DNA from: Actinopolymorpha cephalotaxi
GTDB lineage: Bacteria > Actinomycetota > Actinomycetes > Propionibacteriales > Actinopolymorphaceae
Length of the DNA: 64,000 bases
NCBI RefSeq assembly: GCF_013408535.1
Contig: NZ_JACBZA010000001.1
Location: forward strand, 1,240,001-1,304,000
Reading direction: 5' to 3'
The position numbers and the translations under genes were made by a program. Under the pieces are notes generated by a model. That model searched no databases, was not told the DNA's origin, and saw only the letters and a list, made by a program, of their open reading frames with translations. Below, one piece after another: positions 1 to 64,000 of the stretch (the stretch's first letter is position 1; each line of letters begins with the position of its first letter).

Positions 1-1
1 C

Positions 2-205
2 GCGACCGCCCACTACGTCACCGAGGTGCTGGACGAGGGGCCGATCATCGAGCAGGAGGTGGCCCGGGTCGACCACACGCTGACCCCGGCCAAGCTCGCC
101 GCGGTGGGCCGCGACCTGGAAAGCCTCGCCCTGGCCCGGGCGGTCACCTGGCACCTGGAGCACCGGGTCATCCTGAACGGCATGCGGACGGTCATCTTCC
201 GGTGA
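2..205 (+). CDS. purU: formyltetrahydrofolate deformylase, C-terminal end (partial)
   Basis: The window opens inside this gene; 67 codons and the TGA stop remain. The visible end reads [18 protein letters not shown], followed by [10 protein letters not shown] and a last stretch ending NGMRTVIF, which is the characteristic carboxyl end of PurU. PurU hydrolyses 10-formyl-tetrahydrofolate to formate and tetrahydrofolate, feeding formate to purine synthesis and balancing the folate pool. The closely related GART and Fmt formyltransferase domains share the fold, but the [11 protein letters not shown] series is typical of PurU. It lies 114 bases upstream of folD on the same strand, so two one-carbon genes are neighbours. 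The N-terminal ACT domain and the catalytic Asn/His/Asp lie outside the window and could not be checked. Confidence 0.9.
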
Positions 206-319
206 GCCGCCCCACGCCGTCCGCCCACCGCGAGGTCCGCCACACCCGCCCTGGTAGGAACGACGTACGGACGTGACGAACCTACGTCGACCGACACCTG
301 GCCCCGAACGAGGAGAGCG

Positions 320-1177
320 ATGAGCAGCGCACGGATCCTGGACGGCAAGGCGACGGCGGCGGCCATCCGCGCCGAGCTGACCGAACGCGTGGCCCGGCTG
401 CGCGCGCAGGGGGTCGTGCCCGGACTGGGCACGGTGATCGTCGGCGACGACCCCGGCAGCCACGCGTACGTCCGCGGTAAGCACCGCGACTGTGCGCAGG
501 TCGGCATCGAGAGCATCCAGGTCGAGCTGCCCGCCGACGCCACCCAGGAGGAGGTCGAGGCGGAGGTACGCCGGCTGAACGCCGACCCGGCCTGCACCGG
601 GTTCATCGTCCAGCTGCCGTTGCCGAAGGGGCTGGACGCCAACCGCGTGCTCGCCCTGATGGACCCGGCCAAGGACGCCGACGGGCTGCACCCGGCCAAC
701 CTCGGCTGGCTGGTGCACGGAAACCCGGCGCCGCTGCCGTGCACGCCGCGCGGCATCGTCGAGCTGCTGCGGCGGTACGACGTGGAGCTGGCCGGTGCCG
801 AGGTCTGCGTGATCGGCCGCGGCATCACGGTCGGCCGGCCGCTCGGGCTGATCCTCACGAGGCGCTCGGAGAACGCCACCGTGACTCTGTGCCACACCCG
901 TACCAAGGACCTGGCCGCGCACGTGCGCAACGCCGACATCGTGGTCGCGGCCGCCGGGGTGCCCGGGCTGATCCGGGCCGACATGGTGCGGCCGGGCGCC
1001 GCCGTGCTCGACGTCGGCATCACCCGGACCGACGCCGGCCTGGTGGGCGACGTCGACCCGGGTGTGCGCGAGGTGGCCGGCTGGCTGGCGCCGATGCCCG
1101 GCGGGGTGGGCCCGATGACGCGGGCGATGCTGCTGACCAACGTGGTGGAAGCCGCCGAGGCAGCTTCGGCCGGCTGA
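320..1177 (+). CDS. folD: bifunctional methylenetetrahydrofolate dehydrogenase / methenyltetrahydrofolate cyclohydrolase
   Basis: FolD interconverts 5,10-methylene-, 5,10-methenyl- and 10-formyl-tetrahydrofolate with NADP in the cytosol. The 285-residue product has the usual family length. The catalytic lysine motif is at residues 50-54 (YVRGK, Lys54), followed by QLPLPKGLD, the DADGLHP loop, the [11 protein letters not shown] segment and the C-terminal signature [12 protein letters not shown]. The nucleotide-binding loop reads [11 protein letters not shown] in place of the common GRSNIVGKP; this is frequent in actinobacterial FolD. The ATG is preceded by a GAGGAG ribosome site 5 bases upstream, which settles the start. 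It follows purU and ends against a convergent oxidoreductase gene with a hairpin between them. Confidence 0.97.
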
Positions 1178-1181
1178 GTGA

Positions 1182-1206
1182 CTGATCAGCCGGGTTGGCT
1201 GATCAG
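1182..1206. terminator. bidirectional hairpin between convergent folD and LLM oxidoreductase
   Basis: A perfect 10-bp inverted repeat, CTGATCAGCC at 1182-1191 and GGCTGATCAG at 1197-1206, with a 5-base loop. It sits 4 bases after the folD stop. Its right arm contains the stop codon of the opposite gene (TCA at 1203-1205 on this strand). There is no T-tract, which is common for actinobacterial hairpin terminators. The terminator role is inferred from position and symmetry. Confidence 0.7.
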
Positions 1207-2129
1207 CCGAGCAGGGCCGGCGCGAGTTCGCGCAGCTGGTCCAGCCCGAGCCCGTGTTCGGGGGCGACCGCCTGCAGGAGCACGTGGTCGGCGCCGGCGT
1301 CGAGGTGCGCGCGCACCCTCGTGCGTACGGCGTCGACGTCGCCCCACGCCACGATCGCGTCCACCAGCCGGTCGCTGCCGCCGTCGCCGAAGTCCTCGTC
1401 GGTGAAGCCGAGGGTGCGCAGGTTGTTCGTGTAGTTGGGCAGCCTGAGGTAGTACGACGTGTGCTCCCGGCCCAGCGCACGCGCCTTGTCGGGGTCGGTC
1501 TCGACCAGCACCGCCTGCTCGGGGATCAGCAGCGGCCCGGCACCCAGCACCTCCCGCGCCCGGGCGGTGTGCTCGGGCGGGACAAAGTAGGGGTGCGCGC
1601 CCTGCGTGCGGTCGCGGGCGAGCTCCAGCATCTTCTGCCGCAGCGCGGCGAGCACCACCGGCGGGTCCTCCGTACCGCGGTTCGCCTCGTAGGGCGCGCC
1701 GCCCTCCAGCTGGTCGAGGTAGTCGCGCATCTTGGCCAGCGGGCGTGCGTACTGTCCGCCCCTCGCCTCCACGGCGGGCAGGTGGCTCACACCGAGGCCG
1801 AGCAGGAACCGGCCGGGGAACGCCTCCGACAGCGTCAGCGTGGCCGCCCTGGCCGCGGTCGCGTCCCGGGCCCACACGTTGGCGATGCCGGTGCCCATCG
1901 GGATCCGCGCCGTCGCCGCCAGCAGGACCGCGGTGTTGGTGAACGGCTCCTTCGATAGCGGGGTCTCCGAGACCCAGAGCGAGCCGTAGCCGAGCTCCTC
2001 GATCTCGGCGGCCGCCTCGCGGGCCGAGGCCGCGGACGCCCAGTTCAGGGAGCTGCTCCAGACGCCGACGGCGCCCAGCCGCTCCTTCCAGGTGCCGGGC
2101 TTGGGGGCGTTGCCGGAGAGGGGTGTCAT
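1203..2129 (-). CDS. LLM-class F420-dependent oxidoreductase (TIGR03620-like)
   Basis: A 308-residue luciferase-like TIM-barrel protein. Recognisable parts are the early ELGYGSLWVSE strand, the GTGIANVWARDA region, SEAFPGRFLLGLGVSH and a late DAGADHVLLQA segment, the order seen in TIGR03620-type F420-dependent oxidoreductases of actinomycetes. The expected chemistry is hydride transfer with reduced deazaflavin F420; the substrate cannot be read from sequence. The start at 2129 (ATG, MTPLSGN) was chosen because the open frame continues upstream only through sequence that encodes the TetR gene in another frame. A GAAAGG box lies upstream. It is 37 bases downstream of a TetR gene on the same strand, so the two probably share a transcript and the regulator probably controls it. 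FMN dependence remains an alternative. Confidence 0.88.
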   Translation of the reverse strand: MTPLSGNAPKPGTWKERLGAVGVWSSSLNWASAASAREAAAEIEELGYGSLWVSETPLSKEPFTNTAVLLAATARIPMGTGIANVWARDATAARAATLTLSEAFPGRFLLGLGVSHLPAVEARGGQYARPLAKMRDYLDQLEGGAPYEANRGTEDPPVVLAALRQKMLELARDRTQGAHPYFVPPEHTARAREVLGAGPLLIPEQAVLVETDPDKARALGREHTSYYLRLPNYTNNLRTLGFTDEDFGDGGSDRLVDAIVAWGDVDAVRTRVRAHLDAGADHVLLQAVAPEHGLGLDQLRELAPALLG

Positions 2130-2166
2130 GGGGGTGACCTTTCGTCGGTGGGTGGTGCGTACGTGG

Positions 2167-2892
2167 TCAGGTCGTCGGGTCCGTATACCCGGATTCCGGG
2201 TTCGCATCGGACGGTGCCGTACAGGTCCGGGCGGTGAGAGTGGTGAGGGCGACGTCCGCGACGCCGAGCAGCGTGCCGGTGTCGTTCGTCGTACGCCCGA
2301 GCTGCCACATCCCCTCGACCACCACGAAGAGGTAGCGGGCCAGCGCCGCCGTCGGGCCCGGGCCGGTGAGCTCGCCGGCCGCGCGCGCCTCGTCCAGCGC
2401 CCGCGCGACCCGGGCCGCCATCCGCCGCTGGTACTCCTCGATCTCCCGCGCCACCTCGTGGTCCCCGGGCAGCAGCTCGAGCGTGGTGTTGGCGACCAGG
2501 CAGCCGCGCCCGCCCCGCTGCCCGTCTGGTTGCCCACCCGGTTGCCCAGCCAGTTGTCCGGCGGCGCGTTCGGCCTGGTCGCGGACGAACCGCGCGACGC
2601 CCTCAAGCGGCGAGGGTGCTCCGGTGACCGTGGCGTCGAGCGCGGCCAGGCTGCGCTCGGCGTGCCGGCGCAGTGCCGCCAGGAACAGGGCGTGCTTGTC
2701 GCCGAACGCGGCGTACAGACTGCCCCGGTGCAGCCCGGTGGCGGTGGTGAGGTCGGTCAGCGAGGTCGCGTGGTAGCCCCGGGCGAGGAACGCCTCGACG
2801 GCCGCGTCCAGGGCCGCTCCGGGATCGAAGCACCGCGGCCGGCCGGGTGGCCTGCCCCGCGTGCGGGTGGGTACCGGGGCGATGTCCGACAT
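2167..2892 (-). CDS. TetR/AcrR family transcriptional regulator
   Basis: 241 residues. The N-terminal DNA-binding domain covers about residues 22-75: FDPGAALDAAVEAFLARGYHATS, then LTDLTTATGLHRGSLYAAFG as the helix-turn-helix, then DKHALFL. The C-terminal part contains GCLVANTTLELLPGD, typical of the subgroup that controls oxidoreductases and efflux genes. A Gly/Gln/Pro-rich run of about 20 residues (GQLAGQPGGQPDGQRGG) interrupts the ligand-binding domain and looks like a recent in-frame repeat expansion. The ATG is 7 bases after a TATACT -10 box, so the mRNA is probably leaderless. A perfect palindrome lies directly upstream of that box, which suggests autoregulation and control of the downstream F420-type oxidoreductase. 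Confidence 0.93.
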   Translation of the reverse strand: MSDIAPVPTRTRGRPPGRPRCFDPGAALDAAVEAFLARGYHATSLTDLTTATGLHRGSLYAAFGDKHALFLAALRRHAERSLAALDATVTGAPSPLEGVARFVRDQAERAAGQLAGQPGGQPDGQRGGRGCLVANTTLELLPGDHEVAREIEEYQRRMAARVARALDEARAAGELTGPGPTAALARYLFVVVEGMWQLGRTTNDTGTLLGVADVALTTLTARTCTAPSDANPESGYTDPTT

Positions 2893-2899
2893 GGGGTGG

Positions 2900-2919
2900 A
2901 GTATATGACCGATCGGTCA
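2900..2919 (-). promoter_or_regulatory. TetR operator plus -10 box of the tetR-LLM operon
   Basis: Positions 2906-2919 read TGACCGATCGGTCA, a perfect 14-bp palindrome of the classic TetR-family type. On the minus strand it is followed at once by TATACT (2905-2900), a near-consensus -10 box, and then 7 bases later by the ATG of the TetR gene. A repressor bound here would cover the -10/-35 spacer. The divergent dxr gene starts at 2975, so its promoter may be affected too. The palindrome and box are seen; the binding partner is inferred. Confidence 0.75.
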
Positions 2920-2974
2920 AAAACCCACCGAGACGCGACCGTACGCCACCCGGCCACTCCGATAGGGGACACTG

Positions 2975-4219
2975 GTGCTCATGCGTGAGGTGGTGCTCCT
3001 CGGCTCGACCGGCTCGATCGGAACCCAGGCGATCGACGTCGTACGCCGCAACCCGGACAGGTTCCGCGTCGCCGGCCTCGCCGCCGGTGGCGGGCAGGTC
3101 GACCTGCTCGCCCGGCAGGCGCTCGACCTCGGGGTGGACGTGGTGGCGGTGTCCCGCTCGACCGTCGTCCAGGATCTCCAGCTGGCGTTCTACGCCGAGG
3201 CCCAGCGGCAGGGCTACTCCCGCGGGGACTTCAGCGTGCCGAAGATCCTCGCCGGCCCGGACGCGGCCGCCGAGATCGCCACCTGGCCCTGCGACACCGT
3301 TCTCAACGGCATGACCGGCTCCGTGGGGCTGGCGCCTACTCTCGCCGCCCTCAACGCCGGCCGCACGCTCGCGCTGGCCAACAAGGAGTCGCTGATCGCG
3401 GGCGGCCCCCTCGTGCGGGCCGCCGCGAAGCCCGGCCAGATCGTCCCCGTCGACTCCGAGCACACCGCCCTCGCGCAGTGCCTGCGCTCCGGCAGCCGGG
3501 CCGAGGTGCGCAAGCTGGTGGTCACCGCCAGCGGCGGCCCGTTCCGCGGCCGGAGCCGGGCCTCTCTCGCCGACGTCACGCTCGAGCAGGCCCTCGCCCA
3601 CCCCACCTGGAACATGGGCCCCGTGGTCACGATCAACTCCGCCACCCTGGTCAACAAGGGGCTGGAGGTGATCGAGGCGCACGAGCTGTTCGACGTCCCG
3701 TACGCCGACATCGAGGTGGTGGTCCACCCGCAGTCGGTCGTGCACTCGATGGTCGAGTTCGCCGACGGGTCCACGATCGCCCAGGCCAGCCCGCCCGACA
3801 TGCGGCTGCCGATCGCGCTCGCGCTGGGCTGGCCGGACCGGGTGCCCGACGCCGCGCCCGCCTGCGACTGGACCAGGGCCGCCAGCTGGGAGTTCGAGCC
3901 GCTGGACGACGAGGCGTTCCCGGCCGTGCGCCTCGCCCGCGAGGCGGGGGAGCGGGGCGGCCTCGCGCCGGCCGTCTACAACGCCGCCAACGAGGAGTGC
4001 GTCGCGGCGTTCACGGCGGGTCGGCTGCCGTTCCTCGGCATCGTGGACACCGTGGCCGCGATCGTCGGGGAGTACGCTCACCAGGCGGGCCCCGGAGCCG
4101 GCGGGAACCCCCGTACGCTCCCGGAGGTTCTGGAGGCGGAGACCTGGGCACGCGCCCGCGCCGCCGAACTCATCGAGGGCCACGCCGCATCGCCTGACCG
4201 GGAGGGCTCCTCCGCATGA
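2975..4219 (+). CDS. dxr: 1-deoxy-D-xylulose 5-phosphate reductoisomerase
   Basis: Catalyses the committed step of the non-mevalonate isoprenoid pathway, converting DXP to MEP with NADPH. The NADPH loop GSTGSIG is at residues 10-16. [21 protein letters not shown] and the metal/substrate region around [19 protein letters not shown] follow in order. [15 protein letters not shown] and the [11 protein letters not shown] helix are family signatures. At 414 residues it is of normal length. The GTG at 2975 has AGGGGA 5 bases upstream; the ATG at 2981 is a possible alternative two codons downstream. It heads the block dxr-rseP-ispG, the standard actinobacterial arrangement, and is divergent from the TetR gene. 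Confidence 0.97.
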
Positions 4220-4259
4220 ACCTGGAACTCACCTGCCACGGACCTGAGCTGGACGTGAA

Positions 4260-5549
4260 ATGGACCTGATCGCGATCATCGGTGCCGTCGTCTTCTTCGT
4301 CGGCGTCCTTGCCTCGGTCGCCCTGCACGAGATCGGCCACTTCGTCCCGGCGAAGTTGTTCGACGTCCGCGTCACGCAGTACATGGTCGGCTTCGGCCGC
4401 ACGGTCTGGTCGCGCCCGCGCGGTGAGACGGAGTACGGCCTGAAGCTCATCCCGTTCGGCGGCTACGTCCGGATGATCGGGATGTTCCCGCCGGCCCCCG
4501 ACGGGCGGATGCGCAAGGCCAGCACCGGGCCGTTCCAGACGTTGATCGAGGAGGCCCGCAACTCCTCGGCGGAGGAGACGCCGCCCGGTGAGGAGCACCG
4601 CCTCTTCTACACCAAGAAGTGGTGGCAGAAGCTGATCATCATGAGCGGCGGCCCGCTCATGAACATCATCCTGGCGGTGCTGCTGTTCGGGATCGTGCTG
4701 ATGGGCTTCGGCACCGACGTGCCCAAGCCGACGGTCAGCGCCGTCCCCGACTGCGTGGTTCCCGCCGCCGACGGCGCCCGCAAGTGCACGGCCGCGGACC
4801 CGCTGTCCCCGGCGAAGAAGGCCGGCCTGCGGCCCGGCGACCAGATCGTGGCCTTCGACGGCACCCCGGTCGGCTCCTGGGACCAGGCGTCCGGGCTGAT
4901 CCGCGAGGCCGGCGCCGGCCCGGTCACCATCGGGGTGGAGCGGGACGGCGTGCGGCGCACCCTGCACGCCACCCTGATCGCGGCCGACCGGCCGGACCCG
5001 AACAACCCCGCGCAGCTGGAACGCGTCGGCTTCCTCGGCGTCAGCCCGACCGTGGTCCGCGAACGCCAGGGGCCGGTCGCGGTGGTCGGTGAGATGGGCC
5101 GCCTCACTGCGGCGACCGCCCAGGCGATGCTGCACATCCCCGAACGCATGGTCGGGGTGGCCAAGGCGGCGTTCGGTCAGAAGCGGGCGATGGACAGCCC
5201 GATGAGCGTGATCGGCGCCAGCCGGGTCGCGGGCGAGATCGCCTCCGCGTCCCAGGTGTCGGTCGGCGACCGGATCGCCACCTTCCTGCAGTGGCTCGGT
5301 GCGCTGAACCTCTTCGTCGCGTTGTTCAACCTCGTGCCGCTGCTGCCGATGGACGGCGGGCACATCGCCGGCGCGCTGTACGAAGCGGTGCGGCGCGGTG
5401 TGGCCCGGCTGCGGCGCCGGCCCGACCCCGGCTACGTCGACGTCGCGCGGGCCCTGCCGGTGGCGTACGCGGTGGCGAGCGTGCTCATCGTGATGGGCGT
5501 CCTGCTGCTGTACGCCGACATCGTCAATCCGGTACGGATATCGAACTGA
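4260..5549 (+). CDS. rseP: RIP-type site-2 zinc metalloprotease (RseP/MmpA family)
   Basis: An intramembrane protease of 429 residues. The first membrane helix carries the zinc motif H23-E-I-G-H27, and the distal metal ligand lies in the LLPMDGGH motif (Asp365) in a C-terminal membrane segment. A single PDZ domain lies between them (about residues 175-255; GLRPGDQIVAFDGTPVG is the clearest part). Further hydrophobic helices are at about 130-150, 345-365 and 400-425. The family cleaves anti-sigma factors or other membrane proteins after site-1 proteolysis. The gene sits between dxr and ispG as in most actinomycetes. No strong ribosome site precedes the ATG; an upstream start is not supported by similarity. 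Confidence 0.94.
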   Translation: MDLIAIIGAVVFFVGVLASVALHEIGHFVPAKLFDVRVTQYMVGFGRTVWSRPRGETEYGLKLIPFGGYVRMIGMFPPAPDGRMRKASTGPFQTLIEEARNSSAEETPPGEEHRLFYTKKWWQKLIIMSGGPLMNIILAVLLFGIVLMGFGTDVPKPTVSAVPDCVVPAADGARKCTAADPLSPAKKAGLRPGDQIVAFDGTPVGSWDQASGLIREAGAGPVTIGVERDGVRRTLHATLIAADRPDPNNPAQLERVGFLGVSPTVVRERQGPVAVVGEMGRLTAATAQAMLHIPERMVGVAKAAFGQKRAMDSPMSVIGASRVAGEIASASQVSVGDRIATFLQWLGALNLFVALFNLVPLLPMDGGHIAGALYEAVRRGVARLRRRPDPGYVDVARALPVAYAVASVLIVMGVLLLYADIVNPVRISN

Positions 5550-5627
5550 GGTGCCGTACCCCGTGACCCAGCCAGTGACCCAGCAGTACGCGCGCGAAGG
5601 CGTGCGACGAGCAGCGAAGGGCAACTC

Positions 5628-6785
5628 GTGACCAGCATCGACCTCGGCATGCCCGCAGCACCTCCGCCCGTTCTCGCCGAACGCCGCCGGACCCGGCAGA
5701 TCCGGGTCGGCAAGGTGCTCGTGGGTGGTGACGCGCCGGTCTCGGTGCAGTCGATGACCACGACGCCGACTACCGACATCAACGCGACGCTGCAGCAGAT
5801 CGCGGAGCTGACGGCGACCGGGTGCGACATCGTGCGGGTCGCGGTCCCGAGCCAGGACGACGCCGACGCGCTGCCGGCGATCGCCGCGAAGTCGCAGATC
5901 CCGGTGATCGCCGACATCCACTTCCAGCCGAAGTACGTCTTCGCCGCGATCGAGGCCGGGTGCGCCGCGGTGCGCGTCAACCCGGGCAACATCCGCAAGT
6001 TCGACGACCAGGTGAAGGAGATCGCCCGTACCGCCGCCGACGCGGGCGTGTCCCTCCGGATCGGCGTCAACGCCGGCTCGCTGGACCCCAGGTTGCTACA
6101 GAAGTACGGCAAGCCCAGCCCCGAGGCGCTGGTCGAGTCGGCGCTGTGGGAGGCGAGCCTGTTCGAGGAGCACGGCTTCCACGACTTCAAGATCTCGGTG
6201 AAGCACCACGACCCGGTGGTGATGGTGCGGGCGTACGAACTGCTGTCGGAGCAGTGCGACTACCCCCTGCACCTCGGCGTGACCGAGGCCGGCCCGGCGT
6301 TCCAGGGCACGATCAAGTCCTCGGTGGCGTTCGGCGCCCTGCTGGCGAAGGGGATCGGCGACACCATCCGGGTGTCGCTGTCGGCCCCGCCGGCGGAGGA
6401 GGTCAAGGTCGGCATCAAGATCCTCGAGTCGCTGAACCTCCGCCCGCGCAAGCTGGAGATCGTGTCCTGCCCGTCGTGTGGGCGCGCGCAGGTCGACGTC
6501 TACAAGCTCGCCGACGAGGTGACCGCGGGCCTGGAGGGCATGGAGGTACCGCTGCGCGTCGCCGTGATGGGCTGCGTGGTGAACGGCCCGGGCGAGGCGC
6601 GCGAGGCAGACCTCGGCGTGGCGTCCGGCAACGGCAAGGGCCAGATCTTCGTCCGGGGCGAGGTCGTGCGCACCGTACCCGAGAGCGAGATCGTGGAGAC
6701 CCTCATCGACGAGGCCATGCGGATCGGTGAGGAGATGAAGGACGCCGGAGTAGCATCCGGGGCACCCGAGGTCGAGGTGCGCTAG
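5628..6785 (+). CDS. ispG: 4-hydroxy-3-methylbut-2-enyl diphosphate synthase (flavodoxin/ferredoxin)
   Basis: Penultimate MEP-pathway enzyme, reducing MEcPP to HMBPP with a [4Fe-4S] cluster. The cluster ligands are visible as Cys281 and Cys284 (CPSCGR), Cys316 and Glu323 (CVVNGPGE). The N-terminal TIM barrel contains VQSMTTT, the [11 protein letters not shown] strand, VADIHF and VRVNPGNI. 385 residues is typical of the bacterial two-domain form. The GTG start has GAAGGG 6 bases upstream. Together with dxr, 2.6 kb upstream, it places two MEP-pathway enzymes around the site-2 protease. Confidence 0.97.
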
Positions 6786-6861
6786 GCCAGGGACGAGGAT
6801 CGTCGGGACCGGTCAGTTCTCTCCGGGCGGCCGGTCGGTGACGATCACGAGGAGGCGGGGG

Positions 6862-7707
6862 ATGCTCGACACCACCGAGCGGGTCCGGCTCCTGCGCACG
6901 TCCGACCTTCGCGCGGTCCGGCGGCTGCTGGACGCCGATCCGGTGACCAACGTGTTCATCGACGCCCGGGTGCGCGCCGCCGGCAGCGATCTGCGCCGGA
7001 TGGGCGGGCAGCTGTGGGGGTACGGCGACGGCGGTCGGCTCACGTCGTTGTGCTTCGCCGGCGCCAACCTCGTACCCGTCGCGGCCACGCCGGCCGCCGT
7101 CACGGCGTTCGCCGAGCTGGCCCTGCGGTACGGCCGTAACTGCTCGTCGGTGTGGGGCCCGCGCGACGCGGTGGCGCCGCTGTGGGACGCGCTCGCGCCG
7201 ACCTGGGGACCGGCCCGCGGGGTGCGCGGCGACCAGCCGTTCCTCACCACCCGCGACCAGCCCGCGGTGCCCGCCGACCCGGCCGTGCGCCGGGTCCGCA
7301 TCGACGAGCTCGACCCGCTCTACCGCGCCAGCGTGGCGTTCTTCCACGAGGAGCTCGGGGTGAGCCCCGAGGATCGCGACGGCGGGGCCTACTACCGTGC
7401 CCGGGTCGCGGAGCTCATCGCCCGGGGGCACGCGTTCGCGCGGTTCGAGGACGGCGAGGTCGTCTTCAAGGCCGAGATCGGTGTGGCCACCCCGCGGGCG
7501 TTCCAGATCCAGGGCGTGTGGGTGCGGCCGGACCGGCGGGGCGAGGGACTGTCCGCACCCGGGGTCGCGGCGGTGACCGCGGCCGGGCTGCGTGACGTGG
7601 CGCCGGTGGCTACGTTGTACGTCAACGACTTCAACCACGCGGCACGGCGCACCTACGAACGCGTCGGCTTCACCCATGCCGACACGTTCATGACCGTGCT
7701 GTTCTGA
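6862..7707 (+). CDS. GNAT-family acetyltransferase with N-terminal DUF4081 domain
   Basis: 281 residues. The N-terminal half (about 1-130) matches the DUF4081 type: LLRTSDLRAVRRLLDADPV, NVFIDARV, and GANLVPVAAT. The C-terminal half is a GNAT fold with the acetyl-CoA loop around VRPDRRGEGLSAPGVAAV and the late YVNDFNHAARRTYERVGF helix. This gene regularly follows ispG in actinomycetes. Its acceptor substrate is unknown. A GAGGAGG ribosome site at 6849-6855 with 6-base spacing supports the ATG at 6862 over the GTG eight codons upstream. Confidence 0.88.
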   Translation: MLDTTERVRLLRTSDLRAVRRLLDADPVTNVFIDARVRAAGSDLRRMGGQLWGYGDGGRLTSLCFAGANLVPVAATPAAVTAFAELALRYGRNCSSVWGPRDAVAPLWDALAPTWGPARGVRGDQPFLTTRDQPAVPADPAVRRVRIDELDPLYRASVAFFHEELGVSPEDRDGGAYYRARVAELIARGHAFARFEDGEVVFKAEIGVATPRAFQIQGVWVRPDRRGEGLSAPGVAAVTAAGLRDVAPVATLYVNDFNHAARRTYERVGFTHADTFMTVLF

Positions 7708-7725
7708 ACAGCGGTAGGGAGCGGT

Positions 7726-10700
7726 TTGGCACGCGGGACAGTGGGCGCGGGTTGGCAGTTCTGGATCGACCGGGGCGGCACGTTCACCGACGTGGTGGCC
7801 CGCACCCCCACCGGTGCGCTGGTCACGCACAAGCTGCTCTCCGACGATCCCGCCCGCTACGCCGACGCCGCGGTGGCCGGCGTCAGAGCACTGCTTGACC
7901 GGGCCGGTGAGGCAGCGGGTGCGCGGCCGACCGGCGAGGCGATCGAGTCGGTACGCATGGGCACCACCGTCGCCACCAACGCGCTGCTCGAACGCCGCGG
8001 CGAGCGCACCGCGCTGGTGATCACGCAGGGGTTCGCCGATGCGCTGCGGATCGGCTACCAGAACCGCCCGCGCATCTTCGACCGGCACATCGTGCTGCCG
8101 GACATGCTGTTCGAGCGGGTCGTCGAGGTCGCCGAACGCGTCGCCGCCGACGGCACCGTCCTGCGTCAACCCGACCTTGACACGCTGGAGGAGCAGCTGC
8201 GCGAGGTGTACGCCGACGGCATCCGCGCCGTCGCGGTGGTCTGTCTGCACAGCTACCTCCACCCCGCCCACGAGCGACAGATCGGCGAGCTGGCCGAGCG
8301 GATCGGCTTCCCGCAGGTGTCGCTGTCCAGCGAGGCCAGCCCGTTGATGCGGGTGGTGCCGCGCGGTGACACCACGGTGGTGGACGCCTACCTGTCGCCG
8401 GTGCTGCGGCGCTACGTCGAGCACGTGGCCGACGAGCTGTCCGGCGTACGCCTGATGTTCATGCAGTCCAACGGCGGGCTGGCCGAGGCGGGGCACTTCC
8501 GCGGCAAGGACGCCATCCTGTCCGGACCGGCGGGCGGGATCGTCGGCATGGTGCGGATGTCGCGGCTGGCCGGGTTCGACAAGGTGATCGGCTTCGACAT
8601 GGGCGGGACTTCCACCGACGTCTCGCACTACGCCGGTGCGTACGAACGCGTCTTCGACACCCAGGTGGCGGGGGTGCGGCTGCGCGCGCCGATGCTCGAC
8701 ATCCACACCGTCGCGGCCGGCGGCGGGTCGATCCTGCACTTCGACGGCAGCCGTTACCGCGTCGGGCCCGGCTCCGCGGGCGCCGACCCCGGGCCGGCCT
8801 GTTACCGGGGTGGCGGCCCGCTCACCGTCACCGACGCCAACGTGATGCTCGGCCGGGTGCAGCCGGCGTACTTCCCGCACGTCTTCGGCGCCGGCGGCGA
8901 CCAGCCGCTGGACGTCTCGGTGGTGCGATCCGGGTTCGCCGACCTGGCCGAGCGGATCGCCGCCGACACCGGTGACGACCGGACACCGGAGCAGGTCGCC
9001 GCCGGCTTCGTGGCGATCGCGGTCGCCAACATGGCCAACGCGGTGAAGAAGATCTCGGTGCAGAAGGGGCACGACGTCACCGAGTACGCCCTCACCACGT
9101 TCGGCGGCGCGGGCGGCCAGCACGCCTGCGCGGTGGCCGACGCCCTCGGCATCCGCACGGTGCTGGTGCCGCCGATGGCCGGCGTACTCTCCGCGCTCGG
9201 CATCGGCCTGGCCGACACCACCACCATGCGCGAGCAGTCCGTGGAGTGCGGGCTGGACGCGGACGGCCTGAAGCGGGTCGAGGCGGTGGCCGACGACCTC
9301 GCCCGCACCGCGCGCGAGGAACTCCTCGCCGAGGAGGTGCCGGCCGAACGTATCGACGTGGTCCGCCGGGCGCACCTGCGTTACGACGGAACCGACACCG
9401 CCGTGCCGGTGACGCTGGCCGAGCCGGCCGACCCGGCCGCGATGGTGGCGGAGTACGAGGAGGCCTACCGGCGTACGTACTCCTTCCTGATGGACCGGCC
9501 GCTGGTCGTGGAGGCGGTGTCGGTCGAGGCGGTCGGCGCCACCGTTCCGCCCGACCTGGACGCGCTCGCTCCCGCCGGCCCGGGCGCGGACGCGGCGGCC
9601 GGGGAGCCGACCGTACGCATGTACGCCGGTGACGGCTGGCACGACGTACCCCTCCTCCGCCGCGACCGGCTCCCCGCCGGCGCCACCGTCACCGGACCGG
9701 CGATCGTCACCGAGGCCAACTCCACCACGGTGGTCGAGCCCGGCTGGGCGGCGACCGTCGCCCCCACCGGCCACCTGCGGATCGAGCGGGTCAGCGCCCG
9801 TGCCGACGTGGAGAACGTCGGCACCGACGTGGACCCGGTGCTGCTGGAGATCTTCAACAACCTCTTCATGTCGATCGCGGAGCAGATGGGCGCCCGGCTG
9901 TCCTCGACCGCGCAGTCGGTGAACATCAAGGAGCGGCTGGACTTCTCCTGCGCGTTGTTCGACCCCGACGGCAACCTAATCGCCAACGCGCCGCACATGC
10001 CGGTGCACCTCGGCTCGATGGGCGCGAGCGTGCAGGAGGTGATCCGCCGGCGGGGTTCGGCGATGAAGCGCGGCGACGTCTACGCGGTCAACGACCCTTA
10101 CCACGGCGGCACCCACCTGCCGGACGTGACCGTGGTGACGCCGGTGTACGACGAGGCAGGGGAGAAGCTGCTGTTCTTCGTCGCCTCCCGCGGTCACCAC
10201 GCCGAGATCGGCGGCCTCACCCCCGGATCGATGCCGGCCACCAGCCGATCGGTCGAGGAGGAGGGCGTGCTGTTCGACAACTGGCTGCTGGTGGAGAACT
10301 CCCGGCTGCGCGAGGAGGAGACACGGCGGCTGCTCGCCGAGGCGGCGTACCCGTCCCGCAACCCCGACACCAACCTCGCCGACCTCCGCGCCCAGATCGC
10401 CGCCAGTGAGAAGGGCGTGGAGGAGGTCGGGAAGATGATCGACCACTTCGGGCTGGACGTCGTACAGGCGTACATGCGGCACGTGCAGGACAACGCCGAG
10501 GAGGCGGTCCGCCGGGTCGTCGCCACCCTGGAGGGCGGGTCGTACAGCTACGAGCTGGACTCCGGCGCCCGGATCGAGGTGCGGGTCGAGGTGGACCGCG
10601 CCGCGCGTACCGCCACCATCGACTTCACCGGCACCTCGGCCCAGCTCGACACGAACTTCAACGCGCCGGCGTCGGTGGCGACCGCGGCCGTGCTGTACGT

Positions 10701-11367
10701 CTTCCGCACCCTGGTCGACGACGACATCCCGCTCAACGACGGGTGCCTGCGCCCGCTGCGCATCGTCGTACCCGAGGGCAGCATGCTCGCGCCGAGGTTC
10801 CCGGCGGCGGTGGTCGCGGGCAACGTGGAGACCTCGCAGGCGGTGACCGGTGCGCTGTACGCCGCGCTCGGCGTGCAGGCGGAGGGCTCGGGGACGATGA
10901 ACAACGTGACGTTCGGCAACGAGCGGCACCAGTACTACGAGACGGTGGCGTCCGGGTCGGGAGCGGGCGACGGCTTCGACGGTGCGGCCGTGGTGCAGAC
11001 GCACATGACCAACTCCCGGCTGACCGACCCCGAGGTGCTGGAGTGGCGGCTGCCGGTGCTGCTGGAGAGCTTCACGATCCGGCGGGGGAGCGGCGGTGCG
11101 GGCCGCTGGCGCGGCGGTGACGGTGCGGTGCGCCGGCTGCGGTTCCTGGAGCCGGCGACGGTGAGCACACTGTCCGGCCACCGCCGCGTTCCGCCGTACG
11201 GCATGGCCGGTGGGCAGCCCGGCGCGCTCGGCCACAACCGGATCGAACGCGCCGACGGCACGGTCGTGGAGCTGGCCGGCGCCGACTCCGCCGAGGTGGG
11301 TACCGGCGACGTGCTGGTCGTGGAGACACCGGGCGGCGGGGGGTACGGGCCGGTTGGTCCCGCCTGA
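7726..11367 (+). CDS. hydantoinase A/B fusion, 5-oxoprolinase-like ATP-dependent amidohydrolase
   Basis: 1213 residues joining what are two subunits in many bacteria. The HyuA-like half (about 1-690) starts with the ATP-binding [10 protein letters not shown] segment, then [14 protein letters not shown], a long barrel with FMQSNGGL and GPAGGIVGM, and [13 protein letters not shown]. The HyuB-like half (about 700-1213) has [36 protein letters not shown] and a C-terminal GGGGYG. The family cleaves cyclic amides such as 5-oxoproline, hydantoins or N-methylhydantoin, usually with ATP. The length resembles the fused eukaryotic 5-oxoprolinase. The TTG start at 7726 has AGGGAG 4 bases upstream; GTG at 7741 is the alternative. 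The substrate is not determinable here, though a gamma-glutamyltranspeptidase lies 6 kb away. Confidence 0.88.
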
Positions 11368-11418
11368 CCTGTCTGGTCCGGTTGGCCCGGTTGGTGGCGC
11401 GGGTCCGGCTGGTCCGGT
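11365..11418 (+). repeat. degenerate 9-bp tandem repeat starting at the hydantoinase stop codon
   Basis: From the TGA stop onward the sequence falls into six 9-base units: TGACCTGTC, TGGTCCGGT, TGGCCCGGT, TGGTGGCGC, GGGTCCGGC, TGGTCCGGT. A weaker continuation runs to about 11440. No coding potential or strong hairpin is evident. It resembles the stop-anchored repeats at 27841 and 44431. Confidence 0.6.
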
Positions 11419-11468
11419 TCGTTCCGGCTGATCGGCCCGGCCCGCACACGGAAGGTGTGCGACCTACC

Positions 11469-12446
11469 ATGTCCGGCGTGCTGCATCTGCGGGTGACCTC
11501 ACCGTCGGAGCGAACCGAGAAGGCCGTCGCGCTCCTCGAGGACTGCGTCGGCGTCGCCAACCTCGCGGTGGTGCCGGGCGCGTCGATCCGGCCCCCCGGC
11601 GACCTGGTGTTCGCCGACATCGCCCGCGAGTCCGTCGAGGGGGTGCTCGGTGGCCTGCGCGACCTCGGCCTGGAGGCCGACGGGACGATCGCGATGGAGG
11701 TCGTCGACACCGCGATCTCCGAAGCTGCCGAACGCGCCGAGCGCGCCGCGCCGGGCGAGGGCGCGGACGCGGTCATCTGGGAGGAGGTCGTACGCCGTAC
11801 CTCCGACGACGCCGCGCTGTCGTGGACGTTCCTGTCGTTCCTCTTCCTCGCCACCGCTCTCGCCGCGATCGCGGTCGTGCTCGACTCCTCGATCCTGGTG
11901 ATCGGCGCGATGGTGGTGGGGCCGGAGTTCGTCGCGCTGGCCGCGATCGCGGTCGGCATCGTGCACCAGCGGGCGGGCCTGCTGCGCCGGGGTTTGTTCA
12001 CGCTGGGCGCCGGCTTCGCGGTGGCGATCGCGGGCACCACGGTGCTGTGCCTGGTCGCGCGGGCCGCGGGCTGGATCACCCTCGCGCAGATCGATCGGCC
12101 GAGACCGCTGACCGGGTTCATCTGGACCCCGGACAGGTGGTCGTTCGTGGTGGCGTTCATCGCCGGGATCGCCGGCGTGCTGTCTCTGACCGCCTCGAAG
12201 TCCGGCACCCTCGTCGGGGTGTTCATCTCGGTCACCACCGTGCCCGCGGCCGGCAACCTCGCCGCGGCGCTGGCGCTCGGTGACCTGGCCGAGATGGCCG
12301 GCTCGGCGGCCCAGCTCGGAATCAACATGGGTGCCATCGTGCTGGCCGGGGTGGCGACCCTGATGCTGCAGAAGGCGGTGGGCAGACCGGGCGGACAGGA
12401 TCGGATCCGACGGCTGAGGGACGCGCGGCGTACGTCCAGCCGATGA
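11469..12446 (+). CDS. DUF389 family membrane protein
   Basis: 325 residues. A soluble N-terminal region (about 1-115) is followed by several hydrophobic helices between about 118 and 318. The core WTFLSFLFLATALAAI, then VLDSSILVIGAMVVGPEF and the late SVTTVPAAGNLAAALALG and QLGINMGAIVLAG are DUF389 hallmarks. The function of the family is not established. The ATG at 11469 was chosen because the encoded LHLRVTSPSERTEKAVALL opening matches the family; the frame extends 29 codons further through the upstream repeat region, which I take as non-coding. It converges on a TetR gene. Confidence 0.85.
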   Translation: MSGVLHLRVTSPSERTEKAVALLEDCVGVANLAVVPGASIRPPGDLVFADIARESVEGVLGGLRDLGLEADGTIAMEVVDTAISEAAERAERAAPGEGADAVIWEEVVRRTSDDAALSWTFLSFLFLATALAAIAVVLDSSILVIGAMVVGPEFVALAAIAVGIVHQRAGLLRRGLFTLGAGFAVAIAGTTVLCLVARAAGWITLAQIDRPRPLTGFIWTPDRWSFVVAFIAGIAGVLSLTASKSGTLVGVFISVTTVPAAGNLAAALALGDLAEMAGSAAQLGINMGAIVLAGVATLMLQKAVGRPGGQDRIRRLRDARRTSSR

Positions 12447-12489
12447 TCTCGCCGATCGTCGTCCGGATCGGAAACGATCACCCGCGTGG

Positions 12490-13122
12490 TCAGGCGGTCG
12501 GGGTGTCCAGCGACTGGCCGAAGCCGCGGACGAGGGCGTCGAGACCGGCCTCGAACTCGTGGTCCGGGCCGAGGACGGCAACGTCGGCCGCGAGTTTCGC
12601 CAGGTGCAGGGCGTCCTTGTCGGTCCGTTCGGCGGGGAGGTTGATCGAGGTGCCGTCGCGGGCCGTCTGTTGTTCGAGGGCGGCGCCGATGGTGTAGCGG
12701 GAGACGGCGATGAAGACCAGGATCGCGTCCGGGCCCGCGAAACCGCTGCGTTCGAGCAGGGCGACCTGGGCGATCGAGTTGTCGACGTTCGGACTTCGGG
12801 GGCCGCCCGTCGCGATCAGGCGGGCACCGTCGCGGACCGAGAGCATGGCACGGCGCAGGCTGCGAGCGTTCCTGACCAGGAAGTCCTGCCAGGGCTCCTG
12901 GTCGCGGGGAAGGCGGTCGGTGTGCCAGCGGTCGAGCACCTCCGCCGCGACGTCCGCGAGCAGGTCGACCTTGCTGTCCACGTGGCGATAGAGGGCCGGT
13001 TGGCGCACTCCGAGACGCGCCGCGATCGTCCGCAGGGACAGGGCGTCGAGGCCTCGCTCGTCGAGCACCTCGATCGCTGCCGACACGATCGCGGCGCGGT
13101 CGATGCGCTTGGGGTGCGGCAT
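12490..13122 (-). CDS. TetR family transcriptional regulator (TetR_C_1 type)
   Basis: 210 residues. The DNA-binding domain covers about 1-55: [18 protein letters not shown], then [21 protein letters not shown] as helix-turn-helix, then [15 protein letters not shown]. The effector domain resembles that of the tetracycline repressor, with [14 protein letters not shown] and [16 protein letters not shown]. The ATG at 13122 lies 6 bases after a TACCGT -10-like box (13134-13129), so the transcript is probably leaderless; this argues against the longer frame reaching 13290. It is divergent from proS with a 154-base gap. Its target is unknown; the adjacent DUF389 gene converges on it and is not in the same operon. 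Confidence 0.92.
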
Positions 13123-13276
13123 GGTGAGACGGTACCCACACCCCGCGAGGCCGGACGCTCCTGCGCGGCGGGAGCCCGGACCGAGGGCGGGTCCGGCCGC
13201 GTCCAGCCGGTATTCTCGGCCCGGTCCCGGCGGTGTGACGACGCCGCCCCGTCCCCCGCCATCGGAGGAGATCCCC

Positions 13277-15046
13277 GTGATCCTGCGCATGTCGACGTTG
13301 TTCCTGCGTACGCTGCGCGAGGATCCGGCCGACGCGGAGGTCCCGAGCCACCGGCTTCTCGTCCGCGCGGGCTACATCCGCCGGGTCGCCCCGGGCATCT
13401 ACTCCTGGCTGCCGCTGGGCTGGCGCACCTACCTCAACGTCGAGCGGATCGTCCGGGAGGAGATGGACGCCGCGGGGTTCCAGGAGGTCCACTTCCCGGC
13501 CCTGCTGCCCCGTGAGCCGTACGAACGCACCGGCCGGTGGACCGACTACGGCGACGACATCTTCCGGCTCAAGGACCGCAAGGGCAACGACTACCTCCTC
13601 GGCCCCACCCACGAGGAGATGTTCACCCTGCTGGTGAAGGACCTCTTCTCCTCCTACAAGGACCTCCCGCTGTCGATCTACCAGATCCAGTGGAAGTACC
13701 GCGACGAGCCGCGTCCGCGGGCGGGCATCCTGCGGGGCCGGGAGTTCGCGATGAAGGACTCCTACTCCTTCGACGTCGACGACGCCGGGCTGGAACGCTC
13801 CTACCACCGGCACCGTGAGGCCTACGTCCGTACGTTCGACCGGCTCGGGCTGGACCACGTGATCGTGAAGGCGATGGCCGGGGCGATGGGTGGCTCTCTC
13901 AGCGAGGAGTTCCTGACTCCCACCGAGGTGGGCGAGGACACCTACGTACGCTGCACCTCCTGCGACTACGCGAGCAACACCGAGGCGGTGGAGGTGCCCG
14001 CCACCGACCCGGTGCCCCACGCCGGCCTGCCCGCCGCGCACGTGGAGGACACCCCGGACACCCCGACCATCGAGTCGCTGGTCGCCCTGCTGAACGACCG
14101 GGAGAAACTCCGCCGCGACGACCGTCCCTGGCAGGCGTCCGACACGTTGAAGAACGTCGTCGTGAAGGTCGTCCACCCCGGCGGCGACGCCGAGCTTCTC
14201 GCCGTTGGCGTGCCCGGCGACCGGGAGGTGGACGTGAAGCGGCTGGAGGCGCAGGTCTACCCGGCCACCGTGCAGGCGGCGACCGAGGAGGACTTCGACG
14301 CCCGGCCGGAGCTGGTGCGCGGTTACATCGGACCCGACGCGCTGGGCGCGGACAAGCCGGCAAAGGTTCGCTACCTCGTGGACCCGCGGGTCGCCTCGGG
14401 CACCCGCTGGGTGACCGGCGCCAACGAACCCGGCCGGCACGTGGTCGATCTGGTCGCCGGCCGCGACTTCACCGCGGACGGCACCATCCACGCCGCCGAG
14501 GTGCGCGACGGCGACCCCTGCCCGCGCTGTGGCAGCGAGCTGGCGTCGGCCAAGGGCATGGAGATGGGGCACGTCTTCGCGCTGGGCCGCAAGTTCGCGC
14601 AGGCGCTCGGGCTCACGGTGCTGGACGAGAACGGCAGGCAGGTCGTGGTGACGATGGGTTCCTACGGCATCGGGGTGAGCCGAGCTGTCGCCGCGATCGC
14701 GGAGAAGAACCACGACGCCAAGGGGCTGATCTGGCCCCGCGAGATCAGCCCGGCCGACGTGCACGTCATCGCCACGGGCAAGAACGACGCGCCGTTCGAG
14801 ACCGCCGAGCAGCTCGCGGCCGAGCTGGACGCCCGGGGCATCCGGGTGCTGCTGGACGACCGGCGTGGGGCGAGCCCGGGGGAGAAGTTCAACGACGCCG
14901 ACCTGGTGGGCATCCCCACGATCGTGACCTGCGGCCGGCGGATCGTGGACGGCAAGGTGGAGATCAAGGACCGGCGTACCAGCGAGCGCATCGACCTGCC
15001 GATCGCCGAGGTCGTCGACCACCTCGTGGAGGTCTGCGCCTCCTGA
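13277..15046 (+). CDS. proS: prolyl-tRNA synthetase (bacterial type with insertion/editing domain)
   Basis: 589 residues. It charges tRNA-Pro with proline and, through its insertion domain, can clear mischarged Ala-tRNA-Pro. Class II motif 1 is in the first 80 residues ([21 protein letters not shown]), motif 2 is [17 protein letters not shown], and motif 3 is [15 protein letters not shown]. The editing-type insertion runs from about residue 220 to 400 and includes [16 protein letters not shown]. The anticodon-binding domain is at the C-terminus. A GGAGGAG box 6 bases before the GTG at 13277 fixes the start. The position downstream of the ispG block is conserved in actinomycetes, here with accessory genes inserted. 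Confidence 0.97.
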
Positions 15047-15049
15047 CCC

Positions 15050-15073
15050 GTGGGCGCCTGAGTGGGCGCCTGA
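15050..15073 (+). repeat. 12-bp tandem duplication after proS
   Basis: GTGGGCGCCTGA occurs twice in tandem (15050-15061 and 15062-15073), starting 4 bases after the proS stop codon. The second copy forms the left arm of the adjacent hairpin. Confidence 0.7.
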
Positions 15074-15087
15074 CCAGTGGGGCGCCC
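15064..15087. terminator. hairpin between convergent proS and AraC genes
   Basis: GGGCGCC at 15064-15070 pairs with GGCGCCC at 15081-15087 across a 10-base loop. It is placed between two convergent genes and lacks a T-tract. The terminator function is inferred. Confidence 0.5.
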
Positions 15088-15116
15088 GTGCCGTCGGCTC
15101 CCGGCCTGCCGTTGGT

Positions 15117-15929
15117 TCAGCCGAGGGGTACGTGGTTGCGGGTGGTCGCCGAGCGTGGCCGGTAGGCCGAGGGCACCAGGCCGGTGAACGCCCGGAACTC
15201 CTTGACGAAGTGCGCCTGGTCGAAGTAGCCGGTGCGGTGGGCGATCTCGGCCCAGTCGACCGGCCGGTCGTGGGGGATCGCTGCCAGCGCCCGCTGGAAA
15301 CGGCGTACCCGGGCGAAGCGTTTCGGTGTCAACCCCACGTTGTCGGTGAACCGCCGGGTGAACGCCCGGCCGGTCAGCCCGCAGTGCTCGGCCACCTGCG
15401 CGACCGGCCGGCCCCGGTGGAGTTCGCCCACCGCGAACGCGAGTCCCGGATCGGCCCGCAGCGGACGAACCGCACGGCGCAGCAGGACCTGTTCCACCAG
15501 GTCCAGCTTCGCCCCCGGCGTCGGCGCCGCCGCCAGTCGTTCGCGGAGGTCGGCGCCCGCGTTCGCACCCCAGAGCACGTCGAGGCCGAGCAGTTGCTCA
15601 CCGGCCCGGCCGGCCGGGCCGGCGAAGAACGCGGCCGCGCCGCCGGGGCGGAACGCCACCCACACCGTTTCCCGCTGGTCGGCGGTGTCGATCACCTGTA
15701 CGTGGGACCGAGGTCCGGACAGCGCGGCCCCGCCGACGAACGTCGCCGGCCGCGCATCGCCGGCTCCGTCGTACACCCGGAACCTGTCCTCGGCCAGGTT
15801 GACCAGCAGCTGCGGGACCCCGGTCGGCAACGCGCGCTCGCGGCCGCTGCCCGCGTTCCCCTCGGCGTACCCGAGGTGACGGACGAACGGCGCGAGCGCC
15901 GCCTGCGGCGTCCGGCTGACGTACTGCAT
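15117..15929 (-). CDS. AraC family transcriptional regulator
   Basis: 270 residues. The C-terminal AraC/XylS domain (about 160-262) has two helix-turn-helix units: PVAQVAEHCGLTGRAFTRRF and WAEIAHRTGYFDQAHFVKEF, followed by the family ending FTGLVPSAYR. The N-terminal domain (YVSRTPQAALAPFVRHLGYAEG and VWVAFRPGGAAAFF) is the DUF6597/cupin-like sensory type. The start codon lies inside a 30-bp palindrome whose centre holds a TAGGCT -10 box 6 bases from the ATG. This implies a leaderless transcript and tight autoregulation. No obvious partner gene is adjacent in the same direction. Confidence 0.92.
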   Translation of the reverse strand: MQYVSRTPQAALAPFVRHLGYAEGNAGSGRERALPTGVPQLLVNLAEDRFRVYDGAGDARPATFVGGAALSGPRSHVQVIDTADQRETVWVAFRPGGAAAFFAGPAGRAGEQLLGLDVLWGANAGADLRERLAAAPTPGAKLDLVEQVLLRRAVRPLRADPGLAFAVGELHRGRPVAQVAEHCGLTGRAFTRRFTDNVGLTPKRFARVRRFQRALAAIPHDRPVDWAEIAHRTGYFDQAHFVKEFRAFTGLVPSAYRPRSATTRNHVPLG

Positions 15930-15955
15930 GCGCCGAGCCTAGGCCCGGCGCATGC
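15926..15955 (-). promoter_or_regulatory. 30-bp palindrome covering the AraC start codon and -10 box
   Basis: GCATGCGCCG (15926-15935) and CGGCGCATGC (15946-15955) are perfect 10-bp inverted arms around a 10-base centre, AGCCTAGGCC. On the minus strand the centre gives TAGGCT as -10 box, and the distal arm contains the ATG. It could act as an autoregulatory operator, or as an mRNA hairpin occluding the start codon. Either role is inference. Confidence 0.6.
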
Positions 15956-15993
15956 GGTAGGTCAGGAGTGCCGTACGCCAGGAGTGCGGTACG

Positions 15994-17121
15994 TCAGCCG
16001 GGCTGGAGCGCCTCCAGCCGCTCGTCGTATCGCCACGCGGGACGCGTGCCGGTCAGGTGGACACCGCCGATCCAGCGGTCCACGCCGTTGAGCTCGGCAT
16101 GGTCGGCCCGGCCCGCGAGCACCTCCCGCCCCGTCGCGGTGAGCACCACCTCGCGGTCGGCGTACGGTCCGTCGTCCGTGGCGCCCGGGCTCACCGCAAG
16201 CAGCGGTTGACGGGCGCCGGCGAGTTCGGCGATGCGGTCGTGGCAGGAGGTGTCGCCGAGGTACGGCCGGCGTTCCCGGCGACGCACCTCCGCGAAGACA
16301 GCGCCCGCCGTGCCCGCGCCGCCCTCGACGGCGAGCAGGATCCGGCGCTGGGTCAGGGAGAGTCCGTCCGAGCGCGCGGGGTACTCCTGCGCCAGCCGCC
16401 CGAACGCCTCCGCGAGGTGACGCAGGACGGGGGAGGAGGATTGTGCGATCCCGGCCAGCCCGGCTGGGTCGGGGGCGGTGAAGGCCGCCCAGGCGGCGAC
16501 CGCGAGCTCGTACGCCTCCGCGGTCAGCGGCAGTTCGTCCCCGCGCAGCCGCAGCAGGTCGGCGGGTGCGAGCTCGCCCAGCCCACCGAAGTGCGCGACG
16601 CCGGGGAACTCGCCTGCCGACACCAGCGACACCGACTCCGGCGGGACCCCGGCCCGGTGCAGTCGGTCGAGCACCTGCACCACCTGCAGTTGGTCGTACA
16701 GATCGGCCTCGAACCACAGCACGACGCGACCCTCGTGCCGGGCGGCCACGGCAGCCAGCGTCGCGTCCCGGGCGTCGAAGTCGGCGCGTACCGCGGCCGG
16801 ATCCAGCCCCCCGCCGGCGATGAAGTCCGCGCGTACGGCGCGCAGTTCGGCGTCGGTGAGCCCGACGGGCACCGGGCCGTCGTGCAGGACGTCCCGCCAC
16901 GGCAGGATCGGCTCGGTGAGGCCGGCCGCCCGCATCACCTCCGCGGCGCAGTCGCCGTTGGTGACGTGCAGCAGGTGCTGTACGTGAGTGGTGTCGCCGG
17001 CCTGCGCGGCCGGCTCGTCGGTGGTCCGGTCGTCCACCTGGGCCCGGGCGGCGGCGTACCGCTCACCCGTCCTTGCCATCCGGGCACGGACACGGCGTTT
17101 GAACGCGGCGTCTCGGGTCAT
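15994..17121 (-). CDS. DUF1835 domain-containing protein
   Basis: 375 residues. It opens with TRDAAFKRRVRARMARTGERYAAAR, a basic N-terminal segment shared by several actinobacterial proteins. The DUF1835 region follows (HLLHVTNGDCAAEVMRAAG, LPWRDVLHDGPVP, VVLWFEADLYDQLQVVQVLDRL). The C-terminal part has LSLTQRRILLAVEGG and a DREVVLTATGREVLAG segment. Family function is unknown. The ATG at 17121 marks the family-like opening; the frame could extend 25 codons upstream through a CxxC-containing stretch, which I consider less likely. It is oriented tandem to the gamma-glutamyltranspeptidase gene, 192 bases downstream of that gene's stop. Confidence 0.82.
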   Translation of the reverse strand: MTRDAAFKRRVRARMARTGERYAAARAQVDDRTTDEPAAQAGDTTHVQHLLHVTNGDCAAEVMRAAGLTEPILPWRDVLHDGPVPVGLTDAELRAVRADFIAGGGLDPAAVRADFDARDATLAAVAARHEGRVVLWFEADLYDQLQVVQVLDRLHRAGVPPESVSLVSAGEFPGVAHFGGLGELAPADLLRLRGDELPLTAEAYELAVAAWAAFTAPDPAGLAGIAQSSSPVLRHLAEAFGRLAQEYPARSDGLSLTQRRILLAVEGGAGTAGAVFAEVRRRERRPYLGDTSCHDRIAELAGARQPLLAVSPGATDDGPYADREVVLTATGREVLAGRADHAELNGVDRWIGGVHLTGTRPAWRYDERLEALQPG

Positions 17122-17313
17122 GTCGAACCTGTCCCTTCGCGCCGTGCCGGCGCCCCCCCAGCGGAGCCGAGCACGACAGCGGTGACAGGTGATCATGCCC
17201 GCTGCCGAGGTCGGTTCCCCTTTGCCTCCCTGGCAGATCCCGCTGGGGTGGATCGCGGAGGTTGGGCGCGGCAGGGCGCCGGGGCCCAGACTAGGCGAGC
17301 GTCCGCGCTCCTG

Positions 17314-19134
17314 TCACCGGCCGACGGCGTAGTTCTGCATCCCGCGCGGGTTGGCGCCTGCCGACAGGACGCCGGTCCGCGGATCGCGGGCGACCGCGCA
17401 CAGCCGGCCCAGGCTCCAGGGTCCGGACCGGCTGACGACGTGGCCGCGGCGTTCCAGCGCGCCGATCACCTCCTCGCCGAGCCGGTCCTCGACCACCAGG
17501 CCGCGCGGCTCCATGGTCCGGGGGTAGAACGACCCGGGGAAGCTCGTCGTGTGCCACGCCGGCGCGTCGATCGCCTGCTGGAGATCCTGCCCCGCGCCGA
17601 GGTGCCGCAGCAGGAACAGCAGCTGCCACTGGTCCTGCTGGTCGCCGCCGGGGGAGCCGCAGGCGAGGACCGGACGCTCGTCCGCGAGCACCAGCGTCGG
17701 CGACAGGGTCGTACGGGGACGGCGCCCGGGCACGAGCGAGGAGGACAACCCCTCCTCCAGCCAGAACATCTGCGCCCGGCTGCCCAGGCAGAACCCGAGC
17801 GAGGGGATGGTCGGCGAACTCTGCAGCCAGCCGCCGCTCGGCGTCGCGGAGATCATGTTGCCCCAGCGGTCGACGACGTCCACGTGGCAGGTGTCGCCGC
17901 GGGTACGGCCGGTGAGGTCGACGGTGGGTTCGCCGGTGTCGCCGGCCCCGCGTCCGGGTCCGCCGGCCGGCGCGTTCCCGTCCGGGTCGGCGTGCCGCGC
18001 GGGCAGTCTCGGCGTACGACCGTCCGGTGCGCCCGGGCGCAGGTCGCCGGACGCCCGGTCGCCCACCAAGGCGGCGCGCTCGGCGGCGTACTCCTTGGCC
18101 AGCAGCGCGGGCAGCGGGGAGTCGGGCAGGTCGCCGTACCACGCCTCCCGATCGGCGAGGGCGAGCTTGAGCACCTCGGCGGTCAGGTGGACGCCGAGTT
18201 CGCCGCCGCGGTCTGCGCCGGCTGCGTTGTCGAGGTCGGCCGGGGCGCCCAGCGCGTCCAGCAGGGCCAGCGACTGCAGCAGGACCGGGCCCTGGCCCCA
18301 TGCCTGGGTCTTGGCCACCGTCAGGCCGTTCCACTCCAGGGTCGCGGGCTCCTCCCAGGACGCGCACCAGGACGCGAGGTCGTCACCGGTGAGCAGGCCG
18401 GCGTGGGCCTCACCGCTTGAGTCCCGGTGCGGCTGCCGGGAGAACGCGGCGATCTCCTCGGCGACGAAACCCTCCCGCCAGGCCCGGCGGGCGGCGTCGA
18501 GCTGGGCCTCCCGGCCGGTGCCCGCGGCCTCGCCCTCGGCGGCCAGGCGTTCCAGGGTGTCGGCGTACGCGGGGTTGGCGAACATCGCGTTCGGCGCCGG
18601 CGGCTTCCCGTCGCGCAGCCACAGAGCCGCCGAGGTGGGCCAGTGTTCGGCGAACATCCGCTCGACGGTGGCGACCGTCGTCACCGCGCCGGACACCAGC
18701 GGATGACCGGCTCGGGCGTACCCGATCGCGGGCTCGAGCACGTCGCGCAGCGGCCAGGTGCCGTGGTCGCGGAGCAGCAGCAGCCAGGCGTCCACCGCGC
18801 CGGGGATGGTCGCCGCCAACGGGCCGGAGCCGGGTACCAGGTCCAGGCCGAGGTCGCGGAAGTGCCCGATGGTGGCACCCGCCGGTGCGGGTCCCTGCCC
18901 GTTCAGCACCTTCGGCGTGGGGTCGCCGGCGGTGGCCACCACGGCCGGCACCTCGCCACCCGGGCCGTTCAGGTGCGGCTCGACCACGTGCAGGACGAAG
19001 CCGGCGCAGGCGGCCGCGTCGAAGGCGTTGCCGCCGCGTTCGAGCACACCCATGGCGCTCTGCGACGCCAGCCAGTGCGTGGACGCGACCATGCCGAAGG
19101 TGCCCCGGAGGGTCGGGCGGGTGGTGAACGTCAT
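17314..19134 (-). CDS. ggt: gamma-glutamyltransferase family protein
   Basis: 606 residues of the Ntn-hydrolase family that transfers or hydrolyses gamma-glutamyl groups. The proenzyme would cleave itself before Thr415 (context GDTCHVDVVDRWGN), giving a large N-terminal and a smaller C-terminal subunit. The N-terminal half shows MVASTHWLASQSAMGVLERGGNAFDAA and NGPGGE; the C-terminal half shows SATPSGGWLQSSP and the GSPGGDQQDQWQ region in place of the more usual GSPGG-x-T. No signal peptide is seen, so it may act in the cytoplasm, as many actinobacterial paralogues do. The start at 19134 has GAGGAC 8 bases upstream. A Pro/Gly-rich insertion of about 40 residues lies just before the cleavage site. 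Glutathione, mycothiol-derived or other gamma-glutamyl substrates are all possible. Confidence 0.9.
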   Translation of the reverse strand: MTFTTRPTLRGTFGMVASTHWLASQSAMGVLERGGNAFDAAACAGFVLHVVEPHLNGPGGEVPAVVATAGDPTPKVLNGQGPAPAGATIGHFRDLGLDLVPGSGPLAATIPGAVDAWLLLLRDHGTWPLRDVLEPAIGYARAGHPLVSGAVTTVATVERMFAEHWPTSAALWLRDGKPPAPNAMFANPAYADTLERLAAEGEAAGTGREAQLDAARRAWREGFVAEEIAAFSRQPHRDSSGEAHAGLLTGDDLASWCASWEEPATLEWNGLTVAKTQAWGQGPVLLQSLALLDALGAPADLDNAAGADRGGELGVHLTAEVLKLALADREAWYGDLPDSPLPALLAKEYAAERAALVGDRASGDLRPGAPDGRTPRLPARHADPDGNAPAGGPGRGAGDTGEPTVDLTGRTRGDTCHVDVVDRWGNMISATPSGGWLQSSPTIPSLGFCLGSRAQMFWLEEGLSSSLVPGRRPRTTLSPTLVLADERPVLACGSPGGDQQDQWQLLFLLRHLGAGQDLQQAIDAPAWHTTSFPGSFYPRTMEPRGLVVEDRLGEEVIGALERRGHVVSRSGPWSLGRLCAVARDPRTGVLSAGANPRGMQNYAVGR

Positions 19135-19357
19135 GAACCGTCCTCGTCGTCGAAGGAGCGAGCCGGCCGGCGGTCTCGGACACGGCGGCGGCGACGTGCG
19201 GGCGCGACCGGTGGGTGTCGCCGAGGCTAGCGTGCCCGGGACCACCGACAGGCCGCGATGCCGATCCCGGCACCCGCTGATCGCCGACCGGCCAGGAGAC
19301 CACTGGCGGGGAGTACGCCCGAAACCGCCTGTCGGTGGCCGCTGGCACCATCCCGGC

Positions 19358-20122
19358 ATGACAGCGACGACTGGGACGACCGCGATGACAGAGACAACGG
19401 TGAGTGCGGTGATCTTCGACTGGGGCGGCACGCTCACGCCCTGGCACACGGTCGACCTGCACGACCAGTGGCGGCACTACGCCCGGGCCTACGATCCGGC
19501 GCACGGTGAGGAGGTGTCGGCGGCGCTGCGGGCGGCCGAGGACGAGGCCTGGCGGCGGGCCAGGGAGGAGCACCGCGCGACCGCCTTCGACGCGATCGTC
19601 CGGGCGGCCGGACTGGAGCCGTCCGGGCCGGCACACCAGCGCGGGGTCGAGGCCTACCGCGCCTGGTGGGAGCCGCACACGCTGTCCGACCCGGACGTCG
19701 CACCGCTGTTCCGTGCGCTGCGCGAGCGGGGGATCCGGGTCGGGGTGTTGTCCAACACCGTCTGGCCGCGCGACGACCACGAGCTCGTCTTCGCCCGCGA
19801 CGGCCTGCTCGACCTCATCGACGGCGCCGTCTACACCAGCGAGATCGCGCACACCAAGCCACATCCGGAAGCGTTCCGCGCCGCCATGGCCGCGGTGGGT
19901 GTCGACCGGCCCGAGCACTGCGTCTTCGTCGGCGACCGGCTCTTCGACGACATCCACGGCGCCCGCTCGGTGGGGATGCGGGCGGTCCACGTGCCGCACA
20001 GCGACATCCCCGCCGTCCAGCGCGGGCACACCGACGGCGAACCCGACGCGGTGGTCCGGCGACTGGCCGACGTGCTCCCGCTCGTGGACGCGTGGCGATC
20101 GGGTTCGCCCCGCCACCGATGA
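19358..20122 (+). CDS. HAD superfamily hydrolase-like protein
   Basis: 254 residues with a Rossmann-type HAD core. Motif I is F20-D21-W-G-G-T, with nucleophile Asp21. The residue two positions on, normally the acid/base Asp of HAD phosphatases, is Gly23. Motif II is VGVLSNT, motif III is the lysine in HTKPHPEAF, and motif IV is VFVGDRLFDDI. A helical cap lies between motifs I and II. It may be a phosphatase with altered chemistry or a different HAD activity. The ATG at 19358 is used; an in-frame ATG nine codons downstream is the alternative. It is divergent from the gamma-glutamyltranspeptidase gene. Confidence 0.85.
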   Translation: MTATTGTTAMTETTVSAVIFDWGGTLTPWHTVDLHDQWRHYARAYDPAHGEEVSAALRAAEDEAWRRAREEHRATAFDAIVRAAGLEPSGPAHQRGVEAYRAWWEPHTLSDPDVAPLFRALRERGIRVGVLSNTVWPRDDHELVFARDGLLDLIDGAVYTSEIAHTKPHPEAFRAAMAAVGVDRPEHCVFVGDRLFDDIHGARSVGMRAVHVPHSDIPAVQRGHTDGEPDAVVRRLADVLPLVDAWRSGSPRHR

Positions 20123-20143
20123 CCGTCGTATGGGGGAGGACCC

Positions 20144-20275
20144 ATGCCCATGAGCACGCGACGACCCCGCGGCGGTGGGCGGACGACGTATGTCTTCGGT
20201 CGGCAGTGGCACCGCCGGGAACCAGTCCTAGCGAGAACTCCCGGCGCCGGAGGCGCGGCGGGAGGCGGACGGTGA
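20144..20275 (+). CDS. candidate small protein (43 aa), unrecognised
   Basis: An ATG at 20144 is preceded by GGGGGAGGA (20132-20140), one of the strongest ribosome sites in the region, and opens a 43-codon frame. The product is basic at the start (STRRPRGGGRTTYVFGRQWH) and Gly/Ala-rich at the end. It lies 22 bases after the HAD gene and its end overlaps the opposite-strand DUF4439 gene by 48 bases. I do not recognise it. It could be chance, since GC-rich DNA readily gives short open frames. Confidence 0.3.
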   Translation: MPMSTRRPRGGGRTTYVFGRQWHRREPVLARTPGAGGAAGGGR

Positions 20276-20728
20276 CGCCGGACGCGTGGGTGCGGGCGCC
20301 GCACCGGGTGGATCGGCGACGCCGGGGAAGGCCACCGGGTCCGCGCCCCACTCCAGGCGCCGGCGGGCGCAGTCGACGAGCAGGTCGGCGCCCATGATGC
20401 GCACACTGGAACTCGTCGCGGCGGACACCAGGTCCGCGAACACCCCGGCACATCCGTCCTCGAGGTACGCCGCGAGCCGCCGGGCGCTGCGGTCACCGGT
20501 CACCTGGAACGGCAGCCGGTAGCCCGGGTCGGCGGCCACCGGGGTCGCCTCACGTGAGCGCAGCAGAGTCCGCAGGCGTTCCCGCAACCCGCGATACAGC
20601 TCGATCGAGCTCTCACCCCGACTGCGGTCGTCCGAACCCAACTGGGGCGTCAGCACCTGATAACCCCAGATCGCGGCGTGCACACCGGCCAGCGCCTCCT
20701 GCAGGCCGGCGACCTCGCGGTCACTCAT
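20228..20728 (-). CDS. DUF4439 ferritin-like domain protein
   Basis: 166 residues, mainly helical. The opening EVAGLQEALAGVHAAIWGYQVL, followed by YRGLRERLRTLLRSREATP, ADPGYRLPFQV and AAYLEDGCAGVFADLV, matches the DUF4439 ferritin-like family found near rimP in actinomycetes. A conserved Glu/His helix pattern suggests a four-helix bundle, but metal binding is unproven. The last 30 residues are Pro/Ala/Ser-rich and probably disordered. It is 57 bases downstream of a ferritin-like lipoprotein gene on the same strand, so the pair is probably co-transcribed. Confidence 0.85.
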   Translation of the reverse strand: MSDREVAGLQEALAGVHAAIWGYQVLTPQLGSDDRSRGESSIELYRGLRERLRTLLRSREATPVAADPGYRLPFQVTGDRSARRLAAYLEDGCAGVFADLVSAATSSSVRIMGADLLVDCARRRLEWGADPVAFPGVADPPGAAPAPTRPASPSASRRASGAGSSR

Positions 20729-20785
20729 CGGTCAGCCTCCCCCGCGGCGGCGGACAACATCGGCGTGGAAGATCGGTGTGGAACC

Positions 20786-21403
20786 TCACGCCATCGACCC
20801 CAACGTCCGCACGTGGGTGGACTCGCAGGCGCCGATCGAGGCCAGGATCCGGGCGTGGTCGGGATCGCGGACGACCCTGACGTTGGTCCGGCGGGCGGCG
20901 GTAGCGGCCTTCTCCAGCCCGAGCAGGCCAGCGACCGAGTCCGCGCCCGCGTCGGGAACGACCGTGCTGCTCGGCCCGGGACTCGCGGTCCGGCCGGGCG
21001 TGGGGGAGGGGCTGGCCGTCGACCCGCCGGCACGCCGGGTCAGCGCGATCAGCGCGGCGAGGTGCTCCTCGTGCCGGGCGACGTACTCCGAGAGCTGCTT
21101 GCGCAGATCGGGGTTCTTGGCCGCGGTCGCGGCGTAGGCGGTCAGCAACGCCCGCTCCTCGGTCAGTGCCGAGGTGAGCACCGGAAGGTCCGGGTCGGGC
21201 GTGGGTGCCGCGGACGCGCCGTGGCCGCCGCGCCCGGACGCCCCGGGACCGTTGCCGCGGCCGGTGGTGCACGCCGCGAGCAGCCCTCCGGTCAGGCCGA
21301 GGACACCGGCCCCCAGGGTCGTGCGCAGCACTCCACGCCGGGTCGGCGACGTCTCGTCGTACGCCGGGGACGCCGGGGACGGAGCGTTGGTGGGCGCGTT
21401 CAC
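20786..21403 (-). CDS. twin-arginine/lipobox ferritin-like lipoprotein
   Basis: 205 residues. The N-terminus has a twin-arginine motif (TRRGVLRTT, Arg22-Arg23), a hydrophobic stretch and a lipobox ending at Cys45 (GLLAAC), so the mature protein should be exported folded and anchored to the outer face of the membrane. The mature part contains LTSALTEERALLTAYAAT, SEYVARHEEHLAAL and DPDHARILASIGACESTHV, an E..H helical pattern as in ferritin-like bundles. The GTG start lies 7 bases after a TAACGT -10 box (21416-21411), suggesting a leaderless transcript. It is upstream of and probably co-transcribed with the DUF4439 gene. Biological role unknown. Confidence 0.83.
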   Translation of the reverse strand: MNAPTNAPSPASPAYDETSPTRRGVLRTTLGAGVLGLTGGLLAACTTGRGNGPGASGRGGHGASAAPTPDPDLPVLTSALTEERALLTAYAATAAKNPDLRKQLSEYVARHEEHLAALIALTRRAGGSTASPSPTPGRTASPGPSSTVVPDAGADSVAGLLGLEKAATAARRTNVRVVRDPDHARILASIGACESTHVRTLGSMA

Positions 21404-21535
21404 GAGCGTGACGTTACCGGAGCGAATTCGGGCCTCGGCACGTTACGTCCCCCTTCTCCGTCCTGGGGAATTCCGGCCGATGGGGGGCCGTCGCGAGGGA
21501 GATCGAACGGCACCCGGGCCGGGGCGTGCCGCCGT

Positions 21536-21565
21536 TTGAAGGGCAATTCCGGGGACGGGTACGCT
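21536..21565 (+). promoter_or_regulatory. predicted promoter of the rimP-nusA-infB operon
   Basis: TTGAAG (21536-21541), an 18-base spacer and TACGCT (21560-21565) resemble a housekeeping-sigma promoter. It lies in the 364-base gap between the lipoprotein gene and rimP. The remaining 200 bases before rimP would form a leader; it contains an imperfect hairpin between GGCCGGGTG (about 21580) and CACCCCGGCC (about 21600), and CG-rich short repeats, but no tRNA or recognisable riboswitch. I see no other gene in this gap. Confidence 0.5.
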
Positions 21566-21767
21566 GACCACGCCGAGGCCGGGTGACGGTGGCCACAGGA
21601 CACCCCGGCCGGCCCTCGGTTCGCACCAGTTCGTACCAGCTTCGCGTCAGTCAGCGGGGCGGCCGGGCCGGCACCCGGGTGGTCGCGACGTCGCCGCTCA
21701 TCGCGGCACCCGACACCCGGTTGGCGTCGTGCCCGCACCGTCCGCACAACTAGAGAGGGAGGCAACC

Positions 21768-22334
21768 GTGGCAAGCGGCGCTGCTGCTCGTGACCAGGTG
21801 GCCGACCTTCTCGCGCCGGTGCTCGCCCAGTCCGGACTCGACCTCGAGTCCGTCGACCTCACTCCTGCCGGCCGCCGCACCGTCCTGCGCATCGTGGTGG
21901 ACGCCGACGGCGGCGTCACTCTGGACCAGCTCGCCGACACCTCGCGCACCGTCGCGAAGCTGCTCGACTCCGGCGACGTGATGGGCGCGGGCGCCTACAC
22001 CCTCGAGGTGACCTCCCGGGGCGTCGACCGGCCGCTCACCGAGCCCCGCCACTGGCGTCGCAACGTCGGCCGGCTGGTCAAGGTGGTGCACGCCGACGGC
22101 AGCCAGCTCGTCGGGCGGGTCACCGCGGCCGGCGAGGAGAGCGCCGACCTGGACGTCGACGGAACGCCCCACCAGGTCGAGTTCGCCCGGGTGGCCAAGG
22201 CGCGGGTGCAGGTCGAGTTCGCCAAGATGGCGCCGGCCGACGACGCCGAGCCGGGCGAGGACCTCGACGACGACACGTACGACGGCCACGGCGACGACGA
22301 CAAGACGTACGACGACACAGACAAGGAGGGATAG
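21768..22334 (+). CDS. rimP: ribosome maturation factor RimP
   Basis: 188 residues. RimP assists assembly of the 30S subunit. The N-terminal alpha/beta domain contains [39 protein letters not shown] and the [23 protein letters not shown] signature; the C-terminal beta-barrel follows ([18 protein letters not shown]). The last 30 residues are very acidic ([19 protein letters not shown]), a common feature of actinobacterial RimP. The GTG at 21768 has a perfect GGGAGG 5 bases upstream. It is the first gene of the classic rimP-nusA-ylxR-infB operon, four bases from nusA. Confidence 0.96.
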
Positions 22335-22338
22335 GCAC

Positions 22339-23409
22339 ATGGACATCGACATGGCGGTCCTGCGCGCTCTGGAGCGTGAGAAGGACGTCCCTCTGGAGGC
22401 CGTCTGCGAGGCGATCGAGCAGGCCCTGCTGATCGCCTACCAGCGGACCGAGGGAGCCCAGACGCACGCCCGGGTCGAGCTGGACCGCAAGAGCGGGCAC
22501 GTGATGGTCTACGCCACCGAGCTCGACGAGGACGGCAAGCCGGCGCGGGAGTGGGACGACACCCCGACCGGGTTCGGCCGGATCGCCACGACCACGGCGA
22601 AACAGGTCATCCTGCAGCGGCTGCGTGACGCCGAGGAAGACCACATGTTCGGCGAGTTCGTCGGCAGAGAAGGCGACATCATCTCCGGCGTGATCCAGCA
22701 GGGCAAGGACCCACGGCTGGTCTACGTCAACCTCGGCCGGGTGGAGGGTATGCTCCCGCCGCAGGAGCAGGTGCCGGGCGAGCGGTACAGCCACGGCGAC
22801 CGGATCAAGTGCTTCGTGGTGGCCGTCCGCAAGGGCTTCCGCGGCCCGCAGATCACCCTGTCGCGCACCCACCCCAACCTCGTCCGGAAGCTGTTCGCGC
22901 TGGAGGTCCCCGAGATCGCCGACGGCACCGTCGAGATCAGCGGGATCGCCCGCGAGGCCGGGCACCGCACGAAGGTCGCGGTGCACTCGCGCAACCCGTC
23001 GGTCAACGCCAAGGGCGCGTGCATCGGCCCGGTGGGTTCGCGCGTACGCAACGTCATGAACGAGCTGCACGGCGAGAAGATCGACATCGTCGACTGGTCG
23101 GACGATCCGGCGGAGTACGTCAAGCAGGCCCTGTCGCCGGCCCGGGTGCGCAGTGTCGAGATCGTCGACCTCGCGGCCCGGTCGGCTCGGGTGGTCGTAC
23201 CCGACTACCAGCTCAGCCTCGCCATCGGCCGGGAGGGCCAGAACGCCCGGCTCGCCGCCAGGCTGACCGGCTGGCGGATCGACATCCGGTCCGACACCGC
23301 CGAGGCCGAGCCGGCACGGGACGCCGCACCGGACACCGCCGGCGGGGACGACGACTCGGTCGAGGCGTCCAACCCGGCCGAGGCAGGCGCGGCCGGCGAC
23401 CAGCAGTAG
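22339..23409 (+). CDS. nusA: transcription termination/antitermination factor NusA
   Basis: 356 residues. The RNA-polymerase-binding N-terminal domain starts with [20 protein letters not shown] and [18 protein letters not shown]. The S1 domain covers about 110-180 ([12 protein letters not shown]), followed by two KH domains ([22 protein letters not shown] and [23 protein letters not shown]; then [23 protein letters not shown]). There is no C-terminal acidic repeat domain, which is normal outside proteobacteria. The tail of about 30 residues is Ala/Asp-rich. A GGAGGG ribosome site precedes the ATG. NusA modulates pausing, termination and antitermination, and is co-transcribed with rimP. Confidence 0.97.
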
Positions 23410-23610
23410 ACAGGCCGCCCGGGACGCCGGTCGGAACTCGACCGGCCCCGGCCGGTGGCCGACCGGCATCGGACCGACCGGCACCAGACCGGTCCGACCC
23501 GCCCTGACCAGGCGAATCCGGCCGATCCGGCCGGAAACGGACCCTCCTCCGATCCGGATGAAGAGATCCAGCGCCCGCCGAGTCCGGCGGTCTGGGTACA
23601 CTCTCACGAG

Positions 23611-24024
23611 GTGGGTCGTACAGGTCTGGAACCAAACACACGTCCGCACGTGGTGCGCACGTGTGTGGGGTGTCGGCAACGTACGGCAAAGTCTGACCTG
23701 CTCCGGGTCGTCCTCGCACGTGACGAGACCGCCATGCGGTTGGTCGCGGACGTCTCCGGCCACGCGCCGGGTCGTGGGGCGCATCTGCATCCCACGAGAG
23801 AATGCCTCGGACTCGCCGAACGCCGACGAGCGTTCGCGCGCGCCTTGCGTGCGCGGGCACCGATCGACGTCGGCCCGCTCCGGCGTCATGTCGAGCAGCA
23901 GGATCCAGTCGACACCGGCCAGGCGGATGCCACCGCTTCGGCCAGCAACGCACCGAACACCGGCGACGCCCAGCGCGACCAGGGGCGCCGCCCAGGCAAA
24001 GAAAGTGGGTCGAGCGGCTCATGA
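23611..24024 (+). CDS. ylxR: YlxR family RNA-binding protein
   Basis: 137 residues in this reading. The YlxR/DUF448 core is HVVRTCVGCRQRTAKSDLLRVVL, GRGAHLHPTRECLGLAERRRAFARAL. The fold resembles a small RNA- or nucleoid-binding protein, and it lies between nusA and infB as in most bacteria. The GTG at 23611 is 8 bases after a TACACT box (23597-23602), suggesting an additional leaderless start inside the operon. The frame continues upstream to a GTG at 23455 through repetitive Asp/Arg/Pro-rich codons, which I judge non-coding. The C-terminal 40 residues are low complexity. Confidence 0.85.
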   Translation: MGRTGLEPNTRPHVVRTCVGCRQRTAKSDLLRVVLARDETAMRLVADVSGHAPGRGAHLHPTRECLGLAERRRAFARALRARAPIDVGPLRRHVEQQDPVDTGQADATASASNAPNTGDAQRDQGRRPGKESGSSGS

Positions 24025-24108
24025 GCACTCGATGAGAACCGAGCAATGAGCACGCCTAGTTACTAGCGGCCTGGACCCACAGGGGGCCCGGGCCGGCAAA
24101 GGAGAGCA

Positions 24109-27100
24109 GTGGCAAAGGTCCGGGTCTACGAACTCGCCAAGGAGTTCGGCATCGAAAGCAAGGCCGTCATGGCCAGGCTTCAGGAGCTGGGTGAATTCGT
24201 TCGCTCCGCTTCGTCAACCGTCGAGGCACCCGTAGTTCGCAAGCTCAAGGAGTCGTTCGCGACCGAGTCCGGCGGCAAGGCCGGCGGACGGGGATCGGCG
24301 CGCAAGTCCGCGAGCAAGCAGGCCGCACCGGCATCCCCGGCGCAGGCCGCATCGGGCGCTTCGGCCCCCACGACACCCAAACCGACTCCGGTCCCCGGCG
24401 CGAAGCCCGCGCCGCCGCGACCGGCTCCGGCGAAGCCTTCCCCCGAGCCCGTCGAGGTGGTTCGCGAGGCTGTACCGGAGGTGACCGAGCGCCCGGCGGC
24501 CACGGCCCAGCCGAGCGCACCGGCACCCGAGCGGTCCGCACCCCAGCCGCAGGGGCCCCGTCCGGGGCCGCGGCCGGACGGCGGACGTCGTACCGACCGT
24601 CCCGAACGCGCCGACCGTCCGGAACGCACCGACCGTCCGGAACGCGGCGACCGCCCCGAGCGCGCCGACCGTCCCGAGCGTCCGGCCGCGTCCGGTGCCA
24701 GGCCGGCTCCTCCCGGGCAGCGCCCCACGCGCCAGTCCGGTCCCGGCGGCCCCAGTGGTCCCGGTGGTCCCGGTGCCGCTCCGGGTGGACGCGGTGGCCA
24801 GGGTGGCGACTCCCGGCAGCGTCCGTCCGGCCCGCGTCAGGGTGGGGCTCCGCGTCCGGGCAACAACCCCTTCACCTCCACCACCGGCATGCGCGGCCCG
24901 CGCTCGGAGCGGCCCGGACAGGGTGCTCCCCGTCGTGACGGCGAAGGCGACGGCGCCGGCCGGCAGGGCGGCGGCGTCCCCGGCGTTCCCCGTCCCAACC
25001 CCGGCACGATGCCGACCCGGCCGGAGCGCTCCGGCGACCGTCCGGGTGGCCCCCGTCCCAACCCCGGCATGATGCCGTCGCGTCCGGCCCCGCGTGCGGG
25101 TGGCGGACCCGGCGGCCGTACCGGCGGTCCCGGTGGCCGCACCGGTGGTCCCGGCGCCCGTACGGGTGGTCCCGGTGGCCGCACCGGCGCACCCGGCCGT
25201 GGCGGTCCCGGTGGCGGCGGAGGTCGTCCCGGTGGCGGCGGAGGTCGTCCCGGTGGTGGCGGTGGCGGTGCTCCCGCCGGCGCTCCGCCGCGTGGTGGCT
25301 TCGGCGGCCGTCCCGGTGGGGCGCGCGGTCGTGGTGGTACAGCCGGTGCCTTCGGGCGTCCGGGTGGACCGGTGCGCCGTGGCCGCAAGTCGAAGCGGCA
25401 GAAGCGCCAGGAGCTCGACAACATGCAGGCGCCGTCGGTCGGCGGTGTGCGCGTTCCCCGTGGTGGCGGCCAGACGGTCCGGTTGCCGCGAGGCGCCAGC
25501 CTGACCGACTTCGCCGAGCGGATCGGTGCGGACGCGGCGTCGCTGGTCCAGGTGATGTTCCACCTGGGCGAGATGGTGACCGCCACGCAGTCGGTCAGCG
25601 ACGAGACGCTGCAGCTGCTGGGTGCCGAGCTCGAGTACGACATCCAGGTGGTCTCGCCCGAGGACGAGGACCGCGAGCTGCTGGAGTCGTTCTCCATCGA
25701 GTTCGGTGAGGACGAGGGCGAGGACGCCGAGATCATCGCCCGGCCGCCGGTCGTTTCGGTGATGGGTCACGTCGACCACGGAAAGACCAAGCTGCTGGAC
25801 GCGATCCGCAACGCCGACGTCGTGGCCGGCGAGGCGGGCGGCATCACCCAGCACATCGGTGCCTACCAGGTCGCCACCCAGGTGGACGGAAATGATCGCA
25901 AGATCACGTTCATCGACACCCCGGGCCACGAGGCGTTCACCGCCATGCGTGCCCGTGGTGCGCAGTCGACCGACATCGCGGTGCTCGTGGTGGCGGCCGA
26001 CGACGGCGTGATGCCGCAGACCGTCGAGGCGCTCAACCACGCCAAGGCGGCCAACCTGCCGATCGTGGTGGCGGTCAACAAGATCGACGTGCCCGACGCC
26101 GACCCGACGAAGGTGCGCGGTCAGCTCAGCGAGTACGGCCTGGTCCCCGAGGAGTACGGCGGCGACACGATGTTCGTCGACATCTCCGCCCGGGCCCGGA
26201 CCAACCTCGACGGGCTGCTCGAGGCGATCGTGCTCACCGCGGACGCCTCGCTGGACCTGCGGGCCAACCCCCACCAGGACGCGCAGGGTCTCGCGATCGA
26301 GGCGCACCTGGACAAGGGCCGCGGCCCGGTGGTGACCGTGCTGGTGCAGCGCGGCACGCTGCGGGTCGGCGACTCGATCATCGCGGGTCCGGCGTACGGC
26401 CGGGTGCGCGCGATGCTCGACGAGAACGGCCAGTCGGTGGACGAGGCTCCGCCGGCGCGTCCGGTGCTCGTACTCGGTCTGTCGGCCGTTCCGCGCGCCG
26501 GTGACACCTTCATGGTGGTCGCCGACGACCGGATGGCCCGGCAGATCGCGGAGAAGCGCGAGGCGCGCGAGCGCAACGCGTCGTTCGCACAGCGCACCAA
26601 GCGGGTCAGCCTCGACGACCTGTCGAAGCTGCTCGAGGAGCGCCAGTCGCTCAACCTCGTCATCAAGGGCGACGTGTCCGGGTCGGTCGAGGCCTTGGAG
26701 GACGCGCTCGCCAAGATCGACGTGGGCGACGAGGTCGACCTGCGGATCCTGCACCGCGGTGTGGGTGCGGTCACCGAGAACGACGTCAACCTCGCGACGA
26801 TCGACAACGCGATCATCATCGGCTTCAACGTCCGGGCCCAGGGCCGGTCGGTGGAGCGGTTGGCCGACCGCGAAGGCGTGGAGATCCGGTTCTACTCGGT
26901 GATCTACCAGGCCATCGACGAGGTGGAGGCGGCCCTGAAGGGCATGCTGAAGCCGGAGTACGAAGAGGCGCGGCTCGGTACCGCGGAGGTGCGGGACGTG
27001 TTCCGTTCCAGCAAGTTCGGCACCATCGCCGGCTGTCTGGTCACCAGCGGGACCATCCGCCGCAACTCCAAGGCGCGGCTGCTCCGCGACGGCGCGGTCG

Positions 27101-27261
27101 TCGTGGAGAGCAGCGACATCGCGTCGCTGCGCCGGTTCAAGGACGACGCCACCGAGGTTCGCGAGGGTTACGAGTGCGGCCTCACCCTGCACAACTACAA
27201 CGACGTGCGGGTCGGTGACGTGGTCGAGACGTACGAGATGCGGGAGAAGCCGCGCGGCTGA
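24109..27261 (+). CDS. infB: translation initiation factor IF-2
   Basis: 1050 residues. IF-2 is the GTPase that places initiator tRNA on the 30S subunit and promotes subunit joining. An IF2_N motif is at the start ([20 protein letters not shown]), followed by about 380 residues of disordered Pro/Arg/Gly-rich sequence. That region includes five DRPERx repeats (about 163-195) and Gly-Gly-Pro/Arg runs (about 320-420). A second IF2_N motif ([20 protein letters not shown]) precedes the G domain, whose P-loop GHVDHGKT is at 553-560; DTPGHEAF and NKIDVPD follow. Domains II-IV complete the protein. The GTG has AAGGAGA upstream. The long disordered linker is larger than in low-GC bacteria but usual in actinomycetes. 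Confidence 0.98.
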
Positions 27262-27329
27262 TCCCGACCCCGCTCGGCCGGCTGGCCTGGAACCCCAGGT
27301 CGGCCGGCAGGTCGGGACCGATCGTTGGA

Positions 27330-27407
27330 CGAAGCCCCGGAGCGACTCCGGAGAGGGACCGCACAGGACGCCTGTGTGGATCCTCGCCGGGAAGCTCCGG
27401 GGCTTCG
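27330..27407 (+). terminator. large structured element after infB (terminator or RNA motif)
   Basis: A perfect 14-bp outer stem joins CGAAGCCCCGGAGC (27330-27343) to GCTCCGGGGCTTCG (27394-27407), followed by TTTCGG. Inside it, GAGGGACC (27353-27360) pairs with GGATCCTC (27378-27385) with one mismatch, and CACAGG (27362-27367) pairs with CCTGTG (27371-27376) across a 3-base loop. The result is a closed outer helix with one long inner hairpin. It lies between infB and ylxP in a 284-base gap that holds no other gene. A simple terminator would not need the internal arm, so a structured RNA is possible. Confidence 0.6.
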
Positions 27408-27545
27408 TTTCGGCCCGGGCCACCCGGTAGCCACCGGGTCGGCGCGGGAGTGGTTGGCTGTGTGCTGCGGGTCCGGTGCCGGCGACGCCGGCGGGCCCGG
27501 ACCGGTAGAGCCGTCGATGTCCTACCCGCCGGAGGATGCGAGCCG

Positions 27546-27842
27546 ATGTTCACCGGAGCACTCTGCGCCGACCTGAGGCTCGGCGACGTGCATTCGCTGA
27601 AGGAGAAGCGTTCGGTGGTCCGGCCGATCGTGGCGGAGATCGCGCGCCGCCACGCCGTGTCCGTCGCCGAGACAGGGCACCATGACCTCTACCGTCGGGC
27701 GGAGATCGGTGTTGCCGTGGTGAGTGGTGAGAGCGTGCACTGTCGCGACGTTCTGGACGCGGTGGAGCGGCTGCTCGCCGAGCGCCCGGGCGTGGAGTTG
27801 CTGCAGGTACGCCGGCAGTTGTTCTCCGTCGACGACGAGTAG
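27546..27842 (+). CDS. ylxP: DUF503 / YlxP family protein
   Basis: 98 residues. FTGALCADLRLGDVHSLKEKRSVVRPI, VSVAETGHHDLYRRAEIGVAVV and the C-terminal LLQVRRQLFSV match the small YlxP/DUF503 family that sits between infB and rbfA in many bacteria. Its role is uncertain; ribosome-associated functions have been proposed for this family. GGAGGA at 27531-27536, 9 bases upstream, supports the ATG. It precedes rbfA by about 150 bases that contain short repeats. Confidence 0.93.
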   Translation: MFTGALCADLRLGDVHSLKEKRSVVRPIVAEIARRHAVSVAETGHHDLYRRAEIGVAVVSGESVHCRDVLDAVERLLAERPGVELLQVRRQLFSVDDE

Positions 27843-27916
27843 GACCGAGCAGGACGCGTAGGACCGAGGCACGACGAGCAGGACCGAGCAGGACGAGCAG
27901 GACGAGTAGGACAGTG
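27841..27916 (+). repeat. short tandem repeats beginning at the ylxP stop codon
   Basis: From the AG of the TAG stop, the sequence is about eight units of 9-11 bases of the form AGGACCGAGC / AGGACGAGC / AGGACGAGT. The later units (27881-27916) are the most regular. The array ends about 75 bases before rbfA. No hairpin of note is formed, because the units are direct repeats. Confidence 0.7.
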
Positions 27917-27993
27917 AGCCGGCACGAGGTACGAACCCGGACCGGCGGGGACGACCCCGGTCGGGTCGCCCGCCGGCCGAGGAGAGGATGGCG

Positions 27994-28533
27994 ATGAACC
28001 AGACACGGGTGAACCAGCTCGCGGACCGGATCCAGGTGATCGTCGCGGAGATGCTGGAGCGCCGGGTGAAGGACCCCAGGCTCGGCTTCGTGACGGTCAC
28101 CGAGGCCCGCCTGACCGGTGACCTGCGCGAAGCCACCGTGTTCTACACCGTGCTCGGGGGCGACCAGGACCACACCGGGACCGCCGTGGCGCTGGAGAGC
28201 GCGAAGGGCCTGATCCGCTCCGAGGTCGGCCGCCGGCTCGGGCTCCGGCACACGCCGAGCCTGGCCTTCGTCCCCGACGCCGTACCCGAGAACGCCCAGC
28301 ACATCGAGGACCTCCTGCGCCTCGCCCGCGACTCCGACGCCGAGGTGGCCCGCCGGGCCGCGCAGGCGAGCCCGGCCGGCGAGGCCGACCCGTACCGCGT
28401 GCCCCGCACCGACGAAGACCTCGACGACCTCGACGAGCTCGATGCCCCCGGCGACGAGGACGGCAGCGACGGCAGCGACGGCAGCAAGGGTGGCGACAAC
28501 CGGTCCGGCCCCGGCGGTCACGGCGGGAGCTGA
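27994..28533 (+). CDS. rbfA: 30S ribosome-binding factor RbfA
   Basis: 179 residues. RbfA binds the central pseudoknot region of immature 16S rRNA during 30S maturation. NQLADRIQVIVAEMLERRVKDPRLG, VTVTEARLTGDLREATVFYTV and LRHTPSLAFVPDAVPENAQHIEDLL are the family blocks. The C-terminal 60 residues are Asp/Gly/Ser-rich and probably unstructured. Two ATGs are possible: 27988 and 27994. The second has better spacing (9 bases) from GAGGAG. It is followed one base after the stop by truB. Confidence 0.95.
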   Translation: MNQTRVNQLADRIQVIVAEMLERRVKDPRLGFVTVTEARLTGDLREATVFYTVLGGDQDHTGTAVALESAKGLIRSEVGRRLGLRHTPSLAFVPDAVPENAQHIEDLLRLARDSDAEVARRAAQASPAGEADPYRVPRTDEDLDDLDELDAPGDEDGSDGSDGSKGGDNRSGPGGHGGS

Positions 28534-28534
28534 C

Positions 28535-29452
28535 GTGACCCCACCCGACGTGACCCGACCTGATGTGCCCCGACCTGCTGAGACCCGGAGCGGCATCGTC
28601 GTCGTGGACAAGCCCTCCGGCTGGACCTCCCACGACGTGGTGGGCAAGGTCCGCCGGCTGGCACACACCCGGCGGGTGGGCCACGCCGGCACCCTCGACC
28701 CGATGGCGACCGGCGTGCTCGTCCTCGGCATCGAACGCGCCACCCGGTTGCTCGGCTATCTCACCCTCACCGAGAAGGCCTATGACGCGACGATCCGGCT
28801 CGGGGTGTCCACCCGTACCGACGACGCCGAGGGGGAGGCGATCGCCCAGGCGTCCGCCCGGGACGTACGCCGGGAGGACATCCAGGCGGGGGTCGCCGCG
28901 CTGACCGGCGAGATCTCCCAGGTGCCGTCGGCGGTGTCGGCGGTGAAGGTGGCCGGCGAACGCGCCTACCGCAAGGTGCACAAGGGCGAGGACGTCGAGC
29001 TGGCACCGCGCCAGGTGGTGGTGCGCAGGTTCGAGGTGACCGACGTCCGGCCGGTGGGCGAGGTCGTGGACGTCGATGTGGTGGTCGAGTGTTCGAGCGG
29101 GACGTACGTCCGGGCGCTGGCCCGTGACCTGGGCGCCGGACTGGGCGTCGGCGGCCACCTCACCGCGCTGCGGCGTACCCGCGTCGGACCGTACGCACTG
29201 GATCAGGCCCGTACGATCGAGCAGCTCGAGGGCGGCTTCGAGGTGGTCCCGATCGCCGACGTGGCGGCCCGGACGTTCGCCCGGTACGACGTGGACGAGC
29301 ACACGGCGCGGCTGGTCTCCTTCGGGCAGAAGCTGCCCGGCGTGCGGGTGGGCGGCGGCCCGGTGGGCGTGTTCGGCCCCGACGGCGCGTTCCTCGCGCT
29401 GTACGAGGACGTCGAGGAGGGCGCCCGGCCGGTCGCGGTGTTCGCGAGCTGA
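28535..29452 (+). CDS. truB: tRNA pseudouridine(55) synthase
   Basis: 305 residues. TruB converts U55 of the T-loop to pseudouridine. GIVVVDKPSGWTSHDVV and the catalytic HAGTLDPMATGVL motif (Asp55) are clear, followed by EKAYDATIRLG, ISQVPSAVSAVKVAGERAY and a C-terminal PUA-like portion (RPVAVF end). The GTG at 28535 has GGGAG 5 bases upstream and starts immediately after the rbfA stop, so translation is probably coupled. The first 18 residues contain three near-identical D-V-x-R-P units, a small in-frame repeat. Confidence 0.96.
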   Translation: MTPPDVTRPDVPRPAETRSGIVVVDKPSGWTSHDVVGKVRRLAHTRRVGHAGTLDPMATGVLVLGIERATRLLGYLTLTEKAYDATIRLGVSTRTDDAEGEAIAQASARDVRREDIQAGVAALTGEISQVPSAVSAVKVAGERAYRKVHKGEDVELAPRQVVVRRFEVTDVRPVGEVVDVDVVVECSSGTYVRALARDLGAGLGVGGHLTALRRTRVGPYALDQARTIEQLEGGFEVVPIADVAARTFARYDVDEHTARLVSFGQKLPGVRVGGGPVGVFGPDGAFLALYEDVEEGARPVAVFAS

Positions 29453-29577
29453 CGGCGGGTTGGGACGACCCGTGACGCCCGGGTTGCCGGATGCCGGGAC
29501 CGGAGCGAGGGTCCGCGGGCGACCGTCTGGCACTCTGTGAGGCAGGCGTATCAGGACGGAAGGGCGACGAGGACACG

Positions 29578-30624
29578 ATGCAACGCTGGACAGACCTGAC
29601 CGGGGTGGATCCGCGGTTCGGGCCGACGGTCGTCACGATCGGCGTCTTCGACGGCGTGCACCGCGGTCACCAGCGGGTGCTCGCCCGCACCCGTGAGCTG
29701 GCCCGCGAGCACGGCGCCCGCTCCGTCGTGGTGACGTTCGACCCGCATCCTGCCTCGGTGGTCCGCCCGGAGGCGGTACCGCCGCTGCTGGCGACCGTGG
29801 AGCGCCGGCTGGAGCTGTTCGAGGCGTACGGCATGGACGGCGTGGTCGTCGTGCCGTTCGACAAGGAGCGTTCCCGCGAGCCCGCCGAGGAGTTCGTCCG
29901 CGAACTCGTCCGCGCGCTGCGTCCGGTGGCGGTGGTGGTCGGCGACGACTTCCGGTTCGGGCACAAGGCGGCCGGCAACGTCGACCTGCTGCGCACGCTG
30001 GGCGCCGAGCTCGGGTTCGCCGTCGAGGGCCTGACCCGCGCGGCGAAGGTCCCCTCGACCGCCGAACCGGCCGCCGCGGACCCCGGCGATCCCGCCGCCC
30101 TCGATCCCGCCGCCCTCGATCCCGCCGACCCCGCCGGCGTCCCCGTCGACGCCGTGTCCTCCACCGCGGTCCGGGACCGGCTCGCGGCCGGCGACGTGGC
30201 CGGCGCCCGGGCCCTGCTCGGGCACACCTTCCGGGTGGACGGCCTGGTCGTCGAGGGCGCCCACCGGGGACGCGAGCTGGGTTTCCCGACCGCCAACGTG
30301 CCGGCGTCGACCGCCCTGGCGCTGCCCGCCGACGGCGTGTACGCCGGGTGGCTGCGAGTAGCCGACGTGGACGCGCCCGGCCCGCAGGTGCTGCCCGCGG
30401 CAATCTCGGTGGGCACCAACCCGCAGTTCGGCCACGAGCCGCGCCGGGTCGAGTCGTATGTCCTGGATCGCGACGATCTGGACCTGTACGGCCGGCCGGT
30501 CGCGGTGGAGTTCGTCGACCGGGTGCGCGGGCAGGACACCTACGACTCGGTGGACGCCCTGGTCGTCCAGATTCGTGCCGACGTGGAACACGTACGCCGT
30601 GTCCTCGCCGCCGACCCCGGCTGA
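29578..30624 (+). CDS. ribF: bifunctional riboflavin kinase / FAD synthetase
   Basis: 348 residues. The N-terminal FAD synthetase domain has the nucleotidyltransferase motif GVFDGVHRGHQRVL and FDPHPASVVRPE, and GDDFRFGHKAAGN; SSTAVRDRLAAGDV closes it. The C-terminal riboflavin kinase domain has RGRELGFPTANV and the YVLDRDDLDLYGRPVAVEFV segment. Between the domains there is an unusual Asp/Pro/Ala-rich stretch of about 35 residues with a duplicated D-P-A-A-L unit, longer than in typical RibF. The ATG has GAGGA 4 bases upstream. The placement truB-ribF-rpsO is conserved. Confidence 0.96.
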   Translation: MQRWTDLTGVDPRFGPTVVTIGVFDGVHRGHQRVLARTRELAREHGARSVVVTFDPHPASVVRPEAVPPLLATVERRLELFEAYGMDGVVVVPFDKERSREPAEEFVRELVRALRPVAVVVGDDFRFGHKAAGNVDLLRTLGAELGFAVEGLTRAAKVPSTAEPAAADPGDPAALDPAALDPADPAGVPVDAVSSTAVRDRLAAGDVAGARALLGHTFRVDGLVVEGAHRGRELGFPTANVPASTALALPADGVYAGWLRVADVDAPGPQVLPAAISVGTNPQFGHEPRRVESYVLDRDDLDLYGRPVAVEFVDRVRGQDTYDSVDALVVQIRADVEHVRRVLAADPG

Positions 30625-30639
30625 CCGGTGGCCCACCGG
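30625..30639 (+). terminator. small hairpin after ribF
   Basis: CCGGTG (30625-30630) and CACCGG (30634-30639) form a 6-bp stem with a 3-base loop directly after the ribF stop. No T-tract follows. A TAGCCT box (30648-30653) just downstream may be the -10 of an rpsO promoter. Confidence 0.4.
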
Positions 30640-30740
30640 CGGGCTGGTAGCCTGACCACTGCCGTACGCCGGCCGCGGACAAAGAGTGCCCAGGTGAACC
30701 CGCCCTGGCGCGCCGCGCAACGGATCCCGAAAGGAGCCTC

Positions 30741-31010
30741 GTGTCGCTAGACGCTGCGACCAAGAAGCAGATCATCACCGAGTACGCGACCAAAGAGGGC
30801 GACACCGGTTCGCCCGAGGTCCAGGTGGCGCTGCTCACGCATCGGATCACTCACCTGACCGAGCACCAGAAGGCCCACAAGCACGACCACCACAGCCGTC
30901 GCGGTCTGCTGCTCCTCGTGGGTCAGCGCCGCCGGCTGCTCAACTACGTCATGAAGGAAGACATCCAGCGTTACCGCTCGCTGATCGAGCGGCTCGGCCT
31001 GCGCCGATAG
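30741..31010 (+). CDS. rpsO: 30S ribosomal protein S15
   Basis: 89 residues, the standard S15 length. [51 protein letters not shown] and [27 protein letters not shown] are the family sequence with the 16S rRNA-binding His/Asp loop. AAGGAG 4 bases before the GTG settles the start. It precedes pnp, as in most bacteria, with a 253-base structured gap between them. Confidence 0.98.
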
Positions 31011-31021
31011 CTGGAAAAGCT

Positions 31022-31055
31022 CCGGGAGCGGTCGCCTTCGTGGCGCCGCTCCCGG
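31022..31055 (+). terminator. rpsO downstream hairpin
   Basis: CCGGGAGCGG (31022-31031) pairs perfectly with CCGCTCCCGG (31046-31055). Inside, CGCC and GGCG extend the stem around a TTCGT loop, giving about 14 paired positions. It begins 11 bases after the rpsO stop. It may terminate part of the transcription and also serve as an RNase processing or stability element before pnp. Confidence 0.65.
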
Positions 31056-31060
31056 TACAC

Positions 31061-31185
31061 AACAAGGACCGGAGCGGTCCCCGCGTGAGGCGGTAGCCAG
31101 GCCGCCGGTCCTCGGTAGTGGCTTCCGGGAGTCCTCCGGGCGAGATCACCACAGACGCGATCACCCCGAGACGTACCCGAGAGCC
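31061..31185 (+). ncRNA. structured 5' leader of pnp, Actino-pnp-like candidate
   Basis: AGGACCGG (31065-31072) pairs perfectly with CCGGTCCT (31105-31112), enclosing a CCGC/GCGG hairpin (31081-31093). Further G/C-rich segments run to about 31185. A conserved leader RNA called Actino-pnp is known upstream of pnp in actinomycetes; I cannot verify the match without a covariance model. Autoregulation of PNPase through its leader would be the expected role. The rest of the gap to pnp shows no gene. Confidence 0.45.
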
Positions 31186-31263
31186 TCGATCGAAGACCGG
31201 CACATCCTGTACCCCACGCACCCCGCGGCAGATCGCTCCCCGATGTCATGAGGAGGGAGCCCC

Positions 31264-33467
31264 GTGGAGGGTCCCGGAATTCACACCGCCGAAGCCGTCA
31301 TCGACAACGGCCGCTTCGGCACCCGAACGGTCCGGTTCGAGACCGGACGCCTTGCCCGCCAGGCCAACGGAGCCGTCGTCGCCTATCTCGACGAGGACAC
31401 GATGGTCCTGTCGACAACGACGGCCGGCAAGCACCCCAAGGAACAGTTCGACTTCTTCCCGCTGACGGTCGACGTCGAGGAGCGGGGATACGCCGCCGGC
31501 AAGATCCCCGGCTCGGTGTTCCGCCGCGAGGGCCGGCCCAGCGAGGACGCGATCCTCACCTGCCGGCTGATCGACCGCCCGCTGCGCCCGTCGTTCGTCA
31601 AGGGCCTGCGCAACGAGGTCCAGGTCGTCGTCACCGTTCTGTCGCTCAACCCCGACGTGCTGTACGACGTGCTCGCGATCAACGCCGCGGCCTCGTCGAC
31701 GCAGATCGCCGGCCTGCCCTTCACCGGCCCGATCGGCGGCGTTCGCGTCGCGCTGATCGACGGCCAGTGGGTCGCGTTCCCGCGGCGCGCCGAGCTGGAG
31801 AACGCCGTGTTCGACATGGTGGTCGCCGGCCGTGCGCTCGAGGACGGTGACGTGGCGATCATGATGGTCGAGGCCGAGTCCACCGACCACACCTGGGACC
31901 TCGTACGCGGTGGCGTCCAGGCGCCGACCGAGGAGGTCGTCGCCGAGGGGCTGGACGCGGCCAAGGGCTTCATCCGCACCCTGTGCGACGCCCAGACCGA
32001 GCTGGCCGCCAAGTCTGCCAAGCCGACCACCGAGTTCCCGGTCTTCCGTGACTACCAGGAGGACGTGCTCGAGGCGCTGACCAGCGCGGTGCGCGGTGAG
32101 CTGGCCGAGGCCCTCACCATCGCCGACAAGGCCAGCCGCGAGTCCCGCCTGGACGAGGTGAAGGCGCTCGGGCTGGAGCGGATCGGCGCCGACTTCGAGG
32201 GCCGCGAGAAGGAGATCGGCGCGGCGTTCCGGTCGCTGACCAAGACCCTGGTGCGCGAGCGGGTGCTCCGCGACAAGGTCCGCATGGACGGCCGCGGCCT
32301 CGCCGACATCCGGCCGCTGGCCGCGGAGATCGGGGTCGTGCCGCGCGTGCACGGCTCGGCGCTGTTCGAGCGCGGCGAGACGCAGATCCTCGGCGTCACC
32401 ACGCTGAACATGCTGTCGCTGGAGCGGCGCATCGGTCTGACCCTCGCCGAGGACACGACCAAGCGCTACATGCACAACTACAACATGCCGCCGTACTCCA
32501 CCGGCGAGACCGGCCGCGTCGGCTCCCCGAAGCGACGCGAGATCGGGCACGGCGCGCTCGCCGAGCGGGCGATCCACCCGATCCTCCCCAGCCGCGAGGA
32601 CTTCCCGTACGCCATCCGTCAGGTGTCGGAGGCGGTCGGCTCCAACGGCTCCACCTCGATGGGCTCGGTGTGTGCGTCGTCGCTGGCACTGCTCAGCGCC
32701 GGCGTCCCGCTGCGCGCGCAGGTGGCCGGCATCGCGATGGGCCTGATCAGCGACGAGGTGGACGGCCGGACGGAGTTCGTCACGCTGACCGACATCCTCG
32801 GCGCCGAGGACGCGTTCGGCGACATGGACTTCAAGGTCGCCGGCACCCGTGAGTTCGTCACCGCCCTGCAGTTGGACACCAAGCTGACCGGTATCCCCGC
32901 GTCGGTGCTCGCGTCCGCCCTGCAGCAGGCGCGGGAGGCGCGGTTCGCGATCCTCACCCTGATGGAGAAGACCATCGGTGAGCCCGGCGACATGTCGCCG
33001 TACGCCCCGCGGATCATCACCATGAAGATCCCGGTCGACAAGATCGGCGAGGTGATCGGGCCGAAGGGCAAGGTCATCAACCAGATCCAGGACGACACCG
33101 GCGCCGACATCGCCATCGAGGACGACGGCACGATCTTCATCGGTGCCGCCGACGGTCCCTCCGCGGAGGCCGCTCGCGCGGTCATCGCCGGGATCGCCAC
33201 GCCGACGATGCCCGAGGTCGGCGAGCGCTACCTCGGCACGGTGGTCAAGACCACCAACTTCGGTGCGTTCATCTCGCTGGTTCCCGGCAAGGACGGCCTG
33301 CTGCACATCTCCAAGCTGCGGGCACTGTCCGGCGGCAAGCGGGTCGAGAACGTCGAGGACGTCGTGAAGGTCGGCGACAAGCTGCAGGTGGAGATCGGCG
33401 AGATCGACGACCGGGGCAAGCTGTCCCTGGTGCCCGTGGTCGAGGACGCCGAGAAGTCGCCCGAGCA

Positions 33468-33471
<4 letters not shown>
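31264..33471 (+). CDS. pnp: polyribonucleotide nucleotidyltransferase (PNPase / guanosine pentaphosphate synthetase I)
   Basis: 735 residues. It degrades RNA 3' to 5' by phosphorolysis and can polymerise NDPs; in actinomycetes the family is also known as GPSI. The first RNase PH domain includes [21 protein letters not shown] and [10 protein letters not shown]. An all-helical linker follows, then the second RNase PH domain with [17 protein letters not shown] and [21 protein letters not shown], whose acidic residues belong to the active site. A KH domain ([17 protein letters not shown]) and an S1 domain ([21 protein letters not shown]) complete it. GAGGAGGGA precedes the GTG start. Its stop overlaps the start of the M16 peptidase gene by 4 bases. 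Confidence 0.97.
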
Positions 33472-35658
<2,187 letters not shown>

Positions 35659-35667
35659 CCCACTCCC

Positions 35668-35696
35668 CGCCGCGTTCCCGCGGTGTCAACGCGGCG
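35668..35696. terminator. hairpin between convergent dapB and PhyH genes
   Basis: CGCCGCGTT (35668-35676) and AACGCGGCG (35688-35696) form a perfect 9-bp stem with an 11-base loop, followed by TTGTC on the plus strand. It is located in the 56-base gap between two convergent stops. Likely a bidirectional terminator. Confidence 0.65.
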
Positions 35697-35714
35697 TTGT
35701 CAGCTTCGCGGGCG

Positions 35715-36608
35715 TCACCGCCGCGCGCTGAGGCGGCGTTCCTCCTCGGCCTTCATCCGTTCCTGCCGGCGCACCCGCTCGGGGACGACGGCCTCCCGCG
35801 GCGCGGTGGGTGCGAAGTCGTACCGCTCCACTCCGAGGCCGCGCAGCACCGCCCGCTCCACCAGGGAGAAGTCGGCCGGATCTTCGCGGTCGAAGCGCAT
35901 CGGCTCGGCCAGGTGCACCGGCGGGTTGGTGATCAGCCGGGGGACGCGCAGCAGGTTCTGCGCCTTCGCGTGCAGGACGTACGGATGCAGCAGGAAGACG
36001 TCGCCGACCCGGCCGGTGGCCTCCACGAAGTTGCCGCACTGCCCGACCAGGCTCGGGATGTCGAACTCCGTGGGCAGCACGCCGCCCGGCCGCTCGGCGA
36101 GGTAGCGCGCCACCGGTCCCACCGAGTCCGCGGCCACGAACGTCGCACCGCCCTGGTGCCGTACGTCCGACCACAACACCAGCGTCAGCAGGCCCTGCTC
36201 CGGCGAGTCGAGGAAGTGCCGGAAGAAGTCGCCGTCCTTGTGCCAGCCGGGAGCCGCGGCCGAGGCGGGCGTCCAGGGCCGGTCCTCGCCCTCCCACAGG
36301 TTGACGATGAACCCGTCGCCCCAGGAGTACGGCCGGGCCACCCGGTCCTCCCCGCCCAGCAGGTCGCAGGCGGCCTGCCATGCCTTCGGCGCGAACTCGC
36401 GTACGTCGATCCGGCGGTGTGTCGGCATGTGGATCGAGGACTGTTCCCAGGTGGACTGGTCGTCCGGGTCGTACCCGAGCCGGGTCCACACCTGGTCGGT
36501 GTACTCCGCGGCGGCCTCGGGGGTGAAGCAGTCGTGGACGACCACGAAGCCCTGGTCGAGAAAAGTCTGCGCCTGTTCGTCGGTGAGTACCTGATAGCCC
36601 GAAGCCAT
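35715..36608 (-). CDS. phytanoyl-CoA dioxygenase (PhyH) family protein
   Basis: 297 residues. A cupin-fold Fe(II)/2-oxoglutarate oxygenase: the metal dyad His123-x-Asp125 lies in GWHKDGDFF, and the distal histidine is probably His213 in LHPYVLHAKAQN. The N-terminal FLDQGFVVVHDCFTPEAA and the GATFVAADSVGPVARYL region fit the PhyH family. Substrates in this family range from lipids to ectoine-type and natural-product intermediates, so none is assigned. The gene stands apart from neighbours: it is 155 bases downstream of no same-strand partner other than azlD, whose stop lies at 36764. The ATG at 36608 is the first start in frame that keeps the FLDQGF opening. Confidence 0.87.
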   Translation of the reverse strand: MASGYQVLTDEQAQTFLDQGFVVVHDCFTPEAAAEYTDQVWTRLGYDPDDQSTWEQSSIHMPTHRRIDVREFAPKAWQAACDLLGGEDRVARPYSWGDGFIVNLWEGEDRPWTPASAAAPGWHKDGDFFRHFLDSPEQGLLTLVLWSDVRHQGGATFVAADSVGPVARYLAERPGGVLPTEFDIPSLVGQCGNFVEATGRVGDVFLLHPYVLHAKAQNLLRVPRLITNPPVHLAEPMRFDREDPADFSLVERAVLRGLGVERYDFAPTAPREAVVPERVRRQERMKAEEERRLSARR

Positions 36609-36763
36609 GAGAGTCCGTCCGTCGCGGTGGTTCGTTGATCTGGGTCCACTTCGACGCTAGGCGGGTGCGCGCCGGTCGGCGCGTGCGTTCGTCCGCTGGT
36701 CTCGGTTCGCGAGACGGTTGTCCGCGCCTGGTCAGTGGGTCGTACGGGCGAGTGCGGGCCCGG

Positions 36764-37069
36764 TCAGAACGCCAGCCGCACCAGCGCGGCGGTGAGGGCG
36801 GCGAGGGCGACGACCACGATGAACGGCGCCCGCAGCAGCAGCGCGACCACGGCGACCGCGACGCCGGCCAGCCGGGCGTCCACGACCAGATCGGTGCCCG
36901 AGCTCAGGGTCTGCACGCCGACGAGCGCGGCCAGCAGGGCGACCGGGAGCAGTGCCGCGGACCGTCGTACGGCCGGACGGTCGAGCACCTGGCGGGGCAC
37001 GGACACCCCGGCCAGCTTGAGCAGGTAACAGCCGAGGGCGGTGGCCAGTACGGCGATCCAGAGCGTCAC
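36764..37069 (-). CDS. azlD: AzlD family branched-chain amino acid transport subunit
   Basis: 101 residues with about four hydrophobic helices: TLWIAVLATALGCYLLKLAG, SAALLPVALLAALVGVQTL, LAGVAVAVVALLLRAPFI and VVVALAALTAALVRLA. The size and VPRQVLDRPAVRR loop fit AzlD, the small partner of AzlC. Together they export branched-chain amino acids or related compounds. The GTG start overlaps the azlC stop by 4 bases (GTGA), so translation is coupled. Confidence 0.9.
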   Translation of the reverse strand: MTLWIAVLATALGCYLLKLAGVSVPRQVLDRPAVRRSAALLPVALLAALVGVQTLSSGTDLVVDARLAGVAVAVVALLLRAPFIVVVALAALTAALVRLAF

Positions 37070-37827
37070 GGGCTCTCCTCCCGTGCCGCCTGCGCCGACG
37101 AGGGCTCCGGCTCGGCCGGGGAACCGGCAGCCGGGGTGGGCGAGGCGGACCGCAGCCCGAAGGCGACCGCCACCGCGCCCGCGGCGAGGACCGGAACCCC
37201 CGCGGGCACCACCGGCACCAGCGCCACGGCGACCAGCGCGCCGATCGCGGCGACCGCGCGGGTCCGCGCCGTGGTCAGCTGCGGCCACAGCAGGGCGACG
37301 AACGCGGCCGGGGCGGCGGCGTCCAGTCCGTACGTCCGAGGGTCGCCGAGGGAGGCCCCGGCCACCGCACCGAGCAGCGTCCCGAGATTCCACAGCGTGA
37401 AGAGAATGAGCGCGGTGTACCAGAAGCCGGCCCTGCCGAGTTCCGGCGAGCGCCGCCCGACCGCCATCGCGGTGGTTTCGTCGATGACGAAGTGCGCACC
37501 GGCCAGCCGGCGAAGGCCGCGCAGCCGGAGCAGGTCGGTCAGCCGAAGACCGTAGAACGTGTTCCGGGTGCCGAGCAGCAACGCCGCCAGCACCGCGGAC
37601 AGGCCCGCCCCGCCGGCCCCGACGATCCCGACGAACGCGAACTGCGACGCCCCGGTGAACGCGAGCAGGGACAGCGCGCAGGTCTGCGCGACGGACAGGC
37701 CGCCGGCGACGCCGAGGGCGCCGAAGGAGATGCCGTACGCGCCGGTGGCGATGCCGATGGCGGCCGCGTCCCGGATCACCGCGCGCCGGGTCTCCAGGAC
37801 CGCCGAAGCGGGACGGGACGCGCTCAT
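37066..37827 (-). CDS. azlC: AzlC family branched-chain amino acid permease
   Basis: 253 residues. Hydrophobic helices and the family stretch LSLLAFTGASQFAFVGIVGAG, LGTRNTFYGLRLTDLL and HFVIDETTAMAV identify AzlC. It forms an exporter with AzlD for branched-chain amino acids or analogues. The hydrophilic C-terminal tail (SASPTPAAGSPAEPEPSS) is an extra of about 25 residues. It follows the GNAT gene with 2 bases between stop and start, and it overlaps azlD. Confidence 0.92.
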   Translation of the reverse strand: MSASRPASAVLETRRAVIRDAAAIGIATGAYGISFGALGVAGGLSVAQTCALSLLAFTGASQFAFVGIVGAGGAGLSAVLAALLLGTRNTFYGLRLTDLLRLRGLRRLAGAHFVIDETTAMAVGRRSPELGRAGFWYTALILFTLWNLGTLLGAVAGASLGDPRTYGLDAAAPAAFVALLWPQLTTARTRAVAAIGALVAVALVPVVPAGVPVLAAGAVAVAFGLRSASPTPAAGSPAEPEPSSAQAAREESP

Positions 37828-37829
37828 GC

Positions 37830-38384
37830 TCAGTCGTCGACGAGGGCGGTGTGCAGGCGGATCTGCTTCGCGCGGACGCTCCCGTCGCCGTACAGGTCGA
37901 GCTCGCGGTGCGCCCGATCGGGCCCCCAGCCGGCCTCGGTGAGGAACTTCCGGAGTACGTCGTCGGTGGCCAGCAGCCAGATGACCGCCCGGCGGAAGTT
38001 GTCGGCGACCAGGGTGTCGACGCAGGCCTGCAGCAGCCGGGATCCGTGCCCGTGCCGGGTCTGGGTGGGATCGATGTGGAACGCCGCGATCGTCCCGTCG
38101 GCGATCGGGTCGGCGTCGGGGTCCTCGGCGGGCCCGGTCGCGGCGAACCCGACGACCTGCTGGTGGTCGAGCGCGACCAGTAGCCGGTGCCGGGCGTCCG
38201 GCGGCTGGGCCAGTGACCGCTGCCACTGCTCGGCGAAGGCGTTCTCGTCGAGCTGGTCGAGGACCTCGGCCGGGAGGAGGTCGGCGTACGCCTGCCGCCA
38301 GGCCGCGACCTGGACCCGGGCGACCTCGGGGGCGTCGGCGGCCCACGCGATGCGGACGCTGGTGTCGGCGCTGGGCTGGCTCAT
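37830..38384 (-). CDS. GNAT family N-acetyltransferase
   Basis: 184 residues. [28 protein letters not shown] opens the fold, and the acetyl-CoA loop lies around [18 protein letters not shown]. The C-terminal [23 protein letters not shown] closes it. The acceptor is not known; the setting between an ABATE/CGNR regulator and the AzlCD exporter suggests modification of an amino-acid-like small molecule. The ATG overlaps the CGNR gene stop (ATGA). Confidence 0.88.
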
Positions 38385-38995
38385 CCGCCCATCCTGTCAG
38401 CCGCCCTGTCGGCCGCCTTCTGCCGGGCGCGGTAGGCCCGGGTCTTCTGCCGGTTGCCGCAGGAGCCCATCGAGCACCAGTGGCGGGAGCGGTTCTTGGA
38501 GGCGTCCAGGAACGCCCACTCACAGTCCTCCGCGGCGCACAGCTTCAGCCGCTGCCAGCTGCCCTCGGCCTGGGCGGTGGCGACCGCGGCGACCAACGCG
38601 GCCAGGGCAGGGGAGACGCCGTCACCGGCGGGGACGAGGGCCGGTGCGGTGCCGGTGAAGGTCACCCGCAGCGGAAGGCGGGCGGCGGCCCGGTCGAGTT
38701 CGGGTACGCGGGTGGCGAGGTCCCCGTCGTGGTGCTGGCGCATCGCCTGTCGCAGTCCCGCGCGGAGCTCGTGGGCGAGGGCGAGGTCCGCGTCCGTGGC
38801 GTCCGTGGCGGCTGCGGGGAGTGGTGTGCGCTCGGCGAGCAGGCCCTGGGTACGCAGCCAGGCGGTGAGCGCCGCCGGGTCGGGCAGCTGCTCGGGCTCG
38901 GCGAGGTCGACGTCGTAGGTGTTGACGAACGCGGGCAGCAGCTCGGTGGGCGGCGGGACGCTGGGTGTGGCCGATGGGACGGATGTCTCGCTCAC
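38381..38995 (-). CDS. ABATE/CGNR zinc-finger domain regulator
   Basis: 204 residues. The N-terminal ABATE-type domain (about 20-140; [38 protein letters not shown]) precedes a CGNR zinc finger ([19 protein letters not shown], then [19 protein letters not shown]), with four cysteines available for zinc. Such proteins are thought to be transcription factors that sense stress metabolites. It is the promoter-proximal gene of a tightly overlapping unit with a GNAT enzyme and azlCD, and it is divergent from paaA. The GTG start has a GAGGGGG box upstream. Confidence 0.9.
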
Positions 38996-39196
38996 CGTTC
39001 CACCCCCTCAGCGCACTCAAAGCCGATATCCGGTCCGGCTGCCGGACACCTCGACACCACCATAATCCGCACGCCGGTTCAGGCATTCCGGAGCGGTGGA
39101 ATGATCACCAGCCGCTCGCTCCGGCGGTCACAGCGATATGACACCTTCCCGCCGAATCTGTGGGAACCCGTCACATCCGGCGGTACGCTGGGGCGC

Positions 39197-40246
39197 ATGG
39201 CCGCCAGGGTCCGGACCAATCCGGAGATCAGCACAGACACGGGTGCCGACGCGGCGGAGCGCTCCGACGGCGCGGCCGCGTTCGAGGCACTGCTCGCCGC
39301 CGACGAACGCGTCGAGCCGCGCGACGCGATGCCCGACGGCTACCGCCGTACCCTCGTCCGGCAGATCGCCCAGCACGCGCACTCGGAGATCATCGGCATG
39401 CAGCCGGAGGCCAACTGGATCTCCCGGGCGCCGAGCCTGCGCCGCAAGGCGATCCTGATGGCCAAGGTGCAGGACGAGGCCGGCCACGGGCTCTACCTCT
39501 ACGCCGCCGCCGAGACGCTCGGCGTCGACCGGGCCGACCTGCTCGACCAGCTGCACTCCGGCCGGCAGAAGTACTCCTCGATCTTCAACTACCCCACCCT
39601 CACCTGGGCCGACGTCGGCGCCATCGGCTGGCTCGTGGACGGCGCGGCGATCACCAACCAGGTGCCGTTGTGTCGCTGCTCCTACGGGCCGTACGCGCGG
39701 GCGATGGTGCGGATCTGCAAGGAGGAGTCGTTCCACCAGCGGCAGGGGTTCGACCTGCTGCTGGCGTTGACGCGGGGGACCGACCGGCAGCGGGCGATGG
39801 CGCAGGACGCCGTGGACCGGTGGTGGTATCCCAGCCTGGCGATGTTCGGTCCGCCGGACGCGGAGTCCACCCACGGCGCGCAGTCGGCGGCCTGGGGGAT
39901 CAAGCGGTTCTCCAACGACGAACTGCGGCAGCGGTTCGTCGACATGACGGTGCCGCAGGCGGAGGTCCTCGGCGTGCGGATCCCCGACCCCGATTTGCGG
40001 TGGAACGCCGAGCGCGGCCACCACGACTTCACCCAGCCCGACTACGCCGAACTCCTCCGGGTCATCAAGGGCGCCGGTCCCTGCAACGCCCAGCGGATGG
40101 CACATCGCCGCCGGGCGCACGAGGAGGGTGCGTGGGTGCGCGAGGCGGCGAGCGCGTACGCGGAAAAGCACGCCGACAAGCACAGGGCCGCTGACGGAGC
40201 CGGCGCCGGGCGTACGGACGACTCGATCGGCGGGCCGGCGGCATGA
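39197..40246 (+). CDS. paaA: 1,2-phenylacetyl-CoA epoxidase subunit PaaA
   Basis: 349 residues. PaaA is the catalytic di-iron subunit that epoxidises phenylacetyl-CoA. Ferritin-like helices carry the ligands, seen in [15 protein letters not shown] and [15 protein letters not shown] (two E-x-x-H pairs). [18 protein letters not shown] and QPEANW are family features. The C-terminus adds a charged tail. The ATG lies 7 bases after TACGCT (39184-39189), which points to a leaderless transcript for the whole paaABCDE operon. It overlaps paaB by 4 bases (ATGA). Confidence 0.96.
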
Positions 40247-40581
40247 CCGACCACGAACCCGGCCGCGGCACCGACCGCGGCACCGACCGGCGCGGAGCCC
40301 GTGCCGACTGGCCGCTGTGGGAGGTGTTCGTCCGGGCCCGGCGCGGGCTGTCCCACGTACACGCCGGCAGCCTGCACGCGCCCGACGCGGTGATGGCACT
40401 GCGCAACGCCCGCGACCTCTACACCCGCCGGCAGGAAGGCGTGTCGATCTGGGTCGTGCCGGCGGCTGCGATCAGCGCGAGCAGCCCGGACGAGAAGGAC
40501 GCGTTCTTCGACCCGGCCGCGGACAAGGCGTACCGCCACCCGACGTTCTACGACGTTCCGGAAGGGGCGCCGCACCTGTGA
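40243..40581 (+). CDS. paaB: 1,2-phenylacetyl-CoA epoxidase subunit PaaB
   Basis: 112 residues. PaaB is the small non-catalytic subunit that bridges Paa[29 protein letters not shown] and [19 protein letters not shown], with a final [12 protein letters not shown], match the family. The N-terminus has a duplicated G-T-D-R unit. Its start overlaps the paaA stop and its stop overlaps the paaC GTG, so all three are coupled. Confidence 0.95.
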
Positions 40582-41384
40582 CGGCACAGGAGAGAGCGCC
40601 CGCAACGCCCGGCCTCGCCGGCGCGGTGGTGGACCCGCCGGTCGCCGTGTACGCCACTCGGCTTGGCGACGACGCGCTGATCCTCGCCCAGCGCCTCGGC
40701 GGCTGGATCACCAACGCGCCGCAACTGGAGGAGGACGTCGCGCTGGCCAACCTCGGGCTGGACCTGCTGGGCCAGGCGCGGATGCTGCTGACGTACGCGG
40801 GGGAGCGGGAGGGTCTCGGCCGCGACGAGGACGCGCTGGCCTACTCCCGGGACGAGCGCGGCTTCTGCAACGTCACGCTGGTGGAGCGCGCCGACGCCGA
40901 CTTCGGTGAGGCGATGGCGCGGTTGCTGGTGTTCTCGGCGTACCAACTTCCGTTGTACGAAAGGCTTTCCGGGTCCGCCGACCCCACGCTGGCGGCGATT
41001 GCGGCCAAGGCGGTCAAGGAGGTCGCCTACCACCGCGACCACGCCACCCAGTGGGTACTACGGCTCGGCGACGGGACGGCGGAGAGCCACCGCCGGATGC
41101 AAGCCGGGGTTGACAGCGTGTGGCCGCACGTGGACGAGCTGTTCGGGACCGACGACCTCGAACGCGCGCTGGTGGCGGAGGGCGTCGCGGTCGACCGGCC
41201 GGCACTGCGGGACGAGTGGGAGACATACGTGCGCGACGTGCTGACCCGCGCGACGCTCACCGTGCCGGAGCCCGCGGCCGCACCTGCCACCGGCGGCCGC
41301 GCCGGCGTGCACACCGAGGCGATGGGGTACCTGCTGGCGGAAATGCAGCACCTGGTGCGTTCGCATCCCGGGGCGACATGGTGA
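40578..41384 (+). CDS. paaC: 1,2-phenylacetyl-CoA epoxidase subunit PaaC
   Basis: 268 residues. PaaC is the ferritin-like structural partner of PaaA. LGDDALILAQRLGGWITNAPQLEEDVALANLGLDLLGQARMLL is the defining block, followed by LPLYERLSGS, KEVAYHRDHATQWVLRLGDGT and EAMGYLLAEMQHLVRSHPG. The GTG start overlaps the paaB stop (GTGA). Start upstream extensions in frame are not supported. Confidence 0.95.
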   Translation: MTAQERAPATPGLAGAVVDPPVAVYATRLGDDALILAQRLGGWITNAPQLEEDVALANLGLDLLGQARMLLTYAGEREGLGRDEDALAYSRDERGFCNVTLVERADADFGEAMARLLVFSAYQLPLYERLSGSADPTLAAIAAKAVKEVAYHRDHATQWVLRLGDGTAESHRRMQAGVDSVWPHVDELFGTDDLERALVAEGVAVDRPALRDEWETYVRDVLTRATLTVPEPAAAPATGGRAGVHTEAMGYLLAEMQHLVRSHPGATW

Positions 41385-41935
41385 GGCCGGCGCTCACCCC
41401 CGAGGCGGCCCGCGCTGCTGCCGCCGCCGTCACCGACCCCGAGCTGCCGGTGTTGACCATCGCCGAACTCGGCATCCTGCGCGCGGTGCGGGTCGACGGT
41501 GTGGACGGTGTGGACGGTGTGGTTGGGGTGGACCGTGTGGTTGAGGTGGACCTCACCCCGACGTACGCCGGATGCCCCGCACTGGAAGCGATCGAGTCCG
41601 ATGTCAAGGCCGCCTTGCATGCGGCCGGTGCCACCGACGTCCGGGTACGCCGGGTGCTGGCGCCGGCCTGGACGACCGACTGGATCACCGAGGCCGGCCG
41701 GGCCAAGCTCGCCGCGGCCGGCATCGCGCCCCCGTCCCCGACCCGTTCCGGCGGCTCGACGAGGTCCGGCGGCGTGGCGGGTTCCGCACCGGTCGACCTG
41801 ACGCTCACGGTCCGGTGCCCGCGGTGCGGTTCGGCGGACACCCGCGAGCTCAGCCGGTTCGGGCCGACCGCGTGCACGGCGTTGCGTACGTGCGCGTCCT
41901 GCCGGGAACCGTTCGAACACGTGAAGGCGTTGTGA
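41378..41935 (+). CDS. paaD: phenylacetate degradation protein PaaD (MIP18/SufT-like)
   Basis: 185 residues. An N-terminal MIP18/DUF59 domain (VTDPELPVLTIAELGILRAV, PTYAGCPALEAIESDV, WTTDWITEAGRAKLAAAGIAPP) is followed by a zinc ribbon (CPRCGSADTRELSRFGPTACTAL, then CASCREPFEHVK). PaaD is thought to help insert Fe-S or iron centres into the epoxidase or its reductase. Residues 40-53 are a G-V-D-G-V-D-G-V tract encoded by tandem hexanucleotides, an unusual expansion inside the first domain. ATG at 41378 overlaps paaC. Confidence 0.94.
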   Translation: MVRPALTPEAARAAAAAVTDPELPVLTIAELGILRAVRVDGVDGVDGVVGVDRVVEVDLTPTYAGCPALEAIESDVKAALHAAGATDVRVRRVLAPAWTTDWITEAGRAKLAAAGIAPPSPTRSGGSTRSGGVAGSAPVDLTLTVRCPRCGSADTRELSRFGPTACTALRTCASCREPFEHVKAL

Positions 41936-43092
41936 GCGCCCCGCCCACGGATCCGGCGATGGATCCGGCCACGGATCCGGCCGAGCCGCGGACCCGGCGC
42001 GGTGGCGTCCGGCGGCACGCGGTCGTCCACCAGTTGCGGGTCGCGCGGGTGGACCCGCTGACCGACGACGCGGTGGCGGTGACGTTCGAGGTGCCGCCCG
42101 AACTCGCCGAGGACTACCGGTTCGTGCCGGGCCAGCACCTGAACGTCGCGACGCCACGCGCCGGGGACGACCTGCGCCGCAGCTACTCGATCTGCTCTCC
42201 GTGGAGCCACAAGGCCCCGACCCGGCTGCGGATCGGGGTGAAGCGGGTCGCCGGCGGTGGCTTCTCGTCGTACGCGCTGACCGGCCTGGCAGCAGGCGAC
42301 GAGGTGGGCGTGATGACCCCGACCGGCCGGTTCACCGTCGTGCCCGATCCGTCGGCGGCCCGGCACCTGGCGTTCGTGGCCGCCGGCAGCGGCATCACGC
42401 CGATCCTGTCCATGGTGGAAGGCGTACTGGCGGCCGAGCCGGCCAGCCGGGTGACGCTGCTCTACGGCAACCGGACCAGCGCCTCGGTGATGTTCGTGGA
42501 GGAGCTCGCCGACCTCAAGGACCGCTATCCCGACCGGTTCCATCTGGTGCACGTGCTGTCCCGCGAGCTGCCCGAGATCGCCCTGCTGGGCGGGCGGCTG
42601 GACGCGGTGAAGCTGGGCGGTTTCCTGGACACGTTGCTGCCGGTGGAGTCGGTGGAGCAGTGGTACCTCTGCGGCCCGCTGGCCATGGTGGAGGAGATCC
42701 GCGCGTTGTTGCGCGAACGCGGCGTGCCTCGCACGCGGGTGCACACCGAGCTGTTCCACGTCGGCGCGCCCGTGGCGGCCGAGCCGGTGGCCGCGGAGTC
42801 CGGGCCGGCGGCCGGCTGCGAGGTCGAGGTGGTGATGGACGGCCGGCGGTCGTCGTTCCGGCTGCCGACGCCCGGACCGCCTGTGCTGGAAGGTGTTCTC
42901 GGGGTACGGCGGGACGCGCCGTTCGCGTGCCGGGGCGGCGTGTGCGGCACCTGCCGTGCCCGCGTGCTCGAGGGCGGCGTACGGATGGACCACTGCTACG
43001 CGCTCGAGCCGGAGGAGGTCGCCCGCGGTTACGTCCTCACCTGCCAGGCCCATCCGACCAGCGACCGACTGGTGGTCGACTACGACGCCTGA
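41932..43092 (+). CDS. paaE: 1,2-phenylacetyl-CoA epoxidase reductase subunit PaaE
   Basis: 386 residues. An FAD- and NADPH-binding reductase with a C-terminal plant-type [2Fe-2S] ferredoxin domain. The FAD motif is RRSYSICSP, the NAD part includes GSGITPILSMVEGVL and YLCGPLAMVEEI, and the cluster ligands are Cys333, Cys338, Cys341 and Cys371. It passes electrons from NADPH to the PaaAC di-iron centre. GTG at 41932 overlaps the paaD stop (GTGA). The first 20 residues contain a repeated D-P-A unit and are probably disordered. No paaK, paaG, paaZ or paaJ is adjacent, so the rest of the pathway must lie elsewhere. Confidence 0.95.
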   Translation: MSAPPTDPAMDPATDPAEPRTRRGGVRRHAVVHQLRVARVDPLTDDAVAVTFEVPPELAEDYRFVPGQHLNVATPRAGDDLRRSYSICSPWSHKAPTRLRIGVKRVAGGGFSSYALTGLAAGDEVGVMTPTGRFTVVPDPSAARHLAFVAAGSGITPILSMVEGVLAAEPASRVTLLYGNRTSASVMFVEELADLKDRYPDRFHLVHVLSRELPEIALLGGRLDAVKLGGFLDTLLPVESVEQWYLCGPLAMVEEIRALLRERGVPRTRVHTELFHVGAPVAAEPVAAESGPAAGCEVEVVMDGRRSSFRLPTPGPPVLEGVLGVRRDAPFACRGGVCGTCRARVLEGGVRMDHCYALEPEEVARGYVLTCQAHPTSDRLVVDYDA

Positions 43093-43161
43093 CCCGGCGA
43101 GCGGTGCGGAAATCCGGGAGCATCCGGGGTCGATCCGTCAACACGCCGCTACGGTGGGTAG

Positions 43162-44433
43162 GTGGCTTACGACGCTCCCACCGCTCACGGCGATCACAAC
43201 GCTGAACCCGCCTACGACATCGACGGCATCCGCGCCGCCTATCCCGCACTCGCGGACGGGCACGCCTACCTCGACGGGGCGGGCGGCACCCAGGTCCCGC
43301 AGCCGGTGATCGAGGCGATCGCGGACGCCTACCGCCAGGGAATCAGCAACGTCGGCGGGGCGTCGGCCACCAGCCGGCGTTCGGACGGCATCGTCGCCGA
43401 GTGCCGGCGTGCGGTGGCCGACCTCGTGGGCGGTGAACCCGAGGGCGTCGTCCTCGGCCCCAGCATGACCGCGCTGACCTACCGGCTGGCCGACGCGCTC
43501 GCCCGGCAGTGGGGGCCGGGCGAGGAGGTGGTGGTGTCCCGGCTGGACCACGACGCCAACGTCCGGCCGTGGGTCCAGGCCGCCGAACGCGCCGGGGCCA
43601 CCGTGCGCTGGGCGGAGGTGGACGCCGCGACGGGTGAGCTGCCGGTCGAGCAGTACGACGACCTGCTCGGTGCCCGCACCCGCCTGGTGGCGGTCACCGG
43701 TGCGAGCAACCTCGTCGGCACCCGGCCCGACGTCGCCGCGATCGCCGCCCGCGCGCACGCGGTCGGCGCACTGGTCCACGTCGACGGCGTGCACTCCACA
43801 CCGCACGTCGGCGCCGACGTCCGCGCGCTCGGCGCCGACTTCTACGCCACCAGCGCCTACAAGTGGTCCGGGCCGCACCTGGCCGCGGTGGTCGCCGACC
43901 CGGTGGCGCTGGACGGCGTACGCCCGGACCGGCTGCTGCCCGCGCCGGAGGAGGCGCCCGGACGCTTCGAGCGAGGAACGCTGCCGTTCGCCGACCTGGC
44001 CGGCGCCGTCGCCGCCGTCGACCACCTGGCCGGCCTGGACGCCGGGGCCGCGGGTTCGCGCCGGGCGCGGGTGCTCGCCTCGATGGCCGCGGTCGAGGCG
44101 TACGAGACGGAGCTGTTCGGCTACCTCCTCGGCTCCCTCGACGCGATGGCGCACGTGACCACCTACGGCAAGGCGGCCCGGCGTACTCCCACCGCCTACT
44201 TCACCGTCGCGGGCCACACTCCGCGCGAGGTCGCCGAACACCTGGCCGACCGGCGGGTCAACGTCTCCAACGGCTCCAACTACGCCTGGGAGCTCGCCGG
44301 AGTGCTCGGGCTGCGCGACAGTGGCGGCGCCGTCCGGGCGAGCCTCGCGCACTACACCGACCGGTCCGATGTCGACCGGCTGCTGGAGGGTGTGGCCGAC
44401 CTCGCCCGGCCGGGAGCCGACCACCGGGCCTGA
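43162..44433 (+). CDS. cysteine desulfurase-like class V aminotransferase (TIGR01976 type)
   Basis: 423 residues of fold-type I PLP enzyme. The Schiff-base lysine is Lys234 in ATSAYKWSGPHLA; HVDGVHSTPHVGADV supplies the Asp/His contacts, and YLDGAGGTQVP is near the start. SRLDHDANVRPW and the C-terminal RRVNVSNGSNYAWEL fit the family. No clear persulfide-forming cysteine is visible in the usual position, so desulfurase activity is uncertain; a lyase or transaminase role is possible. The GTG lies 6 bases after TACGGT (43150-43155), again a leaderless arrangement. An 11-bp tandem repeat begins at its stop codon. Confidence 0.85.
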   Translation: MAYDAPTAHGDHNAEPAYDIDGIRAAYPALADGHAYLDGAGGTQVPQPVIEAIADAYRQGISNVGGASATSRRSDGIVAECRRAVADLVGGEPEGVVLGPSMTALTYRLADALARQWGPGEEVVVSRLDHDANVRPWVQAAERAGATVRWAEVDAATGELPVEQYDDLLGARTRLVAVTGASNLVGTRPDVAAIAARAHAVGALVHVDGVHSTPHVGADVRALGADFYATSAYKWSGPHLAAVVADPVALDGVRPDRLLPAPEEAPGRFERGTLPFADLAGAVAAVDHLAGLDAGAAGSRRARVLASMAAVEAYETELFGYLLGSLDAMAHVTTYGKAARRTPTAYFTVAGHTPREVAEHLADRRVNVSNGSNYAWELAGVLGLRDSGGAVRASLAHYTDRSDVDRLLEGVADLARPGADHRA

Positions 44434-44518
44434 TCCGGGTCTGATTTCGGTCTGATTCGGACCTGATTCGGACCTGATCCGGAGCTGATCGGGAGCTGAT
44501 CCGGACCTGATCGGGATC
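44431..44518 (+). repeat. eight 11-bp tandem repeats starting at the stop codon
   Basis: Eight consecutive 11-base units follow from the TGA stop: TGATCCGGGTC, TGATTTCGGTC, TGATTCGGACC (twice), TGATCCGGAGC, TGATCGGGAGC, TGATCCGGACC and TGATCGGGATC. A ninth degraded unit follows. Each begins with TGA. Because 11 is not a multiple of 3, stops appear in all three frames within 25 bases. The spacing is near one helical turn, so regularly phased protein binding or DNA curvature is conceivable. No inverted structure is evident. Confidence 0.85.
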
Positions 44519-44677
44519 TGGCCGAACGGACCTGTCGATAACCGCCGCGCACGCCTGGCCAAGCACTATGGTGAGCGGCCAAAGGAACCATTGACGTGTC
44601 CAGTTCGACGGCACCGGCCGATCCGTGGCGTGGGCCAGCACCTGCCGAGCTGACTCATCCGACCTCGCAGTCAGGGG

Positions 44678-45022
44678 GTGGGCGCCATCGCCGAGATCGT
44701 GGTCACGAAGACCGGAACGTCGACCGCCGCGGCCGTGGGCGACGAGATCCTCGTGCAGTTGCCGGAGAACGCCACCACGGGCTACCAGTGGAGCGTCGAA
44801 CGCGTGTCCGGGCCGCTGGAGGTGGTGTCGTCGGAGCTGACGCTTCCCGGCGCGGGCACCGGCAGGGCGCCGGTTCCGGGCGCGGGCGGGCAGCGGCTGG
44901 TCCGGCTCGCCGTCGTCGCGCCCGGTCTGGGCGCGGCCGAGCTCGTCCTCAGCCGTTCGTGGGAGACGAGTTCGCTGGAACGCTTCGAGGTCGAGGTACG
45001 CGCCGAGCCCACGGGTTCGTGA
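44678..45022 (+). CDS. chagasin-family (I42) cysteine protease inhibitor
   Basis: 114 residues. The three inhibitory loops of chagasin are all recognisable: NATTGY at 31-36 (NPTTG loop), GAGG at 68-71 (GxGG loop) and RSW at 93-95 (RPW/F loop). Chagasins fill the active-site cleft of papain-like enzymes. No signal peptide is seen. The GTG start has no separate ribosome site, whereas a GTG 82 bases upstream (44596) has one (AAAGGAA) but is in another frame; see findings. A TATGGT box (44567-44572) may be its promoter. A papain-family protease gene lies 550 bases downstream on the opposite strand, which makes it the obvious target. Confidence 0.85.
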   Translation: MGAIAEIVVTKTGTSTAAAVGDEILVQLPENATTGYQWSVERVSGPLEVVSSELTLPGAGTGRAPVPGAGGQRLVRLAVVAPGLGAAELVLSRSWETSSLERFEVEVRAEPTGS

Positions 45023-45136
45023 CGCTGCCGATTCCGTCCCGCGGTCGGCGACGGCCGGCGACAAGCCCTGTGCACCCGCCCCGCCGTACGGCCCGACCAC
45101 CGGGACCGGCCGGCGCGGCAGGTGCTCACAGCCAGG

Positions 45137-45562
45137 TCACCACAGGTAGATCTGCCGGATCACTCCCTCCCCGTCCTCGCAGACGCTGACCGGCCGGCCG
45201 GTGCGGAATGCCTGCGCACCCAGGAACGCCAGCGCGGTGCCGGCGTGCTCGTGTGCGCGGGGGAGCCGCCGCCAGCCAGGTCCGCGCAGGAACAGCCACG
45301 GCGTGCCCGGCCCCTCCGCCGGCCGGTACGCCTCGACGTGGACGTTCGCGTGCCAGTGACCGAGCCGTCCGCCGGCCTGGGCGACCCAGGTCGCGGCGGT
45401 GAGGCCGGCTTCGGTGAGGTCGCCCGGCCGGCGCCGCGACGGCGGCACCAGCGGGGGAGCGAACGACGGTTCGGGGCGGGCGGCGGCACCGCCCGCCGAG
45501 GTTGCCGTAGTCCGTGGAACGGGAGCCCGTGCGGAGCTTCCTTCGGTGAACGTGGTCGCCAT
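45137..45562 (-). CDS. small protein sharing a domain with the adjacent papain-like protease
   Basis: 141 residues, not a family I recognise. The first 45 residues are Ser/Thr/Pro/Ala-rich and probably disordered. The rest (LTEAGLTAATWVAQAGG, then HWHANVHVEAY, TPWLFLRGPGWRRLP, and the ending GRPVSVCEDGEGVIRQIYLW) resembles the C-terminal 75 residues of the protease encoded just upstream. That protease ends RPVRLFEDDGRIISLHPS; the shared ending is R-P-V-x-x-x-E-D-x-G-x-I-x-x-I/S-x-L. It starts 11 bases after the protease stop, so the two are almost certainly co-transcribed. It may be a partner, chaperone or substrate-docking unit of the protease. No signal peptide. Confidence 0.7.
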   Translation of the reverse strand: MATTFTEGSSARAPVPRTTATSAGGAAARPEPSFAPPLVPPSRRRPGDLTEAGLTAATWVAQAGGRLGHWHANVHVEAYRPAEGPGTPWLFLRGPGWRRLPRAHEHAGTALAFLGAQAFRTGRPVSVCEDGEGVIRQIYLW

Positions 45563-45573
45563 GGTGTGGATCC

Positions 45574-46755
45574 TCACGAAGGATGGAGGGAGATGATGCG
45601 TCCGTCGTCCTCGAACAACCGGACCGGCCGTGCGAGGGCCTGAGACGCCGCGAGCTCCGTCAGCATCGGGTGTTCCGTCAGCATCGGGTGCTCCGACGTC
45701 AGGGGGTCGCCGTCGAGGCTGAGCCAGCCGCGAACGGCGCCGTACACCCACACGTGGGTGTCGTCCTCGCCCGCCCACAGGGCGAGAACCGTCATCTCCG
45801 GCAGCAGGGCGCGCAGGGTGACGCCGGTGATGCCGTAGACCTCGACACCACCCGGACCGGGGTAGGACTCGATGTCGCACTCGCCGTAGCCGATCCGGAA
45901 GAAACCCCGCTCGCCCCAGCCGGTTCCCCAGCTGTTCTTGGCGATCCAGCACTGTTGGGCGTCGTCGTATCCGACCAGTACGACGCAGTGACCGCCGGTC
46001 GCCGCACCGGACAGGTGCCGGTAGACACCCGACCGGTAGCTGAAGAAGTCCTGGTACACCACGAGGCACGCGACGACCGCGCCGTAGGTGCGCAGGTGTT
46101 CCTTGATCGCGCCCGGGTCGGCGCCGATCCGGGTGAAGCCGGTGACCCGCACCCGCCGGTCGAGCCAGCCGGGGTCCAGGCCGGCGTCGTCGGCGTCGTC
46201 CGGGGAGTACTCGAAGCAGTCCTCGAACGCCACGCCGTTCTCGGCGACCGACGGCAGCAGCCGGCCAGGCCACCACCCGGTGCCCGCGCCCGCACCGTCT
46301 GACCGGCCGTATCCATGGAACGCGTGTGCTTCGGACAGGTCCAGCGGCAGGTCGGGCATCTGCCGGGTGAACCGAGCGACGTGCTCGACGGCCGCCAGCG
46401 TCGCGAACGCCACACAGCTTCCGCAGGGCCCCTGGTCCTTGACCGGGGTGGTGTAGTCGACGCCGGCCACGTCGCGCAGGTCGAAGTGGCCCGCGTCGCC
46501 GCCGTCGCCGTCGGTTCCCCTCGACCGGTCCCCGGAGCGGGGATCCGGAGGGGCCGGCGTCGCCGGGACGGTGACCCGGGGCCCGCGCGGGTCGGCCTCG
46601 GCCGCGCGGGGCCTCGGCAGCGGGACGCGGACCCGGCCGGCGCGTTCGCTCTCCGACAGCGCCGTCATCGGGTTGCGCGCCATCTCCCAGGGCGTGCCGG
46701 CGCCGGTCAGCGTCCGGCCGAGGTCGACCAGATCGAGGGGCTGGTGAACAGGCAT
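45574..46755 (-). CDS. C1A papain-family cysteine protease
   Basis: 393 residues. The catalytic set is complete: Gln108 (oxyanion), Cys114 (DQGPCGSCVAFATLA), His256 (GGHCVVLVGYDD) and Asn274 (AKNSWGTGWGERGFF). A pro-region-like N-terminus of about 90 residues is Arg/Pro-rich. No signal peptide or twin-arginine motif is visible, so the enzyme appears cytoplasmic or exported by an unusual route. After the peptidase domain there is a C-terminal domain of about 75 residues (MTVLALWAGEDDTHVWVYGA, GWLSLDG) containing a tandem E-H-P-M-L-T duplication. GGGGGA precedes the ATG at 46755. A chagasin-type inhibitor gene lies nearby, and the downstream small gene repeats the C-terminal domain. Confidence 0.9.
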   Translation of the reverse strand: MPVHQPLDLVDLGRTLTGAGTPWEMARNPMTALSESERAGRVRVPLPRPRAAEADPRGPRVTVPATPAPPDPRSGDRSRGTDGDGGDAGHFDLRDVAGVDYTTPVKDQGPCGSCVAFATLAAVEHVARFTRQMPDLPLDLSEAHAFHGYGRSDGAGAGTGWWPGRLLPSVAENGVAFEDCFEYSPDDADDAGLDPGWLDRRVRVTGFTRIGADPGAIKEHLRTYGAVVACLVVYQDFFSYRSGVYRHLSGAATGGHCVVLVGYDDAQQCWIAKNSWGTGWGERGFFRIGYGECDIESYPGPGGVEVYGITGVTLRALLPEMTVLALWAGEDDTHVWVYGAVRGWLSLDGDPLTSEHPMLTEHPMLTELAASQALARPVRLFEDDGRIISLHPS

Positions 46756-47005
46756 GGTTCCCCCGTGGGCGGTTCCGGTGGATCGGGGACTCCGGTCGCC
46801 TGCGGGTACGCCGGTGCGGGCCCGGCGGCCGGTCTGATGAGACGGTCTGGTGGAACGATCTGACGGGACGAGCACGAGAGGCCGTGGCGCGGGTCGACGG
46901 CGCCTTTCGGTGGGCCGCCGAAGCGTGCGGGCCCGGTGCTCTGCGACGTCTCCATGGACGCCCTCCAAGGGGTCCCGGGGTATTGACTTCCGGGGCCTTG
47001 CGTTC

Positions 47006-47034
47006 TGGGTACTCCTATGTGAGAAGAGTGACAA
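47006..47034 (-). promoter_or_regulatory. candidate promoter of the papain-like protease operon
   Basis: On the minus strand TTGTCA (47034-47029), a 17-base spacer and TACCCA (47011-47006) resemble a housekeeping promoter. It lies in the 502-base gap between the divergent protease and thyX genes, the most AT-rich part of the neighbourhood. A 250-base leader would result. On the plus strand TAGGCT near 47182 may serve thyX. I see no gene in this gap. Confidence 0.35.
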
Positions 47035-47257
47035 GTGTTAACCGGAAAGTAGTCGTTGCGGTTCGGTGAAAGTTCAGACGCCCTGAAAGGCCTGGTCAGC
47101 GTGGGTTTGGGTGAGATCGGGAGGTCTGCCGGGCACCGGTCGGCACCCCGGCGCGGGTCCCCGGCCTGTCGGCGCGGCGGTCTAGGCTGACGCGGGTCGG
47201 ATGAACGGGACACTTCACGACATCCGGCACGCAGCGACTTTCCGAGGAGGAGCAGGC

Positions 47258-48103
47258 ATGGGTGGTGCGACGGCGGCGACCGGCGTGGACGCACGGACGG
47301 AGGACCAGGCCGTGAGGGGCGAGGGGAGCGAGCCGGTGGAGCCGACGGACAAGGCCGCCGAGGGCGACATGGCCGCCGAGGTCGACGGCGTGGCGGCGGA
47401 GTTCCGCGACGACGTCTCGGTCGAGCTGGTCCGGTCCGCCGCCCGGGACGCCGACGTGCTCTTCGCCGCCCGGGTCTCGACCAAGGGCGAACAGTCCCTG
47501 GACGACGTGGAGGCCGACGCCGAGCGGTCCGCCGGCCTGATCAACTACCTCATGCGGTCCCGGCACGGCAGCCCGTTCGAGCACAACTCGATGACCTTCT
47601 ACGTGCACGCGCCGATCTTCGTCTTCCGCGAGCTGATGCGGCACCGGATCGCCTCCTACAACGAGGAGTCCGGGCGCTACCGCGAGCTGGGACCGGTGTT
47701 CTACGTTCCCGGCCCCGAGCGCAGGCTGGTGCAGGAGGGCAAGCCCGGCCACTACCGGTTCGTGTCGGGTACGCCGGAGCAGCACGCGCTGGTCGAACGC
47801 GAGACCCGAGAGCAGTGCACCCGGGCCTACGCGTCCTACCAGCGCATGCTTGCCGCGGGCGTCGCCCGCGAGGTGGCCCGGATCGTGTTGCCGCTCACGA
47901 TCTACTCCTCGGCCTACGTCACCGTCAACGCCCGCTCGCTGATGAACATCCTGTCGCTGCGCACCAGCCGGGAGGAGTCGGCGGTCCCGTCCTATCCCCA
48001 GCGCGAGATCGAGATGGTGGCCGAGCGGATGGAGGAGGAGTGGGCGCGGCTGATGCCGCTCAGCCACGCCGCCTTCGTCCGCAACGGCCGCGTCTCCCCC
48101 TGA
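47258..48103 (+). CDS. thyX: FAD-dependent thymidylate synthase
   Basis: 281 residues. ThyX methylates dUMP using methylenetetrahydrofolate and reduced FAD. The signature R-H-R-x-x-S is present as ELMRHRIASYNEESGRY; SPFEHNSMTFYVHAPIFVFRE and the later RSLMNILSLRTS follow. About 45 acidic, Glu/Gly-rich residues precede the core (starting VSVELVRSAARDADVL), longer than in most homologues. GAGGAGG at 47244-47250 with 7-base spacing supports the ATG at 47258; the frame is open 19 codons further upstream. It converges on the threonyl-tRNA synthetase gene. Confidence 0.95.
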   Translation: MGGATAATGVDARTEDQAVRGEGSEPVEPTDKAAEGDMAAEVDGVAAEFRDDVSVELVRSAARDADVLFAARVSTKGEQSLDDVEADAERSAGLINYLMRSRHGSPFEHNSMTFYVHAPIFVFRELMRHRIASYNEESGRYRELGPVFYVPGPERRLVQEGKPGHYRFVSGTPEQHALVERETREQCTRAYASYQRMLAAGVAREVARIVLPLTIYSSAYVTVNARSLMNILSLRTSREESAVPSYPQREIEMVAERMEEEWARLMPLSHAAFVRNGRVSP

Positions 48104-48120
48104 GCGAGAGCTCCGCTCAG
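48100..48120. terminator. hairpin containing both stop codons of thyX and the ThrRS gene
   Basis: CTGAGCG (48100-48106) and CGCTCAG (48114-48120) form a perfect 7-bp stem with a 7-base loop. The thyX stop (48101-48103) lies in one arm and the complementary-strand stop of the synthetase (48117-48119) in the other. The convergent genes are separated by only 13 bases. A compact bidirectional terminator is the natural reading. Confidence 0.55.
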
Positions 48121-49469
48121 TCGACGAACCCGAGGTCGCGGCGGCGGTCGGCGACGACCGAAGCCACGGCGTCGACGAAGGCGCCGGCCGGCATCACCGG
48201 TAGCCGTCGGTCGTCGCGCAGCCGGACCGCCACGCTGCCGTCCTCGGCCTCCCGCCCGCCGACCACCGCGAGGTAAGGCACCCGGCGTGGGCGGGCAGCC
48301 CGCACCCGCGCGCCCAGGCTCTCGTCGCGGGCGTCCACGTCCACCCGCAGGCCGGACTCCTCGGCCCGTAGCGCGACCGCACGGGCCGCCTCGGCCTGTG
48401 CCGGGCTCACCGGGAGCACGAGCACCTGGACCGGAGCAAGCCACGGCGGCAGCGCGCCGGCGTAGGCCTCCAGCAGGTAGGCCATCATGCGTTCCATCGA
48501 CGCCAGTACGCTCCGGTGCACCATCGCCGGCCGCTGCCGGCTGCCGTCGGGCGCGACGTACTCCAGGCCGAACCGCTCCGGCTGGTACAGATCCACCTGC
48601 ACGGTCGACAGGGTGAACTCCCGCCCGTGCGCGTCGTACACCTGAACGTCGATCTTCGGGCCGTAGAACGCCGCCTCGCCCCGCACCTCGCGCACCTGCA
48701 CGCCGTGCTGATCCAGCGCGTCCCGCAGGATCGCCTCGGCCCGCTCCCACATCGACGCGTCACCGGCGTAGGACTTGCCCTCCTCCGCCGGGCCGGGCAG
48801 CGACAGCCGGTGGTACGCGGCGCGGATACCGAGCACGTCGTACGCCTCGTCGATCATCGCCAGCGCGCGGACCGCCTCCCGCGCGGCCTGCTCGGGCGGG
48901 CAGAAGATGTGCGCGTCGTTCAGGGTGATGCCGCGCACCCTGGTGAGGCCGCCCACCACCCCCGACCGCTCCATCCGGTACATCGACCCGACCTCACCGA
49001 TCCGCAGCGGCAGCTCCCGGTGGCTGCGCAGCCGGGAGCGGTAGACCAGGGCATGGTGCGGGCACAGCACAGGCCGCAGGACGAGGTCCTCACCGCCCAC
49101 CCGGAACGGCGGGAACATGTCCGGCCCGAAGTGCTGCCAGTGACCGGAGCGTTCGTACAGCGCGCGCTTGCCCACAGCGGGGGTCCGCACGTGCCGGTAG
49201 CCCTGCCGGCGCTCCAGGTCCAGGACGTAGCGCTCGAGTTCGGCGACCACGGCGGCGCCGTCGGGCAGCCAGAGCGGGAAGCCGGCGCCGACGAGTTCGT
49301 CGCCGGTGAAGATGTCGAGCTCGCGGCCGAGCCTGCGGTGGTCGACCGGCCCGTCCCCGGCCCGCTCGCCGGGTTTGTCACGTTCGCAGGGTTCGCGAGG
49401 TTCGACGGGTTCGTCGGGGCCGACGGGTTCGTTGCGCACTGAATCGAAGTGGGAGTGTGGTGCGTTCAT
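48117..49469 (-). CDS. threonyl-tRNA synthetase lacking TGS and editing domains
   Basis: 450 residues, about 190 fewer than E. coli ThrRS. The N-terminal TGS and post-transfer editing domains are absent. The catalytic class II core is intact, with zinc ligands Cys136 (VLCPHH), His187 (NDAHIFC) and His318 (MVHRSVLASMER), the adjacent Asp185, and motif 2 in YRMERSG. The C-terminal anticodon-binding domain is present (WLAPVQVLVLPVSP, RRVPYLAVVGGREAEDG). The first 45 residues are charged and low complexity. It should charge tRNA-Thr without proofreading serine; a full-length ThrRS is presumably encoded elsewhere. A leader peptide with three Thr codons and two hairpins lies upstream. GAAGGAG, 10 bases from the ATG, is in a hairpin stem. 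Confidence 0.93.
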   Translation of the reverse strand: MNAPHSHFDSVRNEPVGPDEPVEPREPCERDKPGERAGDGPVDHRRLGRELDIFTGDELVGAGFPLWLPDGAAVVAELERYVLDLERRQGYRHVRTPAVGKRALYERSGHWQHFGPDMFPPFRVGGEDLVLRPVLCPHHALVYRSRLRSHRELPLRIGEVGSMYRMERSGVVGGLTRVRGITLNDAHIFCPPEQAAREAVRALAMIDEAYDVLGIRAAYHRLSLPGPAEEGKSYAGDASMWERAEAILRDALDQHGVQVREVRGEAAFYGPKIDVQVYDAHGREFTLSTVQVDLYQPERFGLEYVAPDGSRQRPAMVHRSVLASMERMMAYLLEAYAGALPPWLAPVQVLVLPVSPAQAEAARAVALRAEESGLRVDVDARDESLGARVRAARPRRVPYLAVVGGREAEDGSVAVRLRDDRRLPVMPAGAFVDAVASVVADRRRDLGFVD

Positions 49470-49481
49470 CGGGATTCGTCT

Positions 49482-49512
49482 CCTTCGGGTGAGGGAGGGA
49501 GCACCCCGAAAG
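49482..49512 (-). promoter_or_regulatory. hairpin sequestering the ThrRS ribosome-binding site
   Basis: In plus-strand terms CCTTCGGGTG (49482-49491) pairs with CACCCCGAAAG (49502-49512) with one bulge. The minus-strand ribosome site GAAGGAG (49486-49480) lies mostly inside this stem. If formed in the mRNA it should reduce translation of the synthetase. The effect is inferred. Confidence 0.5.
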
Positions 49513-49514
49513 CT

Positions 49515-49547
49515 CGAACGGCCCGGGAGGTGCTCCCGGGCCGTTCG
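49515..49547 (-). terminator. long perfect hairpin in the ThrRS leader (attenuator terminator candidate)
   Basis: CGAACGGCCCGGGAG (49515-49529) and CTCCCGGGCCGTTCG (49533-49547) form a perfect 15-bp stem with a 3-base loop, the strongest hairpin in the window. It lies 46 bases downstream of the leader peptide stop and 45 bases before the synthetase start. A strict T-tract is missing; UUCGAGCUUUCGG follows on the minus strand. Confidence 0.75.
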
Positions 49548-49593
49548 CGTGGGCTGTTCGTCGCCGTTGTCGACTGATCGTTTCTGGAAAGTC

Positions 49594-49680
49594 TCAGGAA
49601 AGATCGTCGGGACGAGGCCGCCGCGTCGCCGGAAGCGACTGCGGCGTCGTCGTGCTGAACAGGACCGACGCGAAGTTCAC
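49594..49680 (-). CDS. threonine-rich leader peptide upstream of the ThrRS gene
   Basis: A 28-codon frame starts at GTG 49680 and ends at TGA 49594-49596. The peptide begins MNFASVLFSTTTPQSLPATR. Thr codons occur at positions 10, 11, 12 and 19, all ACG, with three in a row. The GTG lies 6 bases after a TACGCT -10 box (49692-49687), so the transcript would start at or next to the start codon. The layout of leader peptide, hairpin and threonyl-tRNA synthetase is what ribosome-mediated attenuation requires: scarce charged tRNA-Thr would stall ribosomes at the ACG run and change downstream folding. Not verified by comparison. Confidence 0.65.
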   Translation of the reverse strand: MNFASVLFSTTTPQSLPATRRPRPDDLS

Positions 49681-49686
49681 ACGCCG

Positions 49687-49692
49687 AGCGTA
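49687..49692 (-). promoter_or_regulatory. -10 box of the ThrRS leader transcript
   Basis: TACGCT on the minus strand (49692-49687) followed by 6 bases and the leader peptide GTG. No convincing -35 is seen, as is common for such promoters. The divergent dapA has its own TAGCGT box at 49749-49754. Confidence 0.5.
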
Positions 49693-49762
49693 GCGGAGAT
49701 CGCGGCCGTTCGTGCCGCCACCGGCTCCGCCGCCCAACCACGGACCGGTAGCGTGAGGTCCC

Positions 49763-50680
49763 ATGGCTCCCAGCTCAACGCCTGCCGAGGCGCCCCGCGC
49801 CCCCCTCGGCCGCGTCCTCACCGCGATGGTCACCCCGCTCACCGCCGGTGGCGACCTCGACCTGCCCGCCGCGCAGCGCCTGGCCACCCACCTGGTCGAC
49901 TCCGGCAACGACGGCCTGGTGGTCAGTGGCACCACCGGTGAGTCGCCGACCACCAGTGACGCGGAGAAGGACGCGCTGCTGCGAGCTGTCGTGGAGGCGG
50001 TCGGCGACCGGGCGACCGTGGTCGCCGGCACCGGCACCAACGACACCCGGCACGCCGTCGAGCTGTCGGTCCAGGCGGAGAAGGCCGGCGCGCACGGCCT
50101 GCTCGTGGTGACGCCCTACTACAACAAGCCCCCGCAGGAAGGCCTGCTGGCGCACTTCCGCACCATCGCCGACTCCACCGGCCTGCCGGTGATGCTGTAC
50201 GACATCCCCGGCCGCACCGGCACCGCGATCGCGACCGAGACGCTGGTCCGGCTCGCCGAGCACGACCGGATCGTCGCCGTGAAGGACGCGAAGGGCGACA
50301 TCGCCGGCACCACCGCCGTGCTGGCGCGCTCCGACCTCGCCTACTACAGCGGCTCCGACGAGTGGAACCTCGCCCTGCTGGCGACCGGCGCCGTCGGCGT
50401 GGTGAGCGTCGTCTCGCACGTCGCGTCCAGGGAGTACGCCGACATGGTCGCCGCCGTCGACGCGGGTGACCTCGCGTCCGCGCGGGCGATCGACCGCCGC
50501 CTGGTCCCCGCGTTCCAGGCGATCATGACCCGAACCCAAGGAGCGATCATGGCCAAGGCCGCGCTCGAAGTGCTGGGCGTCCTGCCCGGCCGAACCGTCC
50601 GACCTCCGCTGGTCCCGGCCACGGAGGACCAGCTCAGGGAGCTGGAAGCCGACCTGCGGGCGGCTGGACTCACCTCATGA
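49763..50680 (+). CDS. dapA: 4-hydroxy-tetrahydrodipicolinate synthase
   Basis: 305 residues. DapA condenses pyruvate with aspartate semialdehyde, the first step of the lysine/DAP branch. The Schiff-base lysine is Lys174 (IVAVKDAKGD), Tyr146 is in MLYDIPGRTG, and SGTTGESPT binds pyruvate. Length and order of motifs are standard, in contrast to the two diverged relatives at 52.4 and 55 kb. The ATG lies 8 bases after TAGCGT (49749-49754), which again suggests a leaderless mRNA. It overlaps the RNase J gene by 4 bases (ATGA), the usual actinobacterial pairing. Confidence 0.97.
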   Translation: MAPSSTPAEAPRAPLGRVLTAMVTPLTAGGDLDLPAAQRLATHLVDSGNDGLVVSGTTGESPTTSDAEKDALLRAVVEAVGDRATVVAGTGTNDTRHAVELSVQAEKAGAHGLLVVTPYYNKPPQEGLLAHFRTIADSTGLPVMLYDIPGRTGTAIATETLVRLAEHDRIVAVKDAKGDIAGTTAVLARSDLAYYSGSDEWNLALLATGAVGVVSVVSHVASREYADMVAAVDAGDLASARAIDRRLVPAFQAIMTRTQGAIMAKAALEVLGVLPGRTVRPPLVPATEDQLRELEADLRAAGLTS

Positions 50681-52368
50681 GCCACCCGCACCCCGAACTC
50701 GGCGCCCCCGCACAGCTTCCTCCCGGCGCGCTCCGCGTCACCCCGCTCGGCGGTCTCGGTGAGATCGGCCGCAACATGACGGTCTTCGAGCACGACGGCC
50801 GACTGCTGATCGTCGACTGCGGCGTGCTCTTCCCCGAGGACAAGCACCCCGGCGTCGACCTGATCCTGCCCGACTTCGAGCCGATCCGGGACCGCCTGGA
50901 CGACATCGAGGCGCTGGTCCTCACCCACGGGCACGAGGACCACATCGGCGCCGTGCCGTACCTCCTGCGCGAACGCCGCGACATCCCGGTGGTCGGTTCC
51001 CAGCTCACCCTGGCGCTGCTGGACGGGAAGCTGCGCGAGCACCGGCTGCGCGACGTTCCGCACCACGTCGTCCGCGAACGTCAGCGCATCCAGTTCGGCC
51101 CGTTCGACCTGGAGTTCGTGTCGGTCAACCACTCGATCCCGGACGCGCTGGCGGTGGCCATCCGCACCGGCGCGGGGACCGTCCTGCACACCGGCGACTT
51201 CAAGATGGACCAGCTTCCGCTGGACCGCAGGCTCACCGACCTGCGGGCGTTCGCCCGGCTGGGGGAGGAGGGCGTCGACCTGTTCCTGGTCGACTCGACG
51301 AACGCCGAGATGCCCGGCTTCACCGTCTCCGAGCGCGACATCACCCCGACGATCGACCGGGTCTTCGCCCGGGCCGACCGCCGGATCATCGTCGCCTGCT
51401 TCGCCTCGCACGTGCACCGCGTCCAGCAGGTGATGGACGCCGCGGTCGAGCACGGCCGCAAGGTCGCCTACGTCGGCCGGTCGATGGTCCGCAACATGGG
51501 CATCGCCAGCGACCTGGGGTTCCTGCGGGTGCCGCCGAACACCGTGATCGACGTACGCGAGGTGGACAAGTACGAGCCCAACGAGGTGGTGCTGATCTCC
51601 ACCGGTTCGCAGGGCGAGCCGCTGTCGGCGCTGTCCCGCATCGCCGCCCGTGACCACCCGCAGATCCGGATCGAGGTCGGCGACACGGTCGTGCTGGCGT
51701 CGTCGCTGATCCCCGGCAACGAGAACGCCGTCTACCGCGTGATCAACGGCCTGTCCCGGTGGGGCGCCAACGTCGTGCACAAGGGCAACGCGCTCGTGCA
51801 CGTGTCCGGCCACGCCTCCGCCGGTGAACTGCTCTACTGCTACAACATCATCCGGCCGCGCAACGTCATGCCGGTGCACGGCGAGATCCGGCACATGCGT
51901 GCCAACGCCGACCTCGCGGTGTCCACCGGTGTGGCCCGCGAACGCGTCGTCCTCGCCGAGGACGGCGTGGTGGTCGACCTGATCGACGGTGTCGCCAGGA
52001 TCGCCGGCAAGGTCGACTGCGGTTACGTCTACGTCGACGGCTCGACGGTAGGCGACATCACCGAGACGTCGCTGAAGGACCGGCGCATCCTCGGCGAAGA
52101 AGGCTTCATCACCGTCATCGTGGTGGTCGACTCGGTGACCGGGAAGGTCACCGGTGGGCCGGAGATCAAGGCCCGCGGCTTCGCCGAGGACGACTCGGTC
52201 TTCGATCCGGTACGCGAGAAGATCTCCGACGCGCTGGACCGGGCCGGCCGCGACGGCGTGGACGACACCTACCAGCTGCAGCAGCTGATCCGGCGCACCA
52301 TCGGCAAGTGGGTGAGCGACACCCACCGCCGCCGGCCGATGATCATTCCGGTGGTCGTGGAGGTCTGA
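50677..52368 (+). CDS. rnj: ribonuclease J
   Basis: 563 residues. A beta-lactamase-fold/beta-CASP ribonuclease with 5'-3' exo- and endonuclease activity. The zinc motif H84-G-H-E-D-H89 lies in LTHGHEDHIGAVPYLL. LGGLGEIGRNM opens the protein, HTGDFKMDQLPLD carries the bridging Asp, and GHASAGELLYCYNIIRP marks the beta-CASP C-terminus. A final C-terminal dimerisation region (KDRRILGEEGFITVIVVVD and ETRRRPMIIPVVVEV-like ending) is present. It is translationally coupled to dapA and converges, 13 bases apart, on a DHDPS-family gene. Confidence 0.96.
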   Translation: MSHPHPELGAPAQLPPGALRVTPLGGLGEIGRNMTVFEHDGRLLIVDCGVLFPEDKHPGVDLILPDFEPIRDRLDDIEALVLTHGHEDHIGAVPYLLRERRDIPVVGSQLTLALLDGKLREHRLRDVPHHVVRERQRIQFGPFDLEFVSVNHSIPDALAVAIRTGAGTVLHTGDFKMDQLPLDRRLTDLRAFARLGEEGVDLFLVDSTNAEMPGFTVSERDITPTIDRVFARADRRIIVACFASHVHRVQQVMDAAVEHGRKVAYVGRSMVRNMGIASDLGFLRVPPNTVIDVREVDKYEPNEVVLISTGSQGEPLSALSRIAARDHPQIRIEVGDTVVLASSLIPGNENAVYRVINGLSRWGANVVHKGNALVHVSGHASAGELLYCYNIIRPRNVMPVHGEIRHMRANADLAVSTGVARERVVLAEDGVVVDLIDGVARIAGKVDCGYVYVDGSTVGDITETSLKDRRILGEEGFITVIVVVDSVTGKVTGGPEIKARGFAEDDSVFDPVREKISDALDRAGRDGVDDTYQLQQLIRRTIGKWVSDTHRRRPMIIPVVVEV

Positions 52369-52381
52369 TCCTTCGGCGCGC

Positions 52382-53428
52382 TCAGCCGGCGAGGGCGTCC
52401 AGTTGCTTGAGCAGGGCAGCGCGTTCGCCGGCGGGCAGCGCCGGGGCGTACGGGTCGAACGCGACCTCGGCGGGCAGCAGGCCCTGCCAGGCCGCCACCC
52501 AGGCCATCCGCTGGACGTAGCCCTCCATCGGTTCGCGGAACGTCAACCGGGCAAGGGCGTCCAGCCGCCCGGAGGCGCGGACGAACCCCGCGAGGTCGCC
52601 GCGCGTCCAGGTGTCCAGGACGGCTGCCGACCACGCGGGCAGCGCGGCGGCGATCCCGAGCAGCGCCGCCTGGGCGCCCCACATCAGCGACGGCCCGTAC
52701 ATCCGGTCCTCGCCGGTGAACACCAGCGCGTCCGGTGCCGTGGCGGTGGCCGTCTCGAGCAGGTCCTGACAGGCCATCGCGTCGTCCAGCAAGGCCAGCT
52801 TGACACCGCACACCCAGGGCAGCGTGAGGAGCTCGGCGACCGTGGCCGCGTCGTACTGCAGCCGGCTCGCCCGCTCGTACAACACGAACGCCACCAGCGG
52901 AAGCCCGACCTCCTCGCCGAGCCGGACGTGCAGGTCGACCGTCGCGGCCCGGTCGGCATACGGCACGGGGGACACCAGCAGAGCCCGGGCACCGGCGTCG
53001 CGCAGCCTCGCTCCGAGTGCGACGAGCTCGTCCGGCGTGCCGGCGTCGGCGGGCAGCGACAGCCCGGCCACGACCGGCGCCCCGGTCGCGTCACCGCACT
53101 CGCGGACCAGGAAGGTCAGGTCGCGGGCGGTGAGGTGGACGCCGCGCCCGGTGTGCGCGCCGACCGCCAGGCCACGAGAACCGGCCTCGACGAGCGCCGC
53201 GGCGTACGGCGCCACGGCCGAGCGCGCCACGGTGCCGTCGGGGTGGAACGGCGTGAGCGTGGCGGCCACGAGCCCACCCCGCAGCAGGTCGCGCACCTGC
53301 GCGACGGCCGGAGTCGTGCCGGGCGCCGGGCCGGACGACGCCTCCGGCGCTGCGCCGGGCGCCGCGCCGGTGGCGGCGCCGGCTGGGTCGGTCGGTGAGT
53401 TTCCGGGCGATCCTGGACTGGCGGTCAT
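52382..53428 (-). CDS. DHDPS/N-acetylneuraminate lyase family protein (diverged)
   Basis: 348 residues. A class I aldolase-type TIM barrel: the predicted Schiff-base lysine is Lys210 (VCGVKLALLDD) and the tyrosine is in FVLYERASRLQYD. The pyruvate loop, normally GTTGE, is replaced by GAHTGRGVHLT, so the substrate is unlikely to be that of DapA. About 40 Pro/Ala/Gly-rich residues precede the barrel. It is divergent from the regulator gene at 53551, with an operator between them, and is probably part of a sugar-acid or related catabolic pathway. Confidence 0.85.
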   Translation of the reverse strand: MTASPGSPGNSPTDPAGAATGAAPGAAPEASSGPAPGTTPAVAQVRDLLRGGLVAATLTPFHPDGTVARSAVAPYAAALVEAGSRGLAVGAHTGRGVHLTARDLTFLVRECGDATGAPVVAGLSLPADAGTPDELVALGARLRDAGARALLVSPVPYADRAATVDLHVRLGEEVGLPLVAFVLYERASRLQYDAATVAELLTLPWVCGVKLALLDDAMACQDLLETATATAPDALVFTGEDRMYGPSLMWGAQAALLGIAAALPAWSAAVLDTWTRGDLAGFVRASGRLDALARLTFREPMEGYVQRMAWVAAWQGLLPAEVAFDPYAPALPAGERAALLKQLDALAG

Positions 53429-53521
53429 GGTCCCCGAGTCTGCCCTGTCCGGGGCCGGATGCCGATGGGCACGCCGTTTTCGTGAAGCCGTCCGTCCTCA
53501 CCGGCCGAGAGTGCGGGCGGG

Positions 53522-53541
53522 GTTACGGCGCAGGCCGTAAC
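53522..53541. promoter_or_regulatory. operator palindrome, site 1
   Basis: GTTACGGC-GCAG-GCCGTAAC, perfect 8-bp arms, containing TTACGG-N6-CCGTAA. The right arm runs into TAACGT (53538-53543), the likely -10 of the regulator gene whose ATG is 7 bases further on. Matching sites occur at 57059 and 57300. It lies between the divergent DHDPS-family and regulator genes and could control both. Confidence 0.7.
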
Positions 53542-53550
53542 GTACGCGCC

Positions 53551-54855
53551 ATGAAGACAACCCAGCGGCCGTCCACGGCCCGCCCCGACCAGAGCCGGAG
53601 GGCGGCACCGCGCCCGGACCGGACCCTGGTCTTCGGTGTCGTGGGCCCGGCCGACCTGGTGCCCCGGGTCGCCGCGGTGGCGGAGGCGGCGCCGGCTCTG
53701 CGGGCGGTGCGGCTGCCCTACCGGCAGGAACAGGAGACCGCCCGGATCCTGCGCGAGCACGCCGACGAGGTGGACGCCTGGCTGTTCACCGGCGTGGTGC
53801 CGCACGCGATCGCCGACGCCGAGCACGCGGTCGGCGCGCCGGCCGGGCACGTGTCCTACAGCGGACTCACCCTGCTGGCGGCGTTGTTCCGGCTCGGCCG
53901 GGAGGGACGCGACCTGACCAGGATCAGCATCGACACCCTCGACCCGCTGGAAGTACGCGAGACGCTCGCCGAGGCGGGCCTGGTCGCGGACGCAGCCCGC
54001 ACGATGGTCTACGCACCGGAGGTGCGGTCCCGCGACGTGGTGGCGTTCCACCGGAAGGCGCGGGAGGAGGAGGGCGCGACGGTCGCGGTGACCTGCCTGC
54101 GCTCGGCGTACGACGTGCTCCGCAAGGAGATGCCCGTGGTGCGGCTCGCGCCCTCACCGCGCGACATCCGCGACGCGGTGGACGACCTCGTCCTGCAGAC
54201 GCGGAACGCGCACCACTCCGACGCGCAGGTGGCGCTGGGGTTCGTGGAGCTGGCCGAGCCCGACCCCGCGCTCGAACGCGACCTCGGTGAACTCGGTGGC
54301 GCGGTGGTCCGGATCGACGCCGAACGCTACCTGCTGGTGACCACGCGCGGCCCGCTGGAGCGGGTCACCGACGGGTTCCGGACCGCGCCGTTCCTCGGCC
54401 GGCTGGCCGAGCGGCACGACCACGTGCACGTCGGGCTCGGCATCGGGCGTTCGGCCGGTGAGGCCGCCGCGCACGCCTCCCGCGCCCTGGCCCGCGCCCG
54501 GGCGCAGGGCGATGTCGCCGCGGTGCTCGCCGCGCCACACGACGCCGACATCATCCTCGCCGTCGGCGAACCGGCACGGGCCGCCGGTCCCGCAGGGCCG
54601 ACCGACCTGGGCCGGCTCGCCCAGCGGCTGGGCATGAGCCGGGCGACGCTTTCGTCGCTGCGGCAGTTCCTGGAGGGTGCCGAGGAGGGCCGGGTCACCG
54701 CGACCGAGCTCGCCCTCGCGTTCGAGATCCAGGAACGCAGCGCGCGCCGGCTGCTCAAGCGGCTGGAACGCGCCGGCGCGGCGGTCCCGATCGGCACCCT
54801 GAACGAGGGCCAGATGGGCCGCCCGCCGGTCGTCTACCACGTCGAGCTGGGCTGA
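53551..54855 (+). CDS. transcriptional regulator with sensor, GGDEF-like and winged-helix regions
   Basis: 434 residues. No single well-known family fits the whole length. The N-terminal region (about 20-200) has alternating strands and helices like a PrpR-N or periplasmic-binding fold (LVFGVVGPADLVPRVAAVAE; DAWLFTGVVPHAIADAEHA). The middle (about 225-345) resembles a degenerate GGDEF/cyclase fold (VHVGLGIGRSAGEAAAHASRAL) without catalytic residues. The C-terminus has a helix-turn-helix (LAQRLGMSRATLSSLRQF, then LALAFEIQERSARRLLKRLE). The ATG is 7 bases after TAACGT, suggesting a leaderless transcript. A palindromic operator overlaps that box and recurs at the other promoters of the cluster, so this is the likely cluster regulator. 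Confidence 0.75.
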   Translation: MKTTQRPSTARPDQSRRAAPRPDRTLVFGVVGPADLVPRVAAVAEAAPALRAVRLPYRQEQETARILREHADEVDAWLFTGVVPHAIADAEHAVGAPAGHVSYSGLTLLAALFRLGREGRDLTRISIDTLDPLEVRETLAEAGLVADAARTMVYAPEVRSRDVVAFHRKAREEEGATVAVTCLRSAYDVLRKEMPVVRLAPSPRDIRDAVDDLVLQTRNAHHSDAQVALGFVELAEPDPALERDLGELGGAVVRIDAERYLLVTTRGPLERVTDGFRTAPFLGRLAERHDHVHVGLGIGRSAGEAAAHASRALARARAQGDVAAVLAAPHDADIILAVGEPARAAGPAGPTDLGRLAQRLGMSRATLSSLRQFLEGAEEGRVTATELALAFEIQERSARRLLKRLERAGAAVPIGTLNEGQMGRPPVVYHVELG

Positions 54856-54925
54856 GCCGCAGCCCCGGAAAGCCGGAGCCCCGACGGGCGAAGCCCCCGG
54901 AAGGCCGAAACCCAGGACGGCCGAG

Positions 54926-55981
54926 TCAGCGCAGCCAGTCGTCCAGGTGCTCGGCGACGAACTCGTCGTCGGTGAGCTCGGGGTAGGCCGCGCACACCCG
55001 GGCGATCTCCTCGGCCTGGCCGGGGGAGAGGCGTTCGTGCGGGTCGAGGCACCAGGTGCCGGCCAGCAGGCCCTGCCGCCGCAGCACCTCGTGCACGCCC
55101 GCGATGCAGCCGGCGAAGCCGCCGGTGGAGTCGAACACCGCGGCGTTGGCCTCGGTCAGCCGGGTGCTCTCCGCCAGCAGCGACCGCAGCTCGGCGTCGT
55201 CGCCGGCCCAGGCGTGGCGTACCCGCTCCAGCATCCGCACCGCCCGCTGGGTCCACACCGCCCACTGGCCGAGCAGGCCGCCGACGATGCGGCGCTGCAC
55301 CACCCGGCCGCCCACCTGTGCCGAGATCGGCGCCAGCAGGTCGGTGACGATGGTGTCGTCGTTGCCGGTGTAGAGGGCGACCTCGTCGCCCCGGTCGGCC
55401 TCGGCGATCCCGCGTACCGCCTCCATCGTGCGGTAGCGGTCGAACGGCGCGAGCTTGGCGGCCACCACGCACGGCAGGTCGGCGAGCTCGCGCCAGAACT
55501 GCCGGGAGAGGTACCTCCCACCGACGGCTTCCTGCAGGTAGAACCCGAACACCGGCAGCACCTCGCCGACCGCCTTGGCCCGCAGCAGCAGGTCCTGCTC
55601 GTCGGAGTCGGGCGCGGACGGCCCGAGGAGGACGGCGTGGTAGCCGAGCCGGGCGGCGAGCTCGGCCTCGCGGACCGCCTGGCGTACGTCGCCGACGGCG
55701 CCGGCGACGCGCAGGAACGGCCGGTCGGCGACCGCCTCGTCCAGCGTCTCCCGGGCCAGGTCGAGGACGGGTTCGAGCAGTCCGGCGGACCGGATGGTGA
55801 ACTGCGTCGTGTGGACGCCGACCGCCACCCCGCCCGCGCCGGCCGCGGCGTAGTAGCGGGTGAGGGCGCGCTGGCGGCGTTCGTCGAAGGTCCGGTCGGC
55901 GGTGAGCGCCAGCGGGTGCGCCGGAATCACGCAGCCCTCGGCGAGCAGCCGCGCCTGGGCGGCCGGGAGAGTGGCCGCCAT
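54926..55981 (-). CDS. dihydrodipicolinate synthase family protein
   Basis: 351 residues. A second diverged class I aldolase-type barrel. The predicted Schiff-base lysine is Lys176 (VVAAKLAPFDRYRTME) and the tyrosine lies in FGFYLQEAVGG. VIPAHPLALTADRTFDERRQRALTRYY opens the barrel and GGVAVGVHTTQFTIRS replaces the GTTGE loop region. The ATG overlaps the epimerase stop by one base (TGATG), so the two are coupled. Probably cleaves or dehydrates a sugar-acid-like intermediate; the true substrate is unknown. Confidence 0.87.
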   Translation of the reverse strand: MAATLPAAQARLLAEGCVIPAHPLALTADRTFDERRQRALTRYYAAAGAGGVAVGVHTTQFTIRSAGLLEPVLDLARETLDEAVADRPFLRVAGAVGDVRQAVREAELAARLGYHAVLLGPSAPDSDEQDLLLRAKAVGEVLPVFGFYLQEAVGGRYLSRQFWRELADLPCVVAAKLAPFDRYRTMEAVRGIAEADRGDEVALYTGNDDTIVTDLLAPISAQVGGRVVQRRIVGGLLGQWAVWTQRAVRMLERVRHAWAGDDAELRSLLAESTRLTEANAAVFDSTGGFAGCIAGVHEVLRRQGLLAGTWCLDPHERLSPGQAEEIARVCAAYPELTDDEFVAEHLDDWLR

Positions 55982-57021
55982 CAGAACCGTCCGTCCCGTC
56001 GCTGGAACTTCGTCGGCTTGTCCCACAGGGTGCCGCCGGCGGCGACCCACGCCGCCTGCGCCTCGACCAGCGCCCCGGCGGAGAGCTCGGGGTAGCCGAA
56101 CAGCGCGTGGCAGCGGGACGCGTCCGACAGCAGCGCGGTCGGCGCCTCGGTGCCGGAGCAGCGCGGCTCGACGCCGAACAGCTCGCCGAACCTGGCCGCG
56201 ACCCGGCGTACGGACAGGGTTTCCGGTCCGGTGAGGTTGAGGGTGAGCGCCGGACTCGACGCGTGCAGCAGCGACCGGAGGGCGACCTCGTTGGCGTACG
56301 CCTGCCAGACGACGTTGACGTGCCCGGTGGTGACGTCGACCGGCTCACCGGCGCGCACCGAGCGGGCGATGTCGGCGAGGACGCCGTAGCGCAGGTCGAC
56401 CGCGTAGTTGAGCCGGAGCAGCGCCACCGGGGTGCCGTGCCGGGAGGCGGCGTAGGCGAACGCGCGCTCGCGGCCCAGGCACGACATGGCGTACTCGCCC
56501 ACCGGGTCGGGCTGGTCGGACTCGGTGCACCCGCCGGCGGTGACCGGGACCAGAGGGTAGACGTTGCCGGTGGAGAACGCCGCGATCCGCGCGTCCGCGT
56601 AGCGGCGGGCCACTGCCACCGGCAGGAACGCGTTGACCGCCCACGTCTGCGCGGGGTCGGCGGCCGAGCCGAACTTCGCGCCCACCATGTAGACGACGTT
56701 GCCCGCGTCGGGCAGGCCGGCGAGGTCGGCGTCGGGGGACAGGTCGAAGGAGACGGTACGGACACCGCGGTCGCGCAGCCGCTTCTCCACCTCGCGATCG
56801 CTCCAGCGGGACACCGCGATCACGTCGACGTCGGTGCGCCCGGCGGCGTCCAGGCCGCGTCGGGCGAGGTGGCACAGGCTGGGGCCCATCTTGCCGCCGG
56901 CGCCGAGCACCACCAGGTCGCCGGTCAGCTCGGCGAGGTCGGTGACCAACCGCGGTGGGGGTTCGGCCAACCGCCGTTCCAGGTCGTCGTCTGTTTCGAA
57001 CGGCTCGAACGACTCGGTCAC
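55981..57021 (-). CDS. NAD-dependent epimerase/dehydratase family protein
   Basis: 346 residues, extended short-chain dehydrogenase fold. The dinucleotide loop is LVVLGAGGKMGPSL (G-x-G-G-x-x-G), with VSRWSD following the second strand. FSTGNVYPLVP carries the usual S/T, and the tyrosine is in EYAMSCLGRERAFAYA, although the spacing to lysine is not the canonical YxxxK. LNYAVDLRYGVL and LNLTGPETLSVRRVA are typical later blocks. GTG at 57021 has a strong AAGGAAG box. It is transcribed away from the ABC transporter genes and towards the DHDPS-family gene, under operator site 2. Confidence 0.88.
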   Translation of the reverse strand: MTESFEPFETDDDLERRLAEPPPRLVTDLAELTGDLVVLGAGGKMGPSLCHLARRGLDAAGRTDVDVIAVSRWSDREVEKRLRDRGVRTVSFDLSPDADLAGLPDAGNVVYMVGAKFGSAADPAQTWAVNAFLPVAVARRYADARIAAFSTGNVYPLVPVTAGGCTESDQPDPVGEYAMSCLGRERAFAYAASRHGTPVALLRLNYAVDLRYGVLADIARSVRAGEPVDVTTGHVNVVWQAYANEVALRSLLHASSPALTLNLTGPETLSVRRVAARFGELFGVEPRCSGTEAPTALLSDASRCHALFGYPELSAGALVEAQAAWVAAGGTLWDKPTKFQRRDGRF

Positions 57022-57058
57022 CGTTGTCTTCCTTTCCTCGCCGCCGGCCGCACCGGCA

Positions 57059-57076
57059 TTACGGTCGAGACCGTAT
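57059..57076. promoter_or_regulatory. operator palindrome, site 2
   Basis: TTACGG-TCGAGA-CCGTAT, with inner arms TACGGTC/GACCGTA perfectly matched around GA. It shares sequence and N6 spacing with site 1. On the minus strand it overlaps TAGATA/TACGGT, candidate -10 boxes for the epimerase-DHDPS operon. It lies in the 333-base divergent gap between that operon and the ABC transporter; no gene is seen in that gap. Confidence 0.7.
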
Positions 57077-57276
57077 CTAGCAGGGGTTCCCGCGTCAACG
57101 TCCGGACCGGGACGGCGCGCCGGTCACCCCGTCTCCCGTCCGGCTCTGCTCGCGTGTCGTCGCGGTGCCGTCGCAGTGTCGTCGCGGTGCCGCCCGGACC
57201 GGAAGGCGCCGCGTTCTCTTCGGTGCTCCTTCCTCAACCCGCTCGCGACAGTTGCGTTACGGGCACAGATCCACCA

Positions 57277-57317
57277 TTGACAGCGGCGGAGAGGGGGTCC
57301 TACGGTCAGGACCGGAA
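57277..57317 (+). promoter_or_regulatory. promoter with operator site 3 of the ABC transporter operon
   Basis: A consensus TTGACA (57277-57282), an 18-base spacer and TACGGT (57301-57306) form a good housekeeping promoter. Overlapping the -10 is CTACGG-TCAGGA-CCGGAA (57300-57317), a weaker match to the TTACGG-N6-CCGTAA operator (two mismatches). A half-site TTACGG is at 57257-57262. Confidence 0.65.
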
Positions 57318-57354
57318 TTCCCAGCCCGCTGATCACTTCCCCCTGGGGGCACCC

Positions 57355-59196
57355 ATGTTCGAGCGTCTTCGCTCCCCCGGCACGCCGGTGTCCGGACCCA
57401 CCCGGCGCGACCTGCTGCGCGGCGCCAGCTTCCTCACCCTCGCCGCCGGTGCGGGTGCCCTGACCGGCTGCTCGGTCTTCTCGGAAAGCTCCGACTCCGA
57501 CCCCGGACCCGCCGACGCCGGCAACGCCGGTGACGCCGGTGGCGGCAAGCCCAAGCAGGTGCTGCGGCTGGCCTTCAACAACTTCGCCGTCCTCGACCCG
57601 CAGGTCATCACCGACGGCATGTGGCTGTCCCTGCGCGGCATCTTCGAGGGCCTGGTCTCCCAGAACGACGAGGGCACCGACGTGGTCCCGGGCGTCGCGG
57701 AGAAGTGGTCGACGTCCGCCGACGGCCTCACCTACACCTTCACCCTGCGGACGAACGCCAAGTGGTCCAACGGCGACCCGGTGGTCGCCTCGGACTTCGA
57801 GCGCACCCTGAAGCGGTTGTTCACCCCGAGCCAGGCCTCGGCCGGCGGCACCACGATGGGCGCCAACTCCTACCAGGCCGCCACCGGCATCAAGGGCGCC
57901 GCGGACTTCCTCGCCGGCACCCTGACCGACTGGTCGAAGGTGGGGGTGAAGGCGAGCGGTGACCACGAGCTCACCGTCACCCTGGAGAACCCCAACGCGG
58001 GCTTCCTGCTCGGGCTCACCCACCCGTCGATGCTCCCGCTGCACATGGACAGCGTGGAGAAGGACCCCAAGGGCTGGCAGAACGCCGGCAACCTGGTCTC
58101 CAACGGTCCGTTCAAGCTGTCCAAGTGGACACCGAACGCCTCGATGACCCTGGTGCCCAACGAGCACTACTGGGACAAGGGCAAGGTGTTCCTGTCCCGG
58201 ATCGACATCAACCTGCAGGAGGCGGTGGCCACCGGCACCGCGACCGTGCCGTACGAGAACGGCGAGGTCGACATGGTGGGCATCGCCGACGCCGACGCGA
58301 TCCGGTTCCAGAAGGACCCCACGCTCGCCAAGCAGGTGCACGCGGTGGAGAAGTACTCCATCGTCTACCTCGCCAAGCTGCGCAGCAAGAACCCCGCCCT
58401 GGACGACGTGCGCGTACGCAAGGCGCTGTCGCTGGCGGCCGGGCGGGCCGACCTGACCAAGATCGGCCCGGGCATGGCGCAAGGCACCTCGCTGGTCGTC
58501 GACAACGTGCCCGGCTGGGACGCGAGCCTGGCCATCAAGGACGACGTGGCGCAGGCGAAGAAGCTGCTCGCCGACGCGGGCTTCCCCGGCGGCAAGGGCC
58601 TGCCGACGGTCCGCATCCTCGCCGGTGTCCAGTCACCGATCATCGACGCGCTGGTCCAGGCGTGGCAGAAGAACCTCGGCATCAAGGCCAAGGCCGACAT
58701 CGTGGAGGCGGGCGTCTACGTCGAGCGCCGCTGGGCGGTGCAGGCCGATGACTACATCGGCTTCTACTTCGGCACGTTCGCGGGCCTGCACACCTGGCCG
58801 GTGATGGTCGGCGTGCTGTGGGGACCCAAGGACGTGCAGAAGCTCAGCCTGCCCGCCGCCGACTGGGCTGCGTACCAGCAGGTGGAAAGCGACACCAAGC
58901 TCAGCCCGGCCAAGCGCAACGCCGAGCTCGACGCGATGCTGGCGGACAAGTCCAGCCCCGAGTCCAGGCGGCTCGCCCAGCTCGTCGAGCAGGCCTCGGC
59001 GACCCGGGACGAGAACGAACAGCTGAAGCTGTTCAAGGAGGCCGCGAAGCTGCGCGACCAGCAGTTCCTCTACGTTCCCTTGTTGTGGAACTCCGCGATG
59101 TTCGCCGTCGCGCCGAAGGTGCGTGACCTGCACCTGCGGGCGGCGCCGGACTTCTTCTACTTCAAGGGAATCAGCATCGGGAAGGGCAGTGCATGA
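57355..59196 (+). CDS. ABC transporter substrate-binding lipoprotein, family 5 (SBP_bac_5)
   Basis: 613 residues. A twin-arginine motif (TRRDLLRG, Arg17-Arg18) precedes a hydrophobic segment and a lipobox ending at Cys39 (GALTGC), so the protein is exported and lipid-anchored. LRLAFNNFAVLDPQVITDGMW, VVPGVAEKWSTSADGLTYTFTLR and WSNGDPVVASDFERTLKRLF are the standard family-5 blocks; SNGPFKLSKWTPN follows. This family binds di/oligopeptides, nickel, or oligosaccharides. The catabolic genes around it suggest a carbohydrate or sugar-acid conjugate. It is followed, with a 4-base overlap, by the Gfo/Idh gene and then permeases and ATPases. Confidence 0.93.
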   Translation: MFERLRSPGTPVSGPTRRDLLRGASFLTLAAGAGALTGCSVFSESSDSDPGPADAGNAGDAGGGKPKQVLRLAFNNFAVLDPQVITDGMWLSLRGIFEGLVSQNDEGTDVVPGVAEKWSTSADGLTYTFTLRTNAKWSNGDPVVASDFERTLKRLFTPSQASAGGTTMGANSYQAATGIKGAADFLAGTLTDWSKVGVKASGDHELTVTLENPNAGFLLGLTHPSMLPLHMDSVEKDPKGWQNAGNLVSNGPFKLSKWTPNASMTLVPNEHYWDKGKVFLSRIDINLQEAVATGTATVPYENGEVDMVGIADADAIRFQKDPTLAKQVHAVEKYSIVYLAKLRSKNPALDDVRVRKALSLAAGRADLTKIGPGMAQGTSLVVDNVPGWDASLAIKDDVAQAKKLLADAGFPGGKGLPTVRILAGVQSPIIDALVQAWQKNLGIKAKADIVEAGVYVERRWAVQADDYIGFYFGTFAGLHTWPVMVGVLWGPKDVQKLSLPAADWAAYQQVESDTKLSPAKRNAELDAMLADKSSPESRRLAQLVEQASATRDENEQLKLFKEAAKLRDQQFLYVPLLWNSAMFAVAPKVRDLHLRAAPDFFYFKGISIGKGSA

Positions 59197-60080
59197 GTGA
59201 GCTGCGAGTTGGTCTGGTCGGCGTCAACACCTCCCATGCGGGCGCGTTCGCGCGGCTGCTGAACGAGCGCGAGGTCGCACCGGGCGCCAGGGTGACCTGG
59301 GTCTGGGGCGGTGAGCTGCGTGCGGACCAGCCGGACGCGCCGACCCTGGCCGCGAAGTACGACATCCCCGAGGTGGTCGCCGAGCCGACCGACCGGATCG
59401 CCGACACCGACCTGGTGCTCGTCGTCGACGACACCGGCGGCGGCGCCAACCACGTGCCCCTGGCCCGGCCGTTCGTCGAGGCGGGCGTTCCGGCCTTCCT
59501 GGACAAGCCGATGGCGGTCGACCTCGGTGCGGCCAAGGAGCTGTTCGACCTGGCCGCCGCGAAGGGGACGCCGGTGACCAGCTCGTCGGCGCTGCGGTAC
59601 GCCGTCGAGCTCGCCGCCGAGAAGGACCGGATCGCCGAGCTGGGCGCGCTGTCGTCGGTGGTGAGCGTCGGCCCGGGTGAGTGGTACTACTACGGCGTCC
59701 ACGCGGTCGAGCAGCTGTTCGCCGCCGTCGGCTCCGGGGTCGAGTGGGTGCAGCGGTTCACCTGGCCGGACCGGGACGTCGCGGTGCTGTCCTACGCCGG
59801 CGGCGGGCCGACCGCGGTGGTGCAGACGCTGCGCGACGCGGCATACCGCTTCCACCTCACGATGTACGGCGCGCAGGACATGCACGCCGTCCGGATCGCC
59901 GACTTCGACGGGTTCTACGCCGGACAGGCGCGGGCCGCGGTGGAGATGGCCCGCACCGGCACGCCGCCGGTCCGGCCGGAGGAGACCCTCGAGCTCCTCG
60001 CGGTGCTGCGGGCCGGTGTGCTGTCGGCCGAACGCGACGGCGCCCGGGTGAGCGTGGCGTCCGTCCTCGCCGGGGGCTGA
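59193..60080 (+). CDS. Gfo/Idh/MocA family oxidoreductase
   Basis: 295 residues. The N-terminal Rossmann domain opens with LRVGLVGVNTSHAGAFARLLN, where the usual G-x-G-x-x-G is replaced by G-V-N-T-S-H; the DKPMAVDLGAAKELF helix with the family E/DKP motif follows. The C-terminal domain includes GEWYYYGVHAVEQLF and SYAGGGPTAVVQTL. At under 300 residues it is shorter than typical members. The reaction is probably NAD(P)-linked oxidation or reduction of a sugar-type substrate taken up by the adjoining transporter. ATGA overlap with the binding-protein gene. Confidence 0.88.
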   Translation: MSELRVGLVGVNTSHAGAFARLLNEREVAPGARVTWVWGGELRADQPDAPTLAAKYDIPEVVAEPTDRIADTDLVLVVDDTGGGANHVPLARPFVEAGVPAFLDKPMAVDLGAAKELFDLAAAKGTPVTSSSALRYAVELAAEKDRIAELGALSSVVSVGPGEWYYYGVHAVEQLFAAVGSGVEWVQRFTWPDRDVAVLSYAGGGPTAVVQTLRDAAYRFHLTMYGAQDMHAVRIADFDGFYAGQARAAVEMARTGTPPVRPEETLELLAVLRAGVLSAERDGARVSVASVLAGG

Positions 60081-60082
60081 GC

Positions 60083-61102
60083 GTGTTCGGGTTCGTGGCG
60101 TACCTCGGCCGGCGGGTGCTGCGGCTGGTGGCGTCGCTGGTCGCGGTGTCGCTGATCACCTTCGTCCTGCTGCAGCTGGCGCCGGGCAACTTCGCCGACA
60201 TCCAGCGGATCAGCAGCGGCGCCAGCACCATCGGGTCGGCCGGCACCGAGGACGTCGCGAACGCGTTCAAGGCCCGCTACGGCGCCGACGTCCCGGTGTG
60301 GAAGCAGTACCTCATCTTCATGAAGGGCGCGGTCACCTGGGACTTCGGCCCGTCGTACAAGTACCCCACGCTGGACGTCCAGGAGATCATCGCCAAGGCG
60401 TTCCCGGTGTCGGCCACGCTGGCGTTGCTGTCGGTGCTGCTGGCGTTGCTGATCGCCGTGCCCGTCGGGGTTTTCGCCGCACTCCGGCAGAACTCCCCGG
60501 CCGACCACGGGACGATGTTCCTGGTCACGTTGGGGCACGCGCTGCCGGGCTTCCTCAGCGCGGCGTTCCTCGTGCTGTTGTTCACCGCAACCCTGCACGT
60601 GCTGCCCTCCAGTGGGTTCTCCGGGCCGCGCAACCTGATCATGCCGGTGCTCGCGCTGGCGATCGGGCCGGCCGCGGTGCTCGCGCGTTACGTCCGGTCG
60701 AGCATGCTGGAGACGCTGCGGGAGGAGTACGTCACCGCGGCATACGCCAAGGGCGGTCCGCGCCGCACGGTCATCGTCCGGCACGCGCTGCGCAACTCCC
60801 TGATCCCGCTGGTGACGGTGGTCGGCCCGCTGCTGGCGGGGCTGATGACCGGGACGGTGTTCATCGAGGCGCTGTTCCGCATCCCCGGGCTGGGGCTCTA
60901 CTTCGCCACCGCCGCCGCCAGCCGGGACATGCCGCTGCTGATGGGCAGCACGTTGTTCTTCGCGGTCATCCTGATGGTCACCAATCTCCTGGTCGACCTG
61001 GTGTACGGCGTACTCGATCCACGGATTCGGGCCGAAGGGGGGTGGGGACGATCGCGCTCTCGGAAGGCGTCGCAGCGGATCTCACCGCAGGAAGCACTGT
61101 GA
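60083..61102 (+). CDS. ABC transporter permease (DppB/OppB type)
   Basis: 339 residues. Six membrane segments; the first (LVASLVAVSLITFVLLQLAPG) carries the DppB-type PG ending. The EAA loop is LREEYVTAAYAKGGPRRTVI, followed by HALRNSLIPLVTVVGPLLAG and GTVFIEALFRIPGLG. The C-terminal tail beyond the last helix is long, positively charged and may reflect overlap constraint. GTG at 60083 is two bases after the previous stop. It pairs with the next permease to form the channel. Confidence 0.93.
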   Translation: MFGFVAYLGRRVLRLVASLVAVSLITFVLLQLAPGNFADIQRISSGASTIGSAGTEDVANAFKARYGADVPVWKQYLIFMKGAVTWDFGPSYKYPTLDVQEIIAKAFPVSATLALLSVLLALLIAVPVGVFAALRQNSPADHGTMFLVTLGHALPGFLSAAFLVLLFTATLHVLPSSGFSGPRNLIMPVLALAIGPAAVLARYVRSSMLETLREEYVTAAYAKGGPRRTVIVRHALRNSLIPLVTVVGPLLAGLMTGTVFIEALFRIPGLGLYFATAAASRDMPLLMGSTLFFAVILMVTNLLVDLVYGVLDPRIRAEGGWGRSRSRKASQRISPQEAL

Positions 61103-61965
61103 CCGAGCAGGAGCGCCCCAGGGGGCAGTGGGCCCGGGCGTGGGACCGGTTCCGGGCCAACCGGCTGGCTCTCGGCAGCCTGGTGTTCTGCGCCCTGCTG
61201 GTGCTGGCCGCGCTGGCCGCACCACTGGTCGCGCCGCACCACTACGCCGAGATCGACTACACCGCCCGGCTGGCCCCGATCGGCGCACCCGGCCACCCGC
61301 TGGGCACCGACCTGCTCGGCCGCGACATCGCCAGCCGGCTCGTCTACGGCCTGCGGACGGCGCTGATCGTGGCGTTCGGCGCGGAGGTCACCGCACTCGT
61401 GCTGGCGTTGCTGGTCGGCCTGGTCGCGGGTTATCGCGGCGGGCGGGTCGAGCAGGGCCTGATGGGCCTGACCGACGTGATGTACGCGTTCCCCAGCTAC
61501 CTCTTCGCGGTGGTGCTGGTGACCGTGCTGGGCCGCAGCCTGTTCGCGCTGATCCTGGCCATCGGCATCGCCTCGTGGGTGACCCAGGCCCGCCTGGTCC
61601 GGGCGCAGGTGCTGACGCTGAAACAGCGGGAGTACGTCGAGGCGGCCAGGGCGATGGGTGCGCGCGGCACCACGATCGCGGTGAAGTACATCCTGCCGAA
61701 CGCGATCGGGCCGATCCTCGTCACCACCAGCTTCGCGATCCCGGCGGCGATCTCGGCCGAGGCGGGCCTGGCCCTGCTCGGCCTGGGCGTCCAGCCACCG
61801 ACGCCCTCGTGGGGCGCGATGATCACTGACGGGATGCGCTACCTCCTGGCCGCACCGCACGTGATGGTCTTCCCGGCAACCCTGTTCGCGTTGACGCTGC
61901 TGGCGTTCACCTGGGTGGGCGACGGACTGCGGGACGCCTTCGACCCGACGGCGGAGCAACGATGA
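61099..61965 (+). CDS. ABC transporter permease (DppC/OppC type)
   Basis: 288 residues. An N-terminal membrane helix (LALGSLVFCALLVLAALAAP) precedes the PLGTDLLGRDIASRLVYG motif typical of DppC. The EAA loop is KQREYVEAARAMGARGTTI, followed by YILPNAIGPILVTTS, and the end has GLGVQPPTPSWGAMITDGM. GTG at 61099 overlaps the stop of the previous permease (GTGA). Confidence 0.94.
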   Translation: MTEQERPRGQWARAWDRFRANRLALGSLVFCALLVLAALAAPLVAPHHYAEIDYTARLAPIGAPGHPLGTDLLGRDIASRLVYGLRTALIVAFGAEVTALVLALLVGLVAGYRGGRVEQGLMGLTDVMYAFPSYLFAVVLVTVLGRSLFALILAIGIASWVTQARLVRAQVLTLKQREYVEAARAMGARGTTIAVKYILPNAIGPILVTTSFAIPAAISAEAGLALLGLGVQPPTPSWGAMITDGMRYLLAAPHVMVFPATLFALTLLAFTWVGDGLRDAFDPTAEQR

Positions 61966-63128
61966 GCACTCCCACCCGGTCCCGCGCGGACGACCGCCGG
62001 CGTCGGCCCGAGTTCCGTGGAACGGAGCCCGGCCCCGGGCCGGACGGGCCGCTGCTGTCGGTCCGTGACCTGCACGTGCACTTCCGCCGGGGCAAGGAGG
62101 TCCTGCGCGCGGTCGACGGCGTGAGCTTCGACCTGCACGCCGGCCGGGCGCTGGCGATCGTGGGGGAGAGCGGCAGCGGCAAGACGGTGACCGCCCGCAG
62201 CCTGCTGCGGCTGCTGCCGCGCAACGCCCGGATCGCGGACGGGCAGGTGTGGTTCAACCACGCCGCCGGCGTGCGGGACGCCGATCACGCCGATCCGCAT
62301 CCTGGCGGGGACCGCCCGGCCGGCCGTGGCCGGCGCGACCGGGGTGCGGCCGGCCCGCGCGACCTGCTGCGCCTCGGCGAGCGGGAGATGCGGAGAGTAC
62401 GCGGACGCGACATCGGCATGGTGTTCCAGAACGCCATGGAGGCGATGAACCCCACCCTCACCCTCGAACGCCAGTTGACCGAACACCTGCTCTGGCACGG
62501 GATCTGCGGCAAGGCGGAGGCGCGCGACCGCGCGGTGCGGGCGCTCGGCGACGTCGGCATCCCCGAACCCGAACGCCGGATCCGTACGTACCCCTTCCAG
62601 CTGTCCGGCGGGATGCGCCAGCGGGCGATGATCGCGATGGCGATGCTCACCCAGCCGGCCCTGCTGATCGCCGACGAACCCACCACCGCCGTCGACGTGA
62701 CCGTGCAGCGGCAGATCCTCGACCTGCTGGCGGAGGTGAAGAACCGCGGCACCGGCATCGTGATGATCACCCACGACCTCGGCGTCGCGCGGTACTTCTG
62801 CGACGACGTGGTGGTGATGTACGCCGGGCGGGTGGTGGAGCGGGCGAGCACGCCGGAGCTGCTGGACTCACCGCGCCATCCGTACTCCGTCGGCCTGCTC
62901 GGCTCGTGCGTGGAGATCGGCGACCGCGGCCGGCCGCTGACACCGATTCAGGGCGCCCCGCCCGACCTGGCCCGCCGGCCGCAGGGCTGCGCGTTCCATC
63001 CGCGGTGTGCGCAGGCCGAGGCACCGCGATGCCTCACCGACCAGCCGTTGCTTCCGCTCGTCAGCAGCGGTTCCGGTGGTACGGGTGGCCGGGAGGCCGC
63101 GTGCTGGAAGGTGGTGCCGGATGCCTGA
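61962..63128 (+). CDS. ABC transporter ATP-binding protein (DppD/OppD type)
   Basis: 388 residues. Walker A is GESGSGKT (context ALAIVGESGSGKTVTA), the Q-loop is in GMVFQNAMEAMNP, the signature is LSGGMRQRAMIAMA, and Walker B is LLIADEPTTAVDVT. The C-terminal oligopeptide-type cysteine region is present (CAFHPRC, then APRCL and ACW). Between Walker A and the Q-loop there is an extra His/Asp/Arg/Gly-rich insertion of about 40 residues (about 105-145). It overlaps the preceding permease by 4 bases and the next ATPase by 8. Confidence 0.94.
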   Translation: MSTPTRSRADDRRRRPEFRGTEPGPGPDGPLLSVRDLHVHFRRGKEVLRAVDGVSFDLHAGRALAIVGESGSGKTVTARSLLRLLPRNARIADGQVWFNHAAGVRDADHADPHPGGDRPAGRGRRDRGAAGPRDLLRLGEREMRRVRGRDIGMVFQNAMEAMNPTLTLERQLTEHLLWHGICGKAEARDRAVRALGDVGIPEPERRIRTYPFQLSGGMRQRAMIAMAMLTQPALLIADEPTTAVDVTVQRQILDLLAEVKNRGTGIVMITHDLGVARYFCDDVVVMYAGRVVERASTPELLDSPRHPYSVGLLGSCVEIGDRGRPLTPIQGAPPDLARRPQGCAFHPRCAQAEAPRCLTDQPLLPLVSSGSGGTGGREAACWKVVPDA

Positions 63129-63897
63129 GAACGTACTGGTGCGGGCGGAGAACCTCGGCAAGACGTTCTCCACCCCGGCCGGCGACGTGGTCGCCGTCGA
63201 CGACGTGTCCTTCGACGTCGTACGCGGTGAGACGCTCGGCCTGGTGGGGGAGAGCGGCAGCGGCAAGTCGACCGTGGCCAGGTTGCTGATGTGGCTGCAG
63301 GAGCCGACGTCGGGCCGGGTGGTGTTCGACGGCACCGACCTGGCGGCGGTCCCCGGCCGGGACCTGCACACCGTCCGGCGGCGGATGCAGATGGTGTTCC
63401 AGAACCCCTACGGTTCACTGCTCCCGCACTACACCGCGGCCGGCAACGTCGCCGAGCCGCTGCGCCTGCACCGCATCGGCGACAAGGACAGCCGGCGTGC
63501 ACGGGCGAAGGAACTGCTGGACCTGGTGGGTGTCAACCCGCGCTTTGCGGACCTGTATCCCCGGCAGTTCTCCGGCGGCCAGCAGCAGCGCATCGCGATC
63601 GCCCGCGCCCTGGCGCTCGAACCCGAGCTGCTGGTCTGCGACGAACCCACGTCCGCACTCGACGTCTCCATCCAGGCGCAGATCCTCAACCTGCTCGACG
63701 ATCTGCGCGAACGCCTCGGCCTGACCTGCCTGTTCATCTCGCACAACCTCGCGGTGGTGGAACGCCTCGCCAACCGGGTCGCGGTGATGCGGCAGGGACA
63801 CATCGTCGAGCTCGCGCCGACCGAGGAACTCTTCCGTACGCCGCAAGACCCCTACACCCGTGCCCTGCTGGGCGCGGTCCTGCCCGTCCGCGGATAA
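63121..63897 (+). CDS. ABC transporter ATP-binding protein (DppF/OppF type)
   Basis: 258 residues. Walker A GESGSGKST, Q-loop QMVFQNPYGSLLP, signature FSGGQQQRIAIARAL and Walker B LLVCDEPTSALDVS are all present. It lacks the long oligopeptide-type C-terminal cysteine domain and is therefore shorter than many OppF proteins. The ATG lies inside the end of the previous gene (8-base overlap). It completes a five-part importer: binding protein, two permeases, two ATPases. Confidence 0.93.
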   Translation: MPENVLVRAENLGKTFSTPAGDVVAVDDVSFDVVRGETLGLVGESGSGKSTVARLLMWLQEPTSGRVVFDGTDLAAVPGRDLHTVRRRMQMVFQNPYGSLLPHYTAAGNVAEPLRLHRIGDKDSRRARAKELLDLVGVNPRFADLYPRQFSGGQQQRIAIARALALEPELLVCDEPTSALDVSIQAQILNLLDDLRERLGLTCLFISHNLAVVERLANRVAVMRQGHIVELAPTEELFRTPQDPYTRALLGAVLPVRG

Positions 63898-63954
63898 CCC
63901 GCACTGTCCGGTCGCCGAGGAAACTCCTCGCGTACCGGCGAAGGAGGAAGTCAC

Positions 63955-64000
63955 GTGAGTGGCACCAGTCCCGTCGCGGTAGTGCTCGACCCGGAGCTTC
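63955..64000 (+). CDS. start of an unidentified gene, cut by window end (partial)
   Basis: A GTG at 63955 is preceded by AAGGAGGAAG (about 63941-63950), a strong ribosome site. Only 15 codons are visible (SGTSPVAVVLDPEL), too few to assign. It is 57 bases after the transporter ATPase gene and probably belongs to the same catabolic cluster. A small hairpin (CGAGG/CCTCG, 63916-63930) lies between. Confidence 0.6.
   Translation, partial: MSGTSPVAVVLDPEL

Follow-up and report, generated by a model that had tools for sequence, protein, structure and literature searches.

The spare threonyl-tRNA synthetase (ThrRS) gene of Actinopolymorpha cephalotaxi, thrS2, is preceded by a leader that is likely to be a ribosome-controlled RNA switch, one that would sense charged tRNA-Thr and set the expression of an editing-less ThrRS. 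The parts of this reading carry different weight: stalling of the ribosome at threonine codons is very likely the signal, and the Shine-Dalgarno sequence (SD) of the synthetase gene is, on balance, probably the main output. The decision would be carried by mutually exclusive helices in the RNA, of which 1:2, 3:4, L:5 and 5:6 are supported by comparison among relatives and 2:3 is complementary and hardly covaries (the segments are described below). The attenuator reading as such appears well supported by the same comparison, and part of it is already in print; the relay that ends at the SD is the new part. All positions refer to the window, the stretch of 64,000 nucleotides that was analysed.

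The thrS2 gene (48117-49469, minus strand) encodes a short ThrRS of 450 aa, identified with TIGR00418 and Pfam, that consists of catalytic and anticodon-binding domains only. Its product scores 437 bits against TIGR00418 (cut-off 383.65) over profile positions 171-562 of 565, and Pfam finds the class II core and the anticodon domain, with the TGS and editing domains absent. Because a longer ThrRS is encoded elsewhere in the same genome (at about G000:C1:2616886-2618841; 41% identical over the shared part), thrS2 is a second copy. Two proteins that resemble DapA by eye are encoded close together nearby, at 49763-50680 (plus strand) and 52382-53428 (minus strand); the former is divergent from the leader promoter and adjoins thrS2 in all seven Actinopolymorpha loci tested. 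This dapA/thyX neighbourhood is kept in Actinopolymorpha only (7 of 37 loci, from five genomes plus two repeats), most of the other loci having been viewed with 1.5 kb flanks. Further along, an open reading frame at 45574-47034 (minus strand) resembles a papain-type cysteine peptidase, with CGSC and NSWGTGWG motifs recognized by eye.

From the letters of the window, the first-pass annotation had proposed a threonine attenuator made of a promoter box, a leader peptide, a perfect hairpin and a second hairpin over the ribosome site of the synthetase, and each of these parts was borne out. Read letter by letter on the minus strand, a -10 box TACGCT (49692-49687) is followed after a gap of 6 nt by the GTG (49680) of a 28-codon leader ORF (49680-49594; peptide VNFASVLFSTTTPQSLPATRRPRPDDLS). 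ACG (Thr) stands at leader codons 10, 11, 12 and 19, and the run ACG-ACG-ACG of codons 10-12 (49653-49645) is followed by CCG. The position of the -10 box suggests that the transcript is probably leaderless, starting at or next to the GTG. Downstream lies the 15-bp hairpin (49547-49515), in which arm 3 (CGAACGGCCCGGGAG, 49547-49533) and arm 4 (CTCCCGGGCCGTTCG, 49529-49515) form helix 3:4 around the loop CAC; its tail, AGCTTTCGGG, has no U-tract. The predicted fold of 49692-49467, a region that folds with z = -5.0 against 200 shuffles, also contains the second hairpin: CTCC (49497-49494) pairs with GGAG (49483-49480) within TCGGGGT (49509-49503) paired to ATCCCGA (49475-49469). Full-length 3:4 together with this second hairpin, 5:6, is the best predicted fold for the window.

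A short ThrRS was found at E ≤ 1e-115 in 61 of the 394 genomes of the class sample, by a search that was not exhaustive, as the short ThrRS of genome G093 emerged only through the RNA model described below. L056 and G297 (gene begins at base 37 of the contig) were left out for too little upstream sequence, and two rows were excluded as lying outside this short-ThrRS group: L002, which is full length, and L012, which is 40% identical and in which no leader was found. The first-pass annotation had held that loss of the leader frame or of the Thr run in close relatives would speak against it. No such loss was seen: a short ORF holding the Thr run is present in every one of the 64 sampled genomes that have a close short ThrRS and enough sequence upstream of it (59 from the class and 5 other Actinopolymorpha). 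With duplicate rows removed (L010, L011, L051 and L055), 63 unique leaders were compared, selected by the rule AC[C/G] three times and then CC; the thrS starts across them were chosen by script and not individually checked. Codons 2 and 3 of the run are ACG and the next codon is CCG in all 63, and codon 1 is ACG in 61 of 63. In all 63 leaders an in-frame start is preceded, at a distance of 6-7 nt, by a TANNNT motif, which is true of 8 of 727 background starts (1.1%); as each leader was tried with several in-frame starts, this background is somewhat too low. The comparison thus shows that the leader frame is conserved along with the Thr run and the promoter box.

The helices were examined across the same 63 leaders in two ways: a swap test, in which partners were exchanged among leaders and own pairing was compared with swapped pairing, and column counts on a MAFFT alignment, which record the cells paired and the cells changed on both sides against slid controls. 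All of these helix tests rest on shuffle, swap and slide controls and are not tree-aware. Hairpins were called twice, as the first caller chose L:5 or other stems in some loci, and the hairpin of L033 was set by hand for the swap tests, not when the helices were first read off. Helix 3:4 gave a swap z of -12.5, with 89.6% of cells paired and 35 double changes (slid controls at most 61% and 15), and 8 of its 14 pairs show changes on both sides. Segment L (GGGAGCACCTC, 49537-49527) comprises the end of arm 3, the loop and the start of arm 4, and its partner is segment 5 (GGGGTGCTCCC, 49507-49497), which can pair either with L or, in an overlapping fashion, with the SD region. L:5 gave z = -9.5, 90.9% of cells paired and 32 double changes (slid at most 58% and 24). 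Besides the window pair GGGAGCACCTC:GGGGTGCTCCC, examples from other leaders are GGGCGAGTG:CACTCGCCC, GGGCGGGTG:CACCCGCCC and GGGCGAACG:CGTTCGCCC; in several leaders (for example L025, L043, L047, L066, L071 and L072) the best L:5 stretch is situated elsewhere.

In hairpin 5:6, the anti-SD strand (49509-49494) faces segment 6 (49485-49469), which holds the SD AAGGAG (49485-49480) and ATCCCGA and is masked by segment 5 in the predicted fold. This helix was first tested on 33 of the 63 leaders (z = -5.3) and later on all 63 (z = -7.4); 76.6% of cells are paired, with 41 double changes (slid at most 53% and 37), and in a shuffle control 56 and 66 of 500 shuffles equalled the observed pairing on two of five measures. 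Near the start of the leader, segment 1 (TCGCGTCG, 49673-49666) pairs with CGACGCGG (49628-49621) to form helix 1:2. Its swap z was -4.4 with the window of comparison cut to the leader ORF and +2.0 with a wider one, the narrower having been chosen after the wide result was seen; 86.8% of cells are paired, with 6 double changes (slid at most 57% and 8). When the six Actinopolymorpha leaders were removed, swap z values were -7.3 for L:5, -6.5 for 5:6, -2.8 for 1:2 and +1.2 for 2:3, and on 48 less similar leaders they were -7.7 for L:5 and -7.4 for 5:6. Twelve negative-control pairings gave z between -2.7 and +2.0, two of them nominally significant (L with reversed segment 5, z = -2.7; segment 5 with the coding start, z = -1.9). 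On these comparisons 3:4 and L:5 can be called firm, 5:6 fairly firm and 1:2 moderate; the case for 2:3 is one of complementarity.

The first-pass annotation could not work out a convincing antiterminator, and there is now a candidate, although its covariation is weak. Segment 2, CTTCCGG (49635-49629), probably serves as the antiterminator strand by pairing with CCGGGAG (49539-49533), the last 7 nt of arm 3. Helix 2:3 gave no signal in the swap test on the 63 leaders (z = -0.2, and -1.2 with wide windows). In the alignment 94.5% of its cells are paired, with 4 double changes, found by reading in L001 and L005-L007 (slid at most 80% and 10), and the strands hardly vary. In the window it starts 12 nt downstream from where the third ACG begins, and the best stretch opens at +12 in 44 of 63 leaders. 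L:5 and 2:3 share a few bases, so both cannot form at full length. A further stem, between bases just after the Thr run and bases a little downstream, has at least 6 pairs in 62 of 63 leaders, a count made with no control comparison (6 pairs in 59, 7 in two and 8 in one, with 5 in the remaining leader); this stem may account for the constant CCG.

These pairings suggest how charging of tRNA-Thr could be read out at the SD. When tRNA-Thr is charged, the ribosome would cross the three ACG codons and 3:4 would form in full, leaving segment 5 to pair with segment 6 and mask the SD of thrS. When tRNA-Thr is uncharged, the ribosome would stall on ACG. The edge of a ribosome stalled there would lie at about the start of segment 2, 12 nt downstream from where the third ACG begins. 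Pairing of segment 2 with arm 3, at its inner half, could then open hairpin 3:4, and the freed loop strand L would capture segment 5 and release the SD. If the leader is not translated at all, helix 1:2 and the hairpin after the Thr run could hold segment 2. Since the window leader ends downstream of segment 2, a ribosome that has reached the stop codon would leave that segment uncovered, and the OFF state of the window would therefore differ in detail from that of the short leaders that end in VPAR.

The leading alternative turns on termination of transcription. The first-pass annotation had taken the Thr codon run, hairpin and cognate synthetase as the expected parts of ribosome-mediated attenuation. 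That much stands, in that leader, hairpin and synthetase are conserved together and most helices covary, but the output need not be termination. In a classical transcription attenuator, 3:4 would act as the terminator although it is poor in U, with 2:3 as its antiterminator, and the pairings farther downstream would be secondary. Leader, Thr run, segment 2 and hairpin follow one another in the order and at the distances of the textbook layout, attenuators have been predicted for Streptomyces leuS and trpS (available text of PMC1262725), and thrL of S. lividans is listed as an attenuator from RNA-seq (available text of PMC8079986). However, the GC-rich hairpin mostly comes without the U-tract of a terminator: a run of four U is missing in 59 of 63 hairpins, with four or more consecutive U present in the other 4, and the accessible part of PMC8079986 itself gives thrL one hairpin and no uridine-rich stretch. 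Moreover, only a transcript that extends past the hairpin contains segments 5 and 6; L:5 and 5:6, which covary, could not act on a transcript that ended there. The U-poor hairpins and the location of segment 5 favour a relay that exposes the SD over plain termination, and we consider the classical scheme unlikely, if still a serious contender. Folding energies are equivocal and do not decide between the two. The OFF fold is predicted to be about 11 kcal/mol better on average than the 2:3 fold at equilibrium across the 63 leaders. Forcing 2:3 yields L:5 with at least 4 pairs in 36 of 63; pairing of the SD drops in 15, rises in 7 and stays unchanged in 41. The SD region has a conserved alternative pairing in 5:6; its accessibility is no lower than in chimeras (unpaired 0.273 against 0.284; 0.310 when shuffled).

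A different proposal is a pseudoknot of outer 3:4 and L:5 that persists whichever state the leader is in and might, for instance, stabilize the mRNA. The outer 9 bp of 3:4 are compatible in sequence with L:5, and a pseudoknot has been proposed for the actinobacterial LEU element (available text of PMC1262725), but such a structure would account neither for helix 5:6 and the spacing of segment 2 nor for the conservation of the Thr run. The best fold of the window, full 3:4 with 5:6, also stands against it, a weak point as the folding program cannot form pseudoknots, and overall we find this explanation improbable. About equally doubtful is a leader that senses ribosome-targeting antibiotics and not threonine, in the manner of the wblC/whiB7 upstream ORF. 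In its favour, thrS2 of S. coelicolor lies within the WblC regulon (available text of PMC7157823) and a GAAAWY box occurs 32-34 nt before the start of the -10 box in 21 of 63 promoters, against about 0.1 expected from its frequency over the loci as a whole; yet that box accounts for promoter control and not for the leader and is missing in the window and its nearest relatives L005-L007, and the constant ACG run before a ThrRS points to tRNA-Thr. Chance, a random ORF and hairpin in a GC-rich intergenic region, deserves mention because Thr triples do arise in short ORFs by chance (in 2 of 85 upstream regions of full-length ThrRS, with 12 for Arg and 6 for Ala), so that the Thr run by itself is weak evidence. 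It is the conservation that makes the leader real: the 64 of 64 genomes, the -10 boxes in every unique leader and the covarying helices refute a chance origin, which we regard as vanishingly improbable.

The distribution of the proposed switch was followed with a covariance model, R1, built from the 63 leaders; at E ≤ 0.001 it matched 69 genomes of the 394 in the class sample. There were 60 matches at E ≤ 2.8e-6, and 57 of them fall in the 61 genomes with a short ThrRS, as is to be expected from the way the model was built; among the other four short-ThrRS genomes, that of the window (G000) matched at 2.5e-4, G157 and G297 have truncated loci and G205 was missed. The window leader aligns with the family with a low score of 38.4 bits. 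New through R1 were G093 (short ThrRS), G239 (leader at a contig end) and G246, which, like the weaker match G382, precedes an apparently full-length ThrRS, these full-length calls having been made by eye from a long open frame and N-terminus. The Thr-run leaders with hairpin that stand before an apparently full-length ThrRS in these two genomes are L082 and L084. Among 149 phylum genomes, G437 (L074), from another class, has both the leader and a short ThrRS, possibly through transfer. Six leaders outside the alignment (L074, L081, L082, L084, L087 and L088) all have the -10 box and 3:4 as well as a 2:3 of 6-7 bp; L:5 at its best reaches 7-13 bp in five of them and 6 bp in L084, and predicted masking of the SD is clear in L074, L081 and L088, partial in L082 and not clear in L084 and L087. 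Other weak R1 matches that were opened (G342, a second site in G064, and G120) proved to be unrelated hairpins, and L077, L079 and L080 (in G433, G427 and a second site in G437), tested for ThrRS similarity, showed none.

Full-length ThrRS genes were surveyed separately. Their upstream regions held a three-Thr-codon leader with a -10 box in 0 of 98 cases, a count that would miss leaders with only two consecutive Thr codons, as in thrL. The 98 derive from 100 regions, two of which were too short, taken from 99 genomes out of 121 that had a match; 85 were screened by script and 13 for the Thr run only. L145 and L152 have a Thr run without a -10 box, and in L173 and L175 the run looks, by eye, like the start of the ThrRS itself. 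The survey gives no support to the leader as a general feature of ThrRS genes, and the leader is therefore associated mainly with the spare copy.

The classical form of leader-peptide attenuation is a terminator switch, as in the enterobacterial thrABC leader, which has Thr and Ile codons, precedes a biosynthetic operon, ends in a U-tract terminator and shares with the thrS2 leader the Thr codons of its peptide. T-box control of Bacillus thrS and thrZ responds to the same signal and acts on the same kind of target gene, but there the tRNA binds the RNA directly and no leader peptide is involved. An Rfam and T-box search of 11 loci gave no match over the leader; in the window only the Actino-pnp RNA (RF01688) matched, at 31104-31201 on the plus strand (60 bits, above the gathering score), and in L026 a TPP riboswitch match at 1254-1377 (minus strand) falls just under its gathering score (50 of 54.3 bits). 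The attenuators predicted for trpS and leuS in Streptomyces likewise have a cognate-codon leader before a synthetase gene and alternative hairpins; unlike the thrS2 hairpins, the leuS and trp terminators are said to be followed by poly-U, and the available text reports no attenuator for threonine and finds the RNA structure of threonine operons not to be conserved (PMC1262725). The same source describes the LEU element of leuA in Actinobacteria, which resembles the thrS2 leader in its cognate-codon leader and in pairings that involve the downstream SD. In the LEU element the Leu codon run itself pairs with the SD, whereas in thrS2 a separate segment would be common to the hairpin loop and the SD.

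The first-pass annotation was not aware of this layout for an editing-domain-less ThrRS, and in this it was mistaken, for the accessible part of a 2021 RNA-seq study of Streptomyces lividans TK24 describes thrL (MKRVRPFLETTPGFVPAR; SLIV_19412) upstream of thrS (SLIV_19410) (PMC8079986). As described there, thrL is like the window leader a short Thr-codon ORF, said to be leaderless, followed by one hairpin without a uridine-rich sequence and then thrS; several reported S. lividans leaders lack a U-tract. The window leader is longer than thrL and of other sequence, thrL has two Thr codons, and the available text gives no antiterminator, species comparison or SD pairing (PMC8079986). The exact thrL peptide was found in 1 of 150 genomes taken as Streptomyces (G663), before a short ThrRS that is 65% identical to P0001, so thrL is an orthologous leader before an orthologous short ThrRS. 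No prior work on this leader beyond PMC8079986 was found in the open-access literature; thrS goes unmentioned in the accessible portions of PMC4833913 and PMC13236596.

The available text on the S. coelicolor WblC regulon lists thrS2 (PMC7157823, Table 1) and gives the regulon's GAAAWY box as 3 nt upstream of the -35 element; this thrS2 appears to be the short ThrRS discussed here. Relatives with such a box in the promoter include L015, L016 and L088. In 37 of 63 leaders, against a background of 0.5%, a looser GAAA lies 30-36 nt before the start of the -10 box, and GAAA is also seen at -33 in the leader whose peptide is identical to thrL. The window promoter has neither form at the expected place. 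Borrelidin resistance was considered as a role for the spare enzyme on the basis of the accessible text of PMC4389257. A fuller picture, which we would put a little short of an even chance, is a terminator-free, Thr-specific relay of three strand exchanges that, together with a WblC-type box in a third of the leaders, brings a backup ThrRS under both antibiotic and charging control. If true, an output that lies past the hairpin, at the SD, would account for how hairpins poor in U can work. A further suggestion from the comparison is that the editing-less spare enzyme of Actinopolymorpha, Planomonospora, as read Streptomyces, and others is an inducible backup for times when Thr-tRNA is short, one that in some species may also be made under antibiotic attack on ribosomes.
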